From assembly GCF_900177805.1 (NCBI RefSeq), contig NZ_FXAX01000005.1, positions 62,001-126,000 on the forward strand: a stretch of 64,000 nucleotides of DNA. The letters are read 5' to 3'. A program made the position numbers and the translations under genes. Origin of the DNA: Fibrobacter sp. UWB13 (GTDB lineage: Bacteria > Fibrobacterota > Fibrobacteria > Fibrobacterales > Fibrobacteraceae). How positions within the stretch are numbered: position 1 is the first letter of the stretch; each line of letters opens with the position of its first letter. The notes under the pieces are model-generated. The model was given only the letters and a program-made list of their open reading frames with translations, made no database searches and was not told the origin of the DNA. Positions 1-64,000 of the stretch are shown here, in pieces.

Positions 1-747
1 TTTCAAGTTAAGGTAAGCGTAATCCTTCGTTGCTTCGGCAAATGCTGCGGAATCGTCAGCCGTAAGCGGGCGCTGTCCAGAATACCCACCCATGAGCATT
101 TCATCGGTCTTGCCCGTTGCGAGGTCTGCAAAGAAACCTTCGACCTCACGAGTTGCAGTTTCAATGCCCTTTTCTGCATTGATTCGCTTGTTAGAAATTC
201 CGTAAGCGAGCGTCACGTTGGCGTTCGGTTCAAGAGTCTTGAGTTCTGCGGCACTCGCCTTGCGACCACCACTGCCGTAAGTGCAGAACGGCACCACGAC
301 CTTGCCACTCAAATCATTAGCATCCAAAAACGAGTAAATCGGCGGAGTGAACGTTCCAAACATAATCGGGTAACCGATGAACACCGTATCGTACTTTGCC
401 ACATCGAGTTTTGCATTCACGAGAGCGGGCCACTGTTTAGATTCACGTTCTGCACGGACGGCAGCAATCGTGCTATCGTAAGTGGACGGGTACGGTTTTG
501 CAAGCGTCAGTTCAAATTCATCGGCATTGCGAGCGCTCTTGAAAATTTGCGCCAGCTTTTTTGTGGCACCCGTCTGCGAATAATAAACCACCACCGACTT
601 TGCAGATTTTACCGCAGGTGCATTTTGCACTTCAGACTGAGCCGTTTTAGATTCAGCCTTGGGCTGTTCTTCATTGCAACCGGCAAACATAGCCGAAACA
701 GCAACAACAGATGCCATTGCAAGTGATAATTTAAACTTACGGGACAT
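1..747 (-). CDS. flavodoxin-like lipoprotein (3' end outside window)
   Basis: Reading leftwards from the ATG at 747, 249 codons are open to the window edge, so the C-terminus is missing. The N-terminus is a lipoprotein signal: a basic start, a hydrophobic stretch and the lipobox-like FAGC (Cys24), followed by a short charged/Ala-rich linker. Then comes VVVYYSQTGATKKLAQIF, the phosphate-binding loop pattern of the flavodoxin fold that holds FMN, and later VFIGYPIMFGTFTPPIYSF, matching the second strand-loop of flavodoxins. It is therefore probably a membrane-anchored FMN redox protein; its partner is unknown. A GGAGG Shine-Dalgarno lies just before the ATG. It diverges from the GH10 gene. The fold assignment is fairly secure; the electron-transfer role is inference. 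Confidence 0.85.
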   Translation of the reverse strand, partial: MSRKFKLSLAMASVVAVSAMFAGCNEEQPKAESKTAQSEVQNAPAVKSAKSVVVYYSQTGATKKLAQIFKSARNADEFELTLAKPYPSTYDSTIAAVRAERESKQWPALVNAKLDVAKYDTVFIGYPIMFGTFTPPIYSFLDANDLSGKVVVPFCTYGSGGRKASAAELKTLEPNANVTLAYGISNKRINAEKGIETATREVEGFFADLATGKTDEMLMGGYSGQRPLTADDSAAFAEATKDYAYLNLK

Positions 748-868
748 AGGTACCTCCAATAAAAACCTTACACACAAAAGGTAACCATTTTAATGGGCAA
801 GAAAAATTTTCACATCCATTTTTGATTATTTTTTCGTCGGTGTACTGGGTCAGAAAGAGGATCCAACG

Positions 869-2275
869 ATGAATAAACATCGTATTTCAAAATTTATACT
901 CAGTGCCGCAATTATAGGCGCAGGCTTTGTAAACGCCAATGCCGCTGACGAAACCATTCGTGAGCTCGCCAAGGAGCGCGGCCGCTTTATCGGCACCATT
1001 TTGAACAGCGAATGGTTCAACGACGATATCGAACCTGAATTCGAAGAAATCCACAAGACACAATTCAACGTGGTCGTTGCCGAAAACGAAATGAAGTTCG
1101 ACGCCACCGAACCCAAAGAAGACGAATTCAACTTCGAAAAGGGCGACAAGATGGTCAAATACGCACAAGCCAACGGGCTCCGCGTTCGCGGACACGCTCT
1201 CGCCTGGCACAGCCAAGTCGCCAACTGGGTGAACAACTACAGCGGACAAAAAGAAAAGCTACTCGCCGTCCTCAAAAACCATATCACCAAAGTCGTCGGC
1301 CACTGGAAAGGTCAAATCGCCGAATGGGACGTAGTGAACGAAGCCGTCAATGACGATTACAATGCCGACTGGCGTTCCACAAACTCTGCATGGTACGAAG
1401 GCATCGGCGCAGAATTCCTGGACTCCGCATTTGTCTGGGCACACGAAGCCGACCCGGATGCAGAACTCTGCTACAACGACTATTCCATCGAATGGGGCCT
1501 CCGCGAAGGTTCCAAGGCAAGCTTTGTCGTAGAACAGGTCAAGCGCTGGAAAGCAAACAACATTCCTATCACTTGCGTAGGCACACAAACCCACATCGAA
1601 ATTGCACACGAAACAACTCCGCAAAACGTGCGCGCCCTTGCCAAAGCACTTGCAGATCTCGGCGTGACGTTGAACATTACCGAGCTCGACATTGGATTCC
1701 CGAAGGGTTCAGCAGGCAAGCTCACCGAAGCAGACTACGCCAAACAAGGGCACTTGTACCGCCAATTCATGGACGTATTCCTCGAAGAGCCGAACATGGG
1801 CGAATTCGTGATTTGGGGATTGACCGATGCACACAGCTGGCTCGACGAACAGCAGGGCAAGACCGAAGGACTTCTTTACGACAAGCAATACAAACCGAAG
1901 CCCGCATACGATAGCGTCATGGCAAGCCTTAAGGCACACCCTGCTTCTGAAGTTAAAACTCCGTACCCGGAATCTGTTCTCAATCCGCCTAAAGATTGCG
2001 GAACGGAAAATTGCGGTGATTCCATAATTGCAATCAAGCCGAACGTTTTCGCGAACAACATTTTCATACACCTTGCCGGACGCACATTGTTCATAACAGG
2101 TTTGGCTTCGAAGACTGCTGCGAGGGTCGACATATTCGACATGCAGGGTCACCTCGTATTCAGAGCAAAGAATGTTAAAGGAAACATTGAGCTTTCTTCA
2201 ATTCCTGAAGGATTATACGTTGTTCAAATTCGCCAAGGCGTAACAAGATTCACCAAACGAATCGCCATTAAGTAA
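869..2275 (+). CDS. GH10 endo-1,4-beta-xylanase with C-terminal sorting-like domain
   Basis: A 468-residue secreted enzyme. Residues 1-26 form a signal peptide ending in ANA. The GH10 barrel covers roughly 27-360. WDVVNEAVND carries the acid/base Glu158, and ITELDIG carries the nucleophile Glu272; HALAWHSQ and the ENEMKFD segment are further GH10 hallmarks. The enzyme should cleave internal beta-1,4 bonds of xylan by a retaining mechanism. After a Pro/Cys linker (about 360-395), the last 70 residues resemble a type A type IX-secretion sorting domain (VDIFDMQGHLVF, then LSSIPEGLYVVQI and a basic end). An AGAGG ribosome site precedes the ATG. A terminator follows at 2322. The catalytic call is very secure; the sorting route is inferred from resemblance. 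Confidence 0.95.
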   Translation: MNKHRISKFILSAAIIGAGFVNANAADETIRELAKERGRFIGTILNSEWFNDDIEPEFEEIHKTQFNVVVAENEMKFDATEPKEDEFNFEKGDKMVKYAQANGLRVRGHALAWHSQVANWVNNYSGQKEKLLAVLKNHITKVVGHWKGQIAEWDVVNEAVNDDYNADWRSTNSAWYEGIGAEFLDSAFVWAHEADPDAELCYNDYSIEWGLREGSKASFVVEQVKRWKANNIPITCVGTQTHIEIAHETTPQNVRALAKALADLGVTLNITELDIGFPKGSAGKLTEADYAKQGHLYRQFMDVFLEEPNMGEFVIWGLTDAHSWLDEQQGKTEGLLYDKQYKPKPAYDSVMASLKAHPASEVKTPYPESVLNPPKDCGTENCGDSIIAIKPNVFANNIFIHLAGRTLFITGLASKTAARVDIFDMQGHLVFRAKNVKGNIELSSIPEGLYVVQIRQGVTRFTKRIAIK

Positions 2276-2276
2276 T

Positions 2277-2317
2277 GGAGATTCCCGTCAAACGAAGACA
2301 GGCGACGGGGATAACAA
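2277..2317 (+). repeat. dispersed palindromic element, type E copy 1
   Basis: Directly after the xylanase stop codon, arms ATTCCCGTC and GACGGGGAT (one G-T wobble) enclose a 14-nt loop containing ACAGGC. A longer, rearranged relative in the opposite orientation lies at 14973-15033. It lies just upstream of the intrinsic terminator at 2322. Confidence 0.6.
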
Positions 2318-2321
2318 CTCT

Positions 2322-2355
2322 GAAAAAGTCGCGGCACAACATCGCGGCTTTTTTC
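2322..2355 (+). terminator. intrinsic terminator after GH10 gene
   Basis: Arms GTCGCG and CGCGGC, flanked by AAAAA and TTTTTT, enclose a short loop. It sits 47 bases after the xylanase stop codon. Confidence 0.8.
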
Positions 2356-2380
2356 GTACACAAAAAAGATTTTTCGTTAA

Positions 2381-2395
2381 TGTGACCTAGTCACA
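2381..2395. promoter_or_regulatory. CRP-like palindrome upstream of trxA
   Basis: TGTGAC-CTA-GTCACA is a perfect 6-bp inverted repeat resembling the E. coli CRP half-sites TGTGA/TCACA, but with a 5-bp instead of a 6-bp gap between the half-sites. It lies about 110 bases before trxA, and a Crp/Fnr-family gene follows trxA. A regulatory role is inference. Confidence 0.4.
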
Positions 2396-2503
2396 GTCTA
2401 AAGCCTTGTGATTATCTAAAATATAGGTGTAAAGAAGGGAAACACCCTCAAAAAGAGTTTAAGATAAAACAAAAACAAAAAAGAAAAAAGGACAGGTAAA
2501 ACA

Positions 2504-2812
2504 ATGGCTGAATTAAAAATCACTAGAGAAAACTTTGAACAAGAAGTCCTTAAATCCGACAAGCCCGTTCTGATTGATTTCTGGGCACCATGGTGCGGTC
2601 CGTGCCGTATGCTCTCGCCCACCATCTCGGAAATCGCCGAGGAGTACAAGGACAAAGTCAAAGTCTGCAAGGTCAACGTCGATGAAGAGGGTGATCTCGC
2701 CGCCATGTTCCGCGTGTCTAGCATCCCGCTGCTCGTGGTCATGAAAGACGGCAAAGTCACAAACTCCGCAGTTGGCGTCCGCCCAAAAGATCAAATCGTC
2801 AAAATGATATAG
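2504..2812 (+). CDS. trxA: thioredoxin
   Basis: A 102-residue cytoplasmic thioredoxin, slightly shorter than the usual 105-110. It has the WCGPC active site (Cys31, Cys34) in the FWAPWCGPCRM context and the cis-proline at SSIP (Pro75). It reduces protein disulfides using electrons from thioredoxin reductase, which is not in this window. There is no signal peptide. A weak GGACAGG ribosome site precedes the ATG. It is a single gene between the xylanase terminator and the Crp/Fnr gene. The last helix ends at IVKMI, somewhat truncated relative to E. coli TrxA but still plausible. Confidence 0.95.
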   Translation: MAELKITRENFEQEVLKSDKPVLIDFWAPWCGPCRMLSPTISEIAEEYKDKVKVCKVNVDEEGDLAAMFRVSSIPLLVVMKDGKVTNSAVGVRPKDQIVKMI

Positions 2813-2850
2813 TTCAATCCAACCAAGCCCGCCACCATCTGTATGGCCTG

Positions 2851-2869
2851 TACTGAGCAAGCCGAAGTA
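2851..2869. repeat. covarying-stem palindrome, type A copy 1
   Basis: Arms TACT and AGTA enclose the 11-nt loop GAGCAAGCCGA. The same loop type (GAGCnnGyCGA) recurs at 9419, 17042, 17072, 45153 and 45870 with different but complementary arms. It lies between trxA and the Crp/Fnr gene. Confidence 0.65.
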
Positions 2870-2940
2870 AGCAGAGTCCGAGTGCGCGGGCATTTTCTTT
2901 AAAAGCATTTTTTATATATTCCCTCTAGAGGGAGCGCTTT

Positions 2941-3609
2941 ATGGTCGAACCGATTAGTCAAATTGTCAAGAAAATTCCGTTTTGGGGAAATCTTTCGCTT
3001 GAAGAAAAAGCGTTAGTTTCGCAACGCGCGATGATCAAGCACTTTAATAAAGACCAGATTGTCAGCAGCAACAGTTCCGCTTGCCTCGGGATTATCCTCA
3101 TTTTGAGCGGAGGCATCCGCGTGAGCCTTATCTCGGATGAAGGTCGCGAAGTCACACTGTACCGTGCGCACGCGAACGAATTTTGTATTTCGACAGCCTC
3201 ATGCGTGATCCACCAGTTGACATTCGAAACAATCGTCACCGCTGAAGATGACACAACCGTACTCGTCATCCCCTCCTCCGTTTGCGCCAAGTTGATGGAT
3301 TCGAACATTCACGTGCGTTCATTCGTTTTTGAACGTGAAACGGAACGCTATTCACAGACAATTTGGGCGATTCAGCAGATGCTATTCAAGCGTTTCGACC
3401 AACGCCTCGCCAATTACTTGATTAATTCATACGAAAGTGGCGACAAGCCCGAAGTCAAAAAGACACAAGAAGAAATCGCGCGAGACGTGAATTCCGCCCG
3501 AGAAGTGGTCGCCCGCATGCTCAAGGAATTCGCCGCCAAAGGGCTTGTTGAAATCAAGCGCGGCGCAATCGTGCTCCGCAATATCGAAGGCTTGAAAAAG
3601 CTGCTATAG
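2941..3609 (+). CDS. Crp/Fnr-family transcriptional regulator
   Basis: A 222-residue regulator with an N-terminal cyclic-nucleotide-binding-like beta-roll (about 10-130: GIILILSGGIRVSLISDEGREVTLYRAHANEFC), a long dimerisation helix (about 130-160) and a C-terminal winged helix (about 165-220: TQEEIARDVNSAREVVARMLKEF). It lacks the N-terminal cysteine cluster of true FNR, so it is not an obvious iron-sulfur sensor. The DNA-recognition helix reads NSAREVVARML, as in many Fnr-like anaerobic regulators. A GAGGGAG ribosome site lies 7-8 bases before the ATG. The effector and targets are unknown; the CRP-like palindrome at 2381 is one possible site. Confidence 0.9.
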   Translation: MVEPISQIVKKIPFWGNLSLEEKALVSQRAMIKHFNKDQIVSSNSSACLGIILILSGGIRVSLISDEGREVTLYRAHANEFCISTASCVIHQLTFETIVTAEDDTTVLVIPSSVCAKLMDSNIHVRSFVFERETERYSQTIWAIQQMLFKRFDQRLANYLINSYESGDKPEVKKTQEEIARDVNSAREVVARMLKEFAAKGLVEIKRGAIVLRNIEGLKKLL

Positions 3610-3628
3610 AATCGCAAAATTTCATAGC

Positions 3629-3660
3629 AAAAAGGCTGCGATTTCTCGCAGCCATTTTTG
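3629..3660. terminator. bidirectional intrinsic terminator
   Basis: The stem GGCTGCG/CGCAGCC has the loop ATTTCT and is flanked by AAAAA on the left and TTTTT on the right. It serves the converging Crp/Fnr gene and the DUF4353-like gene. Confidence 0.85.
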
Positions 3661-3684
3661 TACCTATTTATTCAAAATATTGAC

Positions 3685-5688
3685 TTACTTGTACATGTAA
3701 ATCTTGCCATTGGGGAACTTGAATTCCTTCATTCCAGCGGTATTCACCTGACTTACGGACTTCACATCGCCACCGTAGAAAATCGTGCTGCCATGGTATT
3801 CCGGCTTGAACGCCGCACTTTCTGTACCGTAGTAATTATCGCTTGTGAAGCTGACAGACGCACAATTCGGGGTGTCGGTCGAGTAGTCACCGAATGCGAG
3901 GAGCACGCCGCCCGTAATTTCAAAGCCTGTGTCCGTATCGATGAGGCCGCCCGCCATATTGGAGGGGCATCCATTGCCACCACCCTGTTGACCACCCATA
4001 CCCGGGAAACCGCCACCCATGTTCCAGCCGCCCCCGCCAGGGAAACCGCCGCCCATACCGCCATTTTCATAGCTTTGGCCGGTAATTTCGAGAATCAACA
4101 CACCACCCGTCATCTTTGCAGAACCATTGGCGTCAAGCACGTCAATCATGTTGCCCTTTGATGCGATGTAGTGGTGACCGCCACTAATCACAGCATGACC
4201 GCTCGATTCGCTGAACATGGAATAACCACCGGCATTTTCCTTGGCGCCACCCGCAGCGTTCCAGCCATCATTTGTGGCAAATGTAGCCGTGACGCCACCT
4301 TCTGCAAAAATTTTGTAGGCTTCCAAGCCTTCGTAAGCTGTAACGACGTTAATCGTAGAACCGCTCAAATGCAAAACGGAGTCCGCGTGGATACCATCGT
4401 CCTTCGTGGAAATGGTCACGTCTCCCGCGTTCATGAAGACTTTGTATTTTGTATGCAGTGCATCGTCATCGGCAGTCACATTGATGTTACCGCCGTTCAC
4501 ATAGATGAACTTTTCAGCCACCAAGCCCTTGCCTGTAGAAGTCACCTTAACCGTTGACGGCTCCGTAGAATCGCTCACCATGACATAATGTGCAGCCTGG
4601 ATGCCATCATCACCCGCTTTAATGGTGATGTTACCGCCACGAATATCGACAATGCCCTTACCGTCGATAAAGGATTTGCACTTGCCATCAGTACCTTCTT
4701 CGCATTCGTCACTTTCAAGGGCATCGCCCTTCTTGGCCGTGAGATTCAGCGTACCGCCAGAAATCTGGAGGCTGCCCTTGCCCTTGATGGCGTTTTCTTC
4801 GGCTTCCACGGTGATGTTGCCGTTCTTGATTTTAAGATCGTTACTGCACTGGATACCGTTTTTGAACTTGCCCTTGACGGTCAAAGTACCGGCACCCTTG
4901 ATGTTCAAATCGTCTCTCGAATAAATGGCGGCCTTTGCCGTATCCTGAGCACCATTGACCTTTACGAACAAGTGATTACCATTACCGTCTTCAACCACGT
5001 TGGTCGTACCCTTGACCAAATGGAGAACCGTCTTGTCAGCATTTTTCACAAGAATCGGAGCATTGGAGCTCTTAATCGTCGCATTGTGAAGATAGATGCC
5101 CGTGTTGCCTTCGTTTTCGGCACCCGGAGTATTCACCACCACCTGGAAATCGGACGATTCACCGGTGACGTAATAAGCGCCCGGGCAAGTAATCGTTGCG
5201 CTTTTGTCTGCAATTTCAACGCAGCCATTGTTGTTTTCGACAGTAGCCGAAGTCCCCGCAAGCTTCAGGAGAATCTGCGTACCATCCAAAGTCCTTGCAT
5301 CTTCGTTATCGTTCTCATTGTCGCCAGATTCCGAGCTGCCGGGGATTGCATTGTTAGAACTCGACGACACAACAGGGACGACATTGCTGGAGCTAGAGGC
5401 GCCGACGTTCGGCACAACGCTAGAACTCGAAACAACATTGCCCGGCAATGCATTGCTTGAACTAGAAACTACGTTGCCAGGAAAAGCGCCGTTGCTAGAG
5501 CTCCAAATTTCAACATCAATGTCCAGAATGCCGGAACTAGATTCGATGCCAAAAGCACCGCTGCTAGAAGAGGTTGCCGCAGGGAGATAAGCCCCCGAAT
5601 CAGGATTTACAATTGAACTATCTTCGCCACATGCCCAAAAGCTCAAAGCTGCAGACGCAGCTATCACAGGCAACTTTTTTAACATCAT
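3685..5688 (-). CDS. DUF4353-like carbohydrate-binding beta-helix lipoprotein with Ser and Gly linkers
   Basis: A 667-residue surface lipoprotein. The ATG at 5688 is preferred over the in-frame ATG at 5700 because GGAG lies at the right distance before it. The signal peptide ends in SFWAC, a lipobox. Residues about 25-125 are a stalk made of repeated VVSSSSN/PGN units. The main body (about 135-600) has repeated GNITVEA/GGTLNLTAKKGDAL/DDGIHADSVLHLSGS turns typical of a right-handed beta-helix and of the DUF4353 (Cthe_2159-like) family, whose founding member binds cellulose/pectic acid and calcium. Near the C-terminus lies a Gly/Met/Pro-rich segment (GGGFPGMGG type). Binding to plant polysaccharide is inferred from the family. 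Confidence 0.8.
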   Translation of the reverse strand: MMLKKLPVIAASAALSFWACGEDSSIVNPDSGAYLPAATSSSSGAFGIESSSGILDIDVEIWSSSNGAFPGNVVSSSSNALPGNVVSSSSVVPNVGASSSSNVVPVVSSSSNNAIPGSSESGDNENDNEDARTLDGTQILLKLAGTSATVENNNGCVEIADKSATITCPGAYYVTGESSDFQVVVNTPGAENEGNTGIYLHNATIKSSNAPILVKNADKTVLHLVKGTTNVVEDGNGNHLFVKVNGAQDTAKAAIYSRDDLNIKGAGTLTVKGKFKNGIQCSNDLKIKNGNITVEAEENAIKGKGSLQISGGTLNLTAKKGDALESDECEEGTDGKCKSFIDGKGIVDIRGGNITIKAGDDGIQAAHYVMVSDSTEPSTVKVTSTGKGLVAEKFIYVNGGNINVTADDDALHTKYKVFMNAGDVTISTKDDGIHADSVLHLSGSTINVVTAYEGLEAYKIFAEGGVTATFATNDGWNAAGGAKENAGGYSMFSESSGHAVISGGHHYIASKGNMIDVLDANGSAKMTGGVLILEITGQSYENGGMGGGFPGGGGWNMGGGFPGMGGQQGGGNGCPSNMAGGLIDTDTGFEITGGVLLAFGDYSTDTPNCASVSFTSDNYYGTESAAFKPEYHGSTIFYGGDVKSVSQVNTAGMKEFKFPNGKIYMYK

Positions 5689-5849
5689 TGAACACTCCAT
5701 TTTTTCTTAATATAAATTCCATGCTCCAAAATGGACCATTCCGCCGCCCAATTTCCGTTGAAGTCAATACAACAGGGTTTAACGATTATGATAGCCGCGA
5801 CATTGACGGAATTAGCCAAATCCTATAGCTGGTTATTGGCTTTGCACAA

Positions 5850-5877
5850 TTGCCGTCCCTTGTAAAAATTTCTAAAT
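5850..5877 (+). promoter_or_regulatory. probable cysS promoter
   Basis: TTGCCG (5850-5855), 16-bp spacer, TAAATT (5872-5877). The same hexamer pair with a 17-bp spacer precedes gpmI. The sequence around the -10 (TTTCTAAATT) also recurs before pheS and the malic enzyme gene. Confidence 0.5.
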
Positions 5878-5932
5878 TGCCTCGCGCATTAGCATGTTTG
5901 GCGCATGTTGCGCCGCATTAACCGGAGGCTTT

Positions 5933-7387
5933 ATGGCACTTCAATTCTACAACACCGCATCACGCAAGAAAGAACTGTTCACTCTTCCCGAAGGCGTTCC
6001 CGCCGTGCGTATGTACTGTTGTGGTCCGACGGTGTACCACTTTGCCCACATCGGCAACCTCCGCACTTACATTTTTGAAGACTTTTTGGTCCGCACGCTC
6101 AACTACTACGGCTACAAGGTCAACCACATCGTGAATATCACCGACGTGGGCCACCTCACTAGCGATGGCGACACCGGCGACGATAAAATGGAAAAGGGCG
6201 CAGCCCGCGAAGGCAAGTCCGTCTGGGACATCGCAAAGTTCTACACCGATGCATTCATGGCTGACTGGCACCGCCTCAACATCCAGGAACCGACCCGCTG
6301 GACTCGCGCCACGGACCACATCCAGGAACAGATTGACTTGGTGAAGACGCTCGAAGAAAAGGGCTTCACCTACCGCACCTCTGACGGCATCTACTTCGAC
6401 AGCCTCAAGTTCCCGCGCTATGCCGACTTTGCCCGCCTCGACGTGGAAAATCTCCGCAAGGGTAGCCGCATCGACATGGGCGAAAAGCACAACGCTACAG
6501 ACTTCGCACTCTGGAAGTTCAGCCCGACTGACAAGAAGCGCGCTATGGAATGGGACAGCCCGTGGGGCGTTGGATTCCCGGGTTGGCACATCGAATGCTC
6601 CGCCATGGCAATGAAGTACAACGGCCCGACGCTCGACATTCACTGCGGCGGTACGGACCACATCCGCGTGCACCACACGAACGAAATCGCCCAGAGCGAA
6701 TGCGCCAACGGCGTTCAGTTCAGCCGCTTCTGGATGCACGGTGAATTCCTCCGCACCGCAAGCGAAGAAAAGCTTGAAGATGGTACGACCGAACAGAAGT
6801 TCGGCAAGATGAGCAAGTCCTCGGGCGAATTCTTGACCGTCACGCTCCTCATGGAACGCGGCTTCAACCCGCTCGACTACCGCTACTTTGCACTCGGCAG
6901 CCACTACCGCAACTACCTGAACTTCACTTGGGAAGCCCTCACCGGTGCCAAGGAAGCCTTCAAGAGCTTGCACAAGAAGACGGACCCGCTGATTGGCAAG
7001 GCAACCGCTATCGAAAGCGAAGCTGCCAAGGCTTTCCAGCAGGAATTCAAGGACGCGATCGGTGACGACCTCAACATGCCTCGCGCACTCGGCATCATGA
7101 ACACGATGCTCAAGAGCGACATCGATGACGGCGAAAAGGCTGCACTCGTAGCTGACTTCGACAAGATCTTTGGTCTCAAGCTTGACCAGCCGCGCGAAGA
7201 ATACGTGAAGAAGGGCGCAAACGACAACATCGATACCGCTAAGATCGAAGCTTTGATCGCAGCCCGCAAGGAAGCTCGCGCCAACAAGAACTGGGCCGAA
7301 AGCGACCGCATCCGTGATGAACTTGCCGCGATGAACATCGTGATCAAGGACTCTAAGGAAGGCACGACCTGGAGCGTGAAGGAATAA
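5933..7387 (+). CDS. cysS: cysteinyl-tRNA synthetase
   Basis: A 484-residue class I synthetase that charges tRNA-Cys. The start at 5933 is chosen because GGAGG lies seven bases upstream and MALQFYNT is the usual family N-terminus; an in-frame ATG 39 bases earlier has no such support. Seen: MYCCGPTVY with the zinc-ligand Cys30, the HIGH-like HFAHIGN, GWHIECSAMA and HHTNEIAQSE (further zinc ligands), GKMSKSSG (the KMSKS loop), and the C-terminal anticodon region with RKEARANKNWAESDRIRDEL. Length is normal. It is probably translated together with the downstream transporter, which begins within 4 bases. Confidence 0.98.
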   Translation: MALQFYNTASRKKELFTLPEGVPAVRMYCCGPTVYHFAHIGNLRTYIFEDFLVRTLNYYGYKVNHIVNITDVGHLTSDGDTGDDKMEKGAAREGKSVWDIAKFYTDAFMADWHRLNIQEPTRWTRATDHIQEQIDLVKTLEEKGFTYRTSDGIYFDSLKFPRYADFARLDVENLRKGSRIDMGEKHNATDFALWKFSPTDKKRAMEWDSPWGVGFPGWHIECSAMAMKYNGPTLDIHCGGTDHIRVHHTNEIAQSECANGVQFSRFWMHGEFLRTASEEKLEDGTTEQKFGKMSKSSGEFLTVTLLMERGFNPLDYRYFALGSHYRNYLNFTWEALTGAKEAFKSLHKKTDPLIGKATAIESEAAKAFQQEFKDAIGDDLNMPRALGIMNTMLKSDIDDGEKAALVADFDKIFGLKLDQPREEYVKKGANDNIDTAKIEALIAARKEARANKNWAESDRIRDELAAMNIVIKDSKEGTTWSVKE

Positions 7388-7390
7388 GCC

Positions 7391-8752
7391 ATTTTCCTCC
7401 TCGTTGTCATATACGTTGCATTTATTGGGCTAGGTCTCCCCGACACCATTCTTGGGGCGGCTTGGCCCTTAATGCATTTAGACCTCAAAACGCCGATTTC
7501 TGCGGCGGGTATTCTTTCCATTATCGCCTCGCTCGGGACAATTGTCTCTAGCCTCTGCACCCCAAAATTTCTCCGCGTTTTAGGCACAGGAAAACTCGTC
7601 GCCTACAGCATTGCGCTTACCGCAATTGCCTCGCTCGGTTACGGCTTTGCGGACTCGTTCAACATTCTTTGCCTTTGGGCGATTCCGATGGGCATTGGCG
7701 CAGGCGCCGTCGACGTGGCGATGAACAACTTTGCCGCCATTTATCTGGAATCCAAGCACACGAACTGGCTGCACGCAAGCTGGGGCATCGGAGCAACGCT
7801 CGGGCCATCGCTCCTTTCGTTCTCGATTTTGACCGGTAACGGTTGGCGCGGATCATACGAATATGTCGCCGCAAGCCTCACCGCAATTTTCGTGTTGATT
7901 CTTATTTCGCTCCCGCTGTGGAAAAAAACGGAAGCGCGTGGAGGGCTCTCGGAAAACGTCACCATCCCGACGAATTCCGAGAATGCGAAAGCCGCGAGCC
8001 CCGGAAACACGCCGAGAACTGCCGCGCCCCCTGACAACAACGCAAATAATGCGCCGCACATCAGCATTCGCGAGGCACTCCACGTCCCGGGAATGAAGCT
8101 TTCGTTCCTCACGTTCTTCTTTTATTCGGCACTCGAAATTTCGACTAGTCTTTGGTGCGGCACCTACCTCATCGCTTGCGGATTCAAACCCGAAATCGGA
8201 GCATTCATCGTTTCGCTCATGTTTGCATCCGTGATGATTGGCCGCATTGCAAGCGGATTTTTTGCGATTAAGTTCACCGACCATCGCCTGATTTACGCCG
8301 GGATTTTCATCGTCGCCGCAGGCTGCCTTGTGCTTTCACTCCCGCTTCCGCTATGGATGCAGCCCGTTTGCATTTGTCTACTCGGACTCGGTTGCGCCCC
8401 TGTTTATCCATCACTAATTCACGCCACCCCTGCGCGTTTCGGCGAATCGCTCTCCAGCCAAGCCATCAGCATCCAGCTCGCCGGCTCCTACATCGGTTCA
8501 ATCTTGATGCCGCCCGCATTTGGTCTCGTTGCAGCTAAATTCACCGTCCATCTTTGGCCGATTTCACTCTCGATTTTTGTCGGATTGTTACTTTTATGCG
8601 TGTGCCTGCTGGACTACGTGACGCACAAAAAACTGAACAAGTCTTACGCCCGCGAACGCGTCATTGACATTCTCCACACGGTTTCGATGGAAACTCTCAA
8701 ACGGGAACGTCGCATACAACGTCGTTTACGCAATCGCCAAAAGAAACGTTAG
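7391..8752 (+). CDS. MFS transporter, probably starting at an ATT codon
   Basis: A major-facilitator transporter of about 453 residues. The first in-frame ATG (7472) would delete transmembrane segment 1, whose codons (IFLLVVIYVAFIGLGLPDTILGAAWPLM) are open upstream to 7391. There an ATT codon sits 7 bases after AAGGA, directly behind the cysS stop. No ATG, GTG or TTG is available in that stretch. Seen: about twelve hydrophobic segments, GLPDTILGAAWP, and WLHASWGIGATLGPSLL, as in the sugar-type MFS group. A Pro/Asn-rich hydrophilic loop (about residues 190-230) splits the two halves. The substrate is unknown. It is translationally coupled to cysS and 9 bases from the next gene. Confidence 0.8.
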   Translation: MFLLVVIYVAFIGLGLPDTILGAAWPLMHLDLKTPISAAGILSIIASLGTIVSSLCTPKFLRVLGTGKLVAYSIALTAIASLGYGFADSFNILCLWAIPMGIGAGAVDVAMNNFAAIYLESKHTNWLHASWGIGATLGPSLLSFSILTGNGWRGSYEYVAASLTAIFVLILISLPLWKKTEARGGLSENVTIPTNSENAKAASPGNTPRTAAPPDNNANNAPHISIREALHVPGMKLSFLTFFFYSALEISTSLWCGTYLIACGFKPEIGAFIVSLMFASVMIGRIASGFFAIKFTDHRLIYAGIFIVAAGCLVLSLPLPLWMQPVCICLLGLGCAPVYPSLIHATPARFGESLSSQAISIQLAGSYIGSILMPPAFGLVAAKFTVHLWPISLSIFVGLLLLCVCLLDYVTHKKLNKSYARERVIDILHTVSMETLKRERRIQRRLRNRQKKR

Positions 8753-8761
8753 GGGTTTATT

Positions 8762-9418
8762 ATGGAAATAAAGCAATTTGTATTCAATCCGTTCGGAGTG
8801 AACTGCTATATCCTGAGCAACAGCAAGGGCGAAGCCATTTTAATTGACCCGAGCGTGAGCAATGCCCGTGAACAGGCGGCACTTACAGACTACCTCAAGA
8901 GCGAAAATCTGAAAGTCGTACGCGTTTTGAATACGCATTTGCACTTGGATCACGTCCTCGGGAACGCATTTGCAGAGCGCACTTTTGGCATCAAGGCCGA
9001 AGCGCACAAAGACGACACTTTTCTTCTCGATGCGCAAAAAGAACAGAGCCAAATGTTCGGCCTCCCGTGCAACGATTTAGCCCCCGCGTTGGGCAATTAT
9101 CTGAGCGATGGCGACATCGTCGAAATTGCAGAAATCCGTCTGCAAGTGATTCACGTCGCTGGGCATTCCCCGGGCGGTCTTGCCTTCTTCTGCGAAAATC
9201 CGGGCAAAGTCAACGGACAAGACAACGTTCCGCCGCTCCTTTTCCCAGGCGACATCATTTTCGCAGGGAGCCGAGGTCGCAGCGACCTCTACGGCGGTGA
9301 CGAATTCGCCCTCGTGAGCGGCATCAAGTCAAAGCTCCTCACACTCCCGGCAGAGACCGTTGTATTCCCCGGCCATGGGCCAAGCACAACCATTGGCAAC
9401 GAGAAGATGTGGTATTAA
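8762..9418 (+). CDS. metallo-beta-lactamase-fold hydrolase (glyoxalase II-like)
   Basis: A 218-residue cytoplasmic protein. The zinc-binding motif THLHLDH (His59, His61, Asp63, His64) is intact, followed by VIHVAGHSPGG (third His), LLFPGDIIFAGSRGR (bridging Asp) and VVFPGHGPST (last His). This is the layout of the YcbL/glyoxalase II-like branch, which hydrolyses thioesters such as S-lactoylglutathione; the true substrate here is unknown. It lies 9 bases after the MFS gene, so probably in one transcript. Its stop codon abuts a palindrome at 9419. Confidence 0.9.
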   Translation: MEIKQFVFNPFGVNCYILSNSKGEAILIDPSVSNAREQAALTDYLKSENLKVVRVLNTHLHLDHVLGNAFAERTFGIKAEAHKDDTFLLDAQKEQSQMFGLPCNDLAPALGNYLSDGDIVEIAEIRLQVIHVAGHSPGGLAFFCENPGKVNGQDNVPPLLFPGDIIFAGSRGRSDLYGGDEFALVSGIKSKLLTLPAETVVFPGHGPSTTIGNEKMWY

Positions 9419-9437
9419 CCCTTCGACAGGCTCAGGG
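9419..9437. repeat. covarying-stem palindrome, type A copy 2, over a ribosome site
   Basis: Arms CCCT and AGGG enclose TCGACAGGCTC (reverse complement GAGCCTGTCGA). It starts immediately after the TAA of the metallo-hydrolase gene. The right arm AGGG, 9 bases before the acyltransferase ATG, is the only plausible Shine-Dalgarno for that gene. Confidence 0.75.
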
Positions 9438-9446
9438 ACCTTTGTT

Positions 9447-10601
9447 ATGAGCAACAACGGGCAAGCGAGAATCGGTTGGATTGACGAGTTCAAGGGATTC
9501 GTTCTTTTGCTCGTTTGCCTGTTCCACATTGAGCAAAATTTCCCGAACGCGCACCTGGGAATGTATCACTTGAGCGCACTGCGCATGTCGGCATTTTTCT
9601 TTATTTCGGGATTTCTTTTTAGCACAAAACGCTTTACCAATTTCAAAAGTTACTTTACCCACAAAACGCGGGTTCTGTTAGTTCCGTATCTTTATCTTTC
9701 ATTCCTATTTTTCGCCATCGACCCGGTCGTTTACAACTTTACTTTGTTCCCGAAATCGCCCACAATGATGGTCGTGAATACCATTCCCGACATCAACAAC
9801 ACATGGCAATACATCTATTGGAACATTGCTAAAATTTTCATCGCCGGGAAATCTTCCGTTGGCGCAGGGCCACTGTGGTTTGTGTTCACTCTTTATTCCG
9901 TCAGCTTGCTTTTTTACCTGCTTCACGAGATTTCGAAAAAGCAAGTCAACCCCAAACTGTTTTTCGTCGTTATGGCAATAGAAGGGCTCCTTGGCGGTTG
10001 GCTCCTGAACGAGAATCACATTCACTTGCCGCTTGGCATCGAGCGCGACCTCACGATTTTATTCTTCTTCGGCTGCGGATATCTTTGCAAGGACCCCATC
10101 AAAAGAATCCACAACGCCATTTCTGCGAGTACAGCTCACGCCGCAAAAAACACAATCATCGTTGCCGCCATCGGAATCGCAAACTATATCGCCTACGCAT
10201 TTTTGGAATCGCCAAGTCCGAATTTTAGCATCATGAACAACGACTTAGGCAAGAGCCTCCCCCAATTTGTCGCAAGTTCCATCACAGGCATTATCGGACT
10301 CATCGCCACGTTCCTGCTCGCAAGCAAGATTCCAGACATTGCACCCATCCGCATTTTCAAGGGAATACTCCGCAACATCTCCCGCAACGCGCTCGTAATT
10401 CTTGCAGTTCACTGGTGGATCGTCCTGATTTTGAGACTCTTTTTCAGGCCGCAAATCAACCAACCGGGAATCGCCTACATCGCCATCCCGATTCTAGCCC
10501 TCGGCACCATCGCCACCATCCCGCTTTTCCGCAGCAAGCTCCACCGCCTACTCGGCAAAGAAAAAATCAGCATTCGAGAAAGTTTAAACATTAAAGAATA
10601 A
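9447..10601 (+). CDS. integral-membrane acyltransferase (acyltransferase-3 family)
   Basis: A 384-residue membrane protein with about ten hydrophobic segments. It opens with RIGWIDEFKGFVLLLVCLFHIEQNF, the family's first helix with the catalytic-type His in the VCLFHI context, followed by MSAFFFISGFLF and a basic loop (KRFTNFKSYFTHKTRVLLVPY). Family members transfer acetyl or succinyl groups to sugars of surface glycans; the acceptor here is unknown. The ATG at 9447 is chosen over an in-frame ATG at 9360, which would run back through the palindrome and the upstream gene. The ribosome site overlaps that palindrome. Confidence 0.85.
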   Translation: MSNNGQARIGWIDEFKGFVLLLVCLFHIEQNFPNAHLGMYHLSALRMSAFFFISGFLFSTKRFTNFKSYFTHKTRVLLVPYLYLSFLFFAIDPVVYNFTLFPKSPTMMVVNTIPDINNTWQYIYWNIAKIFIAGKSSVGAGPLWFVFTLYSVSLLFYLLHEISKKQVNPKLFFVVMAIEGLLGGWLLNENHIHLPLGIERDLTILFFFGCGYLCKDPIKRIHNAISASTAHAAKNTIIVAAIGIANYIAYAFLESPSPNFSIMNNDLGKSLPQFVASSITGIIGLIATFLLASKIPDIAPIRIFKGILRNISRNALVILAVHWWIVLILRLFFRPQINQPGIAYIAIPILALGTIATIPLFRSKLHRLLGKEKISIRESLNIKE

Positions 10602-10608
10602 TGAAAGA

Positions 10609-10758
10609 CGTCATTGCACGTCATTGCACGTTATTGCACGTCGTGCATGACACTACGAGTATCAAATATGAGTCAACAAGTGGACTCCTGCTTGATACTC
10701 TTGTACGTCATTGTGCAAGCACAAGACTATCGACTCGGTCATATCCATGCAAGCATGG
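10609..10758. repeat. repeat and hairpin zone beside the GIY-YIG gene
   Basis: No gene is seen here. Three tandem 10-bp units CGTCATTGCA (10609-10638, the last with one change) run into TGCACG-T-CGTGCA (10635-10647). An inverted pair GAGTATCAA (10657-10665)/TTGATACTC (10692-10700) encloses GAGTC...GACTC (10670-10687). Two perfect AA-loop hairpins follow: TTGTGC-AA-GCACAA (10711-10724) and CCATGC-AA-GCATGG (10745-10758). The same AA-loop style occurs in the array at 15.0-15.3 kb. Confidence 0.8.
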
Positions 10759-10775
10759 CTGCGACTCTCGTCTTA

Positions 10776-10808
10776 GACGTCATTGCGAGCGAAGCGAAGC
10801 AATCCACA
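10776..10808. repeat. palindromic element type C, left copy
   Basis: Core 10782-10803: arms ATTGC and GCAAT around the loop GAGCGAAGCGA, preceded by GACGTC and followed by CC. It is inverted relative to the copy at 11131-11167, and the pair brackets the GIY-YIG gene. The loop contains the mini-hairpin word GCGAAGC. Confidence 0.8.
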
Positions 10809-10815
10809 AAGCAAT

Positions 10816-11106
10816 CTATACACCGAGTTCAGAAAAAAGGTCTTTCCATTGAGGATTCATTGATTCAATCAATGCAATTTTCTTCTTTCTAGACCCACCT
10901 TTTATCTTTTTTTCTCTTTCAATAGCATCAACAACCGAAGTATGCTCTTCGAAATAACCTAATTGCGTAACATTATATTTTGCAGTAAATCCAGAAGTCA
11001 ATGATTTGTGCTCCTGCATTCGTTTGATGAGATTCGAAGTCACACCTGTATATAACGTTCCATGCGGCTTATTGAAAAGAATGTAGGTGTATGATTTTTC
11101 TTGCAT
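10816..11106 (-). CDS. GIY-YIG nuclease-domain protein, solo
   Basis: A 96-residue protein consisting almost only of a GIY-YIG domain. Seen: SYTYILFNKPHGTLYTGVTSNLIKRMQEHKS, matching the two-strand GIY...YIG core and the following Arg-containing helix, then KYNVTQLGYFEEHTSVVDAIEREKKIKGGSRKKKIALIESMNPQWKDL with the catalytic-type Glu (AIEREKKIK). This is the small COG2827/UPF0213-like group, whose cellular role is not settled. The ATG at 11106 is preferred, because the longer frame to 11169 runs through the right-hand palindrome. It is framed by inverted palindromes 12 and 27 bases away. Lower GC than its neighbours suggests acquisition. Confidence 0.85.
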   Translation of the reverse strand: MQEKSYTYILFNKPHGTLYTGVTSNLIKRMQEHKSLTSGFTAKYNVTQLGYFEEHTSVVDAIEREKKIKGGSRKKKIALIESMNPQWKDLFSELGV

Positions 11107-11130
11107 GAAAAGAACATACAAAAATTCTTG

Positions 11131-11167
11131 TGGATTGCTTCGTCCTAACGGACTCGCAATGACGTAC
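11131..11167. repeat. palindromic element type C, right copy
   Basis: Core 11134-11160, in minus orientation: arms ATTGC and GCAAT with GAG and CGA retained at the loop edges, but the middle replaced by a nested stem TCC-TAAC-GGA. The outer bases match the left copy at 10776-10808 in inverted orientation. Confidence 0.8.
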
Positions 11168-11184
11168 AAAGCGAGTGCAGCGAT

Positions 11185-11451
11185 CTACAAATACCGTTTC
11201 ACCGACGGTCTCTGTTCTTGTTCCGGCTTTTTCTTGGGCACGTAGATTTTTACGGCGTACACGTTAAAGTCCGTCTCGGCAACGATATCGCCTTCTTGCA
11301 AGTCTTCATAGACGTCGATTTCAATTTCGACACCATCGCGTGCGATGCAGCGGATAGAACGCGCCGTCAGTTCCTCGCGCAAAAGAGGAACGTCAACGAC
11401 CTTCTTGTAAGTGCCGTGATGAGTCGTACCAAGAATTCGATTGCAAAGCAT
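11185..11451 (-). CDS. small protein of unknown function
   Basis: An 88-residue frame. It was not recognised. The middle (LREELTARSIRCIARDGVEIEIDVYEDLQEGDIVAETDFNVYAVKIYVPKKK) looks like a compact beta-rich domain ending in a basic, Pro/Lys/Gln-rich tail. There is no signal peptide or membrane segment. The ATG at 11451 is taken as start; a TTG three codons earlier is possible, and neither has a good ribosome site. It diverges from uvrB with only 40 bases between starts, so the promoters must overlap. GC and codon use resemble the neighbouring genes, which favours a real gene. Confidence 0.6.
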   Translation of the reverse strand: MLCNRILGTTHHGTYKKVVDVPLLREELTARSIRCIARDGVEIEIDVYEDLQEGDIVAETDFNVYAVKIYVPKKKPEQEQRPSVKRYL

Positions 11452-11491
11452 GGAATGCAATATAGAAATATTGCTATCTTATCACCTAACC

Positions 11492-13678
11492 ATGGCTCGC
11501 GCACGTAAGACAATCACTCCTGATCCGTATGCAAAACCGATAGCGAAACCGCTACCGCCTTCCAAGAGCTTGCCCGGAAAGCTCAAGCAGTTCCAGGCGC
11601 CCACGCGTGCGGATTTCGACCTCGTAAGTCCTTACGGTGCCGCAGGCGACCAGCCCAAAGCCATCGAAGAGTTGACCGAGGGTTTCAAGAACGGCGAACA
11701 GTTCCAGACGCTTCTCGGCGTGACCGGTTCCGGCAAGACATTCACGATGGCAAACGTCATCAAGAATGTCGGAAAGCCGACGCTCATCCTCACGCACAAC
11801 AAGACGCTCGCCGCCCAGCTTTACCAAGAATTCAAGTCGTTCTTCCCGAACAATGCGGTGGAATACTTCGTCAGCTATTACGATTACTTCCAGCCCGAAG
11901 CGTACATTCCACACACGGACACATTCATCGAAAAAGACGCGAGCATCAACGATGAAATCGACAAGCTCCGTCTGCGAGCAACGGCCAACCTCCTCACCCG
12001 CCGCGATGTCATCATCGTTGCTTCCGTGAGCTGCATTTACGGTTTGGGAAGCCCGAGCGAATACTTCGACTTGATGGTCCGTATCAAGAAGGGCGACATT
12101 TACGACCGCGACAAGATTCTGCGTGACCTTGTCCACATCCAGTATTCCCGCAACGACTTCAGCCTCGACCGAGGCTCATTCCGCGTTCGCGGTGATGTGA
12201 TCGAAGTCCACCCGAGCTACGACGAAGATGGGCTGCGCATTGAACTTTTCGGCGATGAAGTCGACCGCCTTTACCGTTTCAACATCGTCACGGGCGAAGT
12301 CATCAAGGAAGTCGAAGAACTTACCATCGCCCCCGCAAAGCACTTTGTGACCAAAGAAGAAAACCGCGCGGGCATGTTGCAACGCATCCAGATGGAACTC
12401 ACCGACCGCCTCGCCGAGCTAGACAAGGAAGGCAAGGTTCTCGAATCCGCTCGCCTTTCGAGCCGCACCCGCTACGACATGGAAATGCTCCGCGAAACGG
12501 GCATGTGCAACGGCATCGAAAACTACTCGCGCATCATCGAAGACCGCGCTCCGGGCACACGCCCATTCACACTCATCGACTACTTTGGCGACGATTGGCT
12601 TTTGATGATTGACGAATCGCACGTGAGCATCCCGCAAGTGGGCGGCATGGCCGAAGGCGACAAGTCCCGCAAAACCACGCTCGTGCAATACGGGTTCCGC
12701 CTCCCCTGTGCTCTCGACAACCGCCCGATGAACTTCGCCGAATTCGAGTACATGTACCCGAAGCAAGTGCTTTTTGTGAGCGCCACCCCCGGCGACTACG
12801 AACTCAAAAAGACTAACGGCGTTGTCACGGAACAGATCAACCGCCCGACCGGGCTTTTGGACCCAAAGATTGAACTGTTCCCAATCCAGGGCCAAATGGA
12901 CGTACTCCTGTACCGCATCGAAGAAGTCGTCAAAAACGGCGACCGTGTGCTCGTCACGACGCTTACCAAGAAGATGGCGCAAGACCTCACGGAATTTTTC
13001 ATCGAAGCAGGCGTCCGCGCCAAGTACCTCCATAGCGACATCAAGACGCTCGAACGCCACGAGCTCATCCGCGGACTGCGTAGCGGCGAATACGACGTGC
13101 TCGTGGGCATCAACCTCTTACGCGAAGGCCTCGACCTCCCCGAAGTGAGCATGGTCGCGATTCTCGATGCCGACAAGGAAGGTTTCCTCCGCAACTACAG
13201 GAGCCTCATCCAGACGATGGGCCGCGCAAGCCGCAACGTGAACGGCACAGTGCTTTTGTTCGCAGACAATATGACTGAAAGTCTGCAAAAGGCTATCGAC
13301 GAGACGAACCGCCGCCGCGGTCTCCAGGAAGAATTCAACAAGGAACACGGAATTACCCCGAAGTCCGTCACCCGCAAGATCGAAGAAGACCTGCGAATCA
13401 TCGACCCCTTGGGCGATATCGGCGACGACACCACCGACAGCGAAGATGATTGGGAAGACAAACCGGGTATCCGCCCGATGGAACCTTTACAGCCCTCGCG
13501 CTTTAGGAAGAGTTCCACAAAGAAAGCAGCAGCCCCCGGCGCACATTCTGGAGCACCGTCCAAAGCATCCGAGTCCAAGCTCGCCGACCTGGAACGCCAA
13601 ATGAAAGAAGCGGCAGCCCGCCTCGACTTCGAAGAAGCCGCTCGAATCCGCGATATTATACGCTCGCTCGACGCATAG
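11492..13678 (+). CDS. uvrB: excinuclease ABC subunit B
   Basis: A 728-residue UvrB, the DNA-damage verification helicase of nucleotide excision repair that works with UvrA and UvrC. Seen: Walker A GVTGSGKTFTMANVI, the beta-hairpin region YYDYFQPEAYIPHTDTFIEKD, DESHVSIPQVGGM, the helicase motifs VLVGINLLREGLDLPEVSMVAILDADKEGFLR and QTMGRASRN, and a C-terminal UVR motif (LADLERQMKEAAARLDFEEAARIRD) that contacts UvrC. A disordered Ser/Ala/Gly linker separates core and UVR motif. The ATG at 11492 (MARARK) is preferred over the in-frame ATG at 11441. No Shine-Dalgarno is visible; a TATCTT hexamer ends 11 bases before the ATG. Confidence 0.98.
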   Translation: MARARKTITPDPYAKPIAKPLPPSKSLPGKLKQFQAPTRADFDLVSPYGAAGDQPKAIEELTEGFKNGEQFQTLLGVTGSGKTFTMANVIKNVGKPTLILTHNKTLAAQLYQEFKSFFPNNAVEYFVSYYDYFQPEAYIPHTDTFIEKDASINDEIDKLRLRATANLLTRRDVIIVASVSCIYGLGSPSEYFDLMVRIKKGDIYDRDKILRDLVHIQYSRNDFSLDRGSFRVRGDVIEVHPSYDEDGLRIELFGDEVDRLYRFNIVTGEVIKEVEELTIAPAKHFVTKEENRAGMLQRIQMELTDRLAELDKEGKVLESARLSSRTRYDMEMLRETGMCNGIENYSRIIEDRAPGTRPFTLIDYFGDDWLLMIDESHVSIPQVGGMAEGDKSRKTTLVQYGFRLPCALDNRPMNFAEFEYMYPKQVLFVSATPGDYELKKTNGVVTEQINRPTGLLDPKIELFPIQGQMDVLLYRIEEVVKNGDRVLVTTLTKKMAQDLTEFFIEAGVRAKYLHSDIKTLERHELIRGLRSGEYDVLVGINLLREGLDLPEVSMVAILDADKEGFLRNYRSLIQTMGRASRNVNGTVLLFADNMTESLQKAIDETNRRRGLQEEFNKEHGITPKSVTRKIEEDLRIIDPLGDIGDDTTDSEDDWEDKPGIRPMEPLQPSRFRKSSTKKAAAPGAHSGAPSKASESKLADLERQMKEAAARLDFEEAARIRDIIRSLDA

Positions 13679-13845
13679 TGTATAATTTCGTTTACAGATT
13701 TATTATAATATTCGTCACACTCTATACCGCGCTTATTACGCCATGTAATTTTATTTTTGTATTATTATAAAAAGTTAAATACTTGGTGCTTTTTGCCCAA
13801 ATTTTGTTTATTTTCACTTTAAGATTACATAGAAAGGGTTTTACA

Positions 13846-14898
13846 ATGAGTTCTAAATTTACAACGCCTCTTATTCTCAGCTCCGCACTCGCCTTGAGTG
13901 CATTTGGTCTTATCGCTTGCGGTGAAGACAGCAATCCGACCGTTTCTTCCCAGCCGGGAACCTCTTCTTCCTATGTTCCGCCTGAAATTCCGCAAGAAAC
14001 TGCAACTACAACAATCCTTTTCCTGAATACCGGAGTAAGCTCCACTCTTATTAATAGAGTTGACTTCACTGGTACTGTAAAGCTCGACTTCAGCGATACA
14101 ACCGCAAACTTCGACGTTAACGCAGCCCGTTTCACGGACATCCAGTTCTTTGTAGAAAGCGCATCAAAGACAAGCACTGGTTCTATAAAGACCCAGAGCG
14201 CTACTTTGGACGCAGCATACTTTGCCGCAACTCCGGTTACGACCATCAACTTCGACCAGATCGGTCTCTATGCAGACCTTAACGATGGTTACACTGAATG
14301 TGGTAACTTCAACCTCATTATTGCAGCAATCGCCTCTACGGCAACGGCAACGGGCGAAACTTTGCAGTCTGTCTCCAGAGACACGATTCTGTTCGTCCGT
14401 GACGAAGAAAACTGCAAGATTCCGGAAAGCTCCTCTTCAAGTGTCGTTGTTCCGGGCGCACCGCTCGCAGTTGCAACCACTGTTCTTAACACAAAGTCTG
14501 CCAAGTGCCTCACTTTTGCTACCGGCACCACTGGTGATACCGGTGATATCTGCATCAGCCGCGTTGGCAAGGACGCCTTCACGCTTTCTAGCGGCACGGG
14601 TCTGAAGTTCGCCTTCTACACCAACCCGAACGACGCAGACAGAACGAACGACTGGACTAGCGAACATTTACCGGCATCTCCGACTACAGACAATTTCAAG
14701 TACAAGTCAGAAGCCTTGAAGGAAACCATCGCCAACTACTTGAACGAATTGGAAGTGTTCACGGTCGGCATTGCTGACACTTACGTTCCGAACTCCGGTT
14801 CTGCAGTAGGCTTCTATGCATTCGTTGTGAGTGACGTGTCCACCCCGGACGGCAACGGCGACGTTTCGATCAATCTGACCTACCTCAAGGCACAGTAA
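13846..14898 (+). CDS. Ser-linker lipoprotein of unknown function
   Basis: A 350-residue lipoprotein. The signal peptide ends in FGLIAC, then GEDSNPTVSSQPGTSSS, a short Ser-rich linker. Two beta-rich segments follow, separated by a second Ser linker (ESSSSSVVVPG, about residues 205-215). The first (about 50-200) contains TTTILFLNTGVSSTLINRVDFTGTVKLDFSDTT and TGSIKTQSATLDAAYFAATP; the second contains the pattern CLTFATGTTGDTGDICISRVG. No family is recognised. The start at 13846 is supported by AGAAAGGG upstream and by the signal peptide; a longer in-frame start at 13783 would spoil the signal. An intrinsic terminator follows. Likely outer-membrane or periplasmic. Confidence 0.75.
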   Translation: MSSKFTTPLILSSALALSAFGLIACGEDSNPTVSSQPGTSSSYVPPEIPQETATTTILFLNTGVSSTLINRVDFTGTVKLDFSDTTANFDVNAARFTDIQFFVESASKTSTGSIKTQSATLDAAYFAATPVTTINFDQIGLYADLNDGYTECGNFNLIIAAIASTATATGETLQSVSRDTILFVRDEENCKIPESSSSSVVVPGAPLAVATTVLNTKSAKCLTFATGTTGDTGDICISRVGKDAFTLSSGTGLKFAFYTNPNDADRTNDWTSEHLPASPTTDNFKYKSEALKETIANYLNELEVFTVGIADTYVPNSGSAVGFYAFVVSDVSTPDGNGDVSINLTYLKAQ

Positions 14899-14918
14899 TC
14901 TAAAACGAAAACGCTTTG

Positions 14919-14949
14919 AAAAAAGACCTCCCCCGTGGAGGTCTTTTTT
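14919..14949 (+). terminator. intrinsic terminator after lipoprotein gene
   Basis: AAAAAAGACCTCC and GGAGGTCTTTTTT form a long stem around a CCCGT loop, 20 bases after the stop codon. Confidence 0.9.
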
Positions 14950-14972
14950 GTAGTCTTCCTTTTTGCCTACAT

Positions 14973-15033
14973 GTTATTCCCGGCGCCTGTCCTCGCGCCT
15001 GTCCTCGCTTGACGGGGATGACCGGGAATCTCC
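14973..15033 (-). repeat. dispersed palindromic element, type E copy 2 (expanded)
   Basis: The reverse-oriented relative of 2277-2317. ATTCCCGG (14976-14983) pairs with CCGGGAAT (15022-15029). Inside is a perfect tandem duplication of the 12-mer GCGCCTGTCCTC (14983-14994, 14995-15006). Confidence 0.6.
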
Positions 15034-15037
15034 TTTT

Positions 15038-15316
15038 GACACTCTTCGAGTGTCTTTTGCGAGGCTCGGAAGTGGGCCTGTAAACAGTCCCGTTTCACTC
15101 GCCTTACGCAAAAGTTTCTAAATTTGCGCTCCTTCGGAGTGCATTTGGCATCTACGATGCCATGCAGCTGCATTTCGGCCATAGGTAATGTAAACATTAC
15201 CTGCGGCACTCAATTTGCACGCATTTAATACGGCTCGGCAATGTCAAAACAACAAGTTGTTTTGACGTCTTCGACGTCAGTGGCTACGGCTCGCAAATGC
15301 AAAAACAAGTTTTTGC
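15038..15316. repeat. array of perfect mini-hairpins in the gpmI upstream region
   Basis: The gap 14950-15394 has no gene. It holds: GACACTC-TTC-GAGTGTC (15038-15054); GGGCCTGT-AA-ACAGTCCC with one mismatch (15074-15091); TGCGCTCC-TTC-GGAGTGCA with one wobble (15125-15143); TGGCATC-TAC-GATGCCA (15146-15162); the palindrome ATGCAGCTGCAT (15162-15173); AGGTAATGT-AA-ACATTACCT (15183-15202); 11-bp arms GTCAAAACAAC around AA (15243-15266); TGACGTC-TTC-GACGTCA (15263-15279); GCAAAAAC-AA-GTTTTTGC (15299-15316). Loops are AA, or TTC/TAC (GAA/GTA on the minus strand). Confidence 0.85.
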
Positions 15317-15337
15317 GCTTTCTCACCTTGCACACTT

Positions 15338-15366
15338 TTGCCGCTGCGCTCGCCTTTTACTAAATT
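15338..15366 (+). promoter_or_regulatory. probable gpmI promoter
   Basis: TTGCCG (15338-15343), 17-bp spacer, TAAATT (15361-15366), the same hexamers as before cysS. It places transcription start about 20 bases before the gpmI ATG and puts the hairpin array upstream of the promoter. Confidence 0.5.
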
Positions 15367-15394
15367 TGTCGCGTAACATTTTAATGGAGTAAAT

Positions 15395-17029
15395 ATGCTC
15401 AAGAAACTTTCCAACTTCCCTGGCATCAAGGGCCCGGTCGTCACCATCGTGATGGACGGTTTTGGTATCACCGATAAGGTCGAAGGCAACGCCATCAAGG
15501 CAGCCCGCACCCCGACTCTCGACAACCTCTTCAAGATGTACCCGAACGTTCTCTTGAAGGCTCACGGTCGCGCTGTCGGTATGCCGACCAACGAAGACAT
15601 GGGTAACTCCGAAGTCGGCCACAACGCAATCGGTGCTGGCCAGGTTTACAACCAGGGTGCAGCCCTCGTTGCAGACGCCATCAACAGCGGCGACATCTTC
15701 GGCCGTGACGCTTGGAAGGAAATCTCCGGCAACGTTCGTGAAAAGAACACCGTTCTCCACTTCATCGGCCTCTTCAGCGATGGTAACGTTCACTCCAACA
15801 TCGCTCACCTCAAGGCTATGGTTGCCCAGGCCAAGAAGGAAGGCGTCAAGAAGGTTCGCGTTCACATCCTCCTCGACGGTCGTGACGTTCCGGAAACCTC
15901 CGCTCTCGATTACGTCGGCCCGTTTGAAAAGTTCCTCGACGAACTCCGCTCTCCGGAATTCGACGTTTGCATCGCTTCTGGCGGTGGACGTATGCAGATC
16001 ACCATGGACCGTTACAATGCTAACTGGAAGATGGTGGAACTCGGCTGGAAGACCCACGTGCTCGGCGAAGGCCGCTACTTCGACAACGCTACGCAGGCTA
16101 TCGAAACCCTCCGCGGCGAAACCAAGGCTATTGACCAGGACCTCCCGCCGTTCGTGATTGCTAAGGACGGCGCTCCGGTTGGCACCATCAACGATGGCGA
16201 CTCCGTGGTGTTCTTCAACTTCCGTGGCGACCGCGCTATCGAAATCACGCGCGCCTTCGAAGAAGAATCCTTCAATGAATTTGACCGCAAGCGCTTCCCG
16301 CACGTCTGCTACGCAGGCATGCTCCAGTACGACGGCGACCTCAAGCTCCCGAATCGCTTCCTCGTTCCGCCTCCGGCAATCAAGGAAACCAGCGGCGAAT
16401 GGCTCTCTGAAACCGGCGTCAAGCAGTTCGCTTGCTCCGAAACGCAGAAGTACGGCCACGTCACTTACTTCTGGAATGGTAACCGTTCCAGCAAGTTCGA
16501 CGGCGAAACCTACCTCGAAATCGAATCTGACGTTGTTCCGTTCGAACAGCGCCCGTGGATGAAGGCTGCCGAAATCACCGACGCCATGATCGAAGCTTTG
16601 AAGAGCGGCAAGTACCAGACTCTCCGCTGCAACTTCCCGAACGGCGACATGGTGGGCCATACCGGTTCCTTCCGCGCTGCTACCATGGCTATCGAAGCTG
16701 TGGATATCGGCCTCGCCCGTTTGCTCCCGGTAATCGACGCCCTCGGTGGTGTTGCTATCATCACGGCTGACCACGGTAACGCCGACGAAATGTACGAAAT
16801 CGACAAGAAGACCGGCATGCCGAAGGTCAACAAGGATGGTTCCTTCAAGGCCAAGACGAGCCACACCCTCAACAAGGTGCCGTGCATCCTTTACGATAAC
16901 GTCACTGGCGGCAAGCTCGGCCTCAAGGAAGGCGACTGGGGCCTTTCCAACATCGCTGCTACGACGGCCAACCTCCTCGGCCTCGAAAAGCACGAAGCTT
17001 GGGACGATTCCATGCTCATCATCAAGTAA
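15395..17029 (+). CDS. gpmI: 2,3-bisphosphoglycerate-independent phosphoglycerate mutase
   Basis: A 544-residue cytoplasmic enzyme that interconverts 3- and 2-phosphoglycerate in glycolysis, using two Mn ions and a phosphoserine intermediate. Seen: VVTIVMDGFG (metal ligand Asp21), GNSEVGHNAIGAG with the catalytic Ser72, ILLDGRDVPETSA, FNFRGDRAIE, and the C-terminal metal site ITADHGNADEM followed by KTSHTLNKVPCIL. Length is near the family's 510-550. Codon use is strongly biased to a few codons (AAG, GGC, CTC), consistent with high expression. GGAG precedes the ATG. A terminator follows. Confidence 0.98.
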   Translation: MLKKLSNFPGIKGPVVTIVMDGFGITDKVEGNAIKAARTPTLDNLFKMYPNVLLKAHGRAVGMPTNEDMGNSEVGHNAIGAGQVYNQGAALVADAINSGDIFGRDAWKEISGNVREKNTVLHFIGLFSDGNVHSNIAHLKAMVAQAKKEGVKKVRVHILLDGRDVPETSALDYVGPFEKFLDELRSPEFDVCIASGGGRMQITMDRYNANWKMVELGWKTHVLGEGRYFDNATQAIETLRGETKAIDQDLPPFVIAKDGAPVGTINDGDSVVFFNFRGDRAIEITRAFEEESFNEFDRKRFPHVCYAGMLQYDGDLKLPNRFLVPPPAIKETSGEWLSETGVKQFACSETQKYGHVTYFWNGNRSSKFDGETYLEIESDVVPFEQRPWMKAAEITDAMIEALKSGKYQTLRCNFPNGDMVGHTGSFRAATMAIEAVDIGLARLLPVIDALGGVAIITADHGNADEMYEIDKKTGMPKVNKDGSFKAKTSHTLNKVPCILYDNVTGGKLGLKEGDWGLSNIAATTANLLGLEKHEAWDDSMLIIK

Positions 17030-17041
17030 GAGCCGCACAAG

Positions 17042-17062
17042 TTGCTTCGGCAAGCTCAGCAA
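17042..17062. repeat. covarying-stem palindrome, type A copy 3
   Basis: Arms TTGCT and AGCAA around TCGGCAAGCTC (reverse complement GAGCTTGCCGA). It is inverted with respect to copy 4, ten bases away. Confidence 0.75.
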
Positions 17063-17071
17063 ACTTACAAG

Positions 17072-17094
17072 TGCCCTGAGCCCGCCGAAGGGCA
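17072..17094. repeat. covarying-stem palindrome, type A copy 4
   Basis: Arms TGCCCT and AGGGCA around GAGCCCGCCGA. Together with copy 3 it fills the space between the gpmI stop and the terminator. Confidence 0.75.
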
Positions 17095-17099
17095 ATACT

Positions 17100-17129
17100 A
17101 AAAGGGAACCCGCAAGGGTTCCTTTTTTC
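17100..17129 (+). terminator. intrinsic terminator of gpmI
   Basis: GGGAACC and GGGTTCC arms around a CGCAA loop, followed by a run of six T. Confidence 0.85.
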
Positions 17130-17190
17130 TTTGTTCAAAAAAAATTGTATATTAACCGAGCTAATTACGATTTTTCAAGGAGTTTCGTTT

Positions 17191-17793
17191 ATGCACAAAT
17201 TTCATATTCCCTTTTTACTAGTTGCATGCATGGCAACATCAGCATTTTGGGGATGCGGAAGCGATTCCAACGACGAAGACGATAGTTTTGTCAATGTTGG
17301 CGGCCAGCTTTGGTCTAAGGAAAATTTAAACATCCCAATCGAAGGAAGCTTCTGCTACGACAGCCTCTCCACCAACTGCGAAAAATACGGCAGGCTTTAT
17401 ACGTGGACCATGGCAATGAACATAGACGAAAGCTACGCAACAACAGAGCTCGGCAAAATCAAGTTACCACATCAAGGAATTTGCCCCGCAGGTAGCCACC
17501 TTCCAAGCCTTTCTGAATGGCAGCAGTTAGACGACTACCTCAACAAGCACCCTTCAGAAAAAGAGCTTTTCTTGAACCAAATCGGCGGATTCTACCGTCC
17601 TAATAGCGGCTTTTCAAACGAAAATATCGAATTGCTAATGTGGACATCAACCGAATACGACTACTCCGATCGACCCTACGCCGACAAATACAACTTCGCC
17701 TGGCTTGTCGTTCACCGCAAAAATTTAACGACAACGCAAGACAATCCAGTCAAGCAAGTCAGTGCATCCGTCCGTTGCATCAAGAATAAATAG
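17191..17793 (+). CDS. Fib_succ_major-type (TIGR02145) lipoprotein
   Basis: A 200-residue lipoprotein with lipobox AFWGC and an acidic linker (SDSNDEDD). The remainder has the hallmarks of the Fibrobacter succinogenes major paralogous domain: VNVGGQLWSKENLNIP, GRLYTWTMAMN, GICPAGSHLPSLSEWQQLDDYL, LMWTSTEYD and the ending SASVRCIKNK. The family is expanded in Fibrobacter and its function is unsettled; the CPAGxHLPS/EW pattern recalls C-type-lectin-like or formylglycine-enzyme-like folds. The ATG at 17191 has AAGGAG upstream; a longer frame from 17131 is rejected. It is a single gene with its own terminator. Confidence 0.9.
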   Translation: MHKFHIPFLLVACMATSAFWGCGSDSNDEDDSFVNVGGQLWSKENLNIPIEGSFCYDSLSTNCEKYGRLYTWTMAMNIDESYATTELGKIKLPHQGICPAGSHLPSLSEWQQLDDYLNKHPSEKELFLNQIGGFYRPNSGFSNENIELLMWTSTEYDYSDRPYADKYNFAWLVVHRKNLTTTQDNPVKQVSASVRCIKNK

Positions 17794-17811
17794 CAAAACC
17801 ATTCTGAATAG

Positions 17812-17838
17812 AAAAGGGCCCCCAAAGGGGTCCTTTTT
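17812..17838 (+). terminator. intrinsic terminator
   Basis: GGGCCCC and GGGGTCC arms (one mismatch or wobble) with loop CAAA, followed by six T, 18 bases after the stop codon. Confidence 0.8.
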
Positions 17839-17941
17839 TACATTTCTTGAGATAGTTCACAAGTTGCAAAAAAAAATTTTCATTTTGATTCTAAAAAACC
17901 TATCTTTATTTATAAAAACGAAGTTGGAATGAGGAATTAAA

Positions 17942-19267
17942 ATGAGTTTTAATTCTAGAGAGGGTTTTACCCTCATTGAGCTAATGGTATACATAGCTCT
18001 TCTTGGTGGTATAGTCCTTATAGCAGGACGAGCTTTTAGCGATAGCACTAAAATGCGTGTACGTACCCAGAGTATGTTACAGGCATCCCAGACCGTCGGA
18101 AACGTCGGTACAATACTCAAAGACGACATAGCCCAGCTAGGTGCAAAAAGCTCAAAAGAAGCTGGCGGCGGAACCATGGATGTGTTCAGCACCGACCATA
18201 TTCACGATGTTTACATGGATCCCGATGCTACAGAAGATGCAGACAAGGATTCATCTTCATTCACAATCGTCAAAAACGATGACGGAGACGGCAGGGACAA
18301 GATCACCATGCGCCGTCTGCGCTATTCCGATGCAGGCGTCTACCAGGCCGTCGAAGAAGTGACCTGGTTCCTTGAAGACCGCGTCCTTAAGAGATCTTGC
18401 AAAAGCACAAGCGCCCTGGTCGAAGATGCAGAATGCCCATCGGAAAACGCTAGCGTGGTTACAATCGCAGAACACGTGGACAAGTTCTCGCTCACGCCCG
18501 CAAAGCCCACTACAGAAGTGGCCTCCGTCAGCGTACTCCCCTCATCCAGCGAATCAGACAAGAACTTTAAACTGGTTTCCCGTTTTGGCGATGAAAACTT
18601 CGAGCCAGTAACGATTACCCCCGAAGAAGGCGGCACGTCTATTAAGCTTTCAGGCTTTTCCATGAATTACAACTTTACCACCAGCGAACCGATTAGCAAT
18701 CCGGACATGATCAAGGCGAATCAGGTTTTCGTTTCCAGTCTCGGAAGCAGCTTGTGTTCCTGGGGAGCCCAGTGCATCCAGGTCACCTTAAGCCCCTATA
18801 TTGAATACGAAATTTCATTTTCGATGCCCTATACCGCAACGGATGACCCCAGCAGAATGTTCTGCCCAGGCAGGGACCACATGGCTGTAGGCTTCAGGTA
18901 TGCCGAGAACGGCAACAAGCTCGACGGGCTGAGCGATTTTCAGTTCTACCCGCCAACCGTCGGCGATGAGCGCGACACGGGGCTCCGCAAGATGCGCTTT
19001 ACGACAAACACGACTTATGAAAACGTCTGTCTAGGATTCACTTTCGTCAGTTTCTCTCCTGTAGCCTCTTCAGGGAACATCACCATTTCAAACGTCAGGC
19101 TCCGAAAGGTTCCAAGTTCAAACTATACATTCACGGACGAGGCGATTGCAACAGCCGACAAGAAAAACGTAAAAGCCATCAAGCTGGAGCTATCCATCAA
19201 CAAGAATGGCGAAGCCGGAGCCGAGACAGCAATTATATCAATCCCAAGCAACGGCCCAAGAGATTAA
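17942..19267 (+). CDS. GspJ/PulJ-like minor pseudopilin, cassette 1
   Basis: A 441-residue protein with a class III leader: the 8-residue MSFNSREG, then the prepilin-peptidase site G|FTLIELMVYIALLGGIVLIAG with Glu at mature position 5. The mature N-terminal helix would anchor it in the inner membrane and then pack into a pilus-like filament. The remaining 400 residues are a soluble domain, about twice the size of a typical GspJ, with SMLQASQTVGNVGTILKDDIAQLG (the GspJ-like helical region) and a beta-rich end KLELSINKNGEAG...SNGPRD. The same C-terminal SNGPRD ends the cassette 2 paralogue. GAGG precedes the ATG. The K-like gene follows 21 bases later. Confidence 0.85.
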   Translation: MSFNSREGFTLIELMVYIALLGGIVLIAGRAFSDSTKMRVRTQSMLQASQTVGNVGTILKDDIAQLGAKSSKEAGGGTMDVFSTDHIHDVYMDPDATEDADKDSSSFTIVKNDDGDGRDKITMRRLRYSDAGVYQAVEEVTWFLEDRVLKRSCKSTSALVEDAECPSENASVVTIAEHVDKFSLTPAKPTTEVASVSVLPSSSESDKNFKLVSRFGDENFEPVTITPEEGGTSIKLSGFSMNYNFTTSEPISNPDMIKANQVFVSSLGSSLCSWGAQCIQVTLSPYIEYEISFSMPYTATDDPSRMFCPGRDHMAVGFRYAENGNKLDGLSDFQFYPPTVGDERDTGLRKMRFTTNTTYENVCLGFTFVSFSPVASSGNITISNVRLRKVPSSNYTFTDEAIATADKKNVKAIKLELSINKNGEAGAETAIISIPSNGPRD

Positions 19268-19288
19268 AAAAAATTGAGGAGTGTGGTT

Positions 19289-22200
19289 ATGTTTAGTAAA
19301 AAAGGTATTTCTCTTGTAACAGTTCTCCTGTTTATGCTCGTCGCTACAATCGCAGCGACAGCGACATTCAAGTGGCTCACTTCCGAGAACCGTTCTTCAG
19401 CAACGAGAATGCAGACTCAAGAAGCCCGCCAGAGCGCCATCGCCGGCATCCAAAGCACCAGAGCCTGGATGACCAACAACGCAAACGAAGTCGGCGCCCT
19501 TGTTCGCCAATACGTCCTCGGCAGGAAGCAGCCCATCTTGCTCAATAGCCGCGTTTCCCCGCACATCAGCAGCAAGCAGGATTTCAACGTCTGGCTGACC
19601 GGTGTTAGTGAAACCAACGGCTACTTCAAATTCAAGATTCTATCCGAAGGCATTGCGCGCAACAACTCAAAGCATACAGAAGCCGCAATCATCAACGTTT
19701 CAGGGCTTTACCAAGTATCAATTCCAGAAGCCGAAGAAGAGGAAACGTACAAGAGCATTGCCTATGACTACTCGTACTTTGGAGGTTCCATCTCGAACCA
19801 TGGCGATGCCAAACTTTCATCCATGCTAATCAACGGAAACTGGTCGGGAAACCCGATTGGCATTGACAAGAACATCATCATCACAGGACATGCCTCACTT
19901 TCCGGTGACAACGTCGATATTTACGGAACAGGTTGCATCGGTGGAAACCTTTATGCAAACAACGGTTTCGATGCAAAAAATCTCTATGTACACGGAACAT
20001 CCTATGATTTCGGTTCCAAAAATATCGAAACCAAAAAAGGCATAACAAACCACGCTTACTTCGATGGAGTAGTCATTCAATCTGCGAATGGTGAGAAAAA
20101 AATCACCGTCGGGGGCAACCTCACCATCAAAAATATTTTCAAGACGCACATGGGTACAGGAAGTTCTCCCGTCACCATCAACGGAAATCTTTGTGTTGAC
20201 TCCGCAATATCCCAAATTGAAATTGGAGGCTCTGTAGGTAGCGGGGCAACGTACAATCAACCATTTACAGTCAATGGAGACGTTTGGGTAACACACTCTA
20301 GAGCGTTCTATGCACATAACGGAGACTTCAGCAGTAACTACAACAAACTTATTTTGGGGAACACCGAAGATTCTAAAGTCTATATTCCAGACGCATACCC
20401 CTCCAGCAATTATGACGAAATGCGCAACAACAAGGCGTTTGTTGATAGTTGGGTAAACTATTGGAGTCCAAATTACAAACCATACGTGTATGTAGCTCCA
20501 GCTTCGGACAAATATTACTTTTATGTTGAGCCCAATGTAACAGATGTTTCATACAGCAGTGGCGTATATTATGTGGGCAACCAATTATTCAAAACTGTAT
20601 ATGGGTATAATGAATTTCAACATGGAACCGGTTATGATAAAAAGCTTTCACCATATTGCCGGCACAACACCGATGAAAATCGCCCAGAATGTCACGTATC
20701 ACCGTGGTTCCAATCCAAAGGAACAGTTACAAGAGATTTACCCGCAACTAGACCTGTAGCCTGTGCCGACTCCGTCAAGCAAGTCTGTTACGACATTTGG
20801 GAAGAAAAGCCGGGGTGCGACGGAGCTAGCTTCAAGGTGGATGACCTATTAACGACGGCATACAATCAATTCGTAAAATACGCCGATAGTGGTTGTGCAG
20901 CAGCAATCACAACCTTAAACGACGGTTTCGCAGAAGCAGCCAACACATGCTACGACGATAACACAAAAGATGATTACAAGAAAAAGAACCACATGTATAA
21001 CGGCTATCTCGTTGTAAAAATTGAGGCAACGCAGTTAAGTAAAAATTACGGAGACGGTCTCAAAGGAAAATTCATCATCATCGTGACAAACAAACCGGGA
21101 CAAGTCGCATTCCCACAGACCTATGGTGAAAATGACTACGTATTTCTCTACCTAACACAAGGTGCCGGTGAACTGATGGGGCTTGGTACGAGCAATTATA
21201 ATTACTTCATCTACACCAAAGAAGACATCGGATCATCAACGTATAGTGAAACAACACATCAAATCACTCCTAGTGGCGGAATTCTTTTCAACCACGCATC
21301 CCTCAGCGGATCCGTGTATGCCGAAGTTGGAACAGGAACCAATTGCGCCAAAGTGGCCGCACTGACGTCCTCCAAGCCATTGCTATTCAATCAAGACTTG
21401 ATGAACAGCCTGACCATTAACCGCATCATTTGCGATGCCTCCGTTACAAACTGCGGTGGCGCGGCATTCTCATCATCTTCCTCGGCGGCTCCCATGAGTT
21501 CATCCGCATCCGAAGAAAGCATCAACGGCAAGGACCCCTACTATATCTCCATTGCGCCTCAGCTAAACGTTACGCTAGAATCACAATACAAAGCTACAGA
21601 AGCAGCACCCGAAGACGCAAGCAACATCGACCCCTCCATTCTTGTGATTCCGCGAATCATTTACCTTTCCAGGAACGCAGCTGGAAAGCTTGCTGATTAT
21701 TATTCCGTCTTGAGTCTGAACGGCGCAAACGAAAACAAGAGCCCATCCAAAGTCAGTTGCAATGGCACATTTTCGACAACAGAAAAGCTTTACACAGGAA
21801 CAGAGCTGACTCCCGGAACATACACCTGTAACTACGCTTCAACAAATTACGGAACCATTCCGTTCTATGTTGTTGTAAGCAACACCAGCGGAGAGCTCCC
21901 GATCGTTTCGTTCCCGGAAGCACCGCATAACGTTCAGGCCCTCAGCTTGGGTTCCAGTGTCGATGTCTCGGTACATATCGGCAAATCCACCAACACCAGC
22001 GGGAAAATCAAATTCGACGTGGCCATAAACCAGCCAATATCCGACTGGACTATAACCACCAAGCCAGGCGTTACAGCTCGCAGCGGAAGCGGAAGCGCCC
22101 TTTACTATACAGTCGAAGTCACGCCGAATGCGACCGAGGAACAAGACATTGAAATCTTTACGATAAGCGCAGGTAGCAACGCTGATGACGGCGACATGTA

Positions 22201-25200
22201 TCTCACACTTAGTGCGCCGACAGAGCTCTGCCGCCTCGTATCGGGGGCTGGCCTCACCCACCACGTGTATCTCAGGGCCCACACGACCATCAATAGGGCG
22301 GAACTTTCCGATTACTGCCACGTCAACGATTGCGACGACGACATGAGCGAAAAAAGCGAACGCCCAGACTGCGAAATCAGCGACGAATGGATTATCGCTC
22401 ATGGTACAGCCTGTGGTATCGTCGAAAAGAACTATAGTTGGAAATGCTTGACCAACACAGCCATTTCACTTGCCTCCGTAAGTTCTGCCGACATTCCACA
22501 AGCATGCGAAATTATCATTCCGTCTACAAACAACTCCATCACATCACCTGTTGGCGGAGAAACAAAGAACCTTTACGCCTCCCTCAAGCGCAAAAAAGTC
22601 GAAGTGACGGTCAACCTTAAAAACGCATTCGACAAAAATACATCCGTCACACTACAAGGGCAACAATACACGTCTAGTCAAACTTGTACAAAAGAAAATA
22701 GCCCCTGCACATTCAACGTATTGGCGGGTGAACCCATTGTATTTACACACGAGGAATCCGGCGAAGACAAAGGAAACTTTAACTTCTGGGCCTGCGATGG
22801 CGACAATTGCGCAAGTCCAACTACGCACGAAGACGAACCCGTATTTACATTCTACGGGCCTCATACCATTACAGCCGAATTCAACAAGGAATCGCACTGC
22901 TATTACGATGACTTCACAAATATCGGTGCATTCTGTTCGAACGGTGAAAAAAACTGCATCGACACATGCGCCACGATGCTCTCTAAAGGAACACATTGCG
23001 CACCGAAAAACAGCAAGCAGCCCAAGTCCCATTGGCTCATGACCTACCACAACAGCGGGAACGGCAACAACGCAGAATATACCCGTCCAAACTTCGGCAA
23101 CGGCTCCATTTACGCTCCGAATACCAAGAATGCAAACAACCAAAGCGGGAAAGTTTCCATTATTTTGAGAAACATGACCACAGGTCTATACGGAACAATG
23201 TTTGCCCTTGTCAAAACCTCCATACTGGAGAAATCGACAGCAAACGACTTCCTGAATTCGGGACTCATTTTCAGAAGCAACGGGAACGAACACCTGATTC
23301 TAAACATCTTCGGAGTCAGCAAGCCCAACAGCACAGGAGAATTGACATTCCGCGTCTGCAAGGTCAGCGGACAGGCAATAAACAACACATCACAGGGTTC
23401 CTGCAAAGAAGTTCCCAAGAAAGAAGGTTCGACCCCAATTTATATAACCAGCAATTCCTTTATCAAAGTCAGGTTTACCATCGATGAAAAAGACCTGTTA
23501 AAAGTCACAGCAAAAGTCGATGACGATACTTGGGAAGGAGAGCTCAACGTCAAGGATTACCAATGCAACGACGCCGCGTATTCACACGTAGGCATTAGCT
23601 TGGCAGATCAGGACTTCAAGATTTTCGACAACGGCTGGGTTCCATCCGCATTTGAAGAAACATGCTGGGACGTTCCGACCGTATCGTGCAACTTTGTCGA
23701 CAAGTACGAAATCGTTCCCTTAAACGACTACGTATCGCCCAAAGTCCTTGTATCCAGCTGGTTCTCCGAAAAGAACTGCTCCACGGAGTACTATTATAAC
23801 GGTTGTGACAACTCGACATCTGAATGCATCAACGGTACAGGGACACCAGGCGAAATCGGCTCGAAACTCGACGGTGAAACATACCAGTTTACCCAGGAAG
23901 GTCAGCACGGCTACCTCATCGACGAGAACAAGAAAGCTCAGGACGCCTCCATCAAGGTGGTATGCCCCGGTGACGCCGGCAGTCTGGACCTCGCCCAGGA
24001 CTTCTACAGCTGCGGAACCTTCCAAGTCGGGACAACCCAAAACTGCATCAACGATTTCGAAATCGTAAACGAAGCCCAGTACATGGGTGAAAACGTCCCC
24101 TATGAATTTTTAACACCCAAAACAAACGGCATCAACTTACGCGATGCCCAATTGCACATTAACATCAAGAAGGGCAGCGAAATTGCAGACGGCAACAACC
24201 TTGGCGCAAACTTAAAAGTCCACCTGCTCTCCGCAAACAAAATGCAGAGTTTGACAAGAACCATAAGCACCGCCGGGGCGCATGACATAAATGTTGATGA
24301 CCTTATTGGAACCACGGGCTTCAATCCCGAACAAGTCACAAAAGTCATCATTACAAGCGATAATAGCATCAACATCGAAAAGCTGCACATCCACAGCAAA
24401 TGTCCGAACAAACTCGACCTCAAGTGCGAACAGGCAGTCTACGACTATACGAACAAAGGCTGGAAAATCAAGATAAACCACCAGAAAGATGGAGTCAAAT
24501 GCTCGTACACTTCAACAGATCCGAACATCAACTCCGAAACCGATGTCAATTGCAGTGACGTCATTTACCTGCAATACGGAAACGGTTTTGTCAATAACTG
24601 GATTATCTACAATGAACCGCCGACATTCACGGTCACAGCGACAAACAGCTTCGGTTCTGAATCCTGCACCATCAAGGGTGAAAAAATTGGGAACAACAAC
24701 GTTACCTGCAGCGTTCCAACTGACCAGCAGACCATCGAATTCGATTCAAAGGCACCTGTATTCAATTTCAAGTTTGGCGAAAGCATCAACGGCTGGGACT
24801 TCAATGTCAATTACAACGTGTATCTGGACAATACCATCGTGAAAAGCAACGGCACCGCCAAAATGGGAGCCACGCAATCGTACTCGCCTTCGGACTCCGA
24901 TACAAAGCCTGCCAGTGGTGGTCACACATACAAAGTCTCTTTCATTATCGGCAACTGGACGCAGTCCTGTACAGCCTCGTTTACCGTAGAAGACAAGACA
25001 AAGCAAGCGCCCACCATTTCGTCTTGCAGTGTCGAGGACAACGGCAAATTTACGGCTATCGTAAGCAATCCTGACGACGTCAACTATACATACACATTTA
25101 CCATCCTAGACAATATCGGAAACAAGCTTCTCGATGGAACAACAGGCTCAGGAAATGAATCGACCATCGACTATACATACGCGCCAGGAAAGGCGGGCAC

Positions 25201-25852
25201 ATACAACTATACCGTAAAAATCGGGGAAAGCTCTTGTTCCAAGCTAAAGACAGTGACATCCCCCATTGAACTCTCATGCCCGACAACAATCACTGGACAG
25301 AATGCAAGTGAAGCTATCGTCGTAAGCCCGACAGTCAAGAACTGCTCCAGCTGCTCTTACAAGATCTTCTACGAAGACCTCGAAAAGAGTTCTGACCTCA
25401 TATTCTATGACCGCGAAGCAACAGGAACAAAGCAATACCGTCTACAAGCAACCGACATCAACGACAACGTCGCGAATTGCAACTTCAACGTGTCCTTCAA
25501 CAGTCAAAGCAGCAGCACCGTCGTTCTCAATTACAATTACAGTAATGACTGGCACTACTTCAGCGAAGGGACCTACGACATCAAGTGCGAAGGCAATGGC
25601 GGAAGACTCGTCTGCAAATGCCCAAATGCCGAATGGGGCTATTCGAACTGCAAGATTCAATATCACGGAACCGTCGTCGAAGTAAAGCCTTCACAGTCAG
25701 GCGGACAAACCGTTGACGGCTCCAAGGACGATATTTGCCACAGCGGTTACGAGACAACCATAACCATCCTCCCGCCGAACAGTGCAAACCCAAGCGTCCA
25801 AGAAAACGCTAAACAACAGGGCAAGGGAATGTACTGCCAGCACTCCTGGTAA
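19289..25852 (+). CDS. giant GspK/PilX-like pseudopilin with adhesin-type ectodomain, cassette 1
   Basis: 2187 residues. Start: ATG 19289 with GAGGAG before it (a TTG at 19274 is weaker). The N-terminus MFSKKG|ISLVTVLLFMLVATIAATATF resembles a prepilin leader but has Thr, not Glu, at mature position 5, as in GspK/PilX tip subunits. The ectodomain in order: GspK-like helical part (30-140); beta-helix-like turns with repeated GGNL/NGNL (about 165-365); a Cys-rich conserved block (SPYCRHNTDENRPECHVSPWF, about 450-520); a Ser linker (about 725-745); Ig-like segments; an InlB-B-repeat-like domain (about 1100-1200); a concanavalin/LamG-like segment ending HVGISLADQDFKIFDNGW (about 1205-1455); then several Cys-paired beta-sandwich repeats to the end. 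Typical GspK is about 330 residues. A tip-adhesin role is inference. Confidence 0.8.
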   Translation: MFSKKGISLVTVLLFMLVATIAATATFKWLTSENRSSATRMQTQEARQSAIAGIQSTRAWMTNNANEVGALVRQYVLGRKQPILLNSRVSPHISSKQDFNVWLTGVSETNGYFKFKILSEGIARNNSKHTEAAIINVSGLYQVSIPEAEEEETYKSIAYDYSYFGGSISNHGDAKLSSMLINGNWSGNPIGIDKNIIITGHASLSGDNVDIYGTGCIGGNLYANNGFDAKNLYVHGTSYDFGSKNIETKKGITNHAYFDGVVIQSANGEKKITVGGNLTIKNIFKTHMGTGSSPVTINGNLCVDSAISQIEIGGSVGSGATYNQPFTVNGDVWVTHSRAFYAHNGDFSSNYNKLILGNTEDSKVYIPDAYPSSNYDEMRNNKAFVDSWVNYWSPNYKPYVYVAPASDKYYFYVEPNVTDVSYSSGVYYVGNQLFKTVYGYNEFQHGTGYDKKLSPYCRHNTDENRPECHVSPWFQSKGTVTRDLPATRPVACADSVKQVCYDIWEEKPGCDGASFKVDDLLTTAYNQFVKYADSGCAAAITTLNDGFAEAANTCYDDNTKDDYKKKNHMYNGYLVVKIEATQLSKNYGDGLKGKFIIIVTNKPGQVAFPQTYGENDYVFLYLTQGAGELMGLGTSNYNYFIYTKEDIGSSTYSETTHQITPSGGILFNHASLSGSVYAEVGTGTNCAKVAALTSSKPLLFNQDLMNSLTINRIICDASVTNCGGAAFSSSSSAAPMSSSASEESINGKDPYYISIAPQLNVTLESQYKATEAAPEDASNIDPSILVIPRIIYLSRNAAGKLADYYSVLSLNGANENKSPSKVSCNGTFSTTEKLYTGTELTPGTYTCNYASTNYGTIPFYVVVSNTSGELPIVSFPEAPHNVQALSLGSSVDVSVHIGKSTNTSGKIKFDVAINQPISDWTITTKPGVTARSGSGSALYYTVEVTPNATEEQDIEIFTISAGSNADDGDMYLTLSAPTELCRLVSGAGLTHHVYLRAHTTINRAELSDYCHVNDCDDDMSEKSERPDCEISDEWIIAHGTACGIVEKNYSWKCLTNTAISLASVSSADIPQACEIIIPSTNNSITSPVGGETKNLYASLKRKKVEVTVNLKNAFDKNTSVTLQGQQYTSSQTCTKENSPCTFNVLAGEPIVFTHEESGEDKGNFNFWACDGDNCASPTTHEDEPVFTFYGPHTITAEFNKESHCYYDDFTNIGAFCSNGEKNCIDTCATMLSKGTHCAPKNSKQPKSHWLMTYHNSGNGNNAEYTRPNFGNGSIYAPNTKNANNQSGKVSIILRNMTTGLYGTMFALVKTSILEKSTANDFLNSGLIFRSNGNEHLILNIFGVSKPNSTGELTFRVCKVSGQAINNTSQGSCKEVPKKEGSTPIYITSNSFIKVRFTIDEKDLLKVTAKVDDDTWEGELNVKDYQCNDAAYSHVGISLADQDFKIFDNGWVPSAFEETCWDVPTVSCNFVDKYEIVPLNDYVSPKVLVSSWFSEKNCSTEYYYNGCDNSTSECINGTGTPGEIGSKLDGETYQFTQEGQHGYLIDENKKAQDASIKVVCPGDAGSLDLAQDFYSCGTFQVGTTQNCINDFEIVNEAQYMGENVPYEFLTPKTNGINLRDAQLHINIKKGSEIADGNNLGANLKVHLLSANKMQSLTRTISTAGAHDINVDDLIGTTGFNPEQVTKVIITSDNSINIEKLHIHSKCPNKLDLKCEQAVYDYTNKGWKIKINHQKDGVKCSYTSTDPNINSETDVNCSDVIYLQYGNGFVNNWIIYNEPPTFTVTATNSFGSESCTIKGEKIGNNNVTCSVPTDQQTIEFDSKAPVFNFKFGESINGWDFNVNYNVYLDNTIVKSNGTAKMGATQSYSPSDSDTKPASGGHTYKVSFIIGNWTQSCTASFTVEDKTKQAPTISSCSVEDNGKFTAIVSNPDDVNYTYTFTILDNIGNKLLDGTTGSGNESTIDYTYAPGKAGTYNYTVKIGESSCSKLKTVTSPIELSCPTTITGQNASEAIVVSPTVKNCSSCSYKIFYEDLEKSSDLIFYDREATGTKQYRLQATDINDNVANCNFNVSFNSQSSSTVVLNYNYSNDWHYFSEGTYDIKCEGNGGRLVCKCPNAEWGYSNCKIQYHGTVVEVKPSQSGGQTVDGSKDDICHSGYETTITILPPNSANPSVQENAKQQGKGMYCQHSW

Positions 25853-25872
25853 CCATTATTCCAGATTTTCAT

Positions 25873-25901
25873 CAAGGCTCCCCCGCTGGGGAGTCTTTTT
25901 T
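25873..25901 (+). terminator. intrinsic terminator closing pseudopilin cassette 1
   Basis: GGCTCCCC and GGGGAGTC arms (one G-T wobble) around CGCT, followed by six T. Confidence 0.85.
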
Positions 25902-25995
25902 GTTGATTTTCATCATTTTTCAGGTGAAATCAGACAATAAAAAAGATTTTTTTTATCACTTTTTCATACATAAAACTTATTTTTAAATTAACAGG

Positions 25996-26017
25996 AATCA
26001 TGCATAAAAGCATGGTT
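25996..26017 (+). other. hairpin in the leader of cassette 2
   Basis: AATCATGC and GCATGGTT (one G-T wobble) around ATAAAA, in the AT-rich leader about 80 bases before the cassette 2 J-like start. There is no T-run, so it is not an obvious terminator. The rest of 25902-26094 is AT-rich and holds nothing else recognised. Confidence 0.4.
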
Positions 26018-26094
26018 TTACGGCAATTACAAAAAAAGGGTAACGAGGGCAGAATATGGAGTTTTTAAGTCAAGTATTGGACAAGGGTACAAGA

Positions 26095-27477
26095 ATGCCC
26101 AGGTCTACCAAAGCAGGCTTTACCCTCATCGAGTTGATGGTCTACATCGCCCTTCTTGGAGGTATTGTTCTCATCGCGGGTCAGGCGTTCAGCGACAGCA
26201 CCAAGATGCGAATGCGCACACAGAGCATGTTGCAGGCTTCGGAAACCGCAGAAAAGGTGGCATCCATATTCAAGGCTGATATCGCACAAACAGGGGCAAA
26301 GACTTCCATGGAAGATGGAGCCTCGGAATCTGGAGCAGAATACGGCAACAAGTTCAGCAATATCTACTCGAACGTTTACATGGATCCCAACAGCGACAAT
26401 AAAGATTCGTCCTCTTTTTCTGTCGTGACCAAAGACGGTTTCGATAGCCTTACTATTCGACGTTTACGTTACGATGAATCCGGACATTACGTCGCCGTCG
26501 AGCAAATTGCCTGGTTCGTCCAAGACGGATCGCTTTGGCGCAATTGCAAAGTCATCGAAAAGAAAACGACACTCCCTGACGACGACCCCTGTACCGACGG
26601 TGCGACATCGGAGCCCAACAACATCGAAATGGCATCAGGCGTGAGCAAGTTCAAAATCACTCCAGGAAAACCCGGCGTTGTAGGGAACAACATCCAGCTA
26701 TTCCCAGCCGTAGGCGAATCCGAATTCAAATTCGTCGGTAGAAATGACGGAGACCGTGAGATGCCTATCGTGAGCAATGAAGCAGGAGAAATGCACAAAG
26801 GCGGAAACACACAGACCATATCCGGATTTTACCAGAACTACGACCAAAACATGCAAACCATAAAAAGCGAAGCCGCCCGAAAGATCAACGAAGTTATCGC
26901 AGTCCGTAACGAAACATTCTCGGATTTTTCGTGGCAGACTCTTTGCGCCCAAGAAGGCAACAACTTTACTTTTGAACCGAACAACGAATATGAAATTTCA
27001 TTCGAAATCCTACCCACAGACGAAAATGCGGATAAAAGCAAGCTGTTCGTTCCAGGCGAAGACCATATGGCAGTCGGTTTGAGAAGTCTCGAAACAGGGA
27101 CATCCTTTACATATGGCGAGCCAGCCACCAAATTTAGTGATTTTGCATTTTTCCCACCTTTGGGCGTCAAGAACGAAGGGAGCGGAGAGCGCTCCATGCG
27201 TTTTTCTGTCCCAGATAAGTTTACAAAAGCGTGTATCGCATTCACGTTCGCCTGCTATTCCCCTCTCGTATCGCAAGGGAAAATATCCATCACAAAATTG
27301 AAAGTCCTAAAGATACCCAGTGCAAACTATAAATTCGAAAATTACGATTTCGAAGCTAACAAAAGCGACAAGCAGAACGTCAAGGCGTTTCTGCTGGATC
27401 TGGATATTACAAACAGAGGTGAGGCCGGACATGTTGAACTGGTTGTTCCTGCACCAAGCAACGGTCCACGCGATTAG
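26095..27477 (+). CDS. GspJ/PulJ-like minor pseudopilin, cassette 2
   Basis: A 460-residue paralogue of the gene at 17942. With the ATG at 26095 the leader is MPRSTKAG, eight residues, matching the paralogue's eight-residue MSFNSREG; an in-frame ATG at 26056 would give a 21-residue leader and also has a GAGGG site. The mature start FTLIELMVYIALLGGIVLIAGQAFSDSTKM differs from cassette 1 at one position in 30, whereas the soluble domain is much more diverged. The ending is again SNGPRD. Glu5 is present. The K-like gene starts nine bases after its stop codon, behind AGGAGG. Together the pair repeats the gspJ-gspK gene order of type II secretion systems. Confidence 0.85.
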   Translation: MPRSTKAGFTLIELMVYIALLGGIVLIAGQAFSDSTKMRMRTQSMLQASETAEKVASIFKADIAQTGAKTSMEDGASESGAEYGNKFSNIYSNVYMDPNSDNKDSSSFSVVTKDGFDSLTIRRLRYDESGHYVAVEQIAWFVQDGSLWRNCKVIEKKTTLPDDDPCTDGATSEPNNIEMASGVSKFKITPGKPGVVGNNIQLFPAVGESEFKFVGRNDGDREMPIVSNEAGEMHKGGNTQTISGFYQNYDQNMQTIKSEAARKINEVIAVRNETFSDFSWQTLCAQEGNNFTFEPNNEYEISFEILPTDENADKSKLFVPGEDHMAVGLRSLETGTSFTYGEPATKFSDFAFFPPLGVKNEGSGERSMRFSVPDKFTKACIAFTFACYSPLVSQGKISITKLKVLKIPSANYKFENYDFEANKSDKQNVKAFLLDLDITNRGEAGHVELVVPAPSNGPRD

Positions 27478-27485
27478 GAGGATTT

Positions 27486-30400
27486 ATGTTTAAGCAAAGA
27501 AATATGAAATCCGGTGTATCTCTTATCACCGTACTGATGCTAATGCTTATTGCAACTATTGCGGCAACAGCCACCTATAAGTTGCTCACAAGTCAAGGAC
27601 GCTCTAGCGAAAGCAGAATGCGCCAGCAAGAAGCTTATCAAAGTTCACAGGCTGGTATCGAAAGCGCCCGAATGTGGATGACATTCCACGCGAATGATGT
27701 CGGTGCATTGATAAAATCATTCATTGACGGAGGCAACAAGCCCATAAACCTTGACGCAAGGTTACGCCCGTTGCAACGCGCTGGGCAAAACTACCACGTA
27801 TGGCTTACAGGTGTGAACACCGAAAAGACCACGTTCAAATTAAAAATTCTTTCCTCCGGCGAATCTAGGAACAACACCCAATGGAACGAAACCGCCATCT
27901 TTAACATAGACGGTTTGTATCGAGTCAGGCTTTTTGAAGAAAACGATTATAGCGCCATTCCGTTCAGGTACAATTACTTTGGTGGTTCTACGCACACAGA
28001 AGGTCATTCAAAAGCATACTCGTTGCTAGTCAATGGCAATCTAAACGGATCTAACCCCGTATACACCGATGACGATCTTATCGTTACAGGAGATGTCAAT
28101 ATAACCGGTAGTTCAGTCGGTGCAGGAACAACGGCATGCATCGGAGGAAACCTCAATGCCAACAACGGTGTACTCGGCAATGACTTCTACGTCGGAGGCA
28201 ACGCGACCAGTTTCACGTTCCCGACAAACTCTGAAGCAGCAGGCCTCTATAACGCGAACGTCACAGGCAACGTTTATATAGAAGGAAATCTTGACGCACC
28301 AAGTACAGGCGATCAAAAATTCCAGAAAAATCTGACACTCAACGGCACATGGTATACAAACTTTTCAGCGCACGATTCCCGTGTCGCAGGGAACATGTGC
28401 TTAGGGGAAAACGGCCAAGTTCTCATTAGCGAAAAAAATCCCGCACGTGATTTTCTCGTCGGCGGAAACGTTTGGGCCGAATCGACATACCCCATATGGA
28501 TTACAAACGGAGAAGACAACGAAGGCGAATACAACAAGATTATTCTAGGTAACAAAAAGGATTCCAAAGTTTACATCAAGAGCGCCCACCCCATCGCTGA
28601 TTACGTAACGCTCAGAAACAACAGAACGTTTATCGAAAAGAATACCTATTACAAAGGGTCCTACTATTACGGCGCCCAAGCAAAATGGGATAACAAGACA
28701 ACCCGCCCATACCCTGATTTAAAACCCCACATGAAGAATAAACAGGACGCTTATTACCTCTACTACTACAACGGTCAAGGCCAAGATGTTGACTACATCG
28801 TTTCAAATGCAGGAGGATGGGGCTGGGGCGCACAAGCGTATTACGCCAACTATTATGTCGGAAACAAAGTTTTTTACACCCCCCAAAGAGGCTATTGGGG
28901 ATCGTATGGCTACACCCCAGAAAAAAACAACTTCTTGAATTACGAAAACGGTACGCCAACAGGCTCGCCATACTGCAAGGCGACTCCAGATAAGTGGCGC
29001 CCCGAATGCCGAGTTACCCCGTGGTTTAAATCCCAGGGAACCGTATCAAGCGAATTACCGGCAAGCCAACCTTTTGAATGCGCCGAATCCGTCAAAACCT
29101 ATTGCAACAAGCTCTGGAAAAAGAAAGAAGGCTGCGACGGGGCTAGCTACAAAGTCGATGACATTCTCGTCACAGCCTACAACAAGTTCATACCGTACGC
29201 AAACAAAAACTGTCCCGAAGTATACACATGGGGCAACACAATGAGCGACAAGCTCAACTCGTGTTATAAAAAAAACAGCGAGGATCCAAACAATTACAAG
29301 AACAACCTTTACAACGGTTATCAAGTCGTCAAAGTTTATAATCGTGGCGAAATTAAAGATCCTAAAACTCCCTTAAAGGGCAAGTTTATCATTGTCGTGA
29401 CAGACGCTTTAGGAATGCAAAAATTGCCCCCGACTACGGCAGATTCATACGTACTCCTCTATCTGACAGAAGGCGCAAGTTCCACGCTTCAACCTGCAGA
29501 TGACAACGGCATATACAATTACTTCATCTACACCAAAAAAGATATTGGCGGGTTATTGTTTAACAATTCTACTTTCAGCGGCTCGGTTTATGCAACCGCA
29601 GACAACTGCGCAAAAGTAGGCGATTTCAAGACCCGATCCTTGGTTTTCAACGACGACATGATGAACGATTTGTCGGCAAACGCCGTCATCTGTAACGCTT
29701 CTGTAGGCGAAAGTTCTTGCGGGGGTTCTACAACAGGAACTCCAGAGTCGGCCTCGTCTTCGTCTGAAACGACCGTAAATCAATTTGATACTTATTACAT
29801 TTCAATGGCTCCGCAATTGGGCGTAAGACTGGAATCCCAGAACAAGAGTTCAGAAGCCACCCCACAAGCAAACAGCAACAACATTACAGAACTTTCGCCA
29901 TCTTTCATCGTGCTTCCGCGAATCATTTACCTGCCTAGCGACCCCTACGGACAGCTGACCGACTACTACAACGTACAAACGCTCAACAGCAATGGCGCGG
30001 CCTTGAGAAAATCAGATGTAAACGTATCTTGCTCTGGGCCGGGAACACTGTCTACAACAGGGAGCCTCTATATGGGAACAGCACTCAGCAGAGGCCTCTA
30101 TACTTGCACTGCGGCTGCAAGCGGTTACCCAAGCATCCCCTTCTGGGTCCACATCGGCAAAGACACCCGTGGAACCACAACTATCGTATTCGAAAAAGAA
30201 TCCGAAGAAATGGATTCCGACGACCAAGAAGAAGTCAAGCTTGTCGTCCCTGCACATGCGGCAGAACTTACCGTAAACTTCTATTGCCCCGACGTCGAAA
30301 ATGAAGCATGGTCCTATGTTTCTTTGGGCGACAACGTCACGCGCAATGGGACGTCTTGCACACTTAAACTAGTGGCCAATTCTTCGCAAACCACACCGAC

Positions 30401-33400
30401 TATAGCCACCATAAAGACTTCAAATGCCGTAAAAGGAACATTACTGTTCCAGTTGCTCCCAGGAGAAGGCTACATTCCTGGCTCGCCCTCCTCAACAGAA
30501 CTCTACATTGCATCAAGCGCGCAGTTGAACCGTGAAGAAGTTTCTTCAACAGATATCAAGGAATACTGCGACAACCATTCGGGAAGCTGCCCCTCAAATT
30601 ACGAATCATACTGGCCCGACTGCGACGTTTCTGGAGTGTGGGTAGAACCCTCCGGAACATCATTCATCAACTTGATAGACAACAGCTCCTGGGTGATTAC
30701 CGTCGGCAACACACAAAGCGTCACCCTCACGGGCACAAGCAACAGCAGCGACTGCGTAACGATTATCCCAGAAACAGATAACTCAATTGCCGCAAACGCA
30801 GTGCAAGCAAACAGGAACTACACCTTGCGAGCAAGCGCCAAGGCGAAAAAAAGAACATTCACCGTGGGCTTTAAAGGCAACGTAGGATCTGGCAATAATC
30901 CGACAATAACCCTGTATATCGATAGTAATTACGGTAGTCGAAACGAACAATGCCGCTACGACGATGCAAGAAACAATGAAGAAACATCCACAAAGACGTG
31001 TACATTCTCGATTTTCAAAGGCGAGAGTGTGAAAGCCGCCCTTGAAGACAACGATGACTCCAACGAGTTCAGTTATTGGAAATGTACCGGCGGAAGTTGC
31101 CCAACTACCGACGATGCCAACACGAGTAAGGAATTCGACGCATTCACAATTTCTGACGACAATACCGAATTAATAGCATACTTTGGCGAAAACGACAAGC
31201 ACTGTTTCTTTGACGAGTTCAAGCGAAACAGCGTAGAATGCGGAGACGATGTGCAATACTGCATTGACAAATGCAGCAACAACGACATCTATTCTACATG
31301 TACAGGCGCCATAGACGGAAACAGCTTGTACCCGAATGCGAAATGGCACTTGATTTCGGGTTATTTATCACAAATTGTCGTCGGCTCTAGTGGCGAAATC
31401 CACATCGACAAATCTGCAGTCAAGAAGCAGAAACAGTCCACCAGAAATCCGGTTATGGTCCTTAGCACGGTGAACGCAGGTATCTTAGGCACGCTCAAAG
31501 CCTTGATCAACGTACCACGCGTAACGACCAGCTATGACAATTCTTCTTCCAACATCAAGAACTCCGGGTTCATGCTCCGTGCCAACACGTACGGAAACGA
31601 CTACTTCATGTTGAACCTGTACGAAAACAGCAGCGGAAATCTTGAAGCGCAGCTCTGGAAAGGCACGACAAGTTTGACTTCCACATTGACCAACAGCAAT
31701 GGTTACAAAGCTAATGTGTCCACATCAAAGATGGTCATGGCGACCATCAGCATCACGGCATCGGGAAAAATCGAAGTACGCGCAAACATCGGGGACTTCT
31801 ATAACGACTCTCCGTCGGAATATGAATGTTCGTTCGACCTTTCGGAATTCAACAACCCGCTGGCCGATGCGGCCCATGAATACGTCGGATTTAGCCTCGG
31901 TGACCCAAACTTCAAAATCTACGGCATAGGTTGGAAGAGCGCCACTTACAATTCTGAATGCTATGATACCTACCCCACCGTCAAATGCTCGTTTGCAGCA
32001 GTGGCAACAGATGGAGTCATCAAAATAGATACGCTTGTTAAACCTTGGGTTGGCCATTCTGGATGGTTCGATTCCAAGGGCTGTACACCGCTCTATTACT
32101 ACTACAACGGCAATGACGCCAGAACAACTTGCGATGGCGAATCCTGCAATGACGGTTACAAGTTCGACAAGAGTGGAATTGGCGCTCACGGCTACACCGA
32201 AGCAGGAACTGAATACAAAACAGCAAAAGCATGGCTCGGGAACTGCACGAACATCGACGAAACCGCCATGGCCTGGGGGGTCACATCCGACAAGGAACGC
32301 GCTCATTGCGGTGCTTTCTGGACTGGTGAATTTACGGACTGCTTAGCGCATCAAGACCTCTTTAGCGGTTCAAAAAGCATCGGAAGCCTTGAAGAAACCA
32401 TCGTTTTCGAGAACAAGCAAAACCTCAGAGCTGCAACACTCCACGTAACGCTCGAGAACACCGACAACAACGAAGTAGAAATCTGGTTGGTCAGCGAAAG
32501 CGATAACTGGGGCGAATACGATCACGAAAGCCATTCTGTCAGCATGAGCGGAACAACAGGATCGTTCAACATCATGCAAGAATTTGCTACAGGTTCAAAC
32601 GGTTTCGACCCTGAAAACGTAAAACAGATTGTCTTGAAAAATCACGGTTCTACAAGTGTTACGGTAACATTGATTACAAGCACTTGCGCCAAAGCCATCG
32701 GCATAACCTACTGTAAAGCGGAATACGATGGTGACAATTGGAACGTGACAACACAGGTGACAAACAAGAACAAGAGACTAATTTCAAAACAACAGATTAC
32801 GGCAACTGTCGACGGCTCTACCCTCATTAATCAAACTAAAGATGCCACAGGTAACGATGCTATTGTATGGAATGGCGACATGGCAACACTCAGCATTCCT
32901 GATCCAACCGTTTACAGTCATCAGGGGAAATCGTACGTCTTTAACGCAACAATTACAGGCACATCCGGCCAAACATTCTCAAAGCAATGCTCGGTCTCTC
33001 CGGACCCGATTGGACTCATCGGCGTTGATTGCTCGGTCATTAGCGCTGTAGCAAGCGGAGCAAGATTCCCGACATTTAACGTCAACTTCAGCGGATGCCC
33101 TGGCGCAGGCTGTGGCTATGAAATCTATTTGGACAACGGATACACTCCGTTTGCAACAGGAACGGAAAAGACAGCCGCTCGCCATTCCGCAAACCAAAGC
33201 GAATCTTGCGACAGGACCGAAGGTTGCGAACACACTTACACCGTGAAGAGCACCGCAAGCCGTGCACCTTTTAAAGACTGTAGCGCAAGCTTCAAAGTTC
33301 AAAGAAACGCAGACGACATTCCCCCATCAGTAACATGCGGTATTTCGACAAACCCGAATGGATTTACCTCTGATCCGGTATCCATTTCGGACAATCTGTA

Positions 33401-34751
33401 TTTCCTTGCTCGAAACAACGAAAGTGTCGAAAAGCAATATCCAGTTACACTGAAACAAGGTGAAACACAATTGGGCTCAGCGACATTGAGCAACTGGTCT
33501 AATTTGACGAACATCCAAAATTTGGGAAAACTCGCCGCCGGTGACTACACTTACAGCCTTTACTACAATAACGAAAAGATTTGCGATGTTCCTGTTACAG
33601 TGAACGAAGAAACATCGGGCGCATGCCACATATCCGGAAACATGTACGAAGGGCAACAGATTGAGATGAACGTGTCCGGGGTTACAAAAAACACACGATA
33701 CACATGGACGTTAAACGGGAATAGCCAACCCATAGACTGTGCACCAAGCAATTGTTGGAATAATACGAGAACCGCACCTACAACTCCAGGCACTTACAGT
33801 TACTCCGTGACAAGCGGTACGAGCAAGATATGCGAAGGAAGCGTAACTATTGAACCAATGCTTTCTTGCTCAGTGACTCCGTCTGAACTTAATAAAAAGG
33901 CGTATTACACATTTACTGCAACTAGAAATCAAAATTGCTGGAATTGCTATTACACTTATGATTCGGGGACTCAAAGCGTATATTTCCCCGATAACTCGAA
34001 CACTATTGAATTACCAAAAATGGCAAGGGTTGCCGGAGGAAAGACATTAACTTTAGCCTGTACATGCGGAGACAATAATTATGGAGCAAGTTGTTCAAGA
34101 AACATCACAATTAATAATACGGAAGATCCTTTAACGTGTCCGACAGACCCCAATCCTTATGAATGGGAATGCCAAACTAATGACGGAAAGGGCGATATCA
34201 AAAATTGGGGTACGGGTGCAAGATGTGTAAAAATAAAGGCTTCAAAAGTTACTGTACAGTCAAGTAGTGCTAATGGGCGTGCATTCTGTGTTAATGGGAA
34301 TGAAGCTGAAATGGGTGAAAATAATATCATGACAAAGGAGTATTCCGCCGCTGATGATGGCTATATAACAGTGTGTGCTACAGCTGGGGATTATTCATAT
34401 ACGCAAATTGGGTGGTATAATTGTAAAAAATCTGCTGAGGAAATAACATTTGATTGCAACACCAACAATTCAACAGATCTCACAGGTAATGGAAATCATT
34501 CAGTATCAGCGAATACTTGTTATACCTTTAGTTGTTATTTCGGAACAGATGGTGCAAATACAGGCAGTTGGAATTTCTCCGCTCCTGTTGCCGGAACAAA
34601 AATGACATACACGGATTGTTCAGGGAATACACAAACATACACGTTCCAATATGATAACTACTGGTATGAAAAGATTAATATTGGAGCCTGTAGAATCTAC
34701 TTAAAATCCACCGCTGATATGACAATTGCAGATTGCGACTGGAAAAACTAA
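27486..34751 (+). CDS. giant GspK/PilX-like pseudopilin with adhesin-type ectodomain, cassette 2
   Basis: 2421 residues, paralogue of the gene at 19289. Leader MFKQRNMKSG|VSLITVLMLMLIATIAATATY, again with Thr at mature position 5. Same order of parts: GspK-like helices, GGNL/NGNL beta-helix-like turns (about 170-365), a Tyr/Gly/Trp-rich insert absent from cassette 1 (about 385-480, e.g. GGWGWGAQAYYANYYVGN), the conserved SPYCKATPDKWRPECRVTPWF block, a Ser linker (about 755-765), an InlB-like region (about 1120-1235), a LamG-like segment ending YVGFSLGDPNFKIYGIGW (about 1240-1485) and Cys-paired beta repeats. The last 200 residues are encoded by clearly more AT-rich DNA and differ from cassette 1. 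GGAGG lies before the ATG. The carbohydrate target, if any, is unknown. Confidence 0.8.
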   Translation: MFKQRNMKSGVSLITVLMLMLIATIAATATYKLLTSQGRSSESRMRQQEAYQSSQAGIESARMWMTFHANDVGALIKSFIDGGNKPINLDARLRPLQRAGQNYHVWLTGVNTEKTTFKLKILSSGESRNNTQWNETAIFNIDGLYRVRLFEENDYSAIPFRYNYFGGSTHTEGHSKAYSLLVNGNLNGSNPVYTDDDLIVTGDVNITGSSVGAGTTACIGGNLNANNGVLGNDFYVGGNATSFTFPTNSEAAGLYNANVTGNVYIEGNLDAPSTGDQKFQKNLTLNGTWYTNFSAHDSRVAGNMCLGENGQVLISEKNPARDFLVGGNVWAESTYPIWITNGEDNEGEYNKIILGNKKDSKVYIKSAHPIADYVTLRNNRTFIEKNTYYKGSYYYGAQAKWDNKTTRPYPDLKPHMKNKQDAYYLYYYNGQGQDVDYIVSNAGGWGWGAQAYYANYYVGNKVFYTPQRGYWGSYGYTPEKNNFLNYENGTPTGSPYCKATPDKWRPECRVTPWFKSQGTVSSELPASQPFECAESVKTYCNKLWKKKEGCDGASYKVDDILVTAYNKFIPYANKNCPEVYTWGNTMSDKLNSCYKKNSEDPNNYKNNLYNGYQVVKVYNRGEIKDPKTPLKGKFIIVVTDALGMQKLPPTTADSYVLLYLTEGASSTLQPADDNGIYNYFIYTKKDIGGLLFNNSTFSGSVYATADNCAKVGDFKTRSLVFNDDMMNDLSANAVICNASVGESSCGGSTTGTPESASSSSETTVNQFDTYYISMAPQLGVRLESQNKSSEATPQANSNNITELSPSFIVLPRIIYLPSDPYGQLTDYYNVQTLNSNGAALRKSDVNVSCSGPGTLSTTGSLYMGTALSRGLYTCTAAASGYPSIPFWVHIGKDTRGTTTIVFEKESEEMDSDDQEEVKLVVPAHAAELTVNFYCPDVENEAWSYVSLGDNVTRNGTSCTLKLVANSSQTTPTIATIKTSNAVKGTLLFQLLPGEGYIPGSPSSTELYIASSAQLNREEVSSTDIKEYCDNHSGSCPSNYESYWPDCDVSGVWVEPSGTSFINLIDNSSWVITVGNTQSVTLTGTSNSSDCVTIIPETDNSIAANAVQANRNYTLRASAKAKKRTFTVGFKGNVGSGNNPTITLYIDSNYGSRNEQCRYDDARNNEETSTKTCTFSIFKGESVKAALEDNDDSNEFSYWKCTGGSCPTTDDANTSKEFDAFTISDDNTELIAYFGENDKHCFFDEFKRNSVECGDDVQYCIDKCSNNDIYSTCTGAIDGNSLYPNAKWHLISGYLSQIVVGSSGEIHIDKSAVKKQKQSTRNPVMVLSTVNAGILGTLKALINVPRVTTSYDNSSSNIKNSGFMLRANTYGNDYFMLNLYENSSGNLEAQLWKGTTSLTSTLTNSNGYKANVSTSKMVMATISITASGKIEVRANIGDFYNDSPSEYECSFDLSEFNNPLADAAHEYVGFSLGDPNFKIYGIGWKSATYNSECYDTYPTVKCSFAAVATDGVIKIDTLVKPWVGHSGWFDSKGCTPLYYYYNGNDARTTCDGESCNDGYKFDKSGIGAHGYTEAGTEYKTAKAWLGNCTNIDETAMAWGVTSDKERAHCGAFWTGEFTDCLAHQDLFSGSKSIGSLEETIVFENKQNLRAATLHVTLENTDNNEVEIWLVSESDNWGEYDHESHSVSMSGTTGSFNIMQEFATGSNGFDPENVKQIVLKNHGSTSVTVTLITSTCAKAIGITYCKAEYDGDNWNVTTQVTNKNKRLISKQQITATVDGSTLINQTKDATGNDAIVWNGDMATLSIPDPTVYSHQGKSYVFNATITGTSGQTFSKQCSVSPDPIGLIGVDCSVISAVASGARFPTFNVNFSGCPGAGCGYEIYLDNGYTPFATGTEKTAARHSANQSESCDRTEGCEHTYTVKSTASRAPFKDCSASFKVQRNADDIPPSVTCGISTNPNGFTSDPVSISDNLYFLARNNESVEKQYPVTLKQGETQLGSATLSNWSNLTNIQNLGKLAAGDYTYSLYYNNEKICDVPVTVNEETSGACHISGNMYEGQQIEMNVSGVTKNTRYTWTLNGNSQPIDCAPSNCWNNTRTAPTTPGTYSYSVTSGTSKICEGSVTIEPMLSCSVTPSELNKKAYYTFTATRNQNCWNCYYTYDSGTQSVYFPDNSNTIELPKMARVAGGKTLTLACTCGDNNYGASCSRNITINNTEDPLTCPTDPNPYEWECQTNDGKGDIKNWGTGARCVKIKASKVTVQSSSANGRAFCVNGNEAEMGENNIMTKEYSAADDGYITVCATAGDYSYTQIGWYNCKKSAEEITFDCNTNNSTDLTGNGNHSVSANTCYTFSCYFGTDGANTGSWNFSAPVAGTKMTYTDCSGNTQTYTFQYDNYWYEKINIGACRIYLKSTADMTIADCDWKN

Positions 34752-34769
34752 AATTTTTCATTACCACCT

Positions 34770-34799
34770 AAAAAGCTCCCCCACCAGGGAGCTTTTTTG
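34770..34799 (+). terminator. intrinsic terminator closing pseudopilin cassette 2
   Basis: AAAAGCTCCC and GGGAGCTTTTTT around CCACCA. It resembles the terminator of cassette 1 in its CTCCC/GGGAG core. Confidence 0.9.
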
Positions 34800-34827
34800 T
34801 TATGTAAGGAAAAATTCTATTTCAATA

Positions 34828-34845
34828 TATAGAGAAATTTCTATA
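34828..34845. promoter_or_regulatory. operator-like inverted repeat at the ArsR-type gene
   Basis: TATAGA (34828-34833) and TCTATA (34840-34845) are inverted around GAAATT. The right arm overlaps a -10-like TATATT (34842-34847) that ends seven bases before the ATG, as expected for autorepression. Confidence 0.45.
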
Positions 34846-34854
34846 TTTCTATAC

Positions 34855-35142
34855 ATGGTAAAGATCAACTACACAAAAATTGCAAAACAGCTTAAGGTCA
34901 TGGCAGATCCGAAACGCCTCAAAATCATCTACTTGCTATCCAATGGAGAAATGTGCGCCACCGATATTTTAAAAGAATTTCGGGTATCGCAGCCAACTCT
35001 TTCGCACGACATGAAGGCTCTTGTCGATGGAAAATTCGTAATCGCGGACCGCATTGGGCAAAAGATATTATACAGCCTGAATCCAGACACTATTTTCGAA
35101 CTTCAGGCAGCGCTCGGCGAGATATGTAACGAGGATTTGTAG
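34855..35142 (+). CDS. ArsR-family winged-helix regulator
   Basis: A 95-residue repressor-type protein. Seen: MADPKRLKIIYLLSNGEMCATDILKEFRVSQPTLSHDMKALVDGKFVIADRIGQKILYSLN, the ArsR winged helix with the recognition helix SQPTLSHDMKAL. It lacks the ELCVCDL arsenic-site motif and the DxH...H alpha-5 zinc motif, so the inducer cannot be read from the sequence. The ATG at 34855 is chosen because the family domain begins there; no Shine-Dalgarno is present and the -10-like TATATT is seven bases upstream, suggesting a leaderless message. No obvious target other than itself lies nearby; pheS downstream seems to have its own promoter. Confidence 0.85.
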   Translation: MVKINYTKIAKQLKVMADPKRLKIIYLLSNGEMCATDILKEFRVSQPTLSHDMKALVDGKFVIADRIGQKILYSLNPDTIFELQAALGEICNEDL

Positions 35143-35203
35143 TTCCATTGTGGCAAAAGTCGATTTTTTAGGCGAAACTCGTGCAAGTAAGCCGCTATTT
35201 TTC

Positions 35204-35209
35204 TAAATT
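35204..35209 (+). promoter_or_regulatory. candidate -10 element of pheS
   Basis: TAAATT within TTTTTCTAAATTTCG, a context nearly identical to that upstream of the malic enzyme gene. It ends ten bases before the pheS ATG. No convincing -35 is seen. Confidence 0.35.
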
Positions 35210-35219
35210 TCGCCGTACT

Positions 35220-36242
35220 ATGAGTGAAGCTATTAACAATGTCAAGCAGGCCTTTGATGCAGAACTTGCACAAACGGACCTCACCAATCAAGAAGCGGTC
35301 AATAATCTCCGCGTAAAGTACCTCGGCAAGAAGGGCGCCGTCACGGACCTCATGAAGCAGATGGGTTCCTTGAGCGCCGAAGAACGCCCCGCTTACGGCA
35401 AGCTCGTGAACGAACTGAAGGTTGCCGTTTCCGAAGCTATCGACAAGGCTATCGAAACCGCAAACGAAGCCGCTCTCCAGAAGAAGCTCGCTAGCGGCGC
35501 TGTCGATATCACGCTCCCGGGCGCTGGCATCGCTGCCGGTTCTACGCACCCGCTGTACGACGTCCGCGAAGAAATCATCGACTTCTTTGCGCAGATGGGT
35601 TTTGATGTGGACTTCGGTCGTGACATCGAAACGGATTGGTACAACTTTGAAGCTCTCAACACTCCGCCTGACCACCCGAGCCGCGACATGCAGGACACGT
35701 TCTACGTGGACAACAAGGTCATGCTCCGCACGCACACGTCTGGCACCCAGATTCACTACATGGAAACGCACAAGCCGCCTTTCCGCATGATCGCTCCGGG
35801 CCACGTGTTCCGCGTCGACAACGATGCGACCCACGCTCCGATGTTCCAGCAGTGCGAAGGTCTTGTCGTTGACGAAAACATTAGCTTCGCCGACCTCAAG
35901 GGCGTGCTCCAGGTGTTCATGAACAAACTCTTTGGCGCAGGCGTCAAAACTCGCTTCCGTCCGAGCTTCTTCCCGTTCACGGAACCGTCTGCAGAAATGG
36001 ACGTGAGCTGCGTGTTCTGCGGTGGCAAGGGCTGCCGTCGTTGCAAGGGCACGGGCTGGATGGAAATCGGTGGTTGCGGCTCTGTGGACCCGAACGTGTT
36101 CAAGAACTGCGGTATCGACTCTGAAAAGTTCACGGGCTTTGCATTCGGTTTCGGTCTTGACCGTATCGCCATGCTCCGCCACGAGATTCCGGAAATCGGT
36201 CTCCTGACCGCCAACGATCAGAGATTCCTGAGCCAGTTCTAG
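35220..36242 (+). CDS. pheS: phenylalanyl-tRNA synthetase alpha subunit
   Basis: A 340-residue class II catalytic subunit that, with PheT, charges tRNA-Phe. Seen: the N-terminal coiled-coil region, motif 2 THTSGTQIHYMETHKPPFRMIAPGHVFRVDNDATHAPMFQQCEGLVVD, the phenylalanine pocket FRPSFFPFTEPSAEMDVSC, a four-Cys knot CVFCGGKGCRRCKGTGWMEIGGCG that many bacterial PheS proteins carry, and motif 3 GFAFGFGLDRIAMLRHEI. The ATG at 35220 is preferred over 35181. pheT, the usual neighbour, is absent; a terminator follows at once. No Shine-Dalgarno is visible. Confidence 0.97.
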   Translation: MSEAINNVKQAFDAELAQTDLTNQEAVNNLRVKYLGKKGAVTDLMKQMGSLSAEERPAYGKLVNELKVAVSEAIDKAIETANEAALQKKLASGAVDITLPGAGIAAGSTHPLYDVREEIIDFFAQMGFDVDFGRDIETDWYNFEALNTPPDHPSRDMQDTFYVDNKVMLRTHTSGTQIHYMETHKPPFRMIAPGHVFRVDNDATHAPMFQQCEGLVVDENISFADLKGVLQVFMNKLFGAGVKTRFRPSFFPFTEPSAEMDVSCVFCGGKGCRRCKGTGWMEIGGCGSVDPNVFKNCGIDSEKFTGFAFGFGLDRIAMLRHEIPEIGLLTANDQRFLSQF

Positions 36243-36257
36243 TTTAGACGAAAGATT

Positions 36258-36288
36258 AAAAAAGCGAACCGTTGAGGTTCGCTTTTTT
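36258..36288. terminator. intrinsic terminator of pheS
   Basis: AAAAAAGCGAACC and GGTTCGCTTTTTT around GTTGA; symmetric A and T runs allow use in both directions. Confidence 0.9.
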
Positions 36289-36296
36289 CGTGGGTA

Positions 36297-36330
36297 CAAA
36301 AATAGCGGGCTAAAAGCCCGCCATTTTTTT
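36297..36330. terminator. bidirectional terminator of the polysaccharide block
   Basis: GCGGGC and GCCCGC around TAAAA, with AAAAAT on the left and a run of T on the right. On the minus strand it ends the manC transcript. A second GCGGGC-AAA-GCCCGC hairpin lies at 36363-36377. Confidence 0.75.
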
Positions 36331-36331
36331 A

Positions 36332-36357
36332 GATCCTTCGACTTCGCTCAGGATGAC
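36332..36357. repeat. dispersed palindromic element, type B copy 1
   Basis: Arms ATCCT and AGGAT around TCGACTTCGCTC, followed by GAC. A second copy lies at 39985-40009. On the complementary strand the loop begins GAGC and ends CGA, as in type A. Confidence 0.8.
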
Positions 36358-36383
36358 AGAAGCGGGCAAAGCCCGCCACATGT

Positions 36384-37763
36384 TTACGAGCGCTTGTAGT
36401 CGTCCTGCACGCGGATGATGTCGTCTTCGCCGGTGTATTCGCCGACCTGGACTTCAACAATCACAAGCGGGAGCTTGCCTTCGTTCTGCAAGCGGTGAAT
36501 CGTTCCAGACGGAATGTAAGTCGATTCATTCGGACGCACGTAGAACACCTTGTCACCAACGGTGCATGTTGCAGTTCCGCTCACAACGACCCAGTGTTCC
36601 GAACGGTGCAAATGCTTCTGCAACGAGAGGCGTTCGCCCGGACGAACAACGATGCGCTTCATCTTGTAGCGGTCCGTAGATTCGAGCACGGAGTACGTAC
36701 CCCACGGACGGTTGACCGTCTGCGGGACCTTCGGCAAGTCGGAGCCGCGAGCCTTGAGCTCGTCGACGACCTTCTTGACCTTCTGGCTGCTCGCAAGAGG
36801 AGCGACCAAGAGAGCATCCGGCGTATCGACAATGAGCATATTGTCCAAATCAATCGTGCAAATCTGACGCTGACCACCGAGCACAAGAGAATTCTTGGAA
36901 CCAATGCCCAAGTGCTTTGCGTTTATGTTATTGCCGTTTTCGTCGTGGTCGAATTCACCATAGAGGGAATCGAAAGCGCCGAGATCAGACCAACCGATAT
37001 CGCTCGGCACGACCTTCACCTTGGCAGACTTTTCCATCACGGCGTAGTCAATCGAGTTCGAAGGAATGTTCATCATGTCTTCGTGGTCGACACGGACGAG
37101 AGCATCCTTGTTTTCTTTCTTGGCGTTGGCAAAGGCAATCTTTGCAGCGGTCAAGATATCCGGAGAATACGTCGAAAGTTCATCGAGGAACGTCGAAGCC
37201 TTGAAGCAGAAGATACCGCTGTTCCAGAAGAACCTTCCGGAAGCAACGTACTTCTTTGCAGTTTCCAAGTCAGGCTTTTCAACAAAGCGCTTGACATCAT
37301 CGCCATTCGCTTCGATATAGCCGTAACCCGTTTCCGGACCCGTCGGCGTGATACCGAACGTGACCATGAAACCTTTCTTTGCAAATTCTTCAGCCTTGCG
37401 CAAGCATTCTTCGTAAGCTTCAGCCTTGCGAATCACGTGATCCGACGGAGACACGAGAACGATATCGTTCGGATCAAGGCCAAGGCAAGCAAGAGCGATT
37501 GCCGGAGCCGTATTGCGGCCCACCGGTTCCAAGAGGAAGCGGACATTGTTGGCACCGACTTCTTCGAGCTGGTCTTTCGCCAAGAAATACTGTTCAGCAT
37601 TGCTCACGATGTACTGGGCACTGCAAATACGGGAGTTCGTCTTTACCGTGCGCTGGAACAGGGACGCACCGTCAAAAAGACGGGCGAACTGCTTCGGCAT
37701 GAGGGAGCGGCTAATCGGCCAAAGGCGCGTTCCGCTACCACCACACAAAATAAGGTTAATCAT
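36384..37763 (-). CDS. manC: mannose-1-phosphate guanylyltransferase / mannose-6-phosphate isomerase
   Basis: A 459-residue cytoplasmic enzyme making GDP-mannose for surface polysaccharide. The N-terminal nucleotidyltransferase (1-280) has LCGGSGTRLWPISRSLMPKQF, LVSPSDHVI and FVEKPDLETAKKYV. The C-terminal cupin domain (about 340-455) has RPWGTYSVLESTDRYKMKRIVVRPGERLSLQKHLHRSEHWVVVSGTA, characteristic of the fused type II isomerase. A TAGGG ribosome site precedes the ATG, and the Wza-like gene ends 20 bases upstream, so both probably share a transcript. It is last in the minus-strand block. Confidence 0.95.
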   Translation of the reverse strand: MINLILCGGSGTRLWPISRSLMPKQFARLFDGASLFQRTVKTNSRICSAQYIVSNAEQYFLAKDQLEEVGANNVRFLLEPVGRNTAPAIALACLGLDPNDIVLVSPSDHVIRKAEAYEECLRKAEEFAKKGFMVTFGITPTGPETGYGYIEANGDDVKRFVEKPDLETAKKYVASGRFFWNSGIFCFKASTFLDELSTYSPDILTAAKIAFANAKKENKDALVRVDHEDMMNIPSNSIDYAVMEKSAKVKVVPSDIGWSDLGAFDSLYGEFDHDENGNNINAKHLGIGSKNSLVLGGQRQICTIDLDNMLIVDTPDALLVAPLASSQKVKKVVDELKARGSDLPKVPQTVNRPWGTYSVLESTDRYKMKRIVVRPGERLSLQKHLHRSEHWVVVSGTATCTVGDKVFYVRPNESTYIPSGTIHRLQNEGKLPLVIVEVQVGEYTGEDDIIRVQDDYKRS

Positions 37764-37783
37764 AACTTTACCCTAGCCGCCGA

Positions 37784-38908
37784 TTACTTCCAACCAGCGT
37801 TATTAATTTCCTGGATGTTCTGAACAACGTTAGTAGACGTGTAAATAGCCTGCATGGTCGGCATGATCAAGCTAAGAAGGCGATTCCAGGTACCGAGACC
37901 AGAAGCGTCGACGTACACGATATCACGCGGATTCAGTTCAAAGCGGTCAGCCATCGCAAGAGCCATGGCATTCTTGGCATTCAACTGATAGACGTCAATC
38001 TTGTTCGGCGTTGTATTTCTAATAACATAGATATCGCTCGGAGCGGCATACAAGACATTGACACCACCCGCTGCCGTGAGAGCTTCTGCCAACGAGAGGT
38101 AGTTGTCCATGCGGACAATGCTCGTCCTGTTAACTTCACCCATGACGTATACCTTTCTATCCCTTTCCATTTCGGACTTGAGCGGGACAAAGAGCTGGTC
38201 ATCCGGCTTCACGAGAATGCGTTCTATAGGAATGTTTTCCTTGAAAGCGCGGACGTAGTCGATGTTATAGACCTTGTCGCCACGACGGAGCTGGACAAAA
38301 GACGGGTCAGCCTTTTCATTAAAGCCACCTACTTCGGCAATCACATCGGGGATGGTCATCGGGTTTTCGTCAAAATGCACATAACCCGGTCTGTTCACGG
38401 CACCCGTGACAAAAGCCTTGCGGCTGTGGTAGCCCGTCACGCGGACATCGACCTGAGGATCGTTAAGGATCTTGTCGGAAAGGCGCTTGGTAATTTCTTT
38501 ACGGAGTTCCTGAGCGGTAAGGCCTTCGACCTTCAGTTCGCCTGCGTACGGATAGAAGAGCGTACCTTCAGTCGTCACCTTCTGGCCTGCCGGCTGGTAC
38601 TGACCCATCGGAGAGGTAAGTTCCGGATGTTCCCAGACAACCACCTGCACCTGGTCCAGAGGTCCAATCCTATATTCAAGGCTAGGAAGTGTATCCACCA
38701 TCAGGTCTTCAAGCTTGCCTTCAAGCGGATTCTGGGCGACCGGGACAGGTTCCCCCATTTCACCGTTATCAATGGAATGTAACTTAAATGTAATTCCATT
38801 GTAAGTTGTGGAATCTGTGGGAACGTCCATTCGCATCTGGGGCGCGGCAAAGCAGCCACTCAAGATAGCGCCGGCGACACCACAAAGAGCTATACCGATT
38901 TTATTCAT
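37784..38908 (-). CDS. Wza-like polysaccharide export lipoprotein
   Basis: A 374-residue outer-membrane auxiliary protein. The signal peptide ends in ILSGC (lipobox). The poly_export domain follows: YRIGPLDQVQVVVWEHPELTSP, the Tyr/Gly start of the Wza family, then several SLBB-like modules (VTGYHSRKAFVTGAVNRPGYVHF, VYVMGEVNRTSIVRMDNYLSLAEALTAAGGVN). The C-terminus (LGTWNRLLSLIMPTMQAIYTSTNVVQNI) is an amphipathic helix like that lining Wza's outer-membrane pore. It should form the export channel for the polysaccharide whose precursors the neighbours make. The partner tyrosine kinase (Wzc-type) is not in the window. Confidence 0.93.
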   Translation of the reverse strand: MNKIGIALCGVAGAILSGCFAAPQMRMDVPTDSTTYNGITFKLHSIDNGEMGEPVPVAQNPLEGKLEDLMVDTLPSLEYRIGPLDQVQVVVWEHPELTSPMGQYQPAGQKVTTEGTLFYPYAGELKVEGLTAQELRKEITKRLSDKILNDPQVDVRVTGYHSRKAFVTGAVNRPGYVHFDENPMTIPDVIAEVGGFNEKADPSFVQLRRGDKVYNIDYVRAFKENIPIERILVKPDDQLFVPLKSEMERDRKVYVMGEVNRTSIVRMDNYLSLAEALTAAGGVNVLYAAPSDIYVIRNTTPNKIDVYQLNAKNAMALAMADRFELNPRDIVYVDASGLGTWNRLLSLIMPTMQAIYTSTNVVQNIQEINNAGWK

Positions 38909-38925
38909 AGGTTACCTTTTTAGAA

Positions 38926-39372
38926 TTATTTTGAGGCTTCACTTTGCCTAATCTTTTCCACCCAATACGGAGTCAGCTTGGAAATGAAGTTCCATGCCAA
39001 GACAAACGCGTTTTCTGGACGCCTGTACGGGTCAGGAATATCGACCTGGTGGGATTCACCATAGCGGAAAACCTTACCCTCAAGCCAAGGATACTTGTGC
39101 AGAAGTTCCCTTTTATGCCCATTTTCCATCACCAAAATCAAGTCAGCCCACTTGAGGATGTCCAAATTGATCTGGCGAGCTCGGTGTGCACTCATGTCAA
39201 TGCCATGTTGCAACGCAATTTTCTGAGAGATTTCGTGAGCGGGATTATCAACCAAAGCACCGAGACCAGCACTCATCACATTAAAGTCAGGTCCGAGCTC
39301 TTTTTTCAAGAGATACTCCCCTGTTGGGCTGCGACAAATGTTCCCAGTACAAACGACAAGAATGTTTTTCAT
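38926..39372 (-). CDS. low-molecular-weight protein-tyrosine phosphatase (Wzb-like)
   Basis: A 148-residue enzyme. The phosphate loop is VVCTGNICRSP (Cys9, Arg15) and the acid is in IPDPYRRPENAF, both as in LMW-PTPs. In capsule systems this enzyme dephosphorylates the BY-kinase Wzc; its position directly before the Wza-like gene (17-base gap) fits that role. No kinase is present here. There is no evident Shine-Dalgarno; AT-rich TATTAT lies just upstream of the ATG, in the 33 bases after rmlC, so an internal promoter is possible. Confidence 0.93.
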   Translation of the reverse strand: MKNILVVCTGNICRSPTGEYLLKKELGPDFNVMSAGLGALVDNPAHEISQKIALQHGIDMSAHRARQINLDILKWADLILVMENGHKRELLHKYPWLEGKVFRYGESHQVDIPDPYRRPENAFVLAWNFISKLTPYWVEKIRQSEASK

Positions 39373-39405
39373 GATAATACAATAATAGAAAAATAATTTT
39401 ACATT

Positions 39406-39969
39406 CTAAAGGTCAAAAGCGAATCCAAGGTCCTTGAGGAGCGGATTCTTGGTATCCTTTTCGGAAAGGAGCGGTTCAAAACCATCGCCCACCGGCCACT
39501 TGATTCCTACCGCCGGATCGTTCCAGAAAAGACCGCCTTCGTCATTCGGAGCGTAGAAACGAGTGCACTTGTAAACAAAAGCCGCCGTTTCGGAAAGCAC
39601 CACGAAACCGTGAGCAAAGCCTTCGGGGATGTAGAACTGCTTCTTGTTTTCGGCGGAGAGCGTAACGCCCACCCACTTGCCAAAAGTCTTGCTGTTCTTG
39701 CGAAGGTCCACAGCCACGTCAAAGACTTCGCCTTCAATCACGCGGACGAGCTTGCCCTGCGGATTCTGCTTCTGGAAGTGAAGACCGCGGAGAACACCCT
39801 TGCGAGAACGGGACTCGTTATCTTGAACAAAGTCCACGTCAATGCCACCTTCGGCAAAGTCGCGCTTGCTATAGGTTTCCATGAAGTAACCGCGAGCGTC
39901 GCCAAACACCGTCGGTTCAATAATCTTCACACCTTCGATTTCTGTATCTATAAAATTAAACTTTCCCAT
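39406..39969 (-). CDS. rmlC: dTDP-4-dehydrorhamnose 3,5-epimerase
   Basis: A 187-residue cupin that inverts carbons 3 and 5 of dTDP-4-keto-6-deoxyglucose in L-rhamnose synthesis. Seen: DARGYFMETYSKRDFAEGGID, FVQDNESRSRKGVLRGLHFQ with the catalytic His, VRVIEGEVFDVAVDLR, FYIPEGFAHGFVVLSETAAFVYKCT with the conserved Tyr, and FWNDPAVGIKWP. Length is standard. AGGAG precedes the ATG. It follows rmlB, separated by 45 bases that contain a type B palindrome. Confidence 0.97.
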   Translation of the reverse strand: MGKFNFIDTEIEGVKIIEPTVFGDARGYFMETYSKRDFAEGGIDVDFVQDNESRSRKGVLRGLHFQKQNPQGKLVRVIEGEVFDVAVDLRKNSKTFGKWVGVTLSAENKKQFYIPEGFAHGFVVLSETAAFVYKCTRFYAPNDEGGLFWNDPAVGIKWPVGDGFEPLLSEKDTKNPLLKDLGFAFDL

Positions 39970-39984
39970 TATAAATCTCCTATA

Positions 39985-40009
39985 GATCCTTCGCTTCGCT
40001 CAGGATGAC
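39985..40009. repeat. dispersed palindromic element, type B copy 2
   Basis: Arms ATCCT and AGGAT around TCGCTTCGCTC, within the 45-base gap between rmlB and rmlC. The loop is one base shorter than that of the copy at 36332. Confidence 0.8.
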
Positions 40010-40014
40010 GTAGG

Positions 40015-41151
40015 CTATCTGTTTCCGTACATTTTTTCGTAATACTTTTCGTAGTCGCCGCTAGTGATGTTGTCCAGCCATTCCTGGTTGTCCAGGTACC
40101 AGCGCACAGTCTTTTCGATACCCTCTTCGAACTGCAACGACGGTTCCCAGCCAAGTTCCTTCTGGAGCTTGGTGGAGTCGATAGCGTAGCGGGCGTCGTG
40201 ACCGAGGCGGTCCGTCACGTACGTGATGAGGTTCAGGTCTTCGCCTTCGGCGCGGCCGAGGAGCTTATCGACGGTCTTGATGACGACCTTGATGATATCG
40301 ATGTTCTTCCATTCGTTGAAGCCACCGATGTTGTAAGTTTCGGCAATCTTGCCGTTGTGGAAAATCACGTCAATCGCGCGGGCGTGGTCTTCGACAAAGA
40401 GCCAATCGCGGACGTTTTCGCCCTTGCCGTAAACCGGGAGCGGCTTCTTGTGGCGGATATTATTGATGAAAAGCGGAATGAGCTTTTCGGGGAACTGGTA
40501 CGGGCCGTAGTTGTTGGAGCAGTTCGTGACGATCGTCGGCATGCCGTAAGTGTCGTGGAATGCGCGCACGAAGTGGTCGGAGCCAGCCTTCGAAGCGGAA
40601 TACGGGCTGTGCGGCGTGTACTTCGTCGTTTCGTAGAAGAAGTCGTCACCGTATGCCAAATGATGTTCCGAACTAGAAGCCGTAGTCGTGAACGGAGGCG
40701 TGATGCCTTCCGGGTGGTTCATCTTGAGGGCACCGTAAACTTCGTCGGTCGAAATGTGATAGAAACGCTTGCCCTCGTACTTTTCCGGGAGGCTTTCCCA
40801 GTAGAGCTTTGCAGCCTGGAGGAGGGAGAGAGTACCCATGACGTTCGTGCGGGCGAATGTGAACGGGTCCTTGATGGAACGGTCCACATGGCTTTCTGCA
40901 GCGAGATGGATGATGCCGTCGACCTTTTCGTCCTGCATGAGCTTGTAGAACGCGTCAAAGTCGCAGATGTCCATCTTCACGAACTTGTAGTTCGGCTTGC
41001 CTTCGACATCCTTCAAGTTTGCGAGGTTGCCCGCATACGTGAGCTTGTCGAGGTTGATGATATTGTATTCAGGGTACTTGTTGACAAAGAGGCGAACAAC
41101 ATGGCTCCCAATAAAACCTGCCCCGCCAGTAATTACGATGGATCGTTTCAT
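40015..41151 (-). CDS. rmlB: dTDP-glucose 4,6-dehydratase
   Basis: A 378-residue short-chain dehydrogenase-type enzyme, second step of dTDP-L-rhamnose synthesis, using bound NAD. Seen: SIVITGGAGFIGSHVVR (dinucleotide loop), HLAAESHVDRSI, FYHISTDEVYGAL, YSASKAGSDHFVRAFHDTYGMP with the catalytic Tyr-x3-Lys, and NCSNNYGPYQFPEKLIPL. The ATG at 41151 is chosen because the glycine loop follows at once and GGAG stands upstream; the open frame runs 83 codons further without support. An insert around residues 155-175 (TPPFTTTASSSEHH) is slightly longer than usual. Confidence 0.97.
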   Translation of the reverse strand: MKRSIVITGGAGFIGSHVVRLFVNKYPEYNIINLDKLTYAGNLANLKDVEGKPNYKFVKMDICDFDAFYKLMQDEKVDGIIHLAAESHVDRSIKDPFTFARTNVMGTLSLLQAAKLYWESLPEKYEGKRFYHISTDEVYGALKMNHPEGITPPFTTTASSSEHHLAYGDDFFYETTKYTPHSPYSASKAGSDHFVRAFHDTYGMPTIVTNCSNNYGPYQFPEKLIPLFINNIRHKKPLPVYGKGENVRDWLFVEDHARAIDVIFHNGKIAETYNIGGFNEWKNIDIIKVVIKTVDKLLGRAEGEDLNLITYVTDRLGHDARYAIDSTKLQKELGWEPSLQFEEGIEKTVRWYLDNQEWLDNITSGDYEKYYEKMYGNR

Positions 41152-41281
41152 GAATTTCTCCAATTTACGAGGGAAATATAGTAAAGGGCAACTTTTTCTG
41201 CGGACAACAAACAAAAAAGAACCCGGCAAGGAATGCCGGGCATAAAAAGTAAAAACTCTAGTAACTAGTAACTCATAATTT

Positions 41282-42169
41282 CTAATAGTGAATCTTCCCT
41301 TCGGCAACCTTTTTGAGGTGCTGACCATAAGGAGACTTGCCATACTTGGCTGCAGATTCCAAGAGCTTTTCCTTGTTAATCCAGCCATTCTTATAAGCAA
41401 TTTCTTCGATGGCAGAAATCTGGATACCCTGGCGGTTTTCGACCATTTTCACGAATTCGCCCGCTTCGATAAGGCTATCCATCGTGCCAGTGTCAAGCCA
41501 AGCAAAACCACGACCGAGGAGTTTCACGTCGAGTTCGCCCTTGTCGAGGTAAGTCTTGTTGAGGTCGGTAATTTCAAGTTCGCCGCGAGCGCTCGGTTTT
41601 TGCACCTTGGCAAATCCAGCCACGCGGTTGTCATAGAAATAAAGACCCGTAATAGCGTAATTGCTCTTCGGTTCCTTCGGCTTTTCTTCAACAGAAATCA
41701 CCTTGCCATTATCGTCAAATTCCACAACGCCAAAACGTTCCGGGTCTTCGACGTAGTAGCCAAATACGCTCGCACGGCCATTTTCTTCGGCGTTCTTGAC
41801 GGCTGCCTTCAAAAGCTGACTGAAACCGTTTCCGTAGAAGATGTTATCGCCAAGCACCATGGCGCAGCAATCGTTACCGATAAATTCTTCGCCCAAAATG
41901 AAAGCCTGGGCAAGTCCATCCGGGCTCGGCTGTACCTTATAGCTCAAGTTGAGACCCATAGCAGAGCCGTCACCGAGCAAACGTTCAAAGTTCGGCAAAT
42001 CTGTCGGTGTAGAGATAATGAGAATGTCACGAATGCCCGCCAACATCAAAGTCGAAAGCGGGTAATAAATCATCGGCTTATCATAGACCGGCAAAAGTTG
42101 CTTCGATGTGACCATCGTAAGCGGATACAGACGTGTGCCGGAGCCCCCAGCGAGTACAATTCCTTTCAT
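41282..42169 (-). CDS. rmlA: glucose-1-phosphate thymidylyltransferase
   Basis: A 295-residue enzyme making dTDP-glucose, the first step of dTDP-L-rhamnose synthesis. Seen: [44 protein letters not shown], the nucleotide loop and signature, [37 protein letters not shown], and [14 protein letters not shown]. Length is standard. AGGAG precedes the ATG. It diverges from the helicase gene with 74 bases between starts and is first in the minus-strand block; rmlD is not present, so dTDP-rhamnose completion depends on a gene elsewhere. Confidence 0.97.
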
Positions 42170-42243
42170 AACAATTCTCCTATGTTTTCGAAAATAGAAA
42201 ACTTCTTACGAAAGATTTTTCAAAAAGTTATTTTTAGCACATT

Positions 42244-44862
42244 ATGGCAGAGCAAAACAAGCGAATTCTCAAAGATTTTTTGAACGAACTGATTGAAAAG
42301 TTCAACGGACACCGTTCCGATATTTCGTCTGAAGACGTTTTGGAACAATTTATGGCGTGGGCCGAAGCCCGCGGGACTACGTTGTACCCAGCGCAAGAAG
42401 AAGCCATTTTGGAACTTTTAGACGGCAAGAACGTTATCCTCAACACGCCGACCGGCAGTGGAAAATCCATGGTCGCACTTGCTCTGCATTTTGACAGTCT
42501 TGTGCACAACCGCCGAAGCGTTTACACCTGCCCCATCAAGGCGCTCGTGAACGAAAAATGGATGGCGCTCTGTAAGGAATTTGGCGCCGAGAACGTCGGG
42601 CTTTCGACTGGCGATGCAACCGTCAACCGCGACGCCCCCATCATCTGCTGCACGGCAGAAATTCTTTCAAACATGGCGCTCTGCGAAGGCGAAACGCTTA
42701 CCATCACAGACATCGTGATGGACGAGTTCCATTATTACAGCGACAAGGAACGTGGAGTCGCCTGGCAAGTTCCGCTTTTGACACTCCCGCAATCGAGATT
42801 CCTCTTGATGAGTGCCACCGTTGGCGCTACGGAATTTTTCGAACGCGATATGACCAAGCACACTGGCCGCGAGTCCGTGACCGTCCGCTCCACGCAACGT
42901 CCGGTGCCACTCGACTTTAGCTATAGCACCACCGAAATTTCGACCGAAGTGCAAAAGCTCGTGAACGAAGGCAAGGCTCCAGTTTACGTTGTGCACTTCA
43001 CACAGGCGGCTGCGGCAAGCAATGCACAGAACTTTATGAGTCTTGACCTCTGCACCAAGGAAGAAAAAGTCAAGATTAACGAAGCGATAAAGGAAGTTCG
43101 ATTCTCCAGCCCGTATGGCCCGGACGTCAAACGTTGGCTCAAGCAGGGCATTGGGCTTCACCACGCGGGACTTTTGCCGAAGTACCGCATTCTCTGCGAA
43201 AAGCTCGCCCAACAGGGTTTGCTCAAGGTCATTTGCGGCACAGACACGCTTGGCGTGGGCGTGAACGTACCGATTCGCACAGTCCTTTTCACGCAGCTCT
43301 GCAAGTACAGCGGTGATAAGACCGCCATTTTGACCGCTCGAGATTTCCACCAGATTGCAGGCCGCGCAGGCCGTAAAGGGTTCGACAATGTCGGCTACGT
43401 TGTCGCACAAGCGCCAGAGCATGTCATTGAAAATCTGAAACTCGAAGCGAAGTCGCGTACGACAGGCAAAAAATTTCAGAAGAGGAAACCGCCTGAACAT
43501 GGTTACATTCCGTTTGACGAAAACACGTTCAAGCGTTTGATTGAATCCGCACCGGAACCGCTGACATCAAGCTTCCAGGTAAACCACGGAATGCTTTTGA
43601 ACATCTTGAGCCGCCCGACGGACGGTTGCCGCGCTATGCGAGCACTCCTCAAGGATTGCCATGAAAGTGCCGCAAGCAAAAAGCAATTGCAGCACCGCGC
43701 CTTTTTGCTGTTCAGGAGTCTCGTCGAGAAAAAGATTATCGAATTCGTGCCCGCCGTTGCCGAAGGTTACAGCCACTTGCGCGTGAACATGAACTTGCAA
43801 GACGACTTCTCAATGAACCAGCCGCTATCGCTGTACTTACTTGACACGCTCCCGAAGCTCGACAAGGATTCGCCGGAATACGCGCTTGATGTGATAACCT
43901 TGTGCGAAAGCATCCTCGAAAATCCCGATGCGATTTTGCGCATCCAGCAGAGCAAGGCTCGCGATGCCCGCATGAACGAACTCAAAGCGCAAGGCATGGA
44001 ATACAACCAGCGCCTCGAAGAGCTTGAAAAAGTCGAATACCCGAAACCGCTGCGTGATTTTATTTACGACACGTTCGATGCTTTTGCCGACATTCACCCG
44101 TGGGTGGACGAAAACATTGAACCCAAGTCCATTGTGCGCGAGATGTTCGAGAATTTCACGACGTTTAGCGGTTACGTGAAGCAGTACAATTTACAGCGCA
44201 TGGAAGCGATTTTGCTCCGCCACTTGAACGGCGTTTACAAAGTACTTTCGCAGACTGTGCCTGACGGCTACAAGAACGAAGAACTCCTGGAAATGCAGGA
44301 CTACCTCGGCGAAATGATCCGCCGCGTGGACTCCAGTTTGCTCGAAGAATGGGAAAAGATGGCGCACCCGGAAGATTACCAGAAGCGTTTGGACGAAGGC
44401 GCTTCCGAAGACGAAGTCGAAAAGGCTTTCGGTGCAGACAAGGCTGCCGCGGACATTACCTACGACAAGAAGCGATTCCTCAACATGGTTCGCCAGCGCA
44501 TTTTCCAGATTATGATGAGTTTGCAAAAGCAGGACTTTTCGGATGTTCTGGACAGCCTCGCCGACGACCTTGCCGAAGGCGAACTTTTGGCGGATGATGA
44601 AGGTACCCCGTGGACAGAAAAACGGCTCATCGAAACGATGGCCGCCTACACTGCCGAGCATCACAAGTTCCGCATGGACGTGGAAGGCCGAGCACTCAGC
44701 CATACCATCGTCACGTACGAAGGGAACATTATGCAGATACAGCAAATGCTCCAGGACGAAGAAGGATTCAACGACTGGAGCATTGATTTCACGGTCAATC
44801 TCGACGAAAGCCGAGAAGCAGGAATGCCATTGTTAAAGCTTGTTAGAATCGGCGAAGTTTAA
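42244..44862 (+). CDS. Ski2-like superfamily 2 helicase (DUF3516-type)
   Basis: An 872-residue ATP-dependent helicase. Seen: Q-motif-like [15 protein letters not shown], Walker [14 protein letters not shown], motif Ia [11 protein letters not shown], motif II as DEFH ([10 protein letters not shown]), motif [11 protein letters not shown], and in the second RecA domain [36 protein letters not shown] and [15 protein letters not shown]. The last 400 residues are mostly helical and resemble the DUF3516 tail of related bacterial helicases. RNA or DNA processing is likely, but the substrate is unknown. No Shine-Dalgarno is visible; TATTTT ends nine bases before the ATG. Confidence 0.88.
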
Positions 44863-44868
44863 AACACA

Positions 44869-44895
44869 GTCATGCCCGCGAAAGCGGGCATCTCC
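44869..44895. repeat. dispersed palindromic element, type D
   Basis: ATGCCCGC and GCGGGCAT around GAAA (44872-44891), preceded by GTC and followed by CTCC. It separates the converging helicase and permease genes. There is no T-run, so termination is uncertain. Confidence 0.75.
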
Positions 44896-44915
44896 GTTTT
44901 AAGCGAAGTTTAAGT

Positions 44916-46490
44916 TTAAGCCTCGCCGGCGAACTCAAAGCCAGCTTCTTCGACAGCGGTCTTTAAAGAGTCAATGTCGATATCATCATCGTCGTGCCAT
45001 TCCACGTGCAACGATTTGCTCGCGACATCGGCTTCAGCAAATACAACTCCATCGAGCGGGCGAACCGCCTTTTCGACGCACGCCTTGCAGTGGCTGCAAT
45101 TCATGCCGTTCACACGATACGTTTTAGAGACAGGTTCGGAATGCACCAAGGTCGCTGAGCCTGCCGAAGCGCTGTGATGATGGTCATGTTCGCCGTGTTC
45201 ATGGCATCCACAAGATTCGCCGCATTCGCAATGGTCATGATCGTGATCATCCTCGCAAGAGTCAGCGCACTTGCAAGAATCTCCGCAACCGCAACCACAG
45301 CCGCAATGACCGTCACAGCCCTTGTGCGCAAACTTTGCATACAACATGAATGCAGCCAAGAGTCCAGCGCAAACGTAATCGAACACGCCTAAAGCCTCGT
45401 GCCCATGACAATCCGCAGCACCTTGCGGGAGCATCGCCGAGAGGAACGTATCCATAAAGAACGTATCGACGATAAAGCCAAAGAACATCGCGCCAAACGC
45501 AATCGAGAACAAGTAAGCTGCGAGCGTGCGCTTGCCAAAAGCCTTACCGACCACAAGCATCGAAGCGATACTCGTTGCAGGTCCAGCCATCAAAAGCACA
45601 AGAGCCGCCCCCGGAGTAATTCCCTTTGCCACAAGGGCGAGCGCAAGCGGAATAGAACCCGTGGCGCACGTGTACATCGGCATTGCCAAAAGCAGCACGC
45701 AGACCATGCAGAGAATCGGGTATTCACGCAATGCAAGGAACAGTTCATTCGGGACAAATGCAGAAATCAACGCACCAAGCACAAGACCGATCATGAGCCA
45801 CTTGCTCACATCGCCCACCATATTCACAAGGCCATAGCGGAACGTTTCTTTAATCTTTCCCGTGAAGGTCCCTGAGCCTGCCGAAGGGCCGCCGCATTCA
45901 CAGTGTTCATGGTCATCTTCACAGCAACAACCGCAATGTTCGTGTTCATGATGATGGTCGCCACTTTCGCAATGTTCATCGTGATCATGATAGTGTTCAT
46001 GATGATGTTCATGTTTTGCCGAATCGCCATGCGCACCCACAGCCGCATTCCCAGCAGATTCGTTACGATCCGTTTCTCCGCGAGTTGCAAAGTTCGTCAA
46101 AACACCGCCAAACAAAGCCGTTACAAACGCTGCCACCGGACGCAAAATAGCGAACGGGAGTCCCAACAGCGAATACGTTGCCAAGATGGAATCCACTCCC
46201 GTCGCAGGAGTCGAAATCAAGAAGCTCACGCTAGCGCCCTTGCTTGCGCCTTCCTTGCGAATTGCAATCGAAGTCGGAATCACGCCGCAACTACAAATCG
46301 GAAGCGGGACCCCAAAAATTGCCGCCCAAAGCACCGATGCAAAATTCGACTTTGCAATTTTAGGCACGTACAAATGATTCGGTACCCAGACATGCAAAAT
46401 TCCAGCGAGCAAAAAGCCTAGCAGCAAAAACGGAGCCATCTCCGAAAAAAGCGTGATAAATTCCCAGACAAAATCAGTAACCAAGTTCAT
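44916..46490 (-). CDS. SO_0444-type metal permease with His/Cys-rich loops and HMA domain
   Basis: A 524-residue inner-membrane permease of the two-half DUF318 (ArsP/SO_0444) type. Half 1 (1-140) has FGVPLPICSCGVIPTSIAIRKEGASKGASVSFLISTPATGVDSI. Half 2 (about 215-375) has MPMYTCATGSIPLALALVAKGITPGAALVLLMAGPATSIASML. Between them and after half 2 are two extraordinary loops: one His-rich (about 155-205, HEHHHEHYHDHDEHCE) and one Cys/Gly/His-rich (about 395-440, HCGCGCGCGDSCKCADSC). The C-terminus is an HMA metal-binding domain with GMNCSHCKACVE. It should export a soft metal such as Zn, Cd or Cu. It follows the SmtB-like repressor by two bases. Both His loops are followed by in-frame type A palindromes. 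Confidence 0.9.
   Translation of the reverse strand: MNLVTDFVWEFITLFSEMAPFLLLGFLLAGILHVWVPNHLYVPKIAKSNFASVLWAAIFGVPLPICSCGVIPTSIAIRKEGASKGASVSFLISTPATGVDSILATYSLLGLPFAILRPVAAFVTALFGGVLTNFATRGETDRNESAGNAAVGAHGDSAKHEHHHEHYHDHDEHCESGDHHHEHEHCGCCCEDDHEHCECGGPSAGSGTFTGKIKETFRYGLVNMVGDVSKWLMIGLVLGALISAFVPNELFLALREYPILCMVCVLLLAMPMYTCATGSIPLALALVAKGITPGAALVLLMAGPATSIASMLVVGKAFGKRTLAAYLFSIAFGAMFFGFIVDTFFMDTFLSAMLPQGAADCHGHEALGVFDYVCAGLLAAFMLYAKFAHKGCDGHCGCGCGCGDSCKCADSCEDDHDHDHCECGESCGCHEHGEHDHHHSASAGSATLVHSEPVSKTYRVNGMNCSHCKACVEKAVRPLDGVVFAEADVASKSLHVEWHDDDDIDIDSLKTAVEEAGFEFAGEA
45153..45171. repeat. covarying-stem palindrome, type A copy 5, inside permease gene
   Basis: Arms CGCT and AGCG around GAGCCTGCCGA. 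It is read on the minus strand as SASAGSAT, directly after the second His/Cys-rich loop and before the HMA domain. Confidence 0.85.
45870..45888. repeat. covarying-stem palindrome, type A copy 6, inside permease gene
   Basis: Arms CCCT and AGGG around GAGCCTGCCGA. It is read on the minus strand as PSAGSGT, directly after the first His/Cys-rich loop. Confidence 0.85.
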
Positions 46491-46492
46491 TT

Positions 46493-46813
46493 TTAGACCT
46501 TCTTCTTATGCAAAATGTGAGCAAGACCCGTATTGAAAATCTCGCCAATGTGCTCATCATCGAGCGAGTAATAAATCTTACGACCGTCACGAGTCGGCTT
46601 CACAAGATTCGCCGTGCGCAAAATTCGCAACTGGTGGCTCACCACGGACTGTTCAAGGTTCAACTTTTCGGCAATGGCACTCACAGACATCTCGCCCGAA
46701 AGCAACAAATGAATCACGCGAATGCGCGTCGTATCGCCAAAGAACTTGAAAAACTCCGACAGTTCGAATAGCGTATCGATCGAAATATTTTGCGTATTCG
46801 GTTCTTTATGCAT
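46493..46813 (-). CDS. ArsR/SmtB-family metal-responsive repressor
   Basis: A 106-residue winged-helix repressor. The HTH is SVSAIAEKLNLEQSVVSHQLRILRTANLVKPTRDGRKIYYSLDDEHI. The alpha-5 metal site is complete: Asp86-x-His88, ten residues, His99-x2-His102, the DxHx10Hx2H/E pattern of zinc sensors such as SmtB and CzrA. The alpha-3N cysteine site used for Cd/Pb is absent. It is expected to repress itself and the permease, releasing when zinc (or a similar ion) binds at the dimer interface. The permease ATG lies two bases after its stop. The operator-like palindrome at 46840 is 27 bases upstream of its start. Confidence 0.95.
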   Translation of the reverse strand: MHKEPNTQNISIDTLFELSEFFKFFGDTTRIRVIHLLLSGEMSVSAIAEKLNLEQSVVSHQLRILRTANLVKPTRDGRKIYYSLDDEHIGEIFNTGLAHILHKKKV

Positions 46814-46839
46814 ATTTATACCCGTTTTAATAGTTTAAA

Positions 46840-46861
46840 TATATGAACAACAATTCATATA
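46840..46861. promoter_or_regulatory. SmtB-type operator
   Basis: TATATGAA and TTCATATA, perfect 8-bp arms around CAACAA. TGAACA...TTCA half-sites are typical of ArsR/SmtB operators. It sits upstream of the repressor start, in the divergent region before the outer-membrane gene. The rest of 46862-47010 shows only the AAGGAG of the next gene. Confidence 0.8.
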
Positions 46862-47010
46862 TACATATTTTCATTTAACACGGCAAGGTATCATTCCATA
46901 AAAAATGGCTCCTTAACGACGATTCCGCCCAATTACGCAAAGTCTTCTTTATTATATTTTCATTACAAGTTAGGGGTTAATCACCAGGATTGCCTCAAAA
47001 AGGAGATTTT

Positions 47011-47823
47011 ATGAAGAAATTTGCAACAGTCATTTTGACAGCTCTTTGCGCTACGGCTATCGCAACCGCACAACCGATTGACCAGCCCATTGAAAACGCA
47101 CCGCAAGCAGTTTCAACGCAAGCAACCCCGGCTCAAACAGCCGCCCCACAAGCTGTAGCTACAGAAGCTCAAGCTAACGAGGCAATGCCAATCGACGAAC
47201 AACAACAAACATATTCCGTCCAGAAAAAAGCCCCCATCGGTTTTGGCGCACGAGTCGCCTTCATTTACGGTAATTTCTGGGGATTCGAAGACCTTTCCGA
47301 CGGTCTTGAAGAACCTACCGGCTTTGGCGGTGAATTCGGCGTTGCCACCCGTTTCAACATCGTAAAAGGACTCCAGTTCGCTCCTGAAATTTTGTTCCGC
47401 TTTTTCAACCTTAGCCATGACGACGACGATGTTGAAAGATGCTACAACCAGATGTTCCTTGATTTGTCTCTTTACATTCGCGGAATTATCGGCGGAGGTT
47501 TCTTCCTTGAAGTCGGTCCTCAGTTATCCATCAACACAAGCAGCGATTACTCCATTGACGGCGTAGACAACGAATTTGAAAAAATCACACAATCCACCGC
47601 TGAATTCGGTCTCAATTTCGGTTTAGGTTATTACGTCTTGGAAAACTTAAGCGTTAGCTTCCGTTGGTACATGGGATTTACCGAAGTATTCCCCGATGTA
47701 AAGTACTACTTTGACGACAACTTCAAGCCTGGTAAAGACCAAAACGGCAGCTGGTCCACGATCAACTTGAAGGGCGCCCACACGATGATGTTCAAGTTCG
47801 GCGCAACCTACTGGTTCATTTAA
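47011..47823 (+). CDS. outer-membrane beta-barrel protein
   Basis: A 270-residue exported protein. The signal peptide ends ATAIATA|QPIDQ. A disordered Ala/Gln/Thr/Pro-rich segment (about 22-72) follows, then alternating amphipathic strands typical of an 8-stranded barrel: GFGARVAFIYGNFWGF, FGGEFGVATRFNIVKGLQFAPEILFRFF, MFLDLSLYIRGIIGGGFFLEVGPQLSINT, AEFGLNFGLGYYVLENLSVSFRWYMGF, ending with the aromatic FKFGATYWFI suited to BAM recognition. The ligand or function is unknown. AAGGAG before ATG 47011 fixes the start. The next gene starts six bases after its stop, so co-translation is likely although the functions look unrelated. Confidence 0.85.
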   Translation: MKKFATVILTALCATAIATAQPIDQPIENAPQAVSTQATPAQTAAPQAVATEAQANEAMPIDEQQQTYSVQKKAPIGFGARVAFIYGNFWGFEDLSDGLEEPTGFGGEFGVATRFNIVKGLQFAPEILFRFFNLSHDDDDVERCYNQMFLDLSLYIRGIIGGGFFLEVGPQLSINTSSDYSIDGVDNEFEKITQSTAEFGLNFGLGYYVLENLSVSFRWYMGFTEVFPDVKYYFDDNFKPGKDQNGSWSTINLKGAHTMMFKFGATYWFI

Positions 47824-47828
47824 TCTAA

Positions 47829-49523
47829 ATGCGTTCGCACCAGTCCTTAAATTTGCAACCGGTTCTTTCGACCGAAGGCATGCGTAATCTCGACGCAGCG
47901 TCAAAAGAATTTTTGGCAAAAAAGACTACGAGCGAACCTTCAGAAGAAGACGTTATCCAAAGCGGATACACGTTAATGCAAGAAGCAGGGCTTGCGCTAT
48001 TCAAGTTTATTCAAAACAAAATAGTCGAAATCCCTGCCCGTCACCACGTAAAGACCGTTGTCATTTTTATTGGAGGCGGAAACAACGGAGGCGACGGTCT
48101 CGTACTTGCCAAGCATCTTTTGCAGGCAGGGATTCATAGCCCAGTCTTTAGCCTCGCGCCCAAAAGTAAATTCAAAAACGAAGCCAAACTAGCGCTTGAC
48201 GATTTTCTACAGGCAGGCGGTATTTTCGTCAGTTCCGCGTCACTTACCAAAAACGAAAGCTTCGCTATCCGCTTTTTGCGAGAAGATATTCAGCTTATCG
48301 TCGACTGCATGCTCGGAAACGGCGCCAAGGGAGAGCTTCGCCCCGATTTTGCAGAAACTGTACGAATCATAAACGAGAGCGGAACTCCCGTCATTGCCGC
48401 AGACGCACCCACAGGTTACGACTCCTCTATGCACATTTGCAACAACATTTGCATTCATGCAAGCGATACAATGTTGTTCGGATTTCCGCGTTTAGACGCT
48501 TACGTAAAAGAAGGTGGACCTGCATTTGGGAAAGCTGTTGTAGCCAAGCTCAACTACCCCAGCGAAGTCGTCCAGCAATTTGACGAAAAGAATTACCTCG
48601 TCACAGAAGATTATATTCCGCAGCTTTTGCCCAAGCGAAATGAATGGGGCGACAAGCGCCGTCAAGGAACAGCATTTATTATCGCGGGTTCCAAGGACAT
48701 GCCGGGCGCAGCAGCGCTTTGCACAGAGGCAGCGCTTCGCAGTGGAGCTGGACTTGTAACACTCGCAACGACCGAAGCTATTGCGCCGATTATCCAAGCA
48801 AAACTTTCTGAACCCGTTTTTTGCAGTCTCGACGATTTCGGCAAAGACACAGTGCACCGCGGAACGCTACGGCAAGAAAACATTTCAACGTTATTGGATC
48901 GCGCAAAACACGCAAGCGCAATCGCCATTGGCCCAGGCCTTTCAACAAACTTCGGCACGGTTGAAGCAGTCCTCGCATTACTCCCGCAGTTCAAGGTTCC
49001 AACAGTCATTGACGCCGATGCTTTAAATGCAATCGCAATGATAGACGATGCAGAACCTAGATGCGGCATGGTATTTCATGACGAGAAAGCGACTATTCAG
49101 GCCGTTACCGAATACCTGCACAATTTGCAAGCGCCCGCTATTTTGACGCCTCACGTGCGAGAATTTGCAAGACTCTTCGGCGCTCTTCCGAATAGTAGCA
49201 TGGCCATTCCGAGCCGTTTAAGAGAAATCGCCACAAGCACAAATAAAGTCATTCTGCTAAAAGGCGCACCAACATACATTGCAGCTCCTGATGGCAACGT
49301 TTATATCATTCCTGTCGCGAATTCCGGCATGGCAAAGGGCGGCAGCGGAGATGTACTTTCGGGAATCATCGTCGCACTCCTCGCACAAGGTTTGGCAACT
49401 CCCGAAGCAGCCGTACTCGGCGCACTTTTGCACCAGAAAGCAGGTCGCATAACACGCGAAGAACTCGGCGCATTCAGCATGCTCCCAAGCGACATCATCA
49501 AGAACTTGCACAAAGCGTTTTAA
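47829..49523 (+). CDS. nnr: bifunctional NAD(P)H-hydrate epimerase / ADP-dependent dehydratase
   Basis: A 564-residue repair enzyme for hydrated NAD(P)H. The N-terminal YjeF_N epimerase (about 1-240) has VVIFIGGGNNGGDGLVLAKHL and VDCMLGNGAKGEL with APTGYDSS. The C-terminal ribokinase-like dehydratase (about 265-560) has GTAFIIAGSKDMPGAAALCTEAALRSGAGLVTLAT, AIGPGLS, VIDADALNAI, ILTPHVREFARLFG and NSGMAKGGSGDVLSGIIVALLAQG. The ADP-dependent type fits bacteria. The domain fusion is the common bacterial arrangement. No clear Shine-Dalgarno; it probably relies on coupling to the preceding gene. Confidence 0.95.
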   Translation: MRSHQSLNLQPVLSTEGMRNLDAASKEFLAKKTTSEPSEEDVIQSGYTLMQEAGLALFKFIQNKIVEIPARHHVKTVVIFIGGGNNGGDGLVLAKHLLQAGIHSPVFSLAPKSKFKNEAKLALDDFLQAGGIFVSSASLTKNESFAIRFLREDIQLIVDCMLGNGAKGELRPDFAETVRIINESGTPVIAADAPTGYDSSMHICNNICIHASDTMLFGFPRLDAYVKEGGPAFGKAVVAKLNYPSEVVQQFDEKNYLVTEDYIPQLLPKRNEWGDKRRQGTAFIIAGSKDMPGAAALCTEAALRSGAGLVTLATTEAIAPIIQAKLSEPVFCSLDDFGKDTVHRGTLRQENISTLLDRAKHASAIAIGPGLSTNFGTVEAVLALLPQFKVPTVIDADALNAIAMIDDAEPRCGMVFHDEKATIQAVTEYLHNLQAPAILTPHVREFARLFGALPNSSMAIPSRLREIATSTNKVILLKGAPTYIAAPDGNVYIIPVANSGMAKGGSGDVLSGIIVALLAQGLATPEAAVLGALLHQKAGRITREELGAFSMLPSDIIKNLHKAF

Positions 49524-49574
49524 TTTCTTTTTCCTCGCCTCGGCTCTTTTTTGCAAATTGCTACATTCCCTAGC

Positions 49575-52439
49575 ATGGCAGAAAAGACTTTATTACTTCT
49601 CGATTCTTTCGCACTCGCGTTCCGCATGTTCTACGCTTACAGCCAGAACCCGCTCGTCAACAGCAAGGGTGAAGAAGTTTCCATGATGCACGGCTACTGG
49701 GGTGCAGTCCTCCGCATTTTGGCTAAACACAAGCCCACACATTTTGCGATTGCCCGCGATGTCGCGCACACCAAGACTTTCCGCCACGAACTTTACCCAG
49801 ACTACAAGGCGAATCGCGGCCCGATGCCCGACGAAATGGCGGCACAGATGCCGCTTCTCTGCGAATCCTTGGAAGCAAGCGGCATCCCGCTTTTGTCAGA
49901 ACCGGGCTACGAAGCTGACGACGTGATGGCAAGCGCCGCCGAAGCCGCCGTCAACGCAGGTTTTGACCACGTCGTGATTATCAGTAAAGACAAGGACATG
50001 TCGCAAATCGTAACCGACAAGATCCACCTTTTCCATTTGGAAAAGGGCGCAGACGGCATCGATTTTGGACCGCAACAAGTCCTTGAGAAATACGGCATTC
50101 CGCCTGAAAAAATCCGCGACTATCTAGCCCTCATGGGCGACTCGAGCGATAACGTTCCGGGCGTTCCGAAGGTCGGCCCGAAAACCGCCATCCAGCTGCT
50201 GACTGAATATGGCGACATGGACAACATTTACGCAAACATCGACAACATCAAAAAGAAAGGTTTGCACGACAACCTCGCGAACAACAAGGAACAAGCGTTC
50301 CTCAGCCGCGAACTTGTGACGCTACAGACAAAGCGCGCCTACCACGGCAACCTCGACGCCCTTGAATTCTGCGGCATCCACAGCGACACGCTCGAAGGCA
50401 TTTTCAGGGAACACGAAATCAACAGCCTCATTCGATTACTCGAAAATGTTCCGAGCAAGACAGGATTTGTGCGCAAAGACGATTCCGACGACTCCGCGGC
50501 AGGTTCCGAGAGCAACGGCACCTCCGATGATTCATCCGGCGACTCTAGCATCAGCAAAGTCGTAAAAGCAAGCTTCCCGGTAGACCTCCCGCCCACTTAC
50601 ATCTGCGTTGATAACGAAGAAACCTTCGAACAGATGAAAAAGGAATTTGACGAAGCGACCGAAATCGGTATAGACACCGAAACCGACGGACTTGACCCGA
50701 TGCAATGCAACATTGTCGGGCTTTGCCTTGCCGCAGCCGCAAAAGATGGAAGCGTTCCTAAAGGCTATTACGTCCCGCTCGGCCATACCGACGATATCGG
50801 GTTCCCGTACCCCGCCGGCAAGGGCGGAAACTTCGACTTCAACGCCACCAAGAAATGGTTCGTTGAATTTTGGAACGATTCGAAGCGTTCACTCGTTTTC
50901 CACAATGCCAAATTCGACTTGCACGTTCTCGCCCGCACCTTCGGACTCACGCAAAAGCAAATCGACTCCGCAAACATTATCGACACGCTCATCGCCGCAT
51001 GGATGCTATCGCCCGGCCAAACCGGGCTCGGCCTCGACAATCAGGTGATGCAGCTTTTGCAGCACGAGATGATTCCGATCGAGAACCTCATCGGACGCGG
51101 CAAGAACCAAATCACGTTCAACCGCACGCCCATCAAGGACGCCACCGAATACGGCGCCGAAGACGCCGTCTACACGCTCCGCCTCTGGGCTCCGCTCCGC
51201 GCCAAGCTCCAGAAGTACGACTACGAAAAGTACTTTTTCAGCCAGGAAATGCCACTCCTCAAGGTCCTTTACCAGATGGAAGGCGTTGGCGCATTCGTCG
51301 ACACGAAGATTCTCAAGAAATTGCAGACCGATTTGGAACACCGCATCGAAAAGCTCGAAAAAGAAATCTGCGACATGGCGGGTTGCGAATTCAACATCGG
51401 CTCGCCCAAGCAGCTCGGCGAAGTGCTCTTTGACACGCTCGGCCTCCCCGAAATCAAGAAGCGCAGCACCGATGCCGCCGTCCTCGAAGAACTCAGCTTC
51501 CGCAGCGCGCACCCGATTGTTTTCGCCGTCATCGAGTACCGCGAACTCAAGAAGATGCAGAGCACCTACGTTTCCGTGCTCCCGACACTTGTGAATCCGG
51601 ATACCAAGCGCATCCACACGAGCTTTATCCAGTGGGGTACCGCGACAGGCCGCCTTTCGAGCCGCGACCCGAACTTGCAAAACATCCCCGTCCGCAGCGA
51701 TCTCGGCAAGCAAATCCGCGCCGCATTCGTTCCGCAGAACCCGAACAATGTGATTCTCGCGGTGGACTACTCGCAAATTGAACTCCGCATGCTCGCCCAC
51801 CTGAGCGGAGATGAAGCGCTCATCGAAAGCTACAAGGAAGGCATCGACATCCACGCCCGCACTGCTGCCGCCATCAACCGCGTAAGCCTCGAAGACGTGA
51901 CCGCCGACATGCGCCGCGACGCAAAGGTCGTGAATTTTGGCGTGCTCTACGGCATGACCGCCTTCCGCCTCTCCCGCGACCTGAAAATCCCGATGGCACA
52001 GGCCAAGAGCTTTATCGACGGCTACTTCGAAATGTACCAGGGCGTGCAAAAGTTCATCGACGACACCAAGGCCGCCGCCCACCGAGACGGCTACGTCGAA
52101 ACGCTCTCCGGACGCCGCCGCTACATCGCAGGCATCGACAGCTCCGACCGCATGGAATCGCAAATGGCCGAACGCATGGCCGTGAACACCCCCGTGCAAG
52201 GGAGCGCCGCCGACCTCATCAAGATTGCCATGATCCGCATCCAAAAGCGCATCAACGACGAGAACCTCCCGCTCCGCATGATGCTCCAGGTGCATGACGA
52301 ACTCGTGTTCGAGTGCCCGAAGGACCAGGTCGAAGAGCTTTCTGCCATGGTCAAGTCCGAAATGGAAGGCGCCATGGAACTTAAAGTTCCGCTCGTCGCC
52401 AGCGTCGGATTCGGCAAAAATTGGCTCGAAGCACACTAA
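49575..52439 (+). CDS. polA: DNA polymerase I
   Basis: A 954-residue family A polymerase with all three domains. The 5'-3' exonuclease (1-290) has LLLDSFALAFRMFYAY, ADDVMASAAEAA and GDSSDNVPGVPKVGPKTAIQLL. The 3'-5' exonuclease (about 350-550) appears active: IGIDTETDGLDP, LVFHNAKFDLHVL and YGAEDAVYTLRL keep the metal ligands. The polymerase core has motif A VDYSQIELRMLAHLS (about 730), motif B RRDAKVVNFGVLYGM (about 780) and motif C QVHDELVFE (about 905). An acidic Ser/Asp/Gly linker sits at about 310-330. The ATG at 49575 is preferred over 49551. No Shine-Dalgarno; TACATT ends seven bases before the ATG. Confidence 0.98.
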   Translation: MAEKTLLLLDSFALAFRMFYAYSQNPLVNSKGEEVSMMHGYWGAVLRILAKHKPTHFAIARDVAHTKTFRHELYPDYKANRGPMPDEMAAQMPLLCESLEASGIPLLSEPGYEADDVMASAAEAAVNAGFDHVVIISKDKDMSQIVTDKIHLFHLEKGADGIDFGPQQVLEKYGIPPEKIRDYLALMGDSSDNVPGVPKVGPKTAIQLLTEYGDMDNIYANIDNIKKKGLHDNLANNKEQAFLSRELVTLQTKRAYHGNLDALEFCGIHSDTLEGIFREHEINSLIRLLENVPSKTGFVRKDDSDDSAAGSESNGTSDDSSGDSSISKVVKASFPVDLPPTYICVDNEETFEQMKKEFDEATEIGIDTETDGLDPMQCNIVGLCLAAAAKDGSVPKGYYVPLGHTDDIGFPYPAGKGGNFDFNATKKWFVEFWNDSKRSLVFHNAKFDLHVLARTFGLTQKQIDSANIIDTLIAAWMLSPGQTGLGLDNQVMQLLQHEMIPIENLIGRGKNQITFNRTPIKDATEYGAEDAVYTLRLWAPLRAKLQKYDYEKYFFSQEMPLLKVLYQMEGVGAFVDTKILKKLQTDLEHRIEKLEKEICDMAGCEFNIGSPKQLGEVLFDTLGLPEIKKRSTDAAVLEELSFRSAHPIVFAVIEYRELKKMQSTYVSVLPTLVNPDTKRIHTSFIQWGTATGRLSSRDPNLQNIPVRSDLGKQIRAAFVPQNPNNVILAVDYSQIELRMLAHLSGDEALIESYKEGIDIHARTAAAINRVSLEDVTADMRRDAKVVNFGVLYGMTAFRLSRDLKIPMAQAKSFIDGYFEMYQGVQKFIDDTKAAAHRDGYVETLSGRRRYIAGIDSSDRMESQMAERMAVNTPVQGSAADLIKIAMIRIQKRINDENLPLRMMLQVHDELVFECPKDQVEELSAMVKSEMEGAMELKVPLVASVGFGKNWLEAH

Positions 52440-52465
52440 AGACCGCTCGGCTCCCGCGCAGCCCC

Positions 52466-52676
52466 AAATGTTCTCAAAAAAAGTTCTCAAACGAATGTGA
52501 TTTTAGCCACGTTTGTTCTTACAAACATGTTATTTATTTCTATGTAAATAATTTTTCGGTTGCGTTCGCAGCCTTTTTCATATATATTAAAAGCCATACA
52601 ACGGGTGTATTCTTGAGTGTATGAGAAAAGGGATGTTTGAGATTGGGCAAAAACGCTCGAAAATGTTCTCAAAAAA
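52466..52676 (+). repeat. 16-bp direct repeat spanning the polA-GH5 gap
   Basis: AAATGTTCTCAAAAAA occurs at 52466-52481 and again at 52661-52676, with an additional GTTCTCAAA at 52483-52491. The 305-base gap (52440-52744) has no gene. Besides these it holds the polA terminator and AT-rich sequence, and near its end the GH5 gene's ribosome site. Confidence 0.6.
52558..52578 (+). terminator. intrinsic terminator of polA
   Basis: GGTTGC and GCAGCC (one T-G wobble) around GTTC, followed by five T. Confidence 0.7.
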
Positions 52677-52744
52677 TTTCTAAAATCGCTAAAATTTCAC
52701 AAAATAAGGCACCCAATCACAAGTCTCAACAAGGAGTCTTAGAC

Positions 52745-54919
52745 ATGAGATTGAATACCTTTGGCATCGCATGCAGCTCGCTTCTCATGGCAGCATCAGC
52801 ATTCGCCGCCCTCCCCAAGGCAACCGCATTGGTCGAACCGATGGGCATGGGTTATAATATCGGCAACACCATGGAAGTGCCGGAAAATCCGACAGCATGG
52901 GGCAACCCGCTCCCGACCGCAGGCTACATCAAGGCCATCAAGGCAGCCGGTTTCAACACCGTGCGTATTCCTTGTGCCTGGTATTCTCATTCTGACGCTC
53001 TTACCCAAGACATCGCTGCAAACGGCGGTACCGCAGACAACAGCAACTACACCCACGTAAGCAAGGCCGCCAACTTTACCACACCGACTATTGACGCCGC
53101 TTGGCTCAAGCAGGTGAAGGACGTGGTGGACATGGTCATTGCCGAAGGCATGTACGTCGTCTTGAACTCTCACTGGGACGAAGGCTGGCTCGAAGACCGC
53201 GTTTACGAAGGCACCGCCAATCCGCGTAGCGGTTCCGGCAACATTGCCAACTCCTCCGCAACAGTCAAGGCACGCCAGGCTGCATTCTGGTATCAGATTG
53301 CAACATACTTCAAGGACTACGATGAGCACCTTCTCTTCGCAGGCGCCAACGAACCGGGCGTGAACGACCCGTGGGGTTCCAGCGGCCAGTGGGCGTTCGA
53401 CAACTCCCGTATGCAGATTTTGAAGGGCTACTACGACGCATTCATCACTTCCGTTCGTAGCGCAGGCGGCAACAACGACACCCGCACCTTGATTGTGCAG
53501 GCTCCGCGTACCGAAATGGACAATGCTCCGATGCTCAGCACAAGCTGGCCGACCGACCCGGCTGGCGAAGGTTACATGATGGCCGAAGTCCACTACTACC
53601 CGTATCAGTACTCTCTCATGACCGCTGACGAAGATTGGGGCAAGCAGTTCTATTATTATACTGGTCTTCACAGCACGACCGATACAGAACACAACATGGG
53701 TTGGAACGTTTACAGCAAGAGCATCGACAATTCCGCTCTCGGCACTCCGAACCAGATTGCAAAGGCTTTCGGCGAACTCAAGACGATGTTCTGCGACAAG
53801 GGCATTCCTGTGATTATCGGCGAACTCGGTGCCATCAAGCGCACCGGTCAGATTACCGATGCCGCCAACCTCAAGCTCCACTTACAGGGCCGCGCCCTCT
53901 TCTACGGCGAAGTTGCCAAGAACGCTAAGGCAAACGGCATTGTTCCTTACGTTTGGGACACCGGCGCAGAAAACGACGGTAACATGACCATCATCACCCG
54001 TCAGAAGGGCACCTACTCCATTCTCGACCCGGATGTTTTGAACGCTATGCAAAAGGCATACGGCATGGAAGGCAACAACAAGAGCAACCTCGACAGCTTG
54101 GTTAAGGAAAACGAAGTTCCGGAAACCGCTGGCGGCAAGGCTGCCGAAATCACTTACAAGAGCGTAACATCCGACTCTAGCGAAACCGGCACTCTCCGCA
54201 TCAACCTCTCCGGCACCGCCAAGGATCTTTCCAAGTACGTCGGTCTCGAAATTCGCATGAAGGGCTCCGTCGTTTCTGCAGGTCCTTGCACCAACGCCGC
54301 CAAGGATTGCGGCGAATACGGCTGGACTTCTATGGACCTCTTCATGATGACCGGCGGTTCATGGGCATGGTTTGACGCATCTCTCATGGCTCAAGCCGAC
54401 AAGGAACTCGAAGAAAACTTCACGACATTCCAAGTCAAGTGGACCGACTTCCGTACTGAACCCACGGATCTCAACTCTGCAAACGCCATCGGTCTCAACC
54501 TCTATGGCACGCAAGTTTCTGGAACCATCACTATCGACTACATCAAGGGCATCAAGGCTGACGGTACAACTGAAATCATCGAAGACTTCGACAAGAAACC
54601 TTCTACCGAAGGCACCGCATCCGGCAAGGTTGTCGCCATCAGCGGTTCCACTGGAATCTGCATGCCGCACACCGCTACAGCACCGAAGATGCTCGTCAAT
54701 GTGCAGCCGGGTTCTGTTTACGCCACATTCAACGCAAGCAAGGCCACTCGCGCAACCGCAATGCTCATGAATTCCATGGGCCAGGTCATCGCTCAAAAGA
54801 GCTTCGACACACACGCTGGCGCAAACGAAGTCCAGCTGAGCACAAGCGCACGCGGCGCTGCAGTCCTCATCGTCAAGATGGGCAGCCAGAAGAGCGTCAA
54901 GCAGATCAAGCTCCGCTAA
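52745..54919 (+). CDS. GH5 endoglucanase with CBM11/CIA30-like and C-terminal sorting-like domains
   Basis: A 724-residue secreted cellulase. The signal peptide ends ASAFA. The GH5 barrel (about 25-445): MGMGYNIGNTMEVPENPTAWGNP, FNTVRIPCAWYSH, VLNSHWDEGW, LFAGANEPGVND with acid/base Glu203, MAEVHYYPYQYSLM and VIIGELGAIKR with nucleophile Glu360. Residues about 465-620 form a beta-sandwich (YVGLEIRMKGSVVSAG, FQVKWTDFRTEP, GTITIDYIKGIK) resembling CBM11/CIA30 modules. The last 75 residues (LMNSMGQVIAQKSFDTHAGANEVQLSTSARGAAVLIVKMG, basic end) resemble the xylanase's sorting-like tail. The ATG at 52745 follows AAGGAG; the longer frame from 52637 is rejected. Confidence 0.95.
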   Translation: MRLNTFGIACSSLLMAASAFAALPKATALVEPMGMGYNIGNTMEVPENPTAWGNPLPTAGYIKAIKAAGFNTVRIPCAWYSHSDALTQDIAANGGTADNSNYTHVSKAANFTTPTIDAAWLKQVKDVVDMVIAEGMYVVLNSHWDEGWLEDRVYEGTANPRSGSGNIANSSATVKARQAAFWYQIATYFKDYDEHLLFAGANEPGVNDPWGSSGQWAFDNSRMQILKGYYDAFITSVRSAGGNNDTRTLIVQAPRTEMDNAPMLSTSWPTDPAGEGYMMAEVHYYPYQYSLMTADEDWGKQFYYYTGLHSTTDTEHNMGWNVYSKSIDNSALGTPNQIAKAFGELKTMFCDKGIPVIIGELGAIKRTGQITDAANLKLHLQGRALFYGEVAKNAKANGIVPYVWDTGAENDGNMTIITRQKGTYSILDPDVLNAMQKAYGMEGNNKSNLDSLVKENEVPETAGGKAAEITYKSVTSDSSETGTLRINLSGTAKDLSKYVGLEIRMKGSVVSAGPCTNAAKDCGEYGWTSMDLFMMTGGSWAWFDASLMAQADKELEENFTTFQVKWTDFRTEPTDLNSANAIGLNLYGTQVSGTITIDYIKGIKADGTTEIIEDFDKKPSTEGTASGKVVAISGSTGICMPHTATAPKMLVNVQPGSVYATFNASKATRATAMLMNSMGQVIAQKSFDTHAGANEVQLSTSARGAAVLIVKMGSQKSVKQIKLR

Positions 54920-54992
54920 CTTAAAACCCCTTGCATGTTGGAGTGTTTACTGCAAGGGAATAACAGAGAGACCTATCTCCTGTTGTTTAGGG

Positions 54993-55025
54993 AAAGGGCC
55001 CGGCAATCGCCGAGCCCTTTTTTCT
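54993..55025. terminator. intrinsic terminator after GH5 gene
   Basis: AAAGGGCCCGGC and GCCGAGCCCTTTTTT (one mismatch) around AATC. A and T flanks allow bidirectional use with the converging lipoprotein gene. Confidence 0.8.
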
Positions 55026-55043
55026 TTCCTCCTAACAACAAGA

Positions 55044-57305
55044 CTAGAAATAGTACGATGAGATAGTTCTGATATTCAGGACTAAATCTCTATCATCCGG
55101 TGACTGCACTACAAACCTTACCGCAGACAAATGCTTTGAGGCAAATTCGCCAACAGTTCCTTCCAAATCATTCGAAGCGTCCTGTCCAGCAGGAAGTTCA
55201 AAATCACTCCAGCGGACACACTTTTCTCTCTCCGTTTCAGGCAAAAGAACATACGGTTTACTTCCAAGCACTACATTTAGCGAATCACCCATATCAAGCT
55301 CAACCTTTACAGAAACTTGAGTGAAATAAGCCAAGCACATGCCGCCCCAATTCGAGACATCTACAGGCACCGGGGTACTAGTGCTATCTTGATCCAGTTC
55401 AGTTCCTTCTCCAGCCAAGTTGAAACCAAACACAACATACGGATCACCAGCCATCGTTCCGCGTCTCAAATCCATACTACGGCATACTCCGAGACAATCG
55501 TCTACTAGCAATTCCAAAGTATCAGCATTCGTTCTACCAGAGTATTGTACAAAACTTTCCGACACAGATGAATTTCCACCCTTTTCAGCATCCGTTTCCA
55601 CGAACCAAATACCATTAGCAGCGACATTTGCAGGCCAACTGTCACCACCAACATACAAGTCAGTACGGACTCGGGGCATTCCAAAAGTCGCACTCATGAG
55701 GTCGCCTTCACACATTTTCGAGCCCTTGCCCTCGCTTATACAGATAGGCAAATCCGTATTGCTCTTAAACTCTCTGAAGACACTCCCAATTGCGCCAATT
55801 CCAAAATTGTAGTTGCCCTCATCTGATTGAATTTTAAACTTCACGCCGACCAACCGCAGCGAAGCTTGTTCTCCCACATGCGATTTCCACTCATCTTCAC
55901 TTTCCAAAGTATCAGCATTAGGATTGCGTTTATATTCTTTCAAGACCGCAGGCACATTTTCGAGCCCTTCCGGCAAACGGAAATCATTCCACGAAAGACA
56001 AGATTTTTCGATTGTCAAAGACTTGGAAAGTTTAGCAGCGGGCAAGTTATACTCCAAAAGCTCATTCAGATAATCGGGTAAAACAAGTTCTACCGAAATA
56101 TCCGCCTCTGAATAATATTCCACACAAATTCCCCGCCAGTTCCAAACATCCACATATGTCGGGTTTCCTGCTTGATCCTTGGCAAGATTAAAGCCAACAG
56201 ACACCGCAGGGAGATTTTCTGACGATCCTTTTTTCAAAGAGGCTCTACCACAAAGTCCTTTGCAAAATTCCACAACGCCAGCCAAAGAACTGTCTTCACC
56301 AAGCGAAACCGGCCAAACAATAGACGATTCTCCACCACGGGCTACATCCGTTTCCAAGAACCATCGACCGTCCTGCTCCATAGGCCTATACGAGTTCGCA
56401 GCTATTTTATCCTCTTCATAGACCGTATAAAGCAAAGACGGAACATTGTCTTTATCTTTCAGCGGGGTCCAAAGGCTACCATCACCCCCTTCTAACGTAA
56501 GCCAACTAGAAGGACTCGCTATCTGAGAGCTAGATGACGATTCCGGAATTTCGGCCACAGAGCTAGACGAAATATCCAGGCACCACGCATTCAACAGGTT
56601 TTGCGCCTTCGTTTCGACACGCTTGACATTGAACTTATATTCACCGGAATCGGCCTGTATTCTAAACTTTAACCCAACAAGCTGACTTGCCGATTTTTCG
56701 CCAAATTCTTCCCAGCCAACACATTTCGTTATTTCATTTCCATTATTAGACTTCGCTAGCGTTACAGACGGAAGTTCATCGCCAAGCACACGTCCAAGCG
56801 AGTCTCCCAAATCAAGCACAAGCAACGGATCCGCTTCAGACGTATACGTCATGCAAACACCATCCCAATTCAACGCATTGACAGGAACGGGTTTTCCATT
56901 TTTGTCTTTCGCAATCGCAAAACCAACGCCAGCAAACGGACTATCTGCCATCGAGCCTTTTTTCAAGACAGCCTTCCCGCACACGCCCTGACAGGACTCA
57001 ATAACCGGAGACAGCGAGTCCACCCCACCAGCTAAATTCTGAGGCCATGAGATATACGACACGCCTCCTTTTTCAGCATCGCTATACGATTCCCAATACC
57101 AATGTCCATCGGCATCGACATCACTGGGCAAAGCTAGCACACTTGCCGCAAACCGGACTCGATAATCGCCTCTCAGCGGGTCCCACAAGACTCCGCCATC
57201 GGCTTGAACCGTATTCGGCTCAATCGACGTTCCTGATAAATTTTCTTCGGAGCACGCCATTGCAAGCATTGCAGCCCCGCATGCCATATAAATTTTCTTG
57301 TTCAT
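55044..57305 (-). CDS. three-domain Ser-linker lipoprotein
   Basis: A 753-residue lipoprotein with lipobox MLAMAC. It carries three copies of one domain of about 200 residues: about 30-245, 275-520 and 530-750. Shared features are a start WYWES/WFLETD/WFVETD with KGG.SSIVWP, a conserved CxGxCGxAxLKKGSM-type hairpin, GFxLAKDxxGxPVPVDVxNWGGxCxxYxS, LDLGDSLxxVLG, and an ending KCVxWxxF...QLVGVxFxIQxxxGxYxFNI. The linker between domains 1 and 2 is Ser-rich (SSSSVAEIPESSSSSQ). Paired cysteines suggest disulfides. No named family was recognised; a beta-sandwich, possibly carbohydrate-binding, is a guess. One base separates it from the upstream TIGR02147 gene. AGGAGG lies before the start. Confidence 0.75.
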   Translation of the reverse strand: MNKKIYMACGAAMLAMACSEENLSGTSIEPNTVQADGGVLWDPLRGDYRVRFAASVLALPSDVDADGHWYWESYSDAEKGGVSYISWPQNLAGGVDSLSPVIESCQGVCGKAVLKKGSMADSPFAGVGFAIAKDKNGKPVPVNALNWDGVCMTYTSEADPLLVLDLGDSLGRVLGDELPSVTLAKSNNGNEITKCVGWEEFGEKSASQLVGLKFRIQADSGEYKFNVKRVETKAQNLLNAWCLDISSSSVAEIPESSSSSQIASPSSWLTLEGGDGSLWTPLKDKDNVPSLLYTVYEEDKIAANSYRPMEQDGRWFLETDVARGGESSIVWPVSLGEDSSLAGVVEFCKGLCGRASLKKGSSENLPAVSVGFNLAKDQAGNPTYVDVWNWRGICVEYYSEADISVELVLPDYLNELLEYNLPAAKLSKSLTIEKSCLSWNDFRLPEGLENVPAVLKEYKRNPNADTLESEDEWKSHVGEQASLRLVGVKFKIQSDEGNYNFGIGAIGSVFREFKSNTDLPICISEGKGSKMCEGDLMSATFGMPRVRTDLYVGGDSWPANVAANGIWFVETDAEKGGNSSVSESFVQYSGRTNADTLELLVDDCLGVCRSMDLRRGTMAGDPYVVFGFNLAGEGTELDQDSTSTPVPVDVSNWGGMCLAYFTQVSVKVELDMGDSLNVVLGSKPYVLLPETEREKCVRWSDFELPAGQDASNDLEGTVGEFASKHLSAVRFVVQSPDDRDLVLNIRTISSYYF

Positions 57306-57306
57306 C

Positions 57307-58140
57307 TCATTCCTCCTCTTTTTTCGCCACTTCTTTCGAAAGCGGGAATAGTTGTAAATTCAATCTGTAAACTTGAGTGATATCATTGCATTCGTCAGCA
57401 ATCGCCGTGATTTTCTTGCGGCATTCCTCAAGTTCGAGCACGATGCGTTCATAAGCTTCACGGTCTATGCCCATCGTAATTCCCGTAACGTTTCGCACGT
57501 CCGGTGTAAAGCGATTCAGAGAATCCACCGCCAAGTTGCCCATCGCACGGTGCATCGAACGAATTGCCAAAGGCAAGCCCTCTTTGGAGCCTTCCACGGA
57601 CTTTTCCGTTTGCACATAAACGTTTTCTTGAACCTGCTTAAGGAACCCAGCGCGTTCAAGAAATTGCAACGACCTGCGGACATCTAGCGCCGAAACATCT
57701 TGAGCACACGCTTTTGCAATATCGCCCGGCATGGCTCCCGGCATCAAAGGCGCCAATTCGCGCACCACCGGATTTTTCCAAGTATCGTAATACTCGAAAG
57801 CATCCTTATCAATAATGCGAACCTTATGATCGAGCGCAATCGAATGCATTTGTTCTAAGAACTTTTTCTTAGCCTCATCCGTTTTGGCGTTACCAAACTG
57901 GACCATCGCCTCGAAATAAGTGACCTCATGACCAACAAGACCTATAGCCTTAGCGACACGGCCCATGGTCACTTTGCTAAGGTTTGTCTTTCCACCGCAA
58001 ACGTCCTTGAGATACGATGGCGAAACGAAACCCGCAATTTTGGCAAACTCACGCCAAGAAAACGCCGAAGTGCGCTTGCGTTCCTCGTAGTAGTCGCTCA
58101 GAAAAGTGTGATAATCTTGGTATTCAATTATTGGTTTCAT
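57307..58140 (-). CDS. TIGR02147-family putative regulator
   Basis: A 277-residue protein with the family's opening IIEYQDYHTFLSDYYEERKRTSAFSWREFAKIAGFVSPSYLKDVCGGKTNLSKVTMGRVAKAIGLVGHEVTYFEAMVQFGNAKTDEAKKKFL, an HTH-like N-terminal half, and a DUF4423-like C-terminal half (ALDVRRSLQFLERAGFLKQVQENVYVQTEKSV, GNLAVDSLNRFTPDVRNVTGITMGIDREAYERIVLELEECRKKI). The family is abundant in Fibrobacter and Bdellovibrio and is thought to be regulatory. It is immediately followed by the three-domain lipoprotein, so it may control that gene. Its ATG sits eight bases after a -10-like TTATAT, with no ribosome site: probably leaderless. Confidence 0.88.
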   Translation of the reverse strand: MKPIIEYQDYHTFLSDYYEERKRTSAFSWREFAKIAGFVSPSYLKDVCGGKTNLSKVTMGRVAKAIGLVGHEVTYFEAMVQFGNAKTDEAKKKFLEQMHSIALDHKVRIIDKDAFEYYDTWKNPVVRELAPLMPGAMPGDIAKACAQDVSALDVRRSLQFLERAGFLKQVQENVYVQTEKSVEGSKEGLPLAIRSMHRAMGNLAVDSLNRFTPDVRNVTGITMGIDREAYERIVLELEECRKKITAIADECNDITQVYRLNLQLFPLSKEVAKKEEE

Positions 58141-58148
58141 ATAAAAAA

Positions 58149-58176
58149 ATATAAGTTCACTTATTCACAAAGTCAA
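58149..58176 (-). promoter_or_regulatory. promoter of the TIGR02147 gene
   Basis: On the minus strand TTGACT (58176-58171), 16-bp spacer, TTATAT (58154-58149). The ATG at 58140 follows after eight bases, so transcription would start at or next to the start codon. Confidence 0.6.
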
Positions 58177-58251
58177 TAATTTAGAGTACATTTTCTTTTA
58201 TTTTTATAAAATTTTAGCATTTTTACAAAGACATAAAACAATATTTTAAGC

Positions 58252-58278
58252 CATATAGTACACCCCGTACTGTATATG
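58252..58278. promoter_or_regulatory. operator-like palindrome upstream of the TIGR02147 promoter
   Basis: CATATAGTAC and GTACTGTATATG are inverted around ACCCC; the right arm has two extra bases. It lies about 75 bases upstream of the promoter and just left of the terminator at 58279. Confidence 0.4.
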
Positions 58279-58308
58279 AAAAAACGCCGCAGTTTTACCT
58301 ACGGCGCT
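58279..58308 (-). terminator. intrinsic terminator of the one-domain lipoprotein gene
   Basis: On the minus strand GCGCCGTAG and CTGCGGCG pair around GTAAAA and are followed by six T. It is nearly identical to the terminator at 59444. Confidence 0.85.
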
Positions 58309-58331
58309 CTTAAAATTGACGATTTTTTCAG

Positions 58332-59384
58332 TTACTGATCGGCAGGACCCGCTGCATAACCGCTCCCTGAATTATAAGCTGATATTGATTGCACGTTAAA
58401 ATAATAGCCGCCTTCTTGGGGTTTATCCTGTAATCTAAACCTTACACCAACAAGCTGCTTAGCCGCCTTAACCCCTGTATCTTCTTTCCAACCGTAATCA
58501 TCACCTTTAAACCAAGACGCTATTTTAAAGGAACTCCACGGAATGCATTTTATAGCATGCGCAAAAGCAGACTTCGGCAAACTTGCTGTAGGCACAGCAC
58601 CATTCAACACCTTCATATTGATTGAATCACCCAAATCCAATTCTAGTGCAGGCGCAACATAAGACGTATAAACGATACAAATACCACCCCAGTTCGAAAC
58701 ATCAACAGGAACCGGATTGCCTGAGCTATCCCTCGCAAGCGTAAAGCCCACCGATACAAAAGGATGATACGTCAATGAGCCTTTATCCAAAACAGCCGTA
58801 CCACAGATTCCTTGACAATATTCATTAACCGTAGCCATCGAATCCACACCATCTGAAAATTCCACCGGCCAAACGATAGAAGATTTCCCGCCATCCTCAC
58901 TATCCGTTTCCATAATGCGCCAAGCACCATCAGCAACTACATTTTTCGGCCACGAAAATTCAGCACACGTCTCAACAGGAACACGCACACCGTCCTCCTC
59001 ATCAGATCCATACCAATGCAACCCCCAGCATTCACTGGCAGAAGACTTTGCAAGCGAACTAGACGATGAATTGAATAGCAAACTAGAAGAAGAGTAGGCA
59101 AGCGAACTTGAAGAAACACCATCGCTAGATAAAAGCCCAAACGACGAACTTGAAGATCCAGGAACAGCGGAACTCGAGGATTCAACAACCGCTGAACTTG
59201 AGGACTCTACAATCGCAGAACTCGATAAACCTTCGACAAAAGAGCTTGAAGAGCCCACTAATACAGAACTAGACGAATCAAGTGCAACGGGTTGCGCCAC
59301 AGCATTGGCACTACTATCATCAAAACAGGCCGTAAAGGCTAACGCCGTAAAAGCAGCCAAGCCACAATAAAAGTTCTTTTTCAT
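58332..59384 (-). CDS. one-domain Ser-linker lipoprotein, paralogue of the three-domain protein
   Basis: A 350-residue lipoprotein with lipobox ALAFTAC. Residues about 35-115 are a stalk of repeated (V/L/F)xSSSS units (e.g. AIVESSSSAVVESSSSAV). Then a single copy of the domain found three times in the gene at 55044: WRIMETDSEDGGKSSIVWPVEFSDGVDSM, YCQGICGTAVLDKGSL, VGFTLARDSSGNPVPVDVSNWGGICIVYTS, LELDLGDSINMKVLNG, KCIPWSSF, KQLVGVRFRLQDKPQEGGYYFNVQSIS. Function unknown; the design (lipid anchor, flexible stalk, one compact domain) suits surface display. It has its own terminator and lies upstream of the TIGR02147 gene on the same strand. AAGGAG lies before the ATG. Confidence 0.75.
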   Translation of the reverse strand: MKKNFYCGLAAFTALAFTACFDDSSANAVAQPVALDSSSSVLVGSSSSFVEGLSSSAIVESSSSAVVESSSSAVPGSSSSSFGLLSSDGVSSSSLAYSSSSLLFNSSSSSLAKSSASECWGLHWYGSDEEDGVRVPVETCAEFSWPKNVVADGAWRIMETDSEDGGKSSIVWPVEFSDGVDSMATVNEYCQGICGTAVLDKGSLTYHPFVSVGFTLARDSSGNPVPVDVSNWGGICIVYTSYVAPALELDLGDSINMKVLNGAVPTASLPKSAFAHAIKCIPWSSFKIASWFKGDDYGWKEDTGVKAAKQLVGVRFRLQDKPQEGGYYFNVQSISAYNSGSGYAAGPADQ

Positions 59385-59443
59385 CCTTCATCTCCTTTTA
59401 TGCATAATATACACAAAAAGAGTACAAACGAATTAAACAAATT

Positions 59444-59480
59444 AAAAAATCGCCGCAGTTTTACCCACGGCGACTTTTAA
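59444..59480 (-). terminator. intrinsic terminator of the malic enzyme gene
   Basis: On the minus strand TCGCCGTGG and CTGCGGCGA (one mismatch) pair around GTAAAA and are followed by six T. Confidence 0.85.
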
Positions 59481-59525
59481 AATGTTACGAGATGCGCCCG
59501 CACAATGGCGAGCGGGAATCGCGAC

Positions 59526-61847
59526 TTACCAGATCTTGTCGAACTTCTTCTTGTTCTTTTCTTCGTCCTTCTTTTCCTGAACGATGGCGTCGATAACAGC
59601 AGCCACCGTGAGGTTAAAGATATCGTGGACAGAAGCGTCGGAGTCGGTGAAGTGAACCGGCTTGTTCAAGCCCATCTGCACAGGACCGATAGATTCGCCA
59701 ACGCCCATTTCCAAGAGCATCTTGCAAGTGGTATTTGCAGAAGAGAGGCACGGGAAGATGAGCGTGTTGACGGTCTGGCCCTTGATCTTGTTGAACGGGT
59801 ACTTCGTATCGCGAAGATCCTTGTCGAGAGCCACGTTCACCTGCATTTCGCCATCGAGAACGTAGTCCGGATACTGTTCGTGAATCGTCTTCACGGCTTC
59901 GCGGACCTTGTTCACGGTGCCACGAGCGGCTTCCTTGTCGCTACCGAAGTTTGCATAGCTGAGCATAGCCATCACCGGTTCGTGAGCGAAGAAGCGGACT
60001 GCGTCGTGCGTGAGCTTCACGATATCGACGAGCGTTTCTGCATCCGGGTCGCGGTTCACAAGCGTATCGGCCAAGAAGAACGTACCCTTCTTAGTGCTGA
60101 GGATATGCATAGCACCGAAGTGCTTGTATTCCGGACGGATACCGATAATTTCCTTAGCAAGTTCAATCGTTTCAGAGTACTTGGAATAGCCACCGGAAAT
60201 GAGAGCATCGGCATCGCCGACCTTCACCATCATCATACCGAAGTGGTTCGGTTCGAACATATCGTCGCGGGCTTCTTCGAAGGTCACGCCATTGCGGCCG
60301 TTTTCTTCAGCATAAATTGCAGCGTAATTGCGGCGGCGTTCGAATTCTTCCGGAGAACGCGGGTTCACAATCTTGATGCCCGTGAGGTCGAGCTGTTCGC
60401 GCTGGGCGATCATCTGGATGCGTTCCGGGTTGCCAAGCATAATCGGGTGTGCAATGCCTTCGGCCTGAGCCTGGACAGCGGCCTTGAGCATGTTGAGGTT
60501 GCTTTCGGCAAACACGACGCGCTTCGGGTTGCTGCGGGCGGTATCGCTGAACTGACGGATGAGCTTGTTGTCATAACCCATCATGTCGCGGAGGCGATCA
60601 TAGTAAGCGTCCCAATCCGTAATCGGCTTGCGGGCCACGCCACTTTCAATAGCGGCCTTGGCAACAGCGATAGAAACTTCCGTGAGGAGGCGCGGATCGA
60701 GCGGCTTCGGAATCAAGTATTCCTTGCCAAACGTGAAGCGCTGTGAGTTGTATGCAATGTTCACCACATCCGGAACCGGCTTGTGAGCGAGAGCGGCAAT
60801 CGCGCGAACTGCAGCGTGCTTCATGTGTTCGTTAATCGTCGTTGCACGCACGTCGAGAGCGCCACGGAAGATGTACGGGAAACCGATAACGTTGTTCACC
60901 TGGTTCGGATAGTCGCTACGGCCCGTTGCAAAGATGAGGTCGCCACGGCTTGCCATGGCTTCTTCGTAGCTGATTTCCGGAGTCGGGTTTGCAAGAGCAA
61001 AGACAATCGGCTGGTCGGCCATGCTGCGGACCATTTCGCGAGTAAGGATGTTACCCTTGGAAAGGCCGACGAACACGTCTGCGCCCTTCATGGCATCTTC
61101 GAGCGTTTCGATATCGGTGCGTTCCGTTGCAAAGAAAGCCTTTGCTTCGGTGAGGCCCTTGCGGTCCTTGCGGATAACGCCCTTGCTATCGCACATCACA
61201 AGATTTTCTTTCTTGAGACCGAGAGACAGATAAAGTCTCGTGCAAGCGCAAGCGGCAGCGCCTGCGCCGTTCACAACCATCTTCACGTTGCGAATGCTCT
61301 TGCCTGCAACTTCGATTGCGTTCAAGAGGCCTGCAGAAGAAATGATAGCCGTACCGTGCTGGTCATCGTGCATCACCGGAATATCGAGTTCAGCCTTGAG
61401 CGTGTCTTCGATTTCAAAGCATTCCGGAGCCTTGATGTCTTCGAGGTTGATGCCACCAAACGTCGGGGCTATGCCCTTCACGATTTCGATAAACTTCTTC
61501 GGGTCCTTTTCGTTGATTTCGATGTCGAACACGTCAATGCCCGCATAAATCTTGAAAAGCAAGGCCTTGCCTTCCATCACCGGCTTACCAGCGAGTGCGC
61601 CAATATCGCCGAGACCAAGCACAGCCGTACCGTTACTAATCACAGCGACGAGGTTGCCCTTGCCCGTGTATTCGTAAGCGAGGTTCTGGTCTTTTTCGAT
61701 TTCAAGACACGGTGAAGCCACGCCCGGCGTGTATGCAAGGCCCAAGTCCGTCTGCGTGCTGTGCGGCTTGGTAGGCACGATTTCGATCTTGCCTGGCTTG
61801 CCCATGGAATGGTATTGGAGAGCCATTTCCTTTAAGTCTTTTCCCAT
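59526..61847 (-). CDS. maeB: malic enzyme with C-terminal phosphotransacetylase-like domain
   Basis: A 773-residue enzyme of the MaeB type. The N-terminal malic domain (1-425) has [68 protein letters not shown] and the dinucleotide fold [23 protein letters not shown]; it decarboxylates malate to pyruvate with reduction of NAD(P). The C-terminal part (about 440-765) resembles phosphotransacetylase ([60 protein letters not shown]); in this family it is regulatory rather than catalytic. AGGAG lies before the ATG. The upstream sequence carries TTTTTCTAAATTTCG, the context also seen before pheS. Confidence 0.95.
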
Positions 61848-62016
61848 TTCGTTCTCCTGTGAGTCATAACATTATTTTCGCACGAAATTTAGAAAAATTT
61901 ACACAACAATAAAAGGGTGCTAAAATTGCGTTTTTTGTTACATTTTTACCCAAATTTGCTATAGTTAAGCCGCAAATAAAACTTTTAGCTCCCATACGAC
62001 GCGCGTATTACAAAAA

Positions 62017-63288
62017 ATGAAACAAAATATCAAACAGACTGTTCTCGAAAACGGAATTACCATTCTAACGGATTACATGCCGCACGCCTATTCGGCAGCC
62101 GTCGGTGTTTGGGTCCCGCGCGGGAGTCGCCACGAAGCAAGCGATGAATTCGGGCTCAGCCATTTTTACGAGCACCTCGTTTTCAAGGGAACAGAGAACC
62201 GCACCGCACTCGAAATTGCACACGCCATCGAAGACCGCGGCGGAAATCTCGAAGCGTACACGACACGCCAGGAAACGGGCTTTTACGCACAAGTCGAAAG
62301 CAGCGACATGCCACTAGCCATCGACGTGATTTCGGACATGCTCATGCACCCGCGCTTCGACAAGAAAGAAATGGAAAAGGAGCGCCACGTCATCATCGAG
62401 GAAGTCCATAGCTACGATGACATTCCCGAAGAACTCGTGGGCGACATCTTCAACGCCATTCACTTTAAAGGCTGCGGACTCGCACACTCCATCACCGGGA
62501 ACGTGAAGCAAGTCCAATCCCTCACGCGCAAGCAAATGCTCAAGTACGGACATCAAGTCACCGACGAAATCCCGCTTTATGTTTGCGCATCGGGCAAAGT
62601 CAAGCACGAAGAACTCGTAGAACTTTGTGCTAAAAAATTTGAACAAAAAAAGATTAACGGAATTACGCCCGAAGACATCTACACGCCGAATCAAGGCATC
62701 AAGATTGTACAGAAAAGTGACATCACGCAATCGAACCTTTTCTGGGGTTTAAGCTTTGACCGCTCGCAGATGAGCGATCGCGACCGCAGCGCATTCTCGC
62801 TTTTCAACGTGGCGATGGGTGCAGGCATGGCATCGCGCTTGTTCCAAAAAATCCGCGAAGACAAAGGTCTTGCCTACTCCGTGTACTCTACAGCAGACCT
62901 TTACAAGGATTGTGTAGACTGGGGCATTTCGCTTGCTACCGAACCGCACCAGCTCAAGACCGCCCTTGCGCTTTCCATCGCCGAAGTCAAAAAATTTCTG
63001 CGTCACGGGTTCATCAAGGATGAACTCGAACGCACCAAGACGAATATCCTCGGCGGACTCCACCTCGGTGCAGACAGTCCCGAAAAGCGCGTGATTCGCA
63101 TGGCAGAACAGACGCTCCACCTCGGCGAGTTCCACACCATGGAATACGCCGAAAAGCAAATACGTTCCATTACCGAAGACGAAGTCCTCGCAACAGTCAA
63201 CCGCCTACTCAGCACGGCAAAATATTCCATCGCTATAGTCGAACCCAAGAGCAAAAAGAAGACCGTCCTCGACGTGGATTTATTCTAA
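62017..63288 (+). CDS. M16-family zinc peptidase (processing-peptidase type)
   Basis: A 423-residue cytoplasmic-type metallopeptidase. The inverted zinc motif HFYEH (His49, Glu52, His53) and the third ligand Glu129 (HVIIEEVHSYDD, 76 residues later) are intact, so it should be active. Further family marks are LENGITILTDYMPHAYSAAVGVWVPRGSRHE, GGNLEAYTTRQETGFYAQV and, in the second half, GAGMASRLFQKIREDKGLAYSVYS. Length matches one-chain bacterial PqqL/YmxG-like peptidases. No signal peptide is seen. No Shine-Dalgarno before the ATG. The substrate is unknown. Confidence 0.93.
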   Translation: MKQNIKQTVLENGITILTDYMPHAYSAAVGVWVPRGSRHEASDEFGLSHFYEHLVFKGTENRTALEIAHAIEDRGGNLEAYTTRQETGFYAQVESSDMPLAIDVISDMLMHPRFDKKEMEKERHVIIEEVHSYDDIPEELVGDIFNAIHFKGCGLAHSITGNVKQVQSLTRKQMLKYGHQVTDEIPLYVCASGKVKHEELVELCAKKFEQKKINGITPEDIYTPNQGIKIVQKSDITQSNLFWGLSFDRSQMSDRDRSAFSLFNVAMGAGMASRLFQKIREDKGLAYSVYSTADLYKDCVDWGISLATEPHQLKTALALSIAEVKKFLRHGFIKDELERTKTNILGGLHLGADSPEKRVIRMAEQTLHLGEFHTMEYAEKQIRSITEDEVLATVNRLLSTAKYSIAIVEPKSKKKTVLDVDLF

Positions 63289-63330
63289 ATTTATCATAGA
63301 CTATACTTTATTTATACAAATAAGAGTTCT

Positions 63331-64000
63331 ATGAAAAAATTCATTATAGCGATTGGTTTGGCGGCATTTACAGTAATCGGATGCGATAGTGGTTCATCAT
63401 CTACAGAGCCAAATACTGACGACCCAGTTGTGGAATCTTCTTCTGCTAAGAGAAGTTCGTCGAGTTCGGTAAAATCGAATAAATCAAGTAGCAGTAGCGA
63501 AAAGAGGGAATCTTCGAGTAGTTCTTCCAATGGAAAGTCGAAGTCTAGTTCCAGCAAGACTGTTGCAAAATCCAGCAGCAGTCAGCAAAATGGGTCCGGA
63601 TTCACCGTAAATGAAACCTGTACTGAATCGGGGGCCTGCGACGCCATGGTCAAGTCAGACATAAGTACATGGCATTTTGTCCGCAAAGACGACTTCGGCG
63701 ATGACGCCGAATACACCTACAAAGCCGATGGCCGAGATTTGATTGTGACCATTAAGAGCGCTGACGGTTCTACAAGTTCCAATACATATACAATGTACAA
63801 TATGGAATCCGAAGTTGGTGTAGAAATGGCATTCAACGCCGCGAAATCTACCTGCAATAGCGGCGATGGAAACAACAATGTGGTAAAGACCTGTGTGATT
63901 GACACCGTTTACTTGTCTAGTTCGTCCAGCTCGGATGGCTGGAGCTGGGATGTGCCGAAGGAACAACGCCTAAATCCAGAAATCGCCTACGGAACTATGA
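63331..64000 (+). CDS. Ser-linker lipoprotein (3' end outside window)
   Basis: The frame is open from the ATG at 63331 to the window edge, 223 codons. The signal peptide MKKFIIAIGLAAFTVIGC ends in a lipobox, followed by DSGSSSTEPNTDD and a very long Ser/Lys stalk (about 35-90; SSSSSVKSNKSSSSSEKRESSSSS). Then a Cys-containing segment ETCTESGACDAMVKSDISTWHFVRKDDFGDDAEYTYKADGRDLIVTIKSADGSTSSNTYTMYNME starts, and a second Ser stretch. Its domain was not recognised and its C-terminus is missing. It follows the same layout as the other stalked lipoproteins here. Only a weak AAGAG stands before the ATG. Confidence 0.75.
   Translation, partial: MKKFIIAIGLAAFTVIGCDSGSSSTEPNTDDPVVESSSAKRSSSSSVKSNKSSSSSEKRESSSSSSNGKSKSSSSKTVAKSSSSQQNGSGFTVNETCTESGACDAMVKSDISTWHFVRKDDFGDDAEYTYKADGRDLIVTIKSADGSTSSNTYTMYNMESEVGVEMAFNAAKSTCNSGDGNNNVVKTCVIDTVYLSSSSSSDGWSWDVPKEQRLNPEIAYGTM

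Follow-up and report, generated by a model that had tools for sequence, protein, structure and literature searches.

A few DNA elements are read as folded single strands in which shape matters more than sequence, among them the integron attC sites and the hairpin promoters of the N4 virion RNA polymerase, the latter being phage sites that serve a phage polymerase. Beyond attC sites and transposon ends, DNA folds conserved by compensatory change have rarely been documented. Putative mobile promoters (prokaryotic promoter propagation) are dispersed copies recognized by sequence identity. Mitochondrial double-hairpin elements have a variable sequence and a conserved fold. In Allomyces and other fungi they are described as tiny, intergenic, apparently mobile and made of two adjacent hairpins (Paquin et al. 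2000, as presented in PMC5910586). REP, BIME and REPIN repeats have a conserved sequence with GTAG/CGTC tags, and the GTAG families are found with RAYTs (PMC3733652, PMC3116915).

Here, a hairpin cluster before gpmI was analysed in a window of 64,000 nucleotides from Fibrobacter sp. UWB13, hereafter the source genome. Its hairpins belong to a family that probably consists of structure-conserved, mobile, promoter-bearing DNA hairpin elements, kept by their fold rather than by their sequence. A description of such units was absent from the open-licence literature searched, and the element is apparently undescribed; the main text of the F. succinogenes S85 genome paper mentions neither palindromes nor intergenic repeats.

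Four nested copies of a two-hairpin unit

Nine inverted repeats had been claimed at 15038-15316 in a sequence-only reading of the locus, and all nine were located, six perfect and three imperfect in about 280 bp (Table 1). The perfect hairpins have arms of 6 bp or more and loops of 2-3 nt. In 2000 dinucleotide shuffles of 290 bp, such hairpins averaged 0.2 and their highest count was 3, against these six, and shuffles of the whole window never exceeded 3 per 300 bp. In the 464 kb sampled from the source genome for the clustering test, this hairpin cluster was the densest. When treated as single-stranded with DNA parameters, the 334 bases from 15035 to 15368 folded far better than shuffled sequences, with z of -5.4 for the minus strand and -4.7 for the plus strand. 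The C-GNA-G triloops announced for the minus strand are present; this strand carries GNA and CTTG loops and tandem G.A mismatches in the units, and it is the stabler fold in 35 of 45 of them.

The view of the repeats as unrelated mini-hairpins was not supported, as they form related units that share conserved internal loops. The hairpins are not independent. They are linked by long-range pairs, namely CTTTTGCG (15054-15061) with CGCAAAAG (15107-15114), GGC with GCC and a 3-bp variable helix, and so make up four nested copies (A, X, BC and D) of one unit of about 80 nt with two hairpins. The unit starts with TTTTG and hairpin 1, which has a TTC/TAC-type loop, followed within an outer stem by the long imperfect hairpin GGC-TCG-NNN-ATG-(hairpin 2)-CGC-N'N'N'-CTC-GCC. 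In this core, NNN and N'N'N' are the two sides of the variable helix, hairpin 2 has an AA loop and the other arm of the outer stem comes last. Units are non-coding and range from 73 to 95 nt.

By BLAST against relatives, the region proved to be a patchwork of modules, which are combined differently elsewhere. For instance, the unit A module has copies upstream of several genes, including ileS, serS and pgk. Modules B, C and E directly adjoin one another in the glyS, prfA and dnaX copies and before gpmI of genome G010, which is the basis for unit BC, and unit D was not found in this arrangement at G010 gpmI or at prfA of the source genome. Directly upstream of the cluster, window positions 14977-15036 hold a different dispersed repeat (ATTCCCGG...CCGGGAAT, GTCATCCCCG-like), with scattered matching copies in the source genome and in G001.

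Table 1. Features of the window, in window coordinates; R2 is one of three covariance models that were built, and E is its match value.
Feature	Positions	Strand	Description	Basis
Unit A	15034-15118	+	hairpin 1 (15038-15054, TTC), long hairpin, stem CTTTTGCG/CGCAAAAG, hairpin 2 (AA)	R2, E 3.1e-9
Unit BC, 5' part	15115-15142	+	CTAAATTTG then hairpin 1 GCGCTCC-TTC-GGAGTGC; interrupted by unit X	
Upstream -7-like box	15119-15126	+	TAAATTTG, without a -33 TTTG at 19-21 nt	sequence
Unit X, nested in BC	15143-15227	+	hairpin 1 GGCATC-TAC-GATGCC, hairpin 2 AGGTAATGT-AA-ACATTACCT	R2, E 5.3e-11
Unit BC, middle	15220-15267	+	5' arm of outer stem, GGCTCGGCAATG, hairpin 2 (15243-15266)	
Unit D, nested in BC at TTTTG	15260-15340	+	hairpin 1 GACGTC-TTC-GACGTC, hairpin 2 GCAAAAAC-AA-GTTTTTGC	R2, E 1.2e-26 (not independent, unit D being one of the sequences R2 was built from)
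Unit BC, 3' end, and predicted gpmI promoter	15336-15368	+	-33 TTTG 15337-15340, 20-nt spacer with CTCGCC, -7 TAAATTTG 15361-15368	
gpmI (phosphoglycerate mutase), downstream gene	15395-17029	+	ORF	name from the sequence-only reading and the sequence alone
Second, diverged unit	10708-10785	+	two AA-loop hairpins	R2, E 3.3e-4
Inverted repeat	15038-15054		TTC loop	
Inverted repeat	about 15076-15094		AA loop, one mismatch	
Inverted repeat	15126-15142		TTC loop, one G.T	
Inverted repeat	15146-15162		TAC loop	
Inverted repeat	15162-15173		loop absent	
Inverted repeat	15183-15202		AA loop	
Inverted repeat	15243-15266		AA loop	
Inverted repeat	15263-15279		TTC loop	
Inverted repeat	15299-15316		AA loop	

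Conservation of the fold

The proposal that the shape is kept while the arm sequences turn over was borne out in related genomes, including by compensatory changes at orthologous gpmI. There, GGT..ACC has become GGC..GCC in G006 and GACGTC/GACGTC has become GACGTT/AACGT in G001. The GGC/GCC stem itself is swapped in other units, to AAC/GTT in L009 and to GCC/GGC in L087. The fold was analysed on 146 aligned units, 125 of them distinct, in an alignment fitted to the structure. Among the distinct units, 95.0% of cells were paired and all 19 pairs showed changes on both sides. The covariation score was 0.719, compared with 0.206 for shuffled and at most 0.114 for slid controls. In addition, an extra helix outside the model was paired in 168 of 228 against 81.9 after shuffling.

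Such strong covariation would also be expected if a structured RNA (a leader, 3' UTR or small RNA) were the selected molecule, and the units do fold stably as RNA (z about -3), the minus strand having GNA and CUUG-type loops. A selected RNA would nevertheless tolerate G.U on its own strand. Of 2272 cells, 2128 were Watson-Crick, 30 were G.T (1.3%) and 24 were A.C (1.1%); the two wobbles are equally rare, neither strand is favoured and DNA is therefore the likelier conserved molecule. Moreover, units stand in both orientations to neighbouring genes, the gpmI fold stops at the predicted -7 box and Rfam has no match in the window, all of which makes the RNA explanation improbable. No Rfam family matched L157 or L158 either, and a first reading of L158 as rnpB-like was dropped for this reason.

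The fold could alternatively be a by-product of mutation that is not itself selected, with ordinary recombination spreading the repeats and template switching during replication (quasipalindrome correction) perfecting their arms. The quick turnover of arms beside persistent loops agrees with this, as does the near-total predominance of Watson-Crick pairs with hardly any wobble intermediates, which templated correction would yield. However, the internal loops TCG/CTC and ATG/CGC are conserved across units as mismatches and have not been corrected, which argues against pure template-switch correction as what maintains the fold. The long outer stem and the 3-bp helix between the conserved loops covary as well, and we regard the by-product explanation as rather unlikely. 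Selection on the fold may act through transposition or through promoter control.

Operators bound by a protein that recognizes symmetric DNA sites were also considered, the palindromes being immediately upstream of the promoters of housekeeping genes. Yet the arms are unrelated between copies and altered in orthologues, and conservation is limited to loops and linkers, so that operators are extremely improbable.

Dispersal and insertion of the units

Model R2 gave 46 matches in the source genome at E < 0.1. Each of the 49 Fibrobacter genomes sampled had units, as did 6 other Fibrobacteraceae genomes, with zero units outside Fibrobacteraceae in that search. A lone Hyphomonadaceae match (L218) was dropped as due to chance. 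A Bacteroidaceae match (L223) was genuine on follow-up. Relatives in Bacteroidales were reached through one exact 19-mer and occur in at least six genomes. The exact unit pattern had 8-86 matches in each of 6 of 149 Bacteroidales genomes, with few matches for the reversed pattern, and the Bacteroidales genome G123 had 67 model matches. Across the Bacteroidales loci L231-L292, the dominant arm sequence of hairpin 2 differs per genome (CAAATAAATTTG in G151, for example), and this suggests homogenization across each genome.

The units are dispersed, nested, arranged in tandem, and present or absent at orthologous sites. In the source genome none of 47 lies within a called gene; gene context was called by a codon-usage rule, as a longest-ORF rule was misled by long antisense ORFs. 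The region upstream of gpmI is free of units in 8 species, and unit sets differ where they occur: A, X, BC and D in the source genome, BC only in G010, and in G006 unit A at another place, a 78-nt insertion between -33 and -7. D units form tandem runs with a common TTTTG. Near-identical units also occur in different surroundings within the source genome, as in L088, L089 and L090, three such units inside a longer repeat with the ends TTTGACCACTTAG...CTTATGTGGTCATGATCCGCG. As for unit orientation, no replication-strand bias was seen (14 versus 11).

In genus g8, a fragmentary thrS copy contains up to eight units, and its junctions correspond to inserts of 73-80 nt. No clear target-site duplication, a feature of classical MITEs, was found at these junctions or at the G006 gpmI insertion. 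BC-type units have CTAWAT repeated at either end, a possible target-site duplication. The fragmentary thrS copies are located in L157 (4070-6300 and 11800-12710, G081), L173 (2247-3122, G048) and L174 (1832-2890, G046); in G048 and G046 the distance to the intact thrS is about 5-6 kb. They carry many units in a single orientation, and some unit sites and sequences are common to the species despite a 7-10% exon difference, the exon changes being mostly synonymous. The in-frame stops and the single orientation had prompted the idea of an intron-like removal of the units; it was rejected, as intact thrS exists elsewhere in all three genomes and the fragmentary copies are without the N-terminal part. 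The array of L157 also includes, at about 5386-5541, a fragment resembling the 3' part of carB (named from its translation alone), as if pieces of genes had become caught between hairpins. In G104, one unit type was found in three places (L149, L150 and L151) inside or beside genes resembling Rpn-type (PD-D/EXK) recombination nucleases, and the units within these genes were read as lying in the orientation opposite to that in thrS, which also spoke against an intron-like removal.

Intergenic palindromes in tandem and nested arrays without a clear target duplication recall REP/BIME-type repeats mobilized by a RAYT or an IS200-type tyrosine transposase, and the source genome does encode an IS200-type TnpA. 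This sole Y1 transposase (L136, 1450-1893) has no adjoining unit, however, and G037, G053, G065 and G069 have none although each contains 32-36 units; PF01797 is absent from these four, from G102 and from other unit-bearing genomes. The GTAG/CGTC tag was not seen on inspection of the unit alignments and arm sequences are variable. Such a carrier was rejected on distribution and is highly improbable, and no transposase or recombinase could be linked to the units. As structure-conserved mobile elements, the units would spread through the genome by insertion without a clear target duplication, probably by way of a hairpin intermediate, single-stranded or cruciform, on which some enzyme would act.

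Predicted promoter and comparison with known systems

TTTG at -33 and TAnnTTTG at -7 form the promoter consensus of the primary Bacteroidetes factor sigma-ABfr (PMC7366714). We infer that Fibrobacter uses this FCB-type consensus too; upstream of genes in the source genome, TAnnTTTG was modestly enriched (19 versus 9 on the opposite strand, of 174). In intact units, TTTG is followed after 20 nt by TAnnTTTG, the -7 box being the 3' arm of the outer stem. The placement of the hairpins upstream of the gpmI promoter, as had been stated, was not supported: the last unit itself holds the likely promoter (Table 1). BC-type copies end with TTTG, 20 nt and TAAATTTG or close variants directly before glyS, prfA, metG and gpmI, and dnaX has TATATTCC; these genes were named by reading N-terminal protein sequences. 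In Fibrobacter clusters, TAnnTTT(G) follows the last unit in 16 of 78 and inner units in 0 of 12, with a background of 0.35% for the full TAnnTTTG. Many diverged Fibrobacter units are without a recognizable -7 box, and their orientation relative to genes varies; promoter function can therefore not hold for all units.

The Bacteroidales units gave the strongest evidence for a promoter. Of their 65 candidate arrays, some of which are chance matches in coding DNA, 35 have a gene-proximal unit with TAnnTTTG exactly 6 nt after CTCGCC, and TTTG is located at 19-20 nt in 30 of these 35; at gpmI and the other BC copies, the geometry before the genes is the same, with 20 nt. Inner units kept the box in 5 of 33, often with TA deleted. 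An ORF lies at most 160 nt away in 36 of 40. The NN of the -7 box is complementary to the upstream arm in 19 of 25 Bacteroidales units, compared with 5.7 after shuffling (maximum 13 in 10,000).

Altogether, each copy combines a small hairpin, with a 3-nt loop that is GNA on the minus strand, and a long imperfect hairpin in which two internal loops are conserved. The 3' half of an intact copy may form a complete FCB-type promoter: TTTG lies in hairpin 2's 3' arm or just at it, and a spacer of 20 nt that includes CTCGCC leads to TAnnTTTG. Copies inserted before genes could supply or replace the promoter of the gene, and in arrays it would mainly be the gene-proximal copy that retains a working-looking -7 box. 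More tentatively, the units may represent a new class of mobile elements of the FCB group, recognized in the form of a folded DNA strand, with the fold doubling as the promoter. The -7 box would then have to pair with the upstream arm, the anti-7 arm being able to pair with either the dead upstream -7 copy or the live one, and the unit could alternate between a cruciform fold and a linear form that is transcribed, perhaps acting as a switch that responds to supercoiling. The family joins a fold to an apparently complete, predicted promoter ahead of genes for aminoacyl-tRNA synthetases, glycolysis and release factors. With it, one could test whether cruciforms have a role at promoters in living bacteria, and it would provide a route for very small mobile elements to rewire gene control.

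Compared with integron attC sites, no cassette arrangement was noticed around the units and no integrase motif was seen. Like REP, BIME and REPIN repeats, they are dispersed intergenic palindromes that occur single, dimeric or arrayed, but their fold and not their sequence is kept and several unit-rich genomes are without a Y1 transposase. With sigma-ABfr promoters they share the spacing, 19-20 nt in Bacteroidales units and 20 nt in BC copies; to our knowledge, no ordinary sigma-ABfr promoter lies inside a hairpin or a mobile repeat. In the same way as putative mobile promoters, dispersed copies would bring a promoter to different genes, whereas the promoter predicted here lies in a fold, with covariation between its -7 box and the upstream arm. 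The mitochondrial double-hairpin elements resemble them in form, with two adjacent hairpins, variable arms, a conserved fold and apparent mobility. Their known members are mitochondrial, whereas the Fibrobacter units are bacterial, have conserved internal loops and carry a putative promoter within the 3' stem.

Follow-up and report, generated by a model that had tools for sequence, protein, structure and literature searches.

The window analysed here is a stretch of 64,000 nucleotides from Fibrobacter sp. UWB13. Between positions 17942 and 34751, its open reading frames form two tandem cassettes (J1-K1 and J2-K2; Table 1), each consisting of a J-type minor pilin followed by a giant K-type minor pilin. 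An earlier reading of the DNA from its sequence alone had described these cassettes, and the description holds: both J proteins carry a glutamate at position 5 (Glu5), and neither K protein does. Of the span given in that sequence-only reading (17942-34799), the start is right, while the end lies 48 nt beyond the K2 stop codon.

Table 1. Coordinates of the J-K cassettes, of the parts of K2 and of the UWB13 H and I genes (window positions, except H and I, which lie on contig L037)
Feature	Position	Strand	Description	Basis
J1	17942-19267	+	J-type (PilW/GspJ-like) minor pilin, 441 aa, Glu5, large ectodomain	ORF, PF07963
K1	19274-25852	+	Giant Glu5-less K-type (PilX/GspK-like) minor pilin, 2192 aa from TTG	ORF, PilX_N
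J2	26056-27477	+	Second J-type minor pilin, 473 aa, Glu5 present	ORF, PF07963
K2	27486-34751	+	Second giant K-type minor pilin, 2421 aa	ORF, PilX_N
K2 class III leader and pilin module	27486-27920	+	Residues 1-145; alpha1 13-81, strands 102-141 (predicted)	AlphaFold
K2 beta-solenoid module, tapirin/ComZ-like, with Cys-rich block	27957-29708	+	Residues 158-741 (predicted)	AlphaFold, 4wa0
K2 Ser-rich linker	29718-29774	+	Residues 745-763	Sequence
K2 chain of Ig-like beta-sandwich domains	29775-31187	+	Residues 764-1234 (predicted)	AlphaFold, Foldseek/VIA matches
K2 ConA-like lectin/LamG-like domain	31188-31949	+	Residues 1235-1488 (predicted)	5joz, 7yl5 matches
K2 GH2 sugar-binding-domain-like jelly roll and FnIII/Ig-like repeats	32343-33308	+	Residues 1620-1941 (predicted)	Structure matches
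K2 variable distal end	33246-34748	+	Residues 1921-2421	Replaced in close relatives
H	L037:7325-7882	-	Orthologue of operon H
I	L037:6856-7317	-	Orthologue of operon I

The J1 N-terminus reads GFTLIELMVY, and the FTLIE common to J1 and J2 supplies their Glu5. Both proteins score above the cut-off of the Pfam N_methyl model (PF07963), and J1 has a mean column identity of 48% across 15 homologues. Each K protein begins with a short, basic leader whose last residue is Gly, followed by ISLVT in K1 (KKG/ISLVTVLLF, with the slash at the junction of leader and helix) and by VSLIT in K2 (KSG/VSLITVLML). For K1, the ATG at 19289 (2187 aa) is a more likely start than the TTG. The mature proteins have computed masses of ~238 kDa (K1; pI 5.1, 60 Cys) and ~264 kDa (K2; pI 5.0, 71 Cys). 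As K1 and K2 are 32% identical over ~2,050 aa and J1 and J2 are 42% identical, the two cassettes are diverged paralogues.

The PilX_N model (PF14341) scores K1 and K2 at 21.6 and 24.8 bits in a protein scan (cut-off 25.5); run against the genome, it scores them above the cut-off, at 28.3 and 32.1 bits. The NCBIfam GspK model stays far below its cut-off (E of 0.05 and 2.6e-4, respectively), and its N-terminal match is the sole NCBIfam match of K1. Over the remaining ~2,100 residues of each K nothing scores above cut-off in Pfam, carbohydrate-binding modules included, and the model for the PilY1 beta-propeller (PF05567) matches neither K1 nor K2 up to E=1. A PHROGs search gave no match either, and hence no sign of a phage protein.

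Gene order and distribution of the giant K proteins

J-K pairs, which the sequence-only reading had proposed looking for in other Fibrobacter genomes, do recur there. Giant Ks occur in 76 of 80 Fibrobacter genomes, including all 40 of good quality (completeness of 90% or more, contamination of 5% or less), so the tandem cassettes are not a product of chance. Upstream sequence of more than 3 kb is available for 71 distinct Ks; of these, 70 have a Glu5-bearing J directly upstream, 44 have an I gene, and 34 have both H and I. The I protein carries the motif GFGIVEV...RGRDGA. The best models for I are GspI/PilV and for H GspH/PpdA, all below cut-off. The same gene order, H-I-J-K, is known from gspHIJK and fimU-pilV-pilW-pilX. 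A complete H-I-J-K operon is present, for instance, in F. intestinalis ATCC 43854. UWB13 has its H and I on another contig, where they are 42% and 52% identical, respectively, to the operon-borne proteins. HIJK tip complexes capped by a Glu5-less subunit have been reviewed, and work in both the T2SS and the T4aP (PMC10191384); the PilX of Myxococcus, also without Glu5, has been assigned the uppermost position in the complex (PMC7541494). The Verru_Chthon cassette proteins, an NCBIfam pilin-like cassette family on which our literature search returned no paper, show weak N-terminal matches to J and H only, not to K.

The 72 distinct complete Ks range from 1,936 to 3,201 aa (median ~2,470). Genomes carry from one to three or more copies, and in several of them two or three K genes stand in tandem or head to head. 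All 83 distinct Ks have the class III leader motif (Gly before the hydrophobic helix), and none has Glu at +5, where Thr (55), Ala (20), Val (7) or Met (1) is found instead. Within the genus, the pilin helix and module are the most conserved part of K, and the distal third the least.

A scan of a genome collection yielded 59 giant-K loci. Their labels are Fibrobacter, Fibrobacteraceae or Fibrobacterales, except for two contigs that bear the label Bacteroidales and are probably misbinned. Outside Fibrobacteraceae, the N-terminal module of K finds matches only in open frames of ~520-790 aa, and those whose start is in hand are also Glu5-less. The ~1,700-residue arm of K therefore looks like an extension, at the level of Fibrobacteraceae, of a solenoid pilin.

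Predicted structure of K2 and variation of its distal end

AlphaFold predicted residues 1-752 of K2 at a pLDDT of 87.7, and the C-terminal part (the next 1,187 residues) at 86.0. In the N-terminal model, alpha1 (13-81) is followed by a short helix, three strands to residue 141 and a beta-solenoid to ~720. The sequence-only reading had made a GspK core behind the N-terminal helix the test of its proposal; a pilin core is indeed predicted, whereas the alpha-domain insert of GspK is replaced by a PilX/ComZ-like solenoid. The same reading's parts list agrees with the models: its beta-helix-like turns fall in the predicted solenoid, the Cys block and Ser linker are visible in the sequence, its LamG-like part has a predicted ConA-like fold, and its Cys-paired beta repeats are predicted Ig/FnIII-like sandwiches. 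The exception is the InlB-like part, for which there was no such Pfam match up to E=1.

When candidates preranked by Foldseek were realigned to the predicted N-terminal model, the tapirin C-terminal domain ranked first (4wa0; Z 14.6, 299 residues aligned, rmsd 3.8), although solenoids do resemble one another. A second tapirin structure, 6n2b, reached Z 13.6 (rmsd ~4, with 293-299 residues aligned for the two tapirins), and ComZ (6qvi) came third (Z 11.6, 331 residues aligned over residues 39-739); its rmsd of 13.5 probably reflects a different placement of the two domains. An ice-binding protein (Z 11.3) and the LpxD/GlmU helices (Z ~10) cover less of the model than ComZ does. Foldseek alone gave no significant match to this model (best E 0.22), and a PDB sequence search with K profiles gave no convincing relatives, with no match to tapirin or ComZ up to E=10. 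The likeness of K to tapirin and ComZ is therefore one of fold. Taken alone, the predicted pilin module aligns with a Thermus competence pilin (6qvf, Z 6.7), EpsI/EpsJ (2ret, Z 6.0) and PilV (5v23, Z 4.2), matches that lend moderate support to a pilin alpha/beta fold behind alpha1.

The C-terminal model is a string of Ig/FnIII-like sandwiches that carries a ConA-like lectin fold and a GH2-like jelly roll. The former (residues 1235-1488) resembles the C-terminal beta-sandwich of a GH43 enzyme (5joz; Z 12.3, 182 residues aligned, rmsd 3.5) and the mannose lectin YwfG (7yl5; Z 10.2), while from residue ~1620 the closest structures are GH2 N-terminal domains (Z ~10) and FnIII domains (Z ~9). Complement/alpha-2-macroglobulin and ciliary proteins, which topped the Foldseek list for this model, were set aside as generic beta-sandwich chains rather than homologues.

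The distal end of K varies sharply between relatives. K2 and its relative in another genome (G046) are 93-98% identical in each 60-residue block from residue 1680 to 1920, and their identity is down to 19-32% by residues 2220-2400; from ~430 nt past the K2 stop, the DNA is again 97% identical. Among the K pairs, 23 are 60% or more identical over their first 1,500 residues (a protein that may be truncated was excluded), and in 9 of these no similarity is detectable in the last 320 residues. Conversely, three pairs have a core identity of 33-34%, yet ends that are 55-68% identical. From these alignments, the distal ends appear to have been exchanged between relatives. One of these ends also has a sub-threshold match to CBM64.

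Pilus machinery and the candidate role of the cassettes

The sequence-only reading expected the other pilus genes to lie elsewhere, and this is the case for the type IVa pilus machine as it is for H and I. In the UWB13 genome, one cluster holds PilM, PilO, a secretin and a PilN-like protein, the last called from where it lies and from its start, INLLP. Also present are PilB with MshEN, PilC together with PilT, another PilT-like ATPase and just one prepilin peptidase. These genes make up a PilB-T-C-M-(N)-O-Q-D machine, and PilM is found in all 40 good Fibrobacter genomes; the J-K cassettes lie apart from the genes of the machine. The genome paper of strain S85 lists six pilin genes and states that a complete pilus gene set is absent (PMC3079729), whereas UWB13 appears to have one.

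A separate locus with a GspD-like secretin contains two small pseudopilins and a K-like protein of its own (317 aa). UWB13 has nine N_methyl matches: the two at this locus, H, I, J1, J2 and three PilA/GspG-like proteins. We found no minor-pilin set in this genome for the PilB/T/M/O/Q machine other than H-I-J-K. Since the GspD-like locus has its own pseudopilins and short K, H, I, J and K are the natural tip set of the type IVa pilus, and this pilus is most likely the machine that the cassettes use. A Glu5-less tip subunit with a J partner, as the sequence-only reading proposed, is strongly supported by the H-I-J-K operon, the absence of Glu5 from all 83 Ks, the ComZ-like model and the type IVa machine.

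We consider it probable that the J and K of each cassette are the two uppermost subunits in the tip complex of a type IVa pilus, K being an adhesin for plant polysaccharide and J its adaptor. H, I, J (the adaptor pilin) and K (the Glu5-less cap) would prime the filament in the inner membrane, and PilB/PilC would push it out through the PilQ-type secretin. K would sit at the tip, because it has no Glu5 to pair with a subunit above. Its pilin module would bear the tapirin/ComZ-like solenoid and then the ~1,700-residue arm of Ig/FnIII-like spacers, ConA-like lectin fold and swappable distal domain; solenoid and arm may bind a plant polysaccharide in insoluble form, cellulose being the most likely one, and retraction by PilT would then draw the cell onto the fibre. 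We infer the processing of K by the single prepilin peptidase, its tip location, its ligand and the retraction; against this reading, a subunit of ~240 kDa would have to pass through the secretin. The plant-fibre ligand, already suggested by the sequence-only reading, is inferred from the solenoid, whose nearest predicted likeness is the cellulose adhesin tapirin, and from the ConA-like lectin fold.

The pseudopilus of a T2SS normally stays within the envelope, which argues against the view that J and K belong to one, with K as a giant subunit for substrate recognition or surface display. HIJK complexes do occur in the T2SS as well as the T4aP (PMC10191384), the genome has a GspD-like secretin, and the only NCBIfam match of K1 is to the GspK N-terminus. 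However, the GspD-like locus is already served by its small pseudopilins and 317-aa K-like protein, and the PilB/T/M/O/Q machine would be left without any minor-pilin set that we could find, so we regard this view as unlikely.

K might also be a surface protein, either shed or anchored in the inner membrane, whose pilin-like leader serves for export and which is never polymerised; its variable end would then reflect escape from phages or protozoa. Its size is extreme for a filament subunit, and its distal ends diverge while the flanking DNA remains 97% identical. Nevertheless, J is co-conserved at 70 of 71 loci, H and I accompany about half, and the pilin module is the best conserved part of K; this makes such a protein quite improbable. 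Least probable is a tip pilin that serves natural transformation as a receptor for DNA, the role proposed for ComZ, with which K shares the pilin and beta-solenoid layout (PMC6561018): tapirin resembles the predicted solenoid more closely than ComZ does (Z 14.6 and 11.6, respectively), the Ks are acidic, the long arm has a ConA-like lectin fold, and swapped distal ends suit variable surface ligands better than DNA.

Relation of the K-type adhesin candidates to known systems

Regarded as tip adhesins of a type IVa pilus, the giant Ks resemble several known proteins. PilX/PilK of the T4aP and GspK of the T2SS share with them the class III leader, the hydrophobic alpha1, the missing Glu5 and the last place in an H-I-J-K operon, along with a PilX_N similarity that in the giant Ks lies around the cut-off. 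The giant Ks differ in being six to ten times longer, in their predicted lectin/Ig arm, in occurring in up to three or more copies per genome and, compared with GspK, in having a beta-solenoid in place of the alpha-domain. Thermus thermophilus ComZ likewise combines a pilin module with a large beta-solenoid, has a proposed tip location and binds the pilin encoded next to it, much as J and K are paired (PMC6561018); it differs in its ~510-residue crystal chain, its binding of DNA, its lack of a distal arm and of any sequence similarity to K. Caldicellulosiruptor tapirins, which attach their bacterium to cellulose according to work cited in PMC9933333, give the best structural match to the whole solenoid module, but they are much smaller Firmicute proteins without sequence similarity to K, and the cellulose adhesion is a property of the tapirins.

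PilB and PilC of Streptococcus sanguinis also carry an adhesive or lectin domain on a pilin module, that of PilC being a ConA-like lectin module (PMC8179133, PMC9934059). Pilins of this modular type are widespread and already known; in a global survey, the most extreme one named had 860 aa (PMC8179133). K fits this pattern, with a pilin module and, in its arm, predicted ConA-like lectin and GH2 jelly-roll-like folds. The survey profile was IPR012902 (PMC8179133), which the Ks do not match, so that it would have missed them. The PilY1/PilC tip adhesins are, like K, large and modular tip effectors that vary, but they are not pilins. PilY1 matches were found in 0 of 168 Fibrobacterota genomes, a result that does not count as absence, since the control genomes were equally blank.

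The giant Ks are thus modular minor pilins, of a known kind and far larger than any we found described. The sequence-only reading knew of no description of such proteins, and the literature that we searched contained none, neither of giant solenoid-lectin K pilins as a genus-wide trait nor of Fibrobacter together with PilX. They extend modular pilins to ~3,200 residues, link pilus tips to a known cellulose-adhesin fold, and are a reminder that giant tip-type pilins are easily overlooked when they escape the standard pilin profile.

How Fibrobacter, a major rumen cellulose degrader, grips cellulose is a long-standing question, to which tip pilins suggest an answer, and specific genes can now be named for its study. 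Tentatively, we extend the proposal to the genus: retractable type IVa pili may attach Fibrobacter to cellulose, each with one giant K at its tip, in which a solenoid of the tapirin type is combined with distal binding domains that can be exchanged; the Caldicellulosiruptor tapirins may then belong to this class of pilus-borne cellulose adhesins as a shorter form. In F. succinogenes, pilins are slightly upregulated on cellulose (PMC4668043, PMC6851124), and one pilin is missing from cellulolysis-deficient mutants (PMC6851124).

Small K-like protein and cassette neighbours

Even the small K-like protein of the window's genome may carry a solenoid, as its sequence gives a below-threshold Pfam match to the FapA beta-solenoid (E 3.7e-4). 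Of the genes flanking the cassettes, the Fib_succ_major protein is probably a lipoprotein, and the ArsR-family protein is a possible regulator of the cassette.

Features in the window, at locus L033 of its genome (G000, contig C3) and at locus L116
Feature	Position	Strand	Context	E-value
K-like protein, 317 aa, Glu5-less	L033:9275-10228 (G000:C3 ~51.3-52.2 kb)	-	adjoins GspD-like secretin	
Fib_succ_major protein (PF09603)	window 17131-17793		immediately 5' of J1	1.4e-14
ArsR-family regulator (PF01022)	window 34726-35142		immediately 3' of K2, then pheS	
K with CBM64 match in distal end	L116:2933-11581		residues 2711-2753	0.0021 (sub-threshold)

Cassettes in other genomes

In several Fibrobacter genomes, including one from horse gut, (H-I-)J-K operons are paired head to head and divergent (loci L047, L048, L049 and L057). 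J-K genes of Fibrobacter type also occur on two contigs labelled Bacteroidales (L102 and L121), which are probably misbinned.
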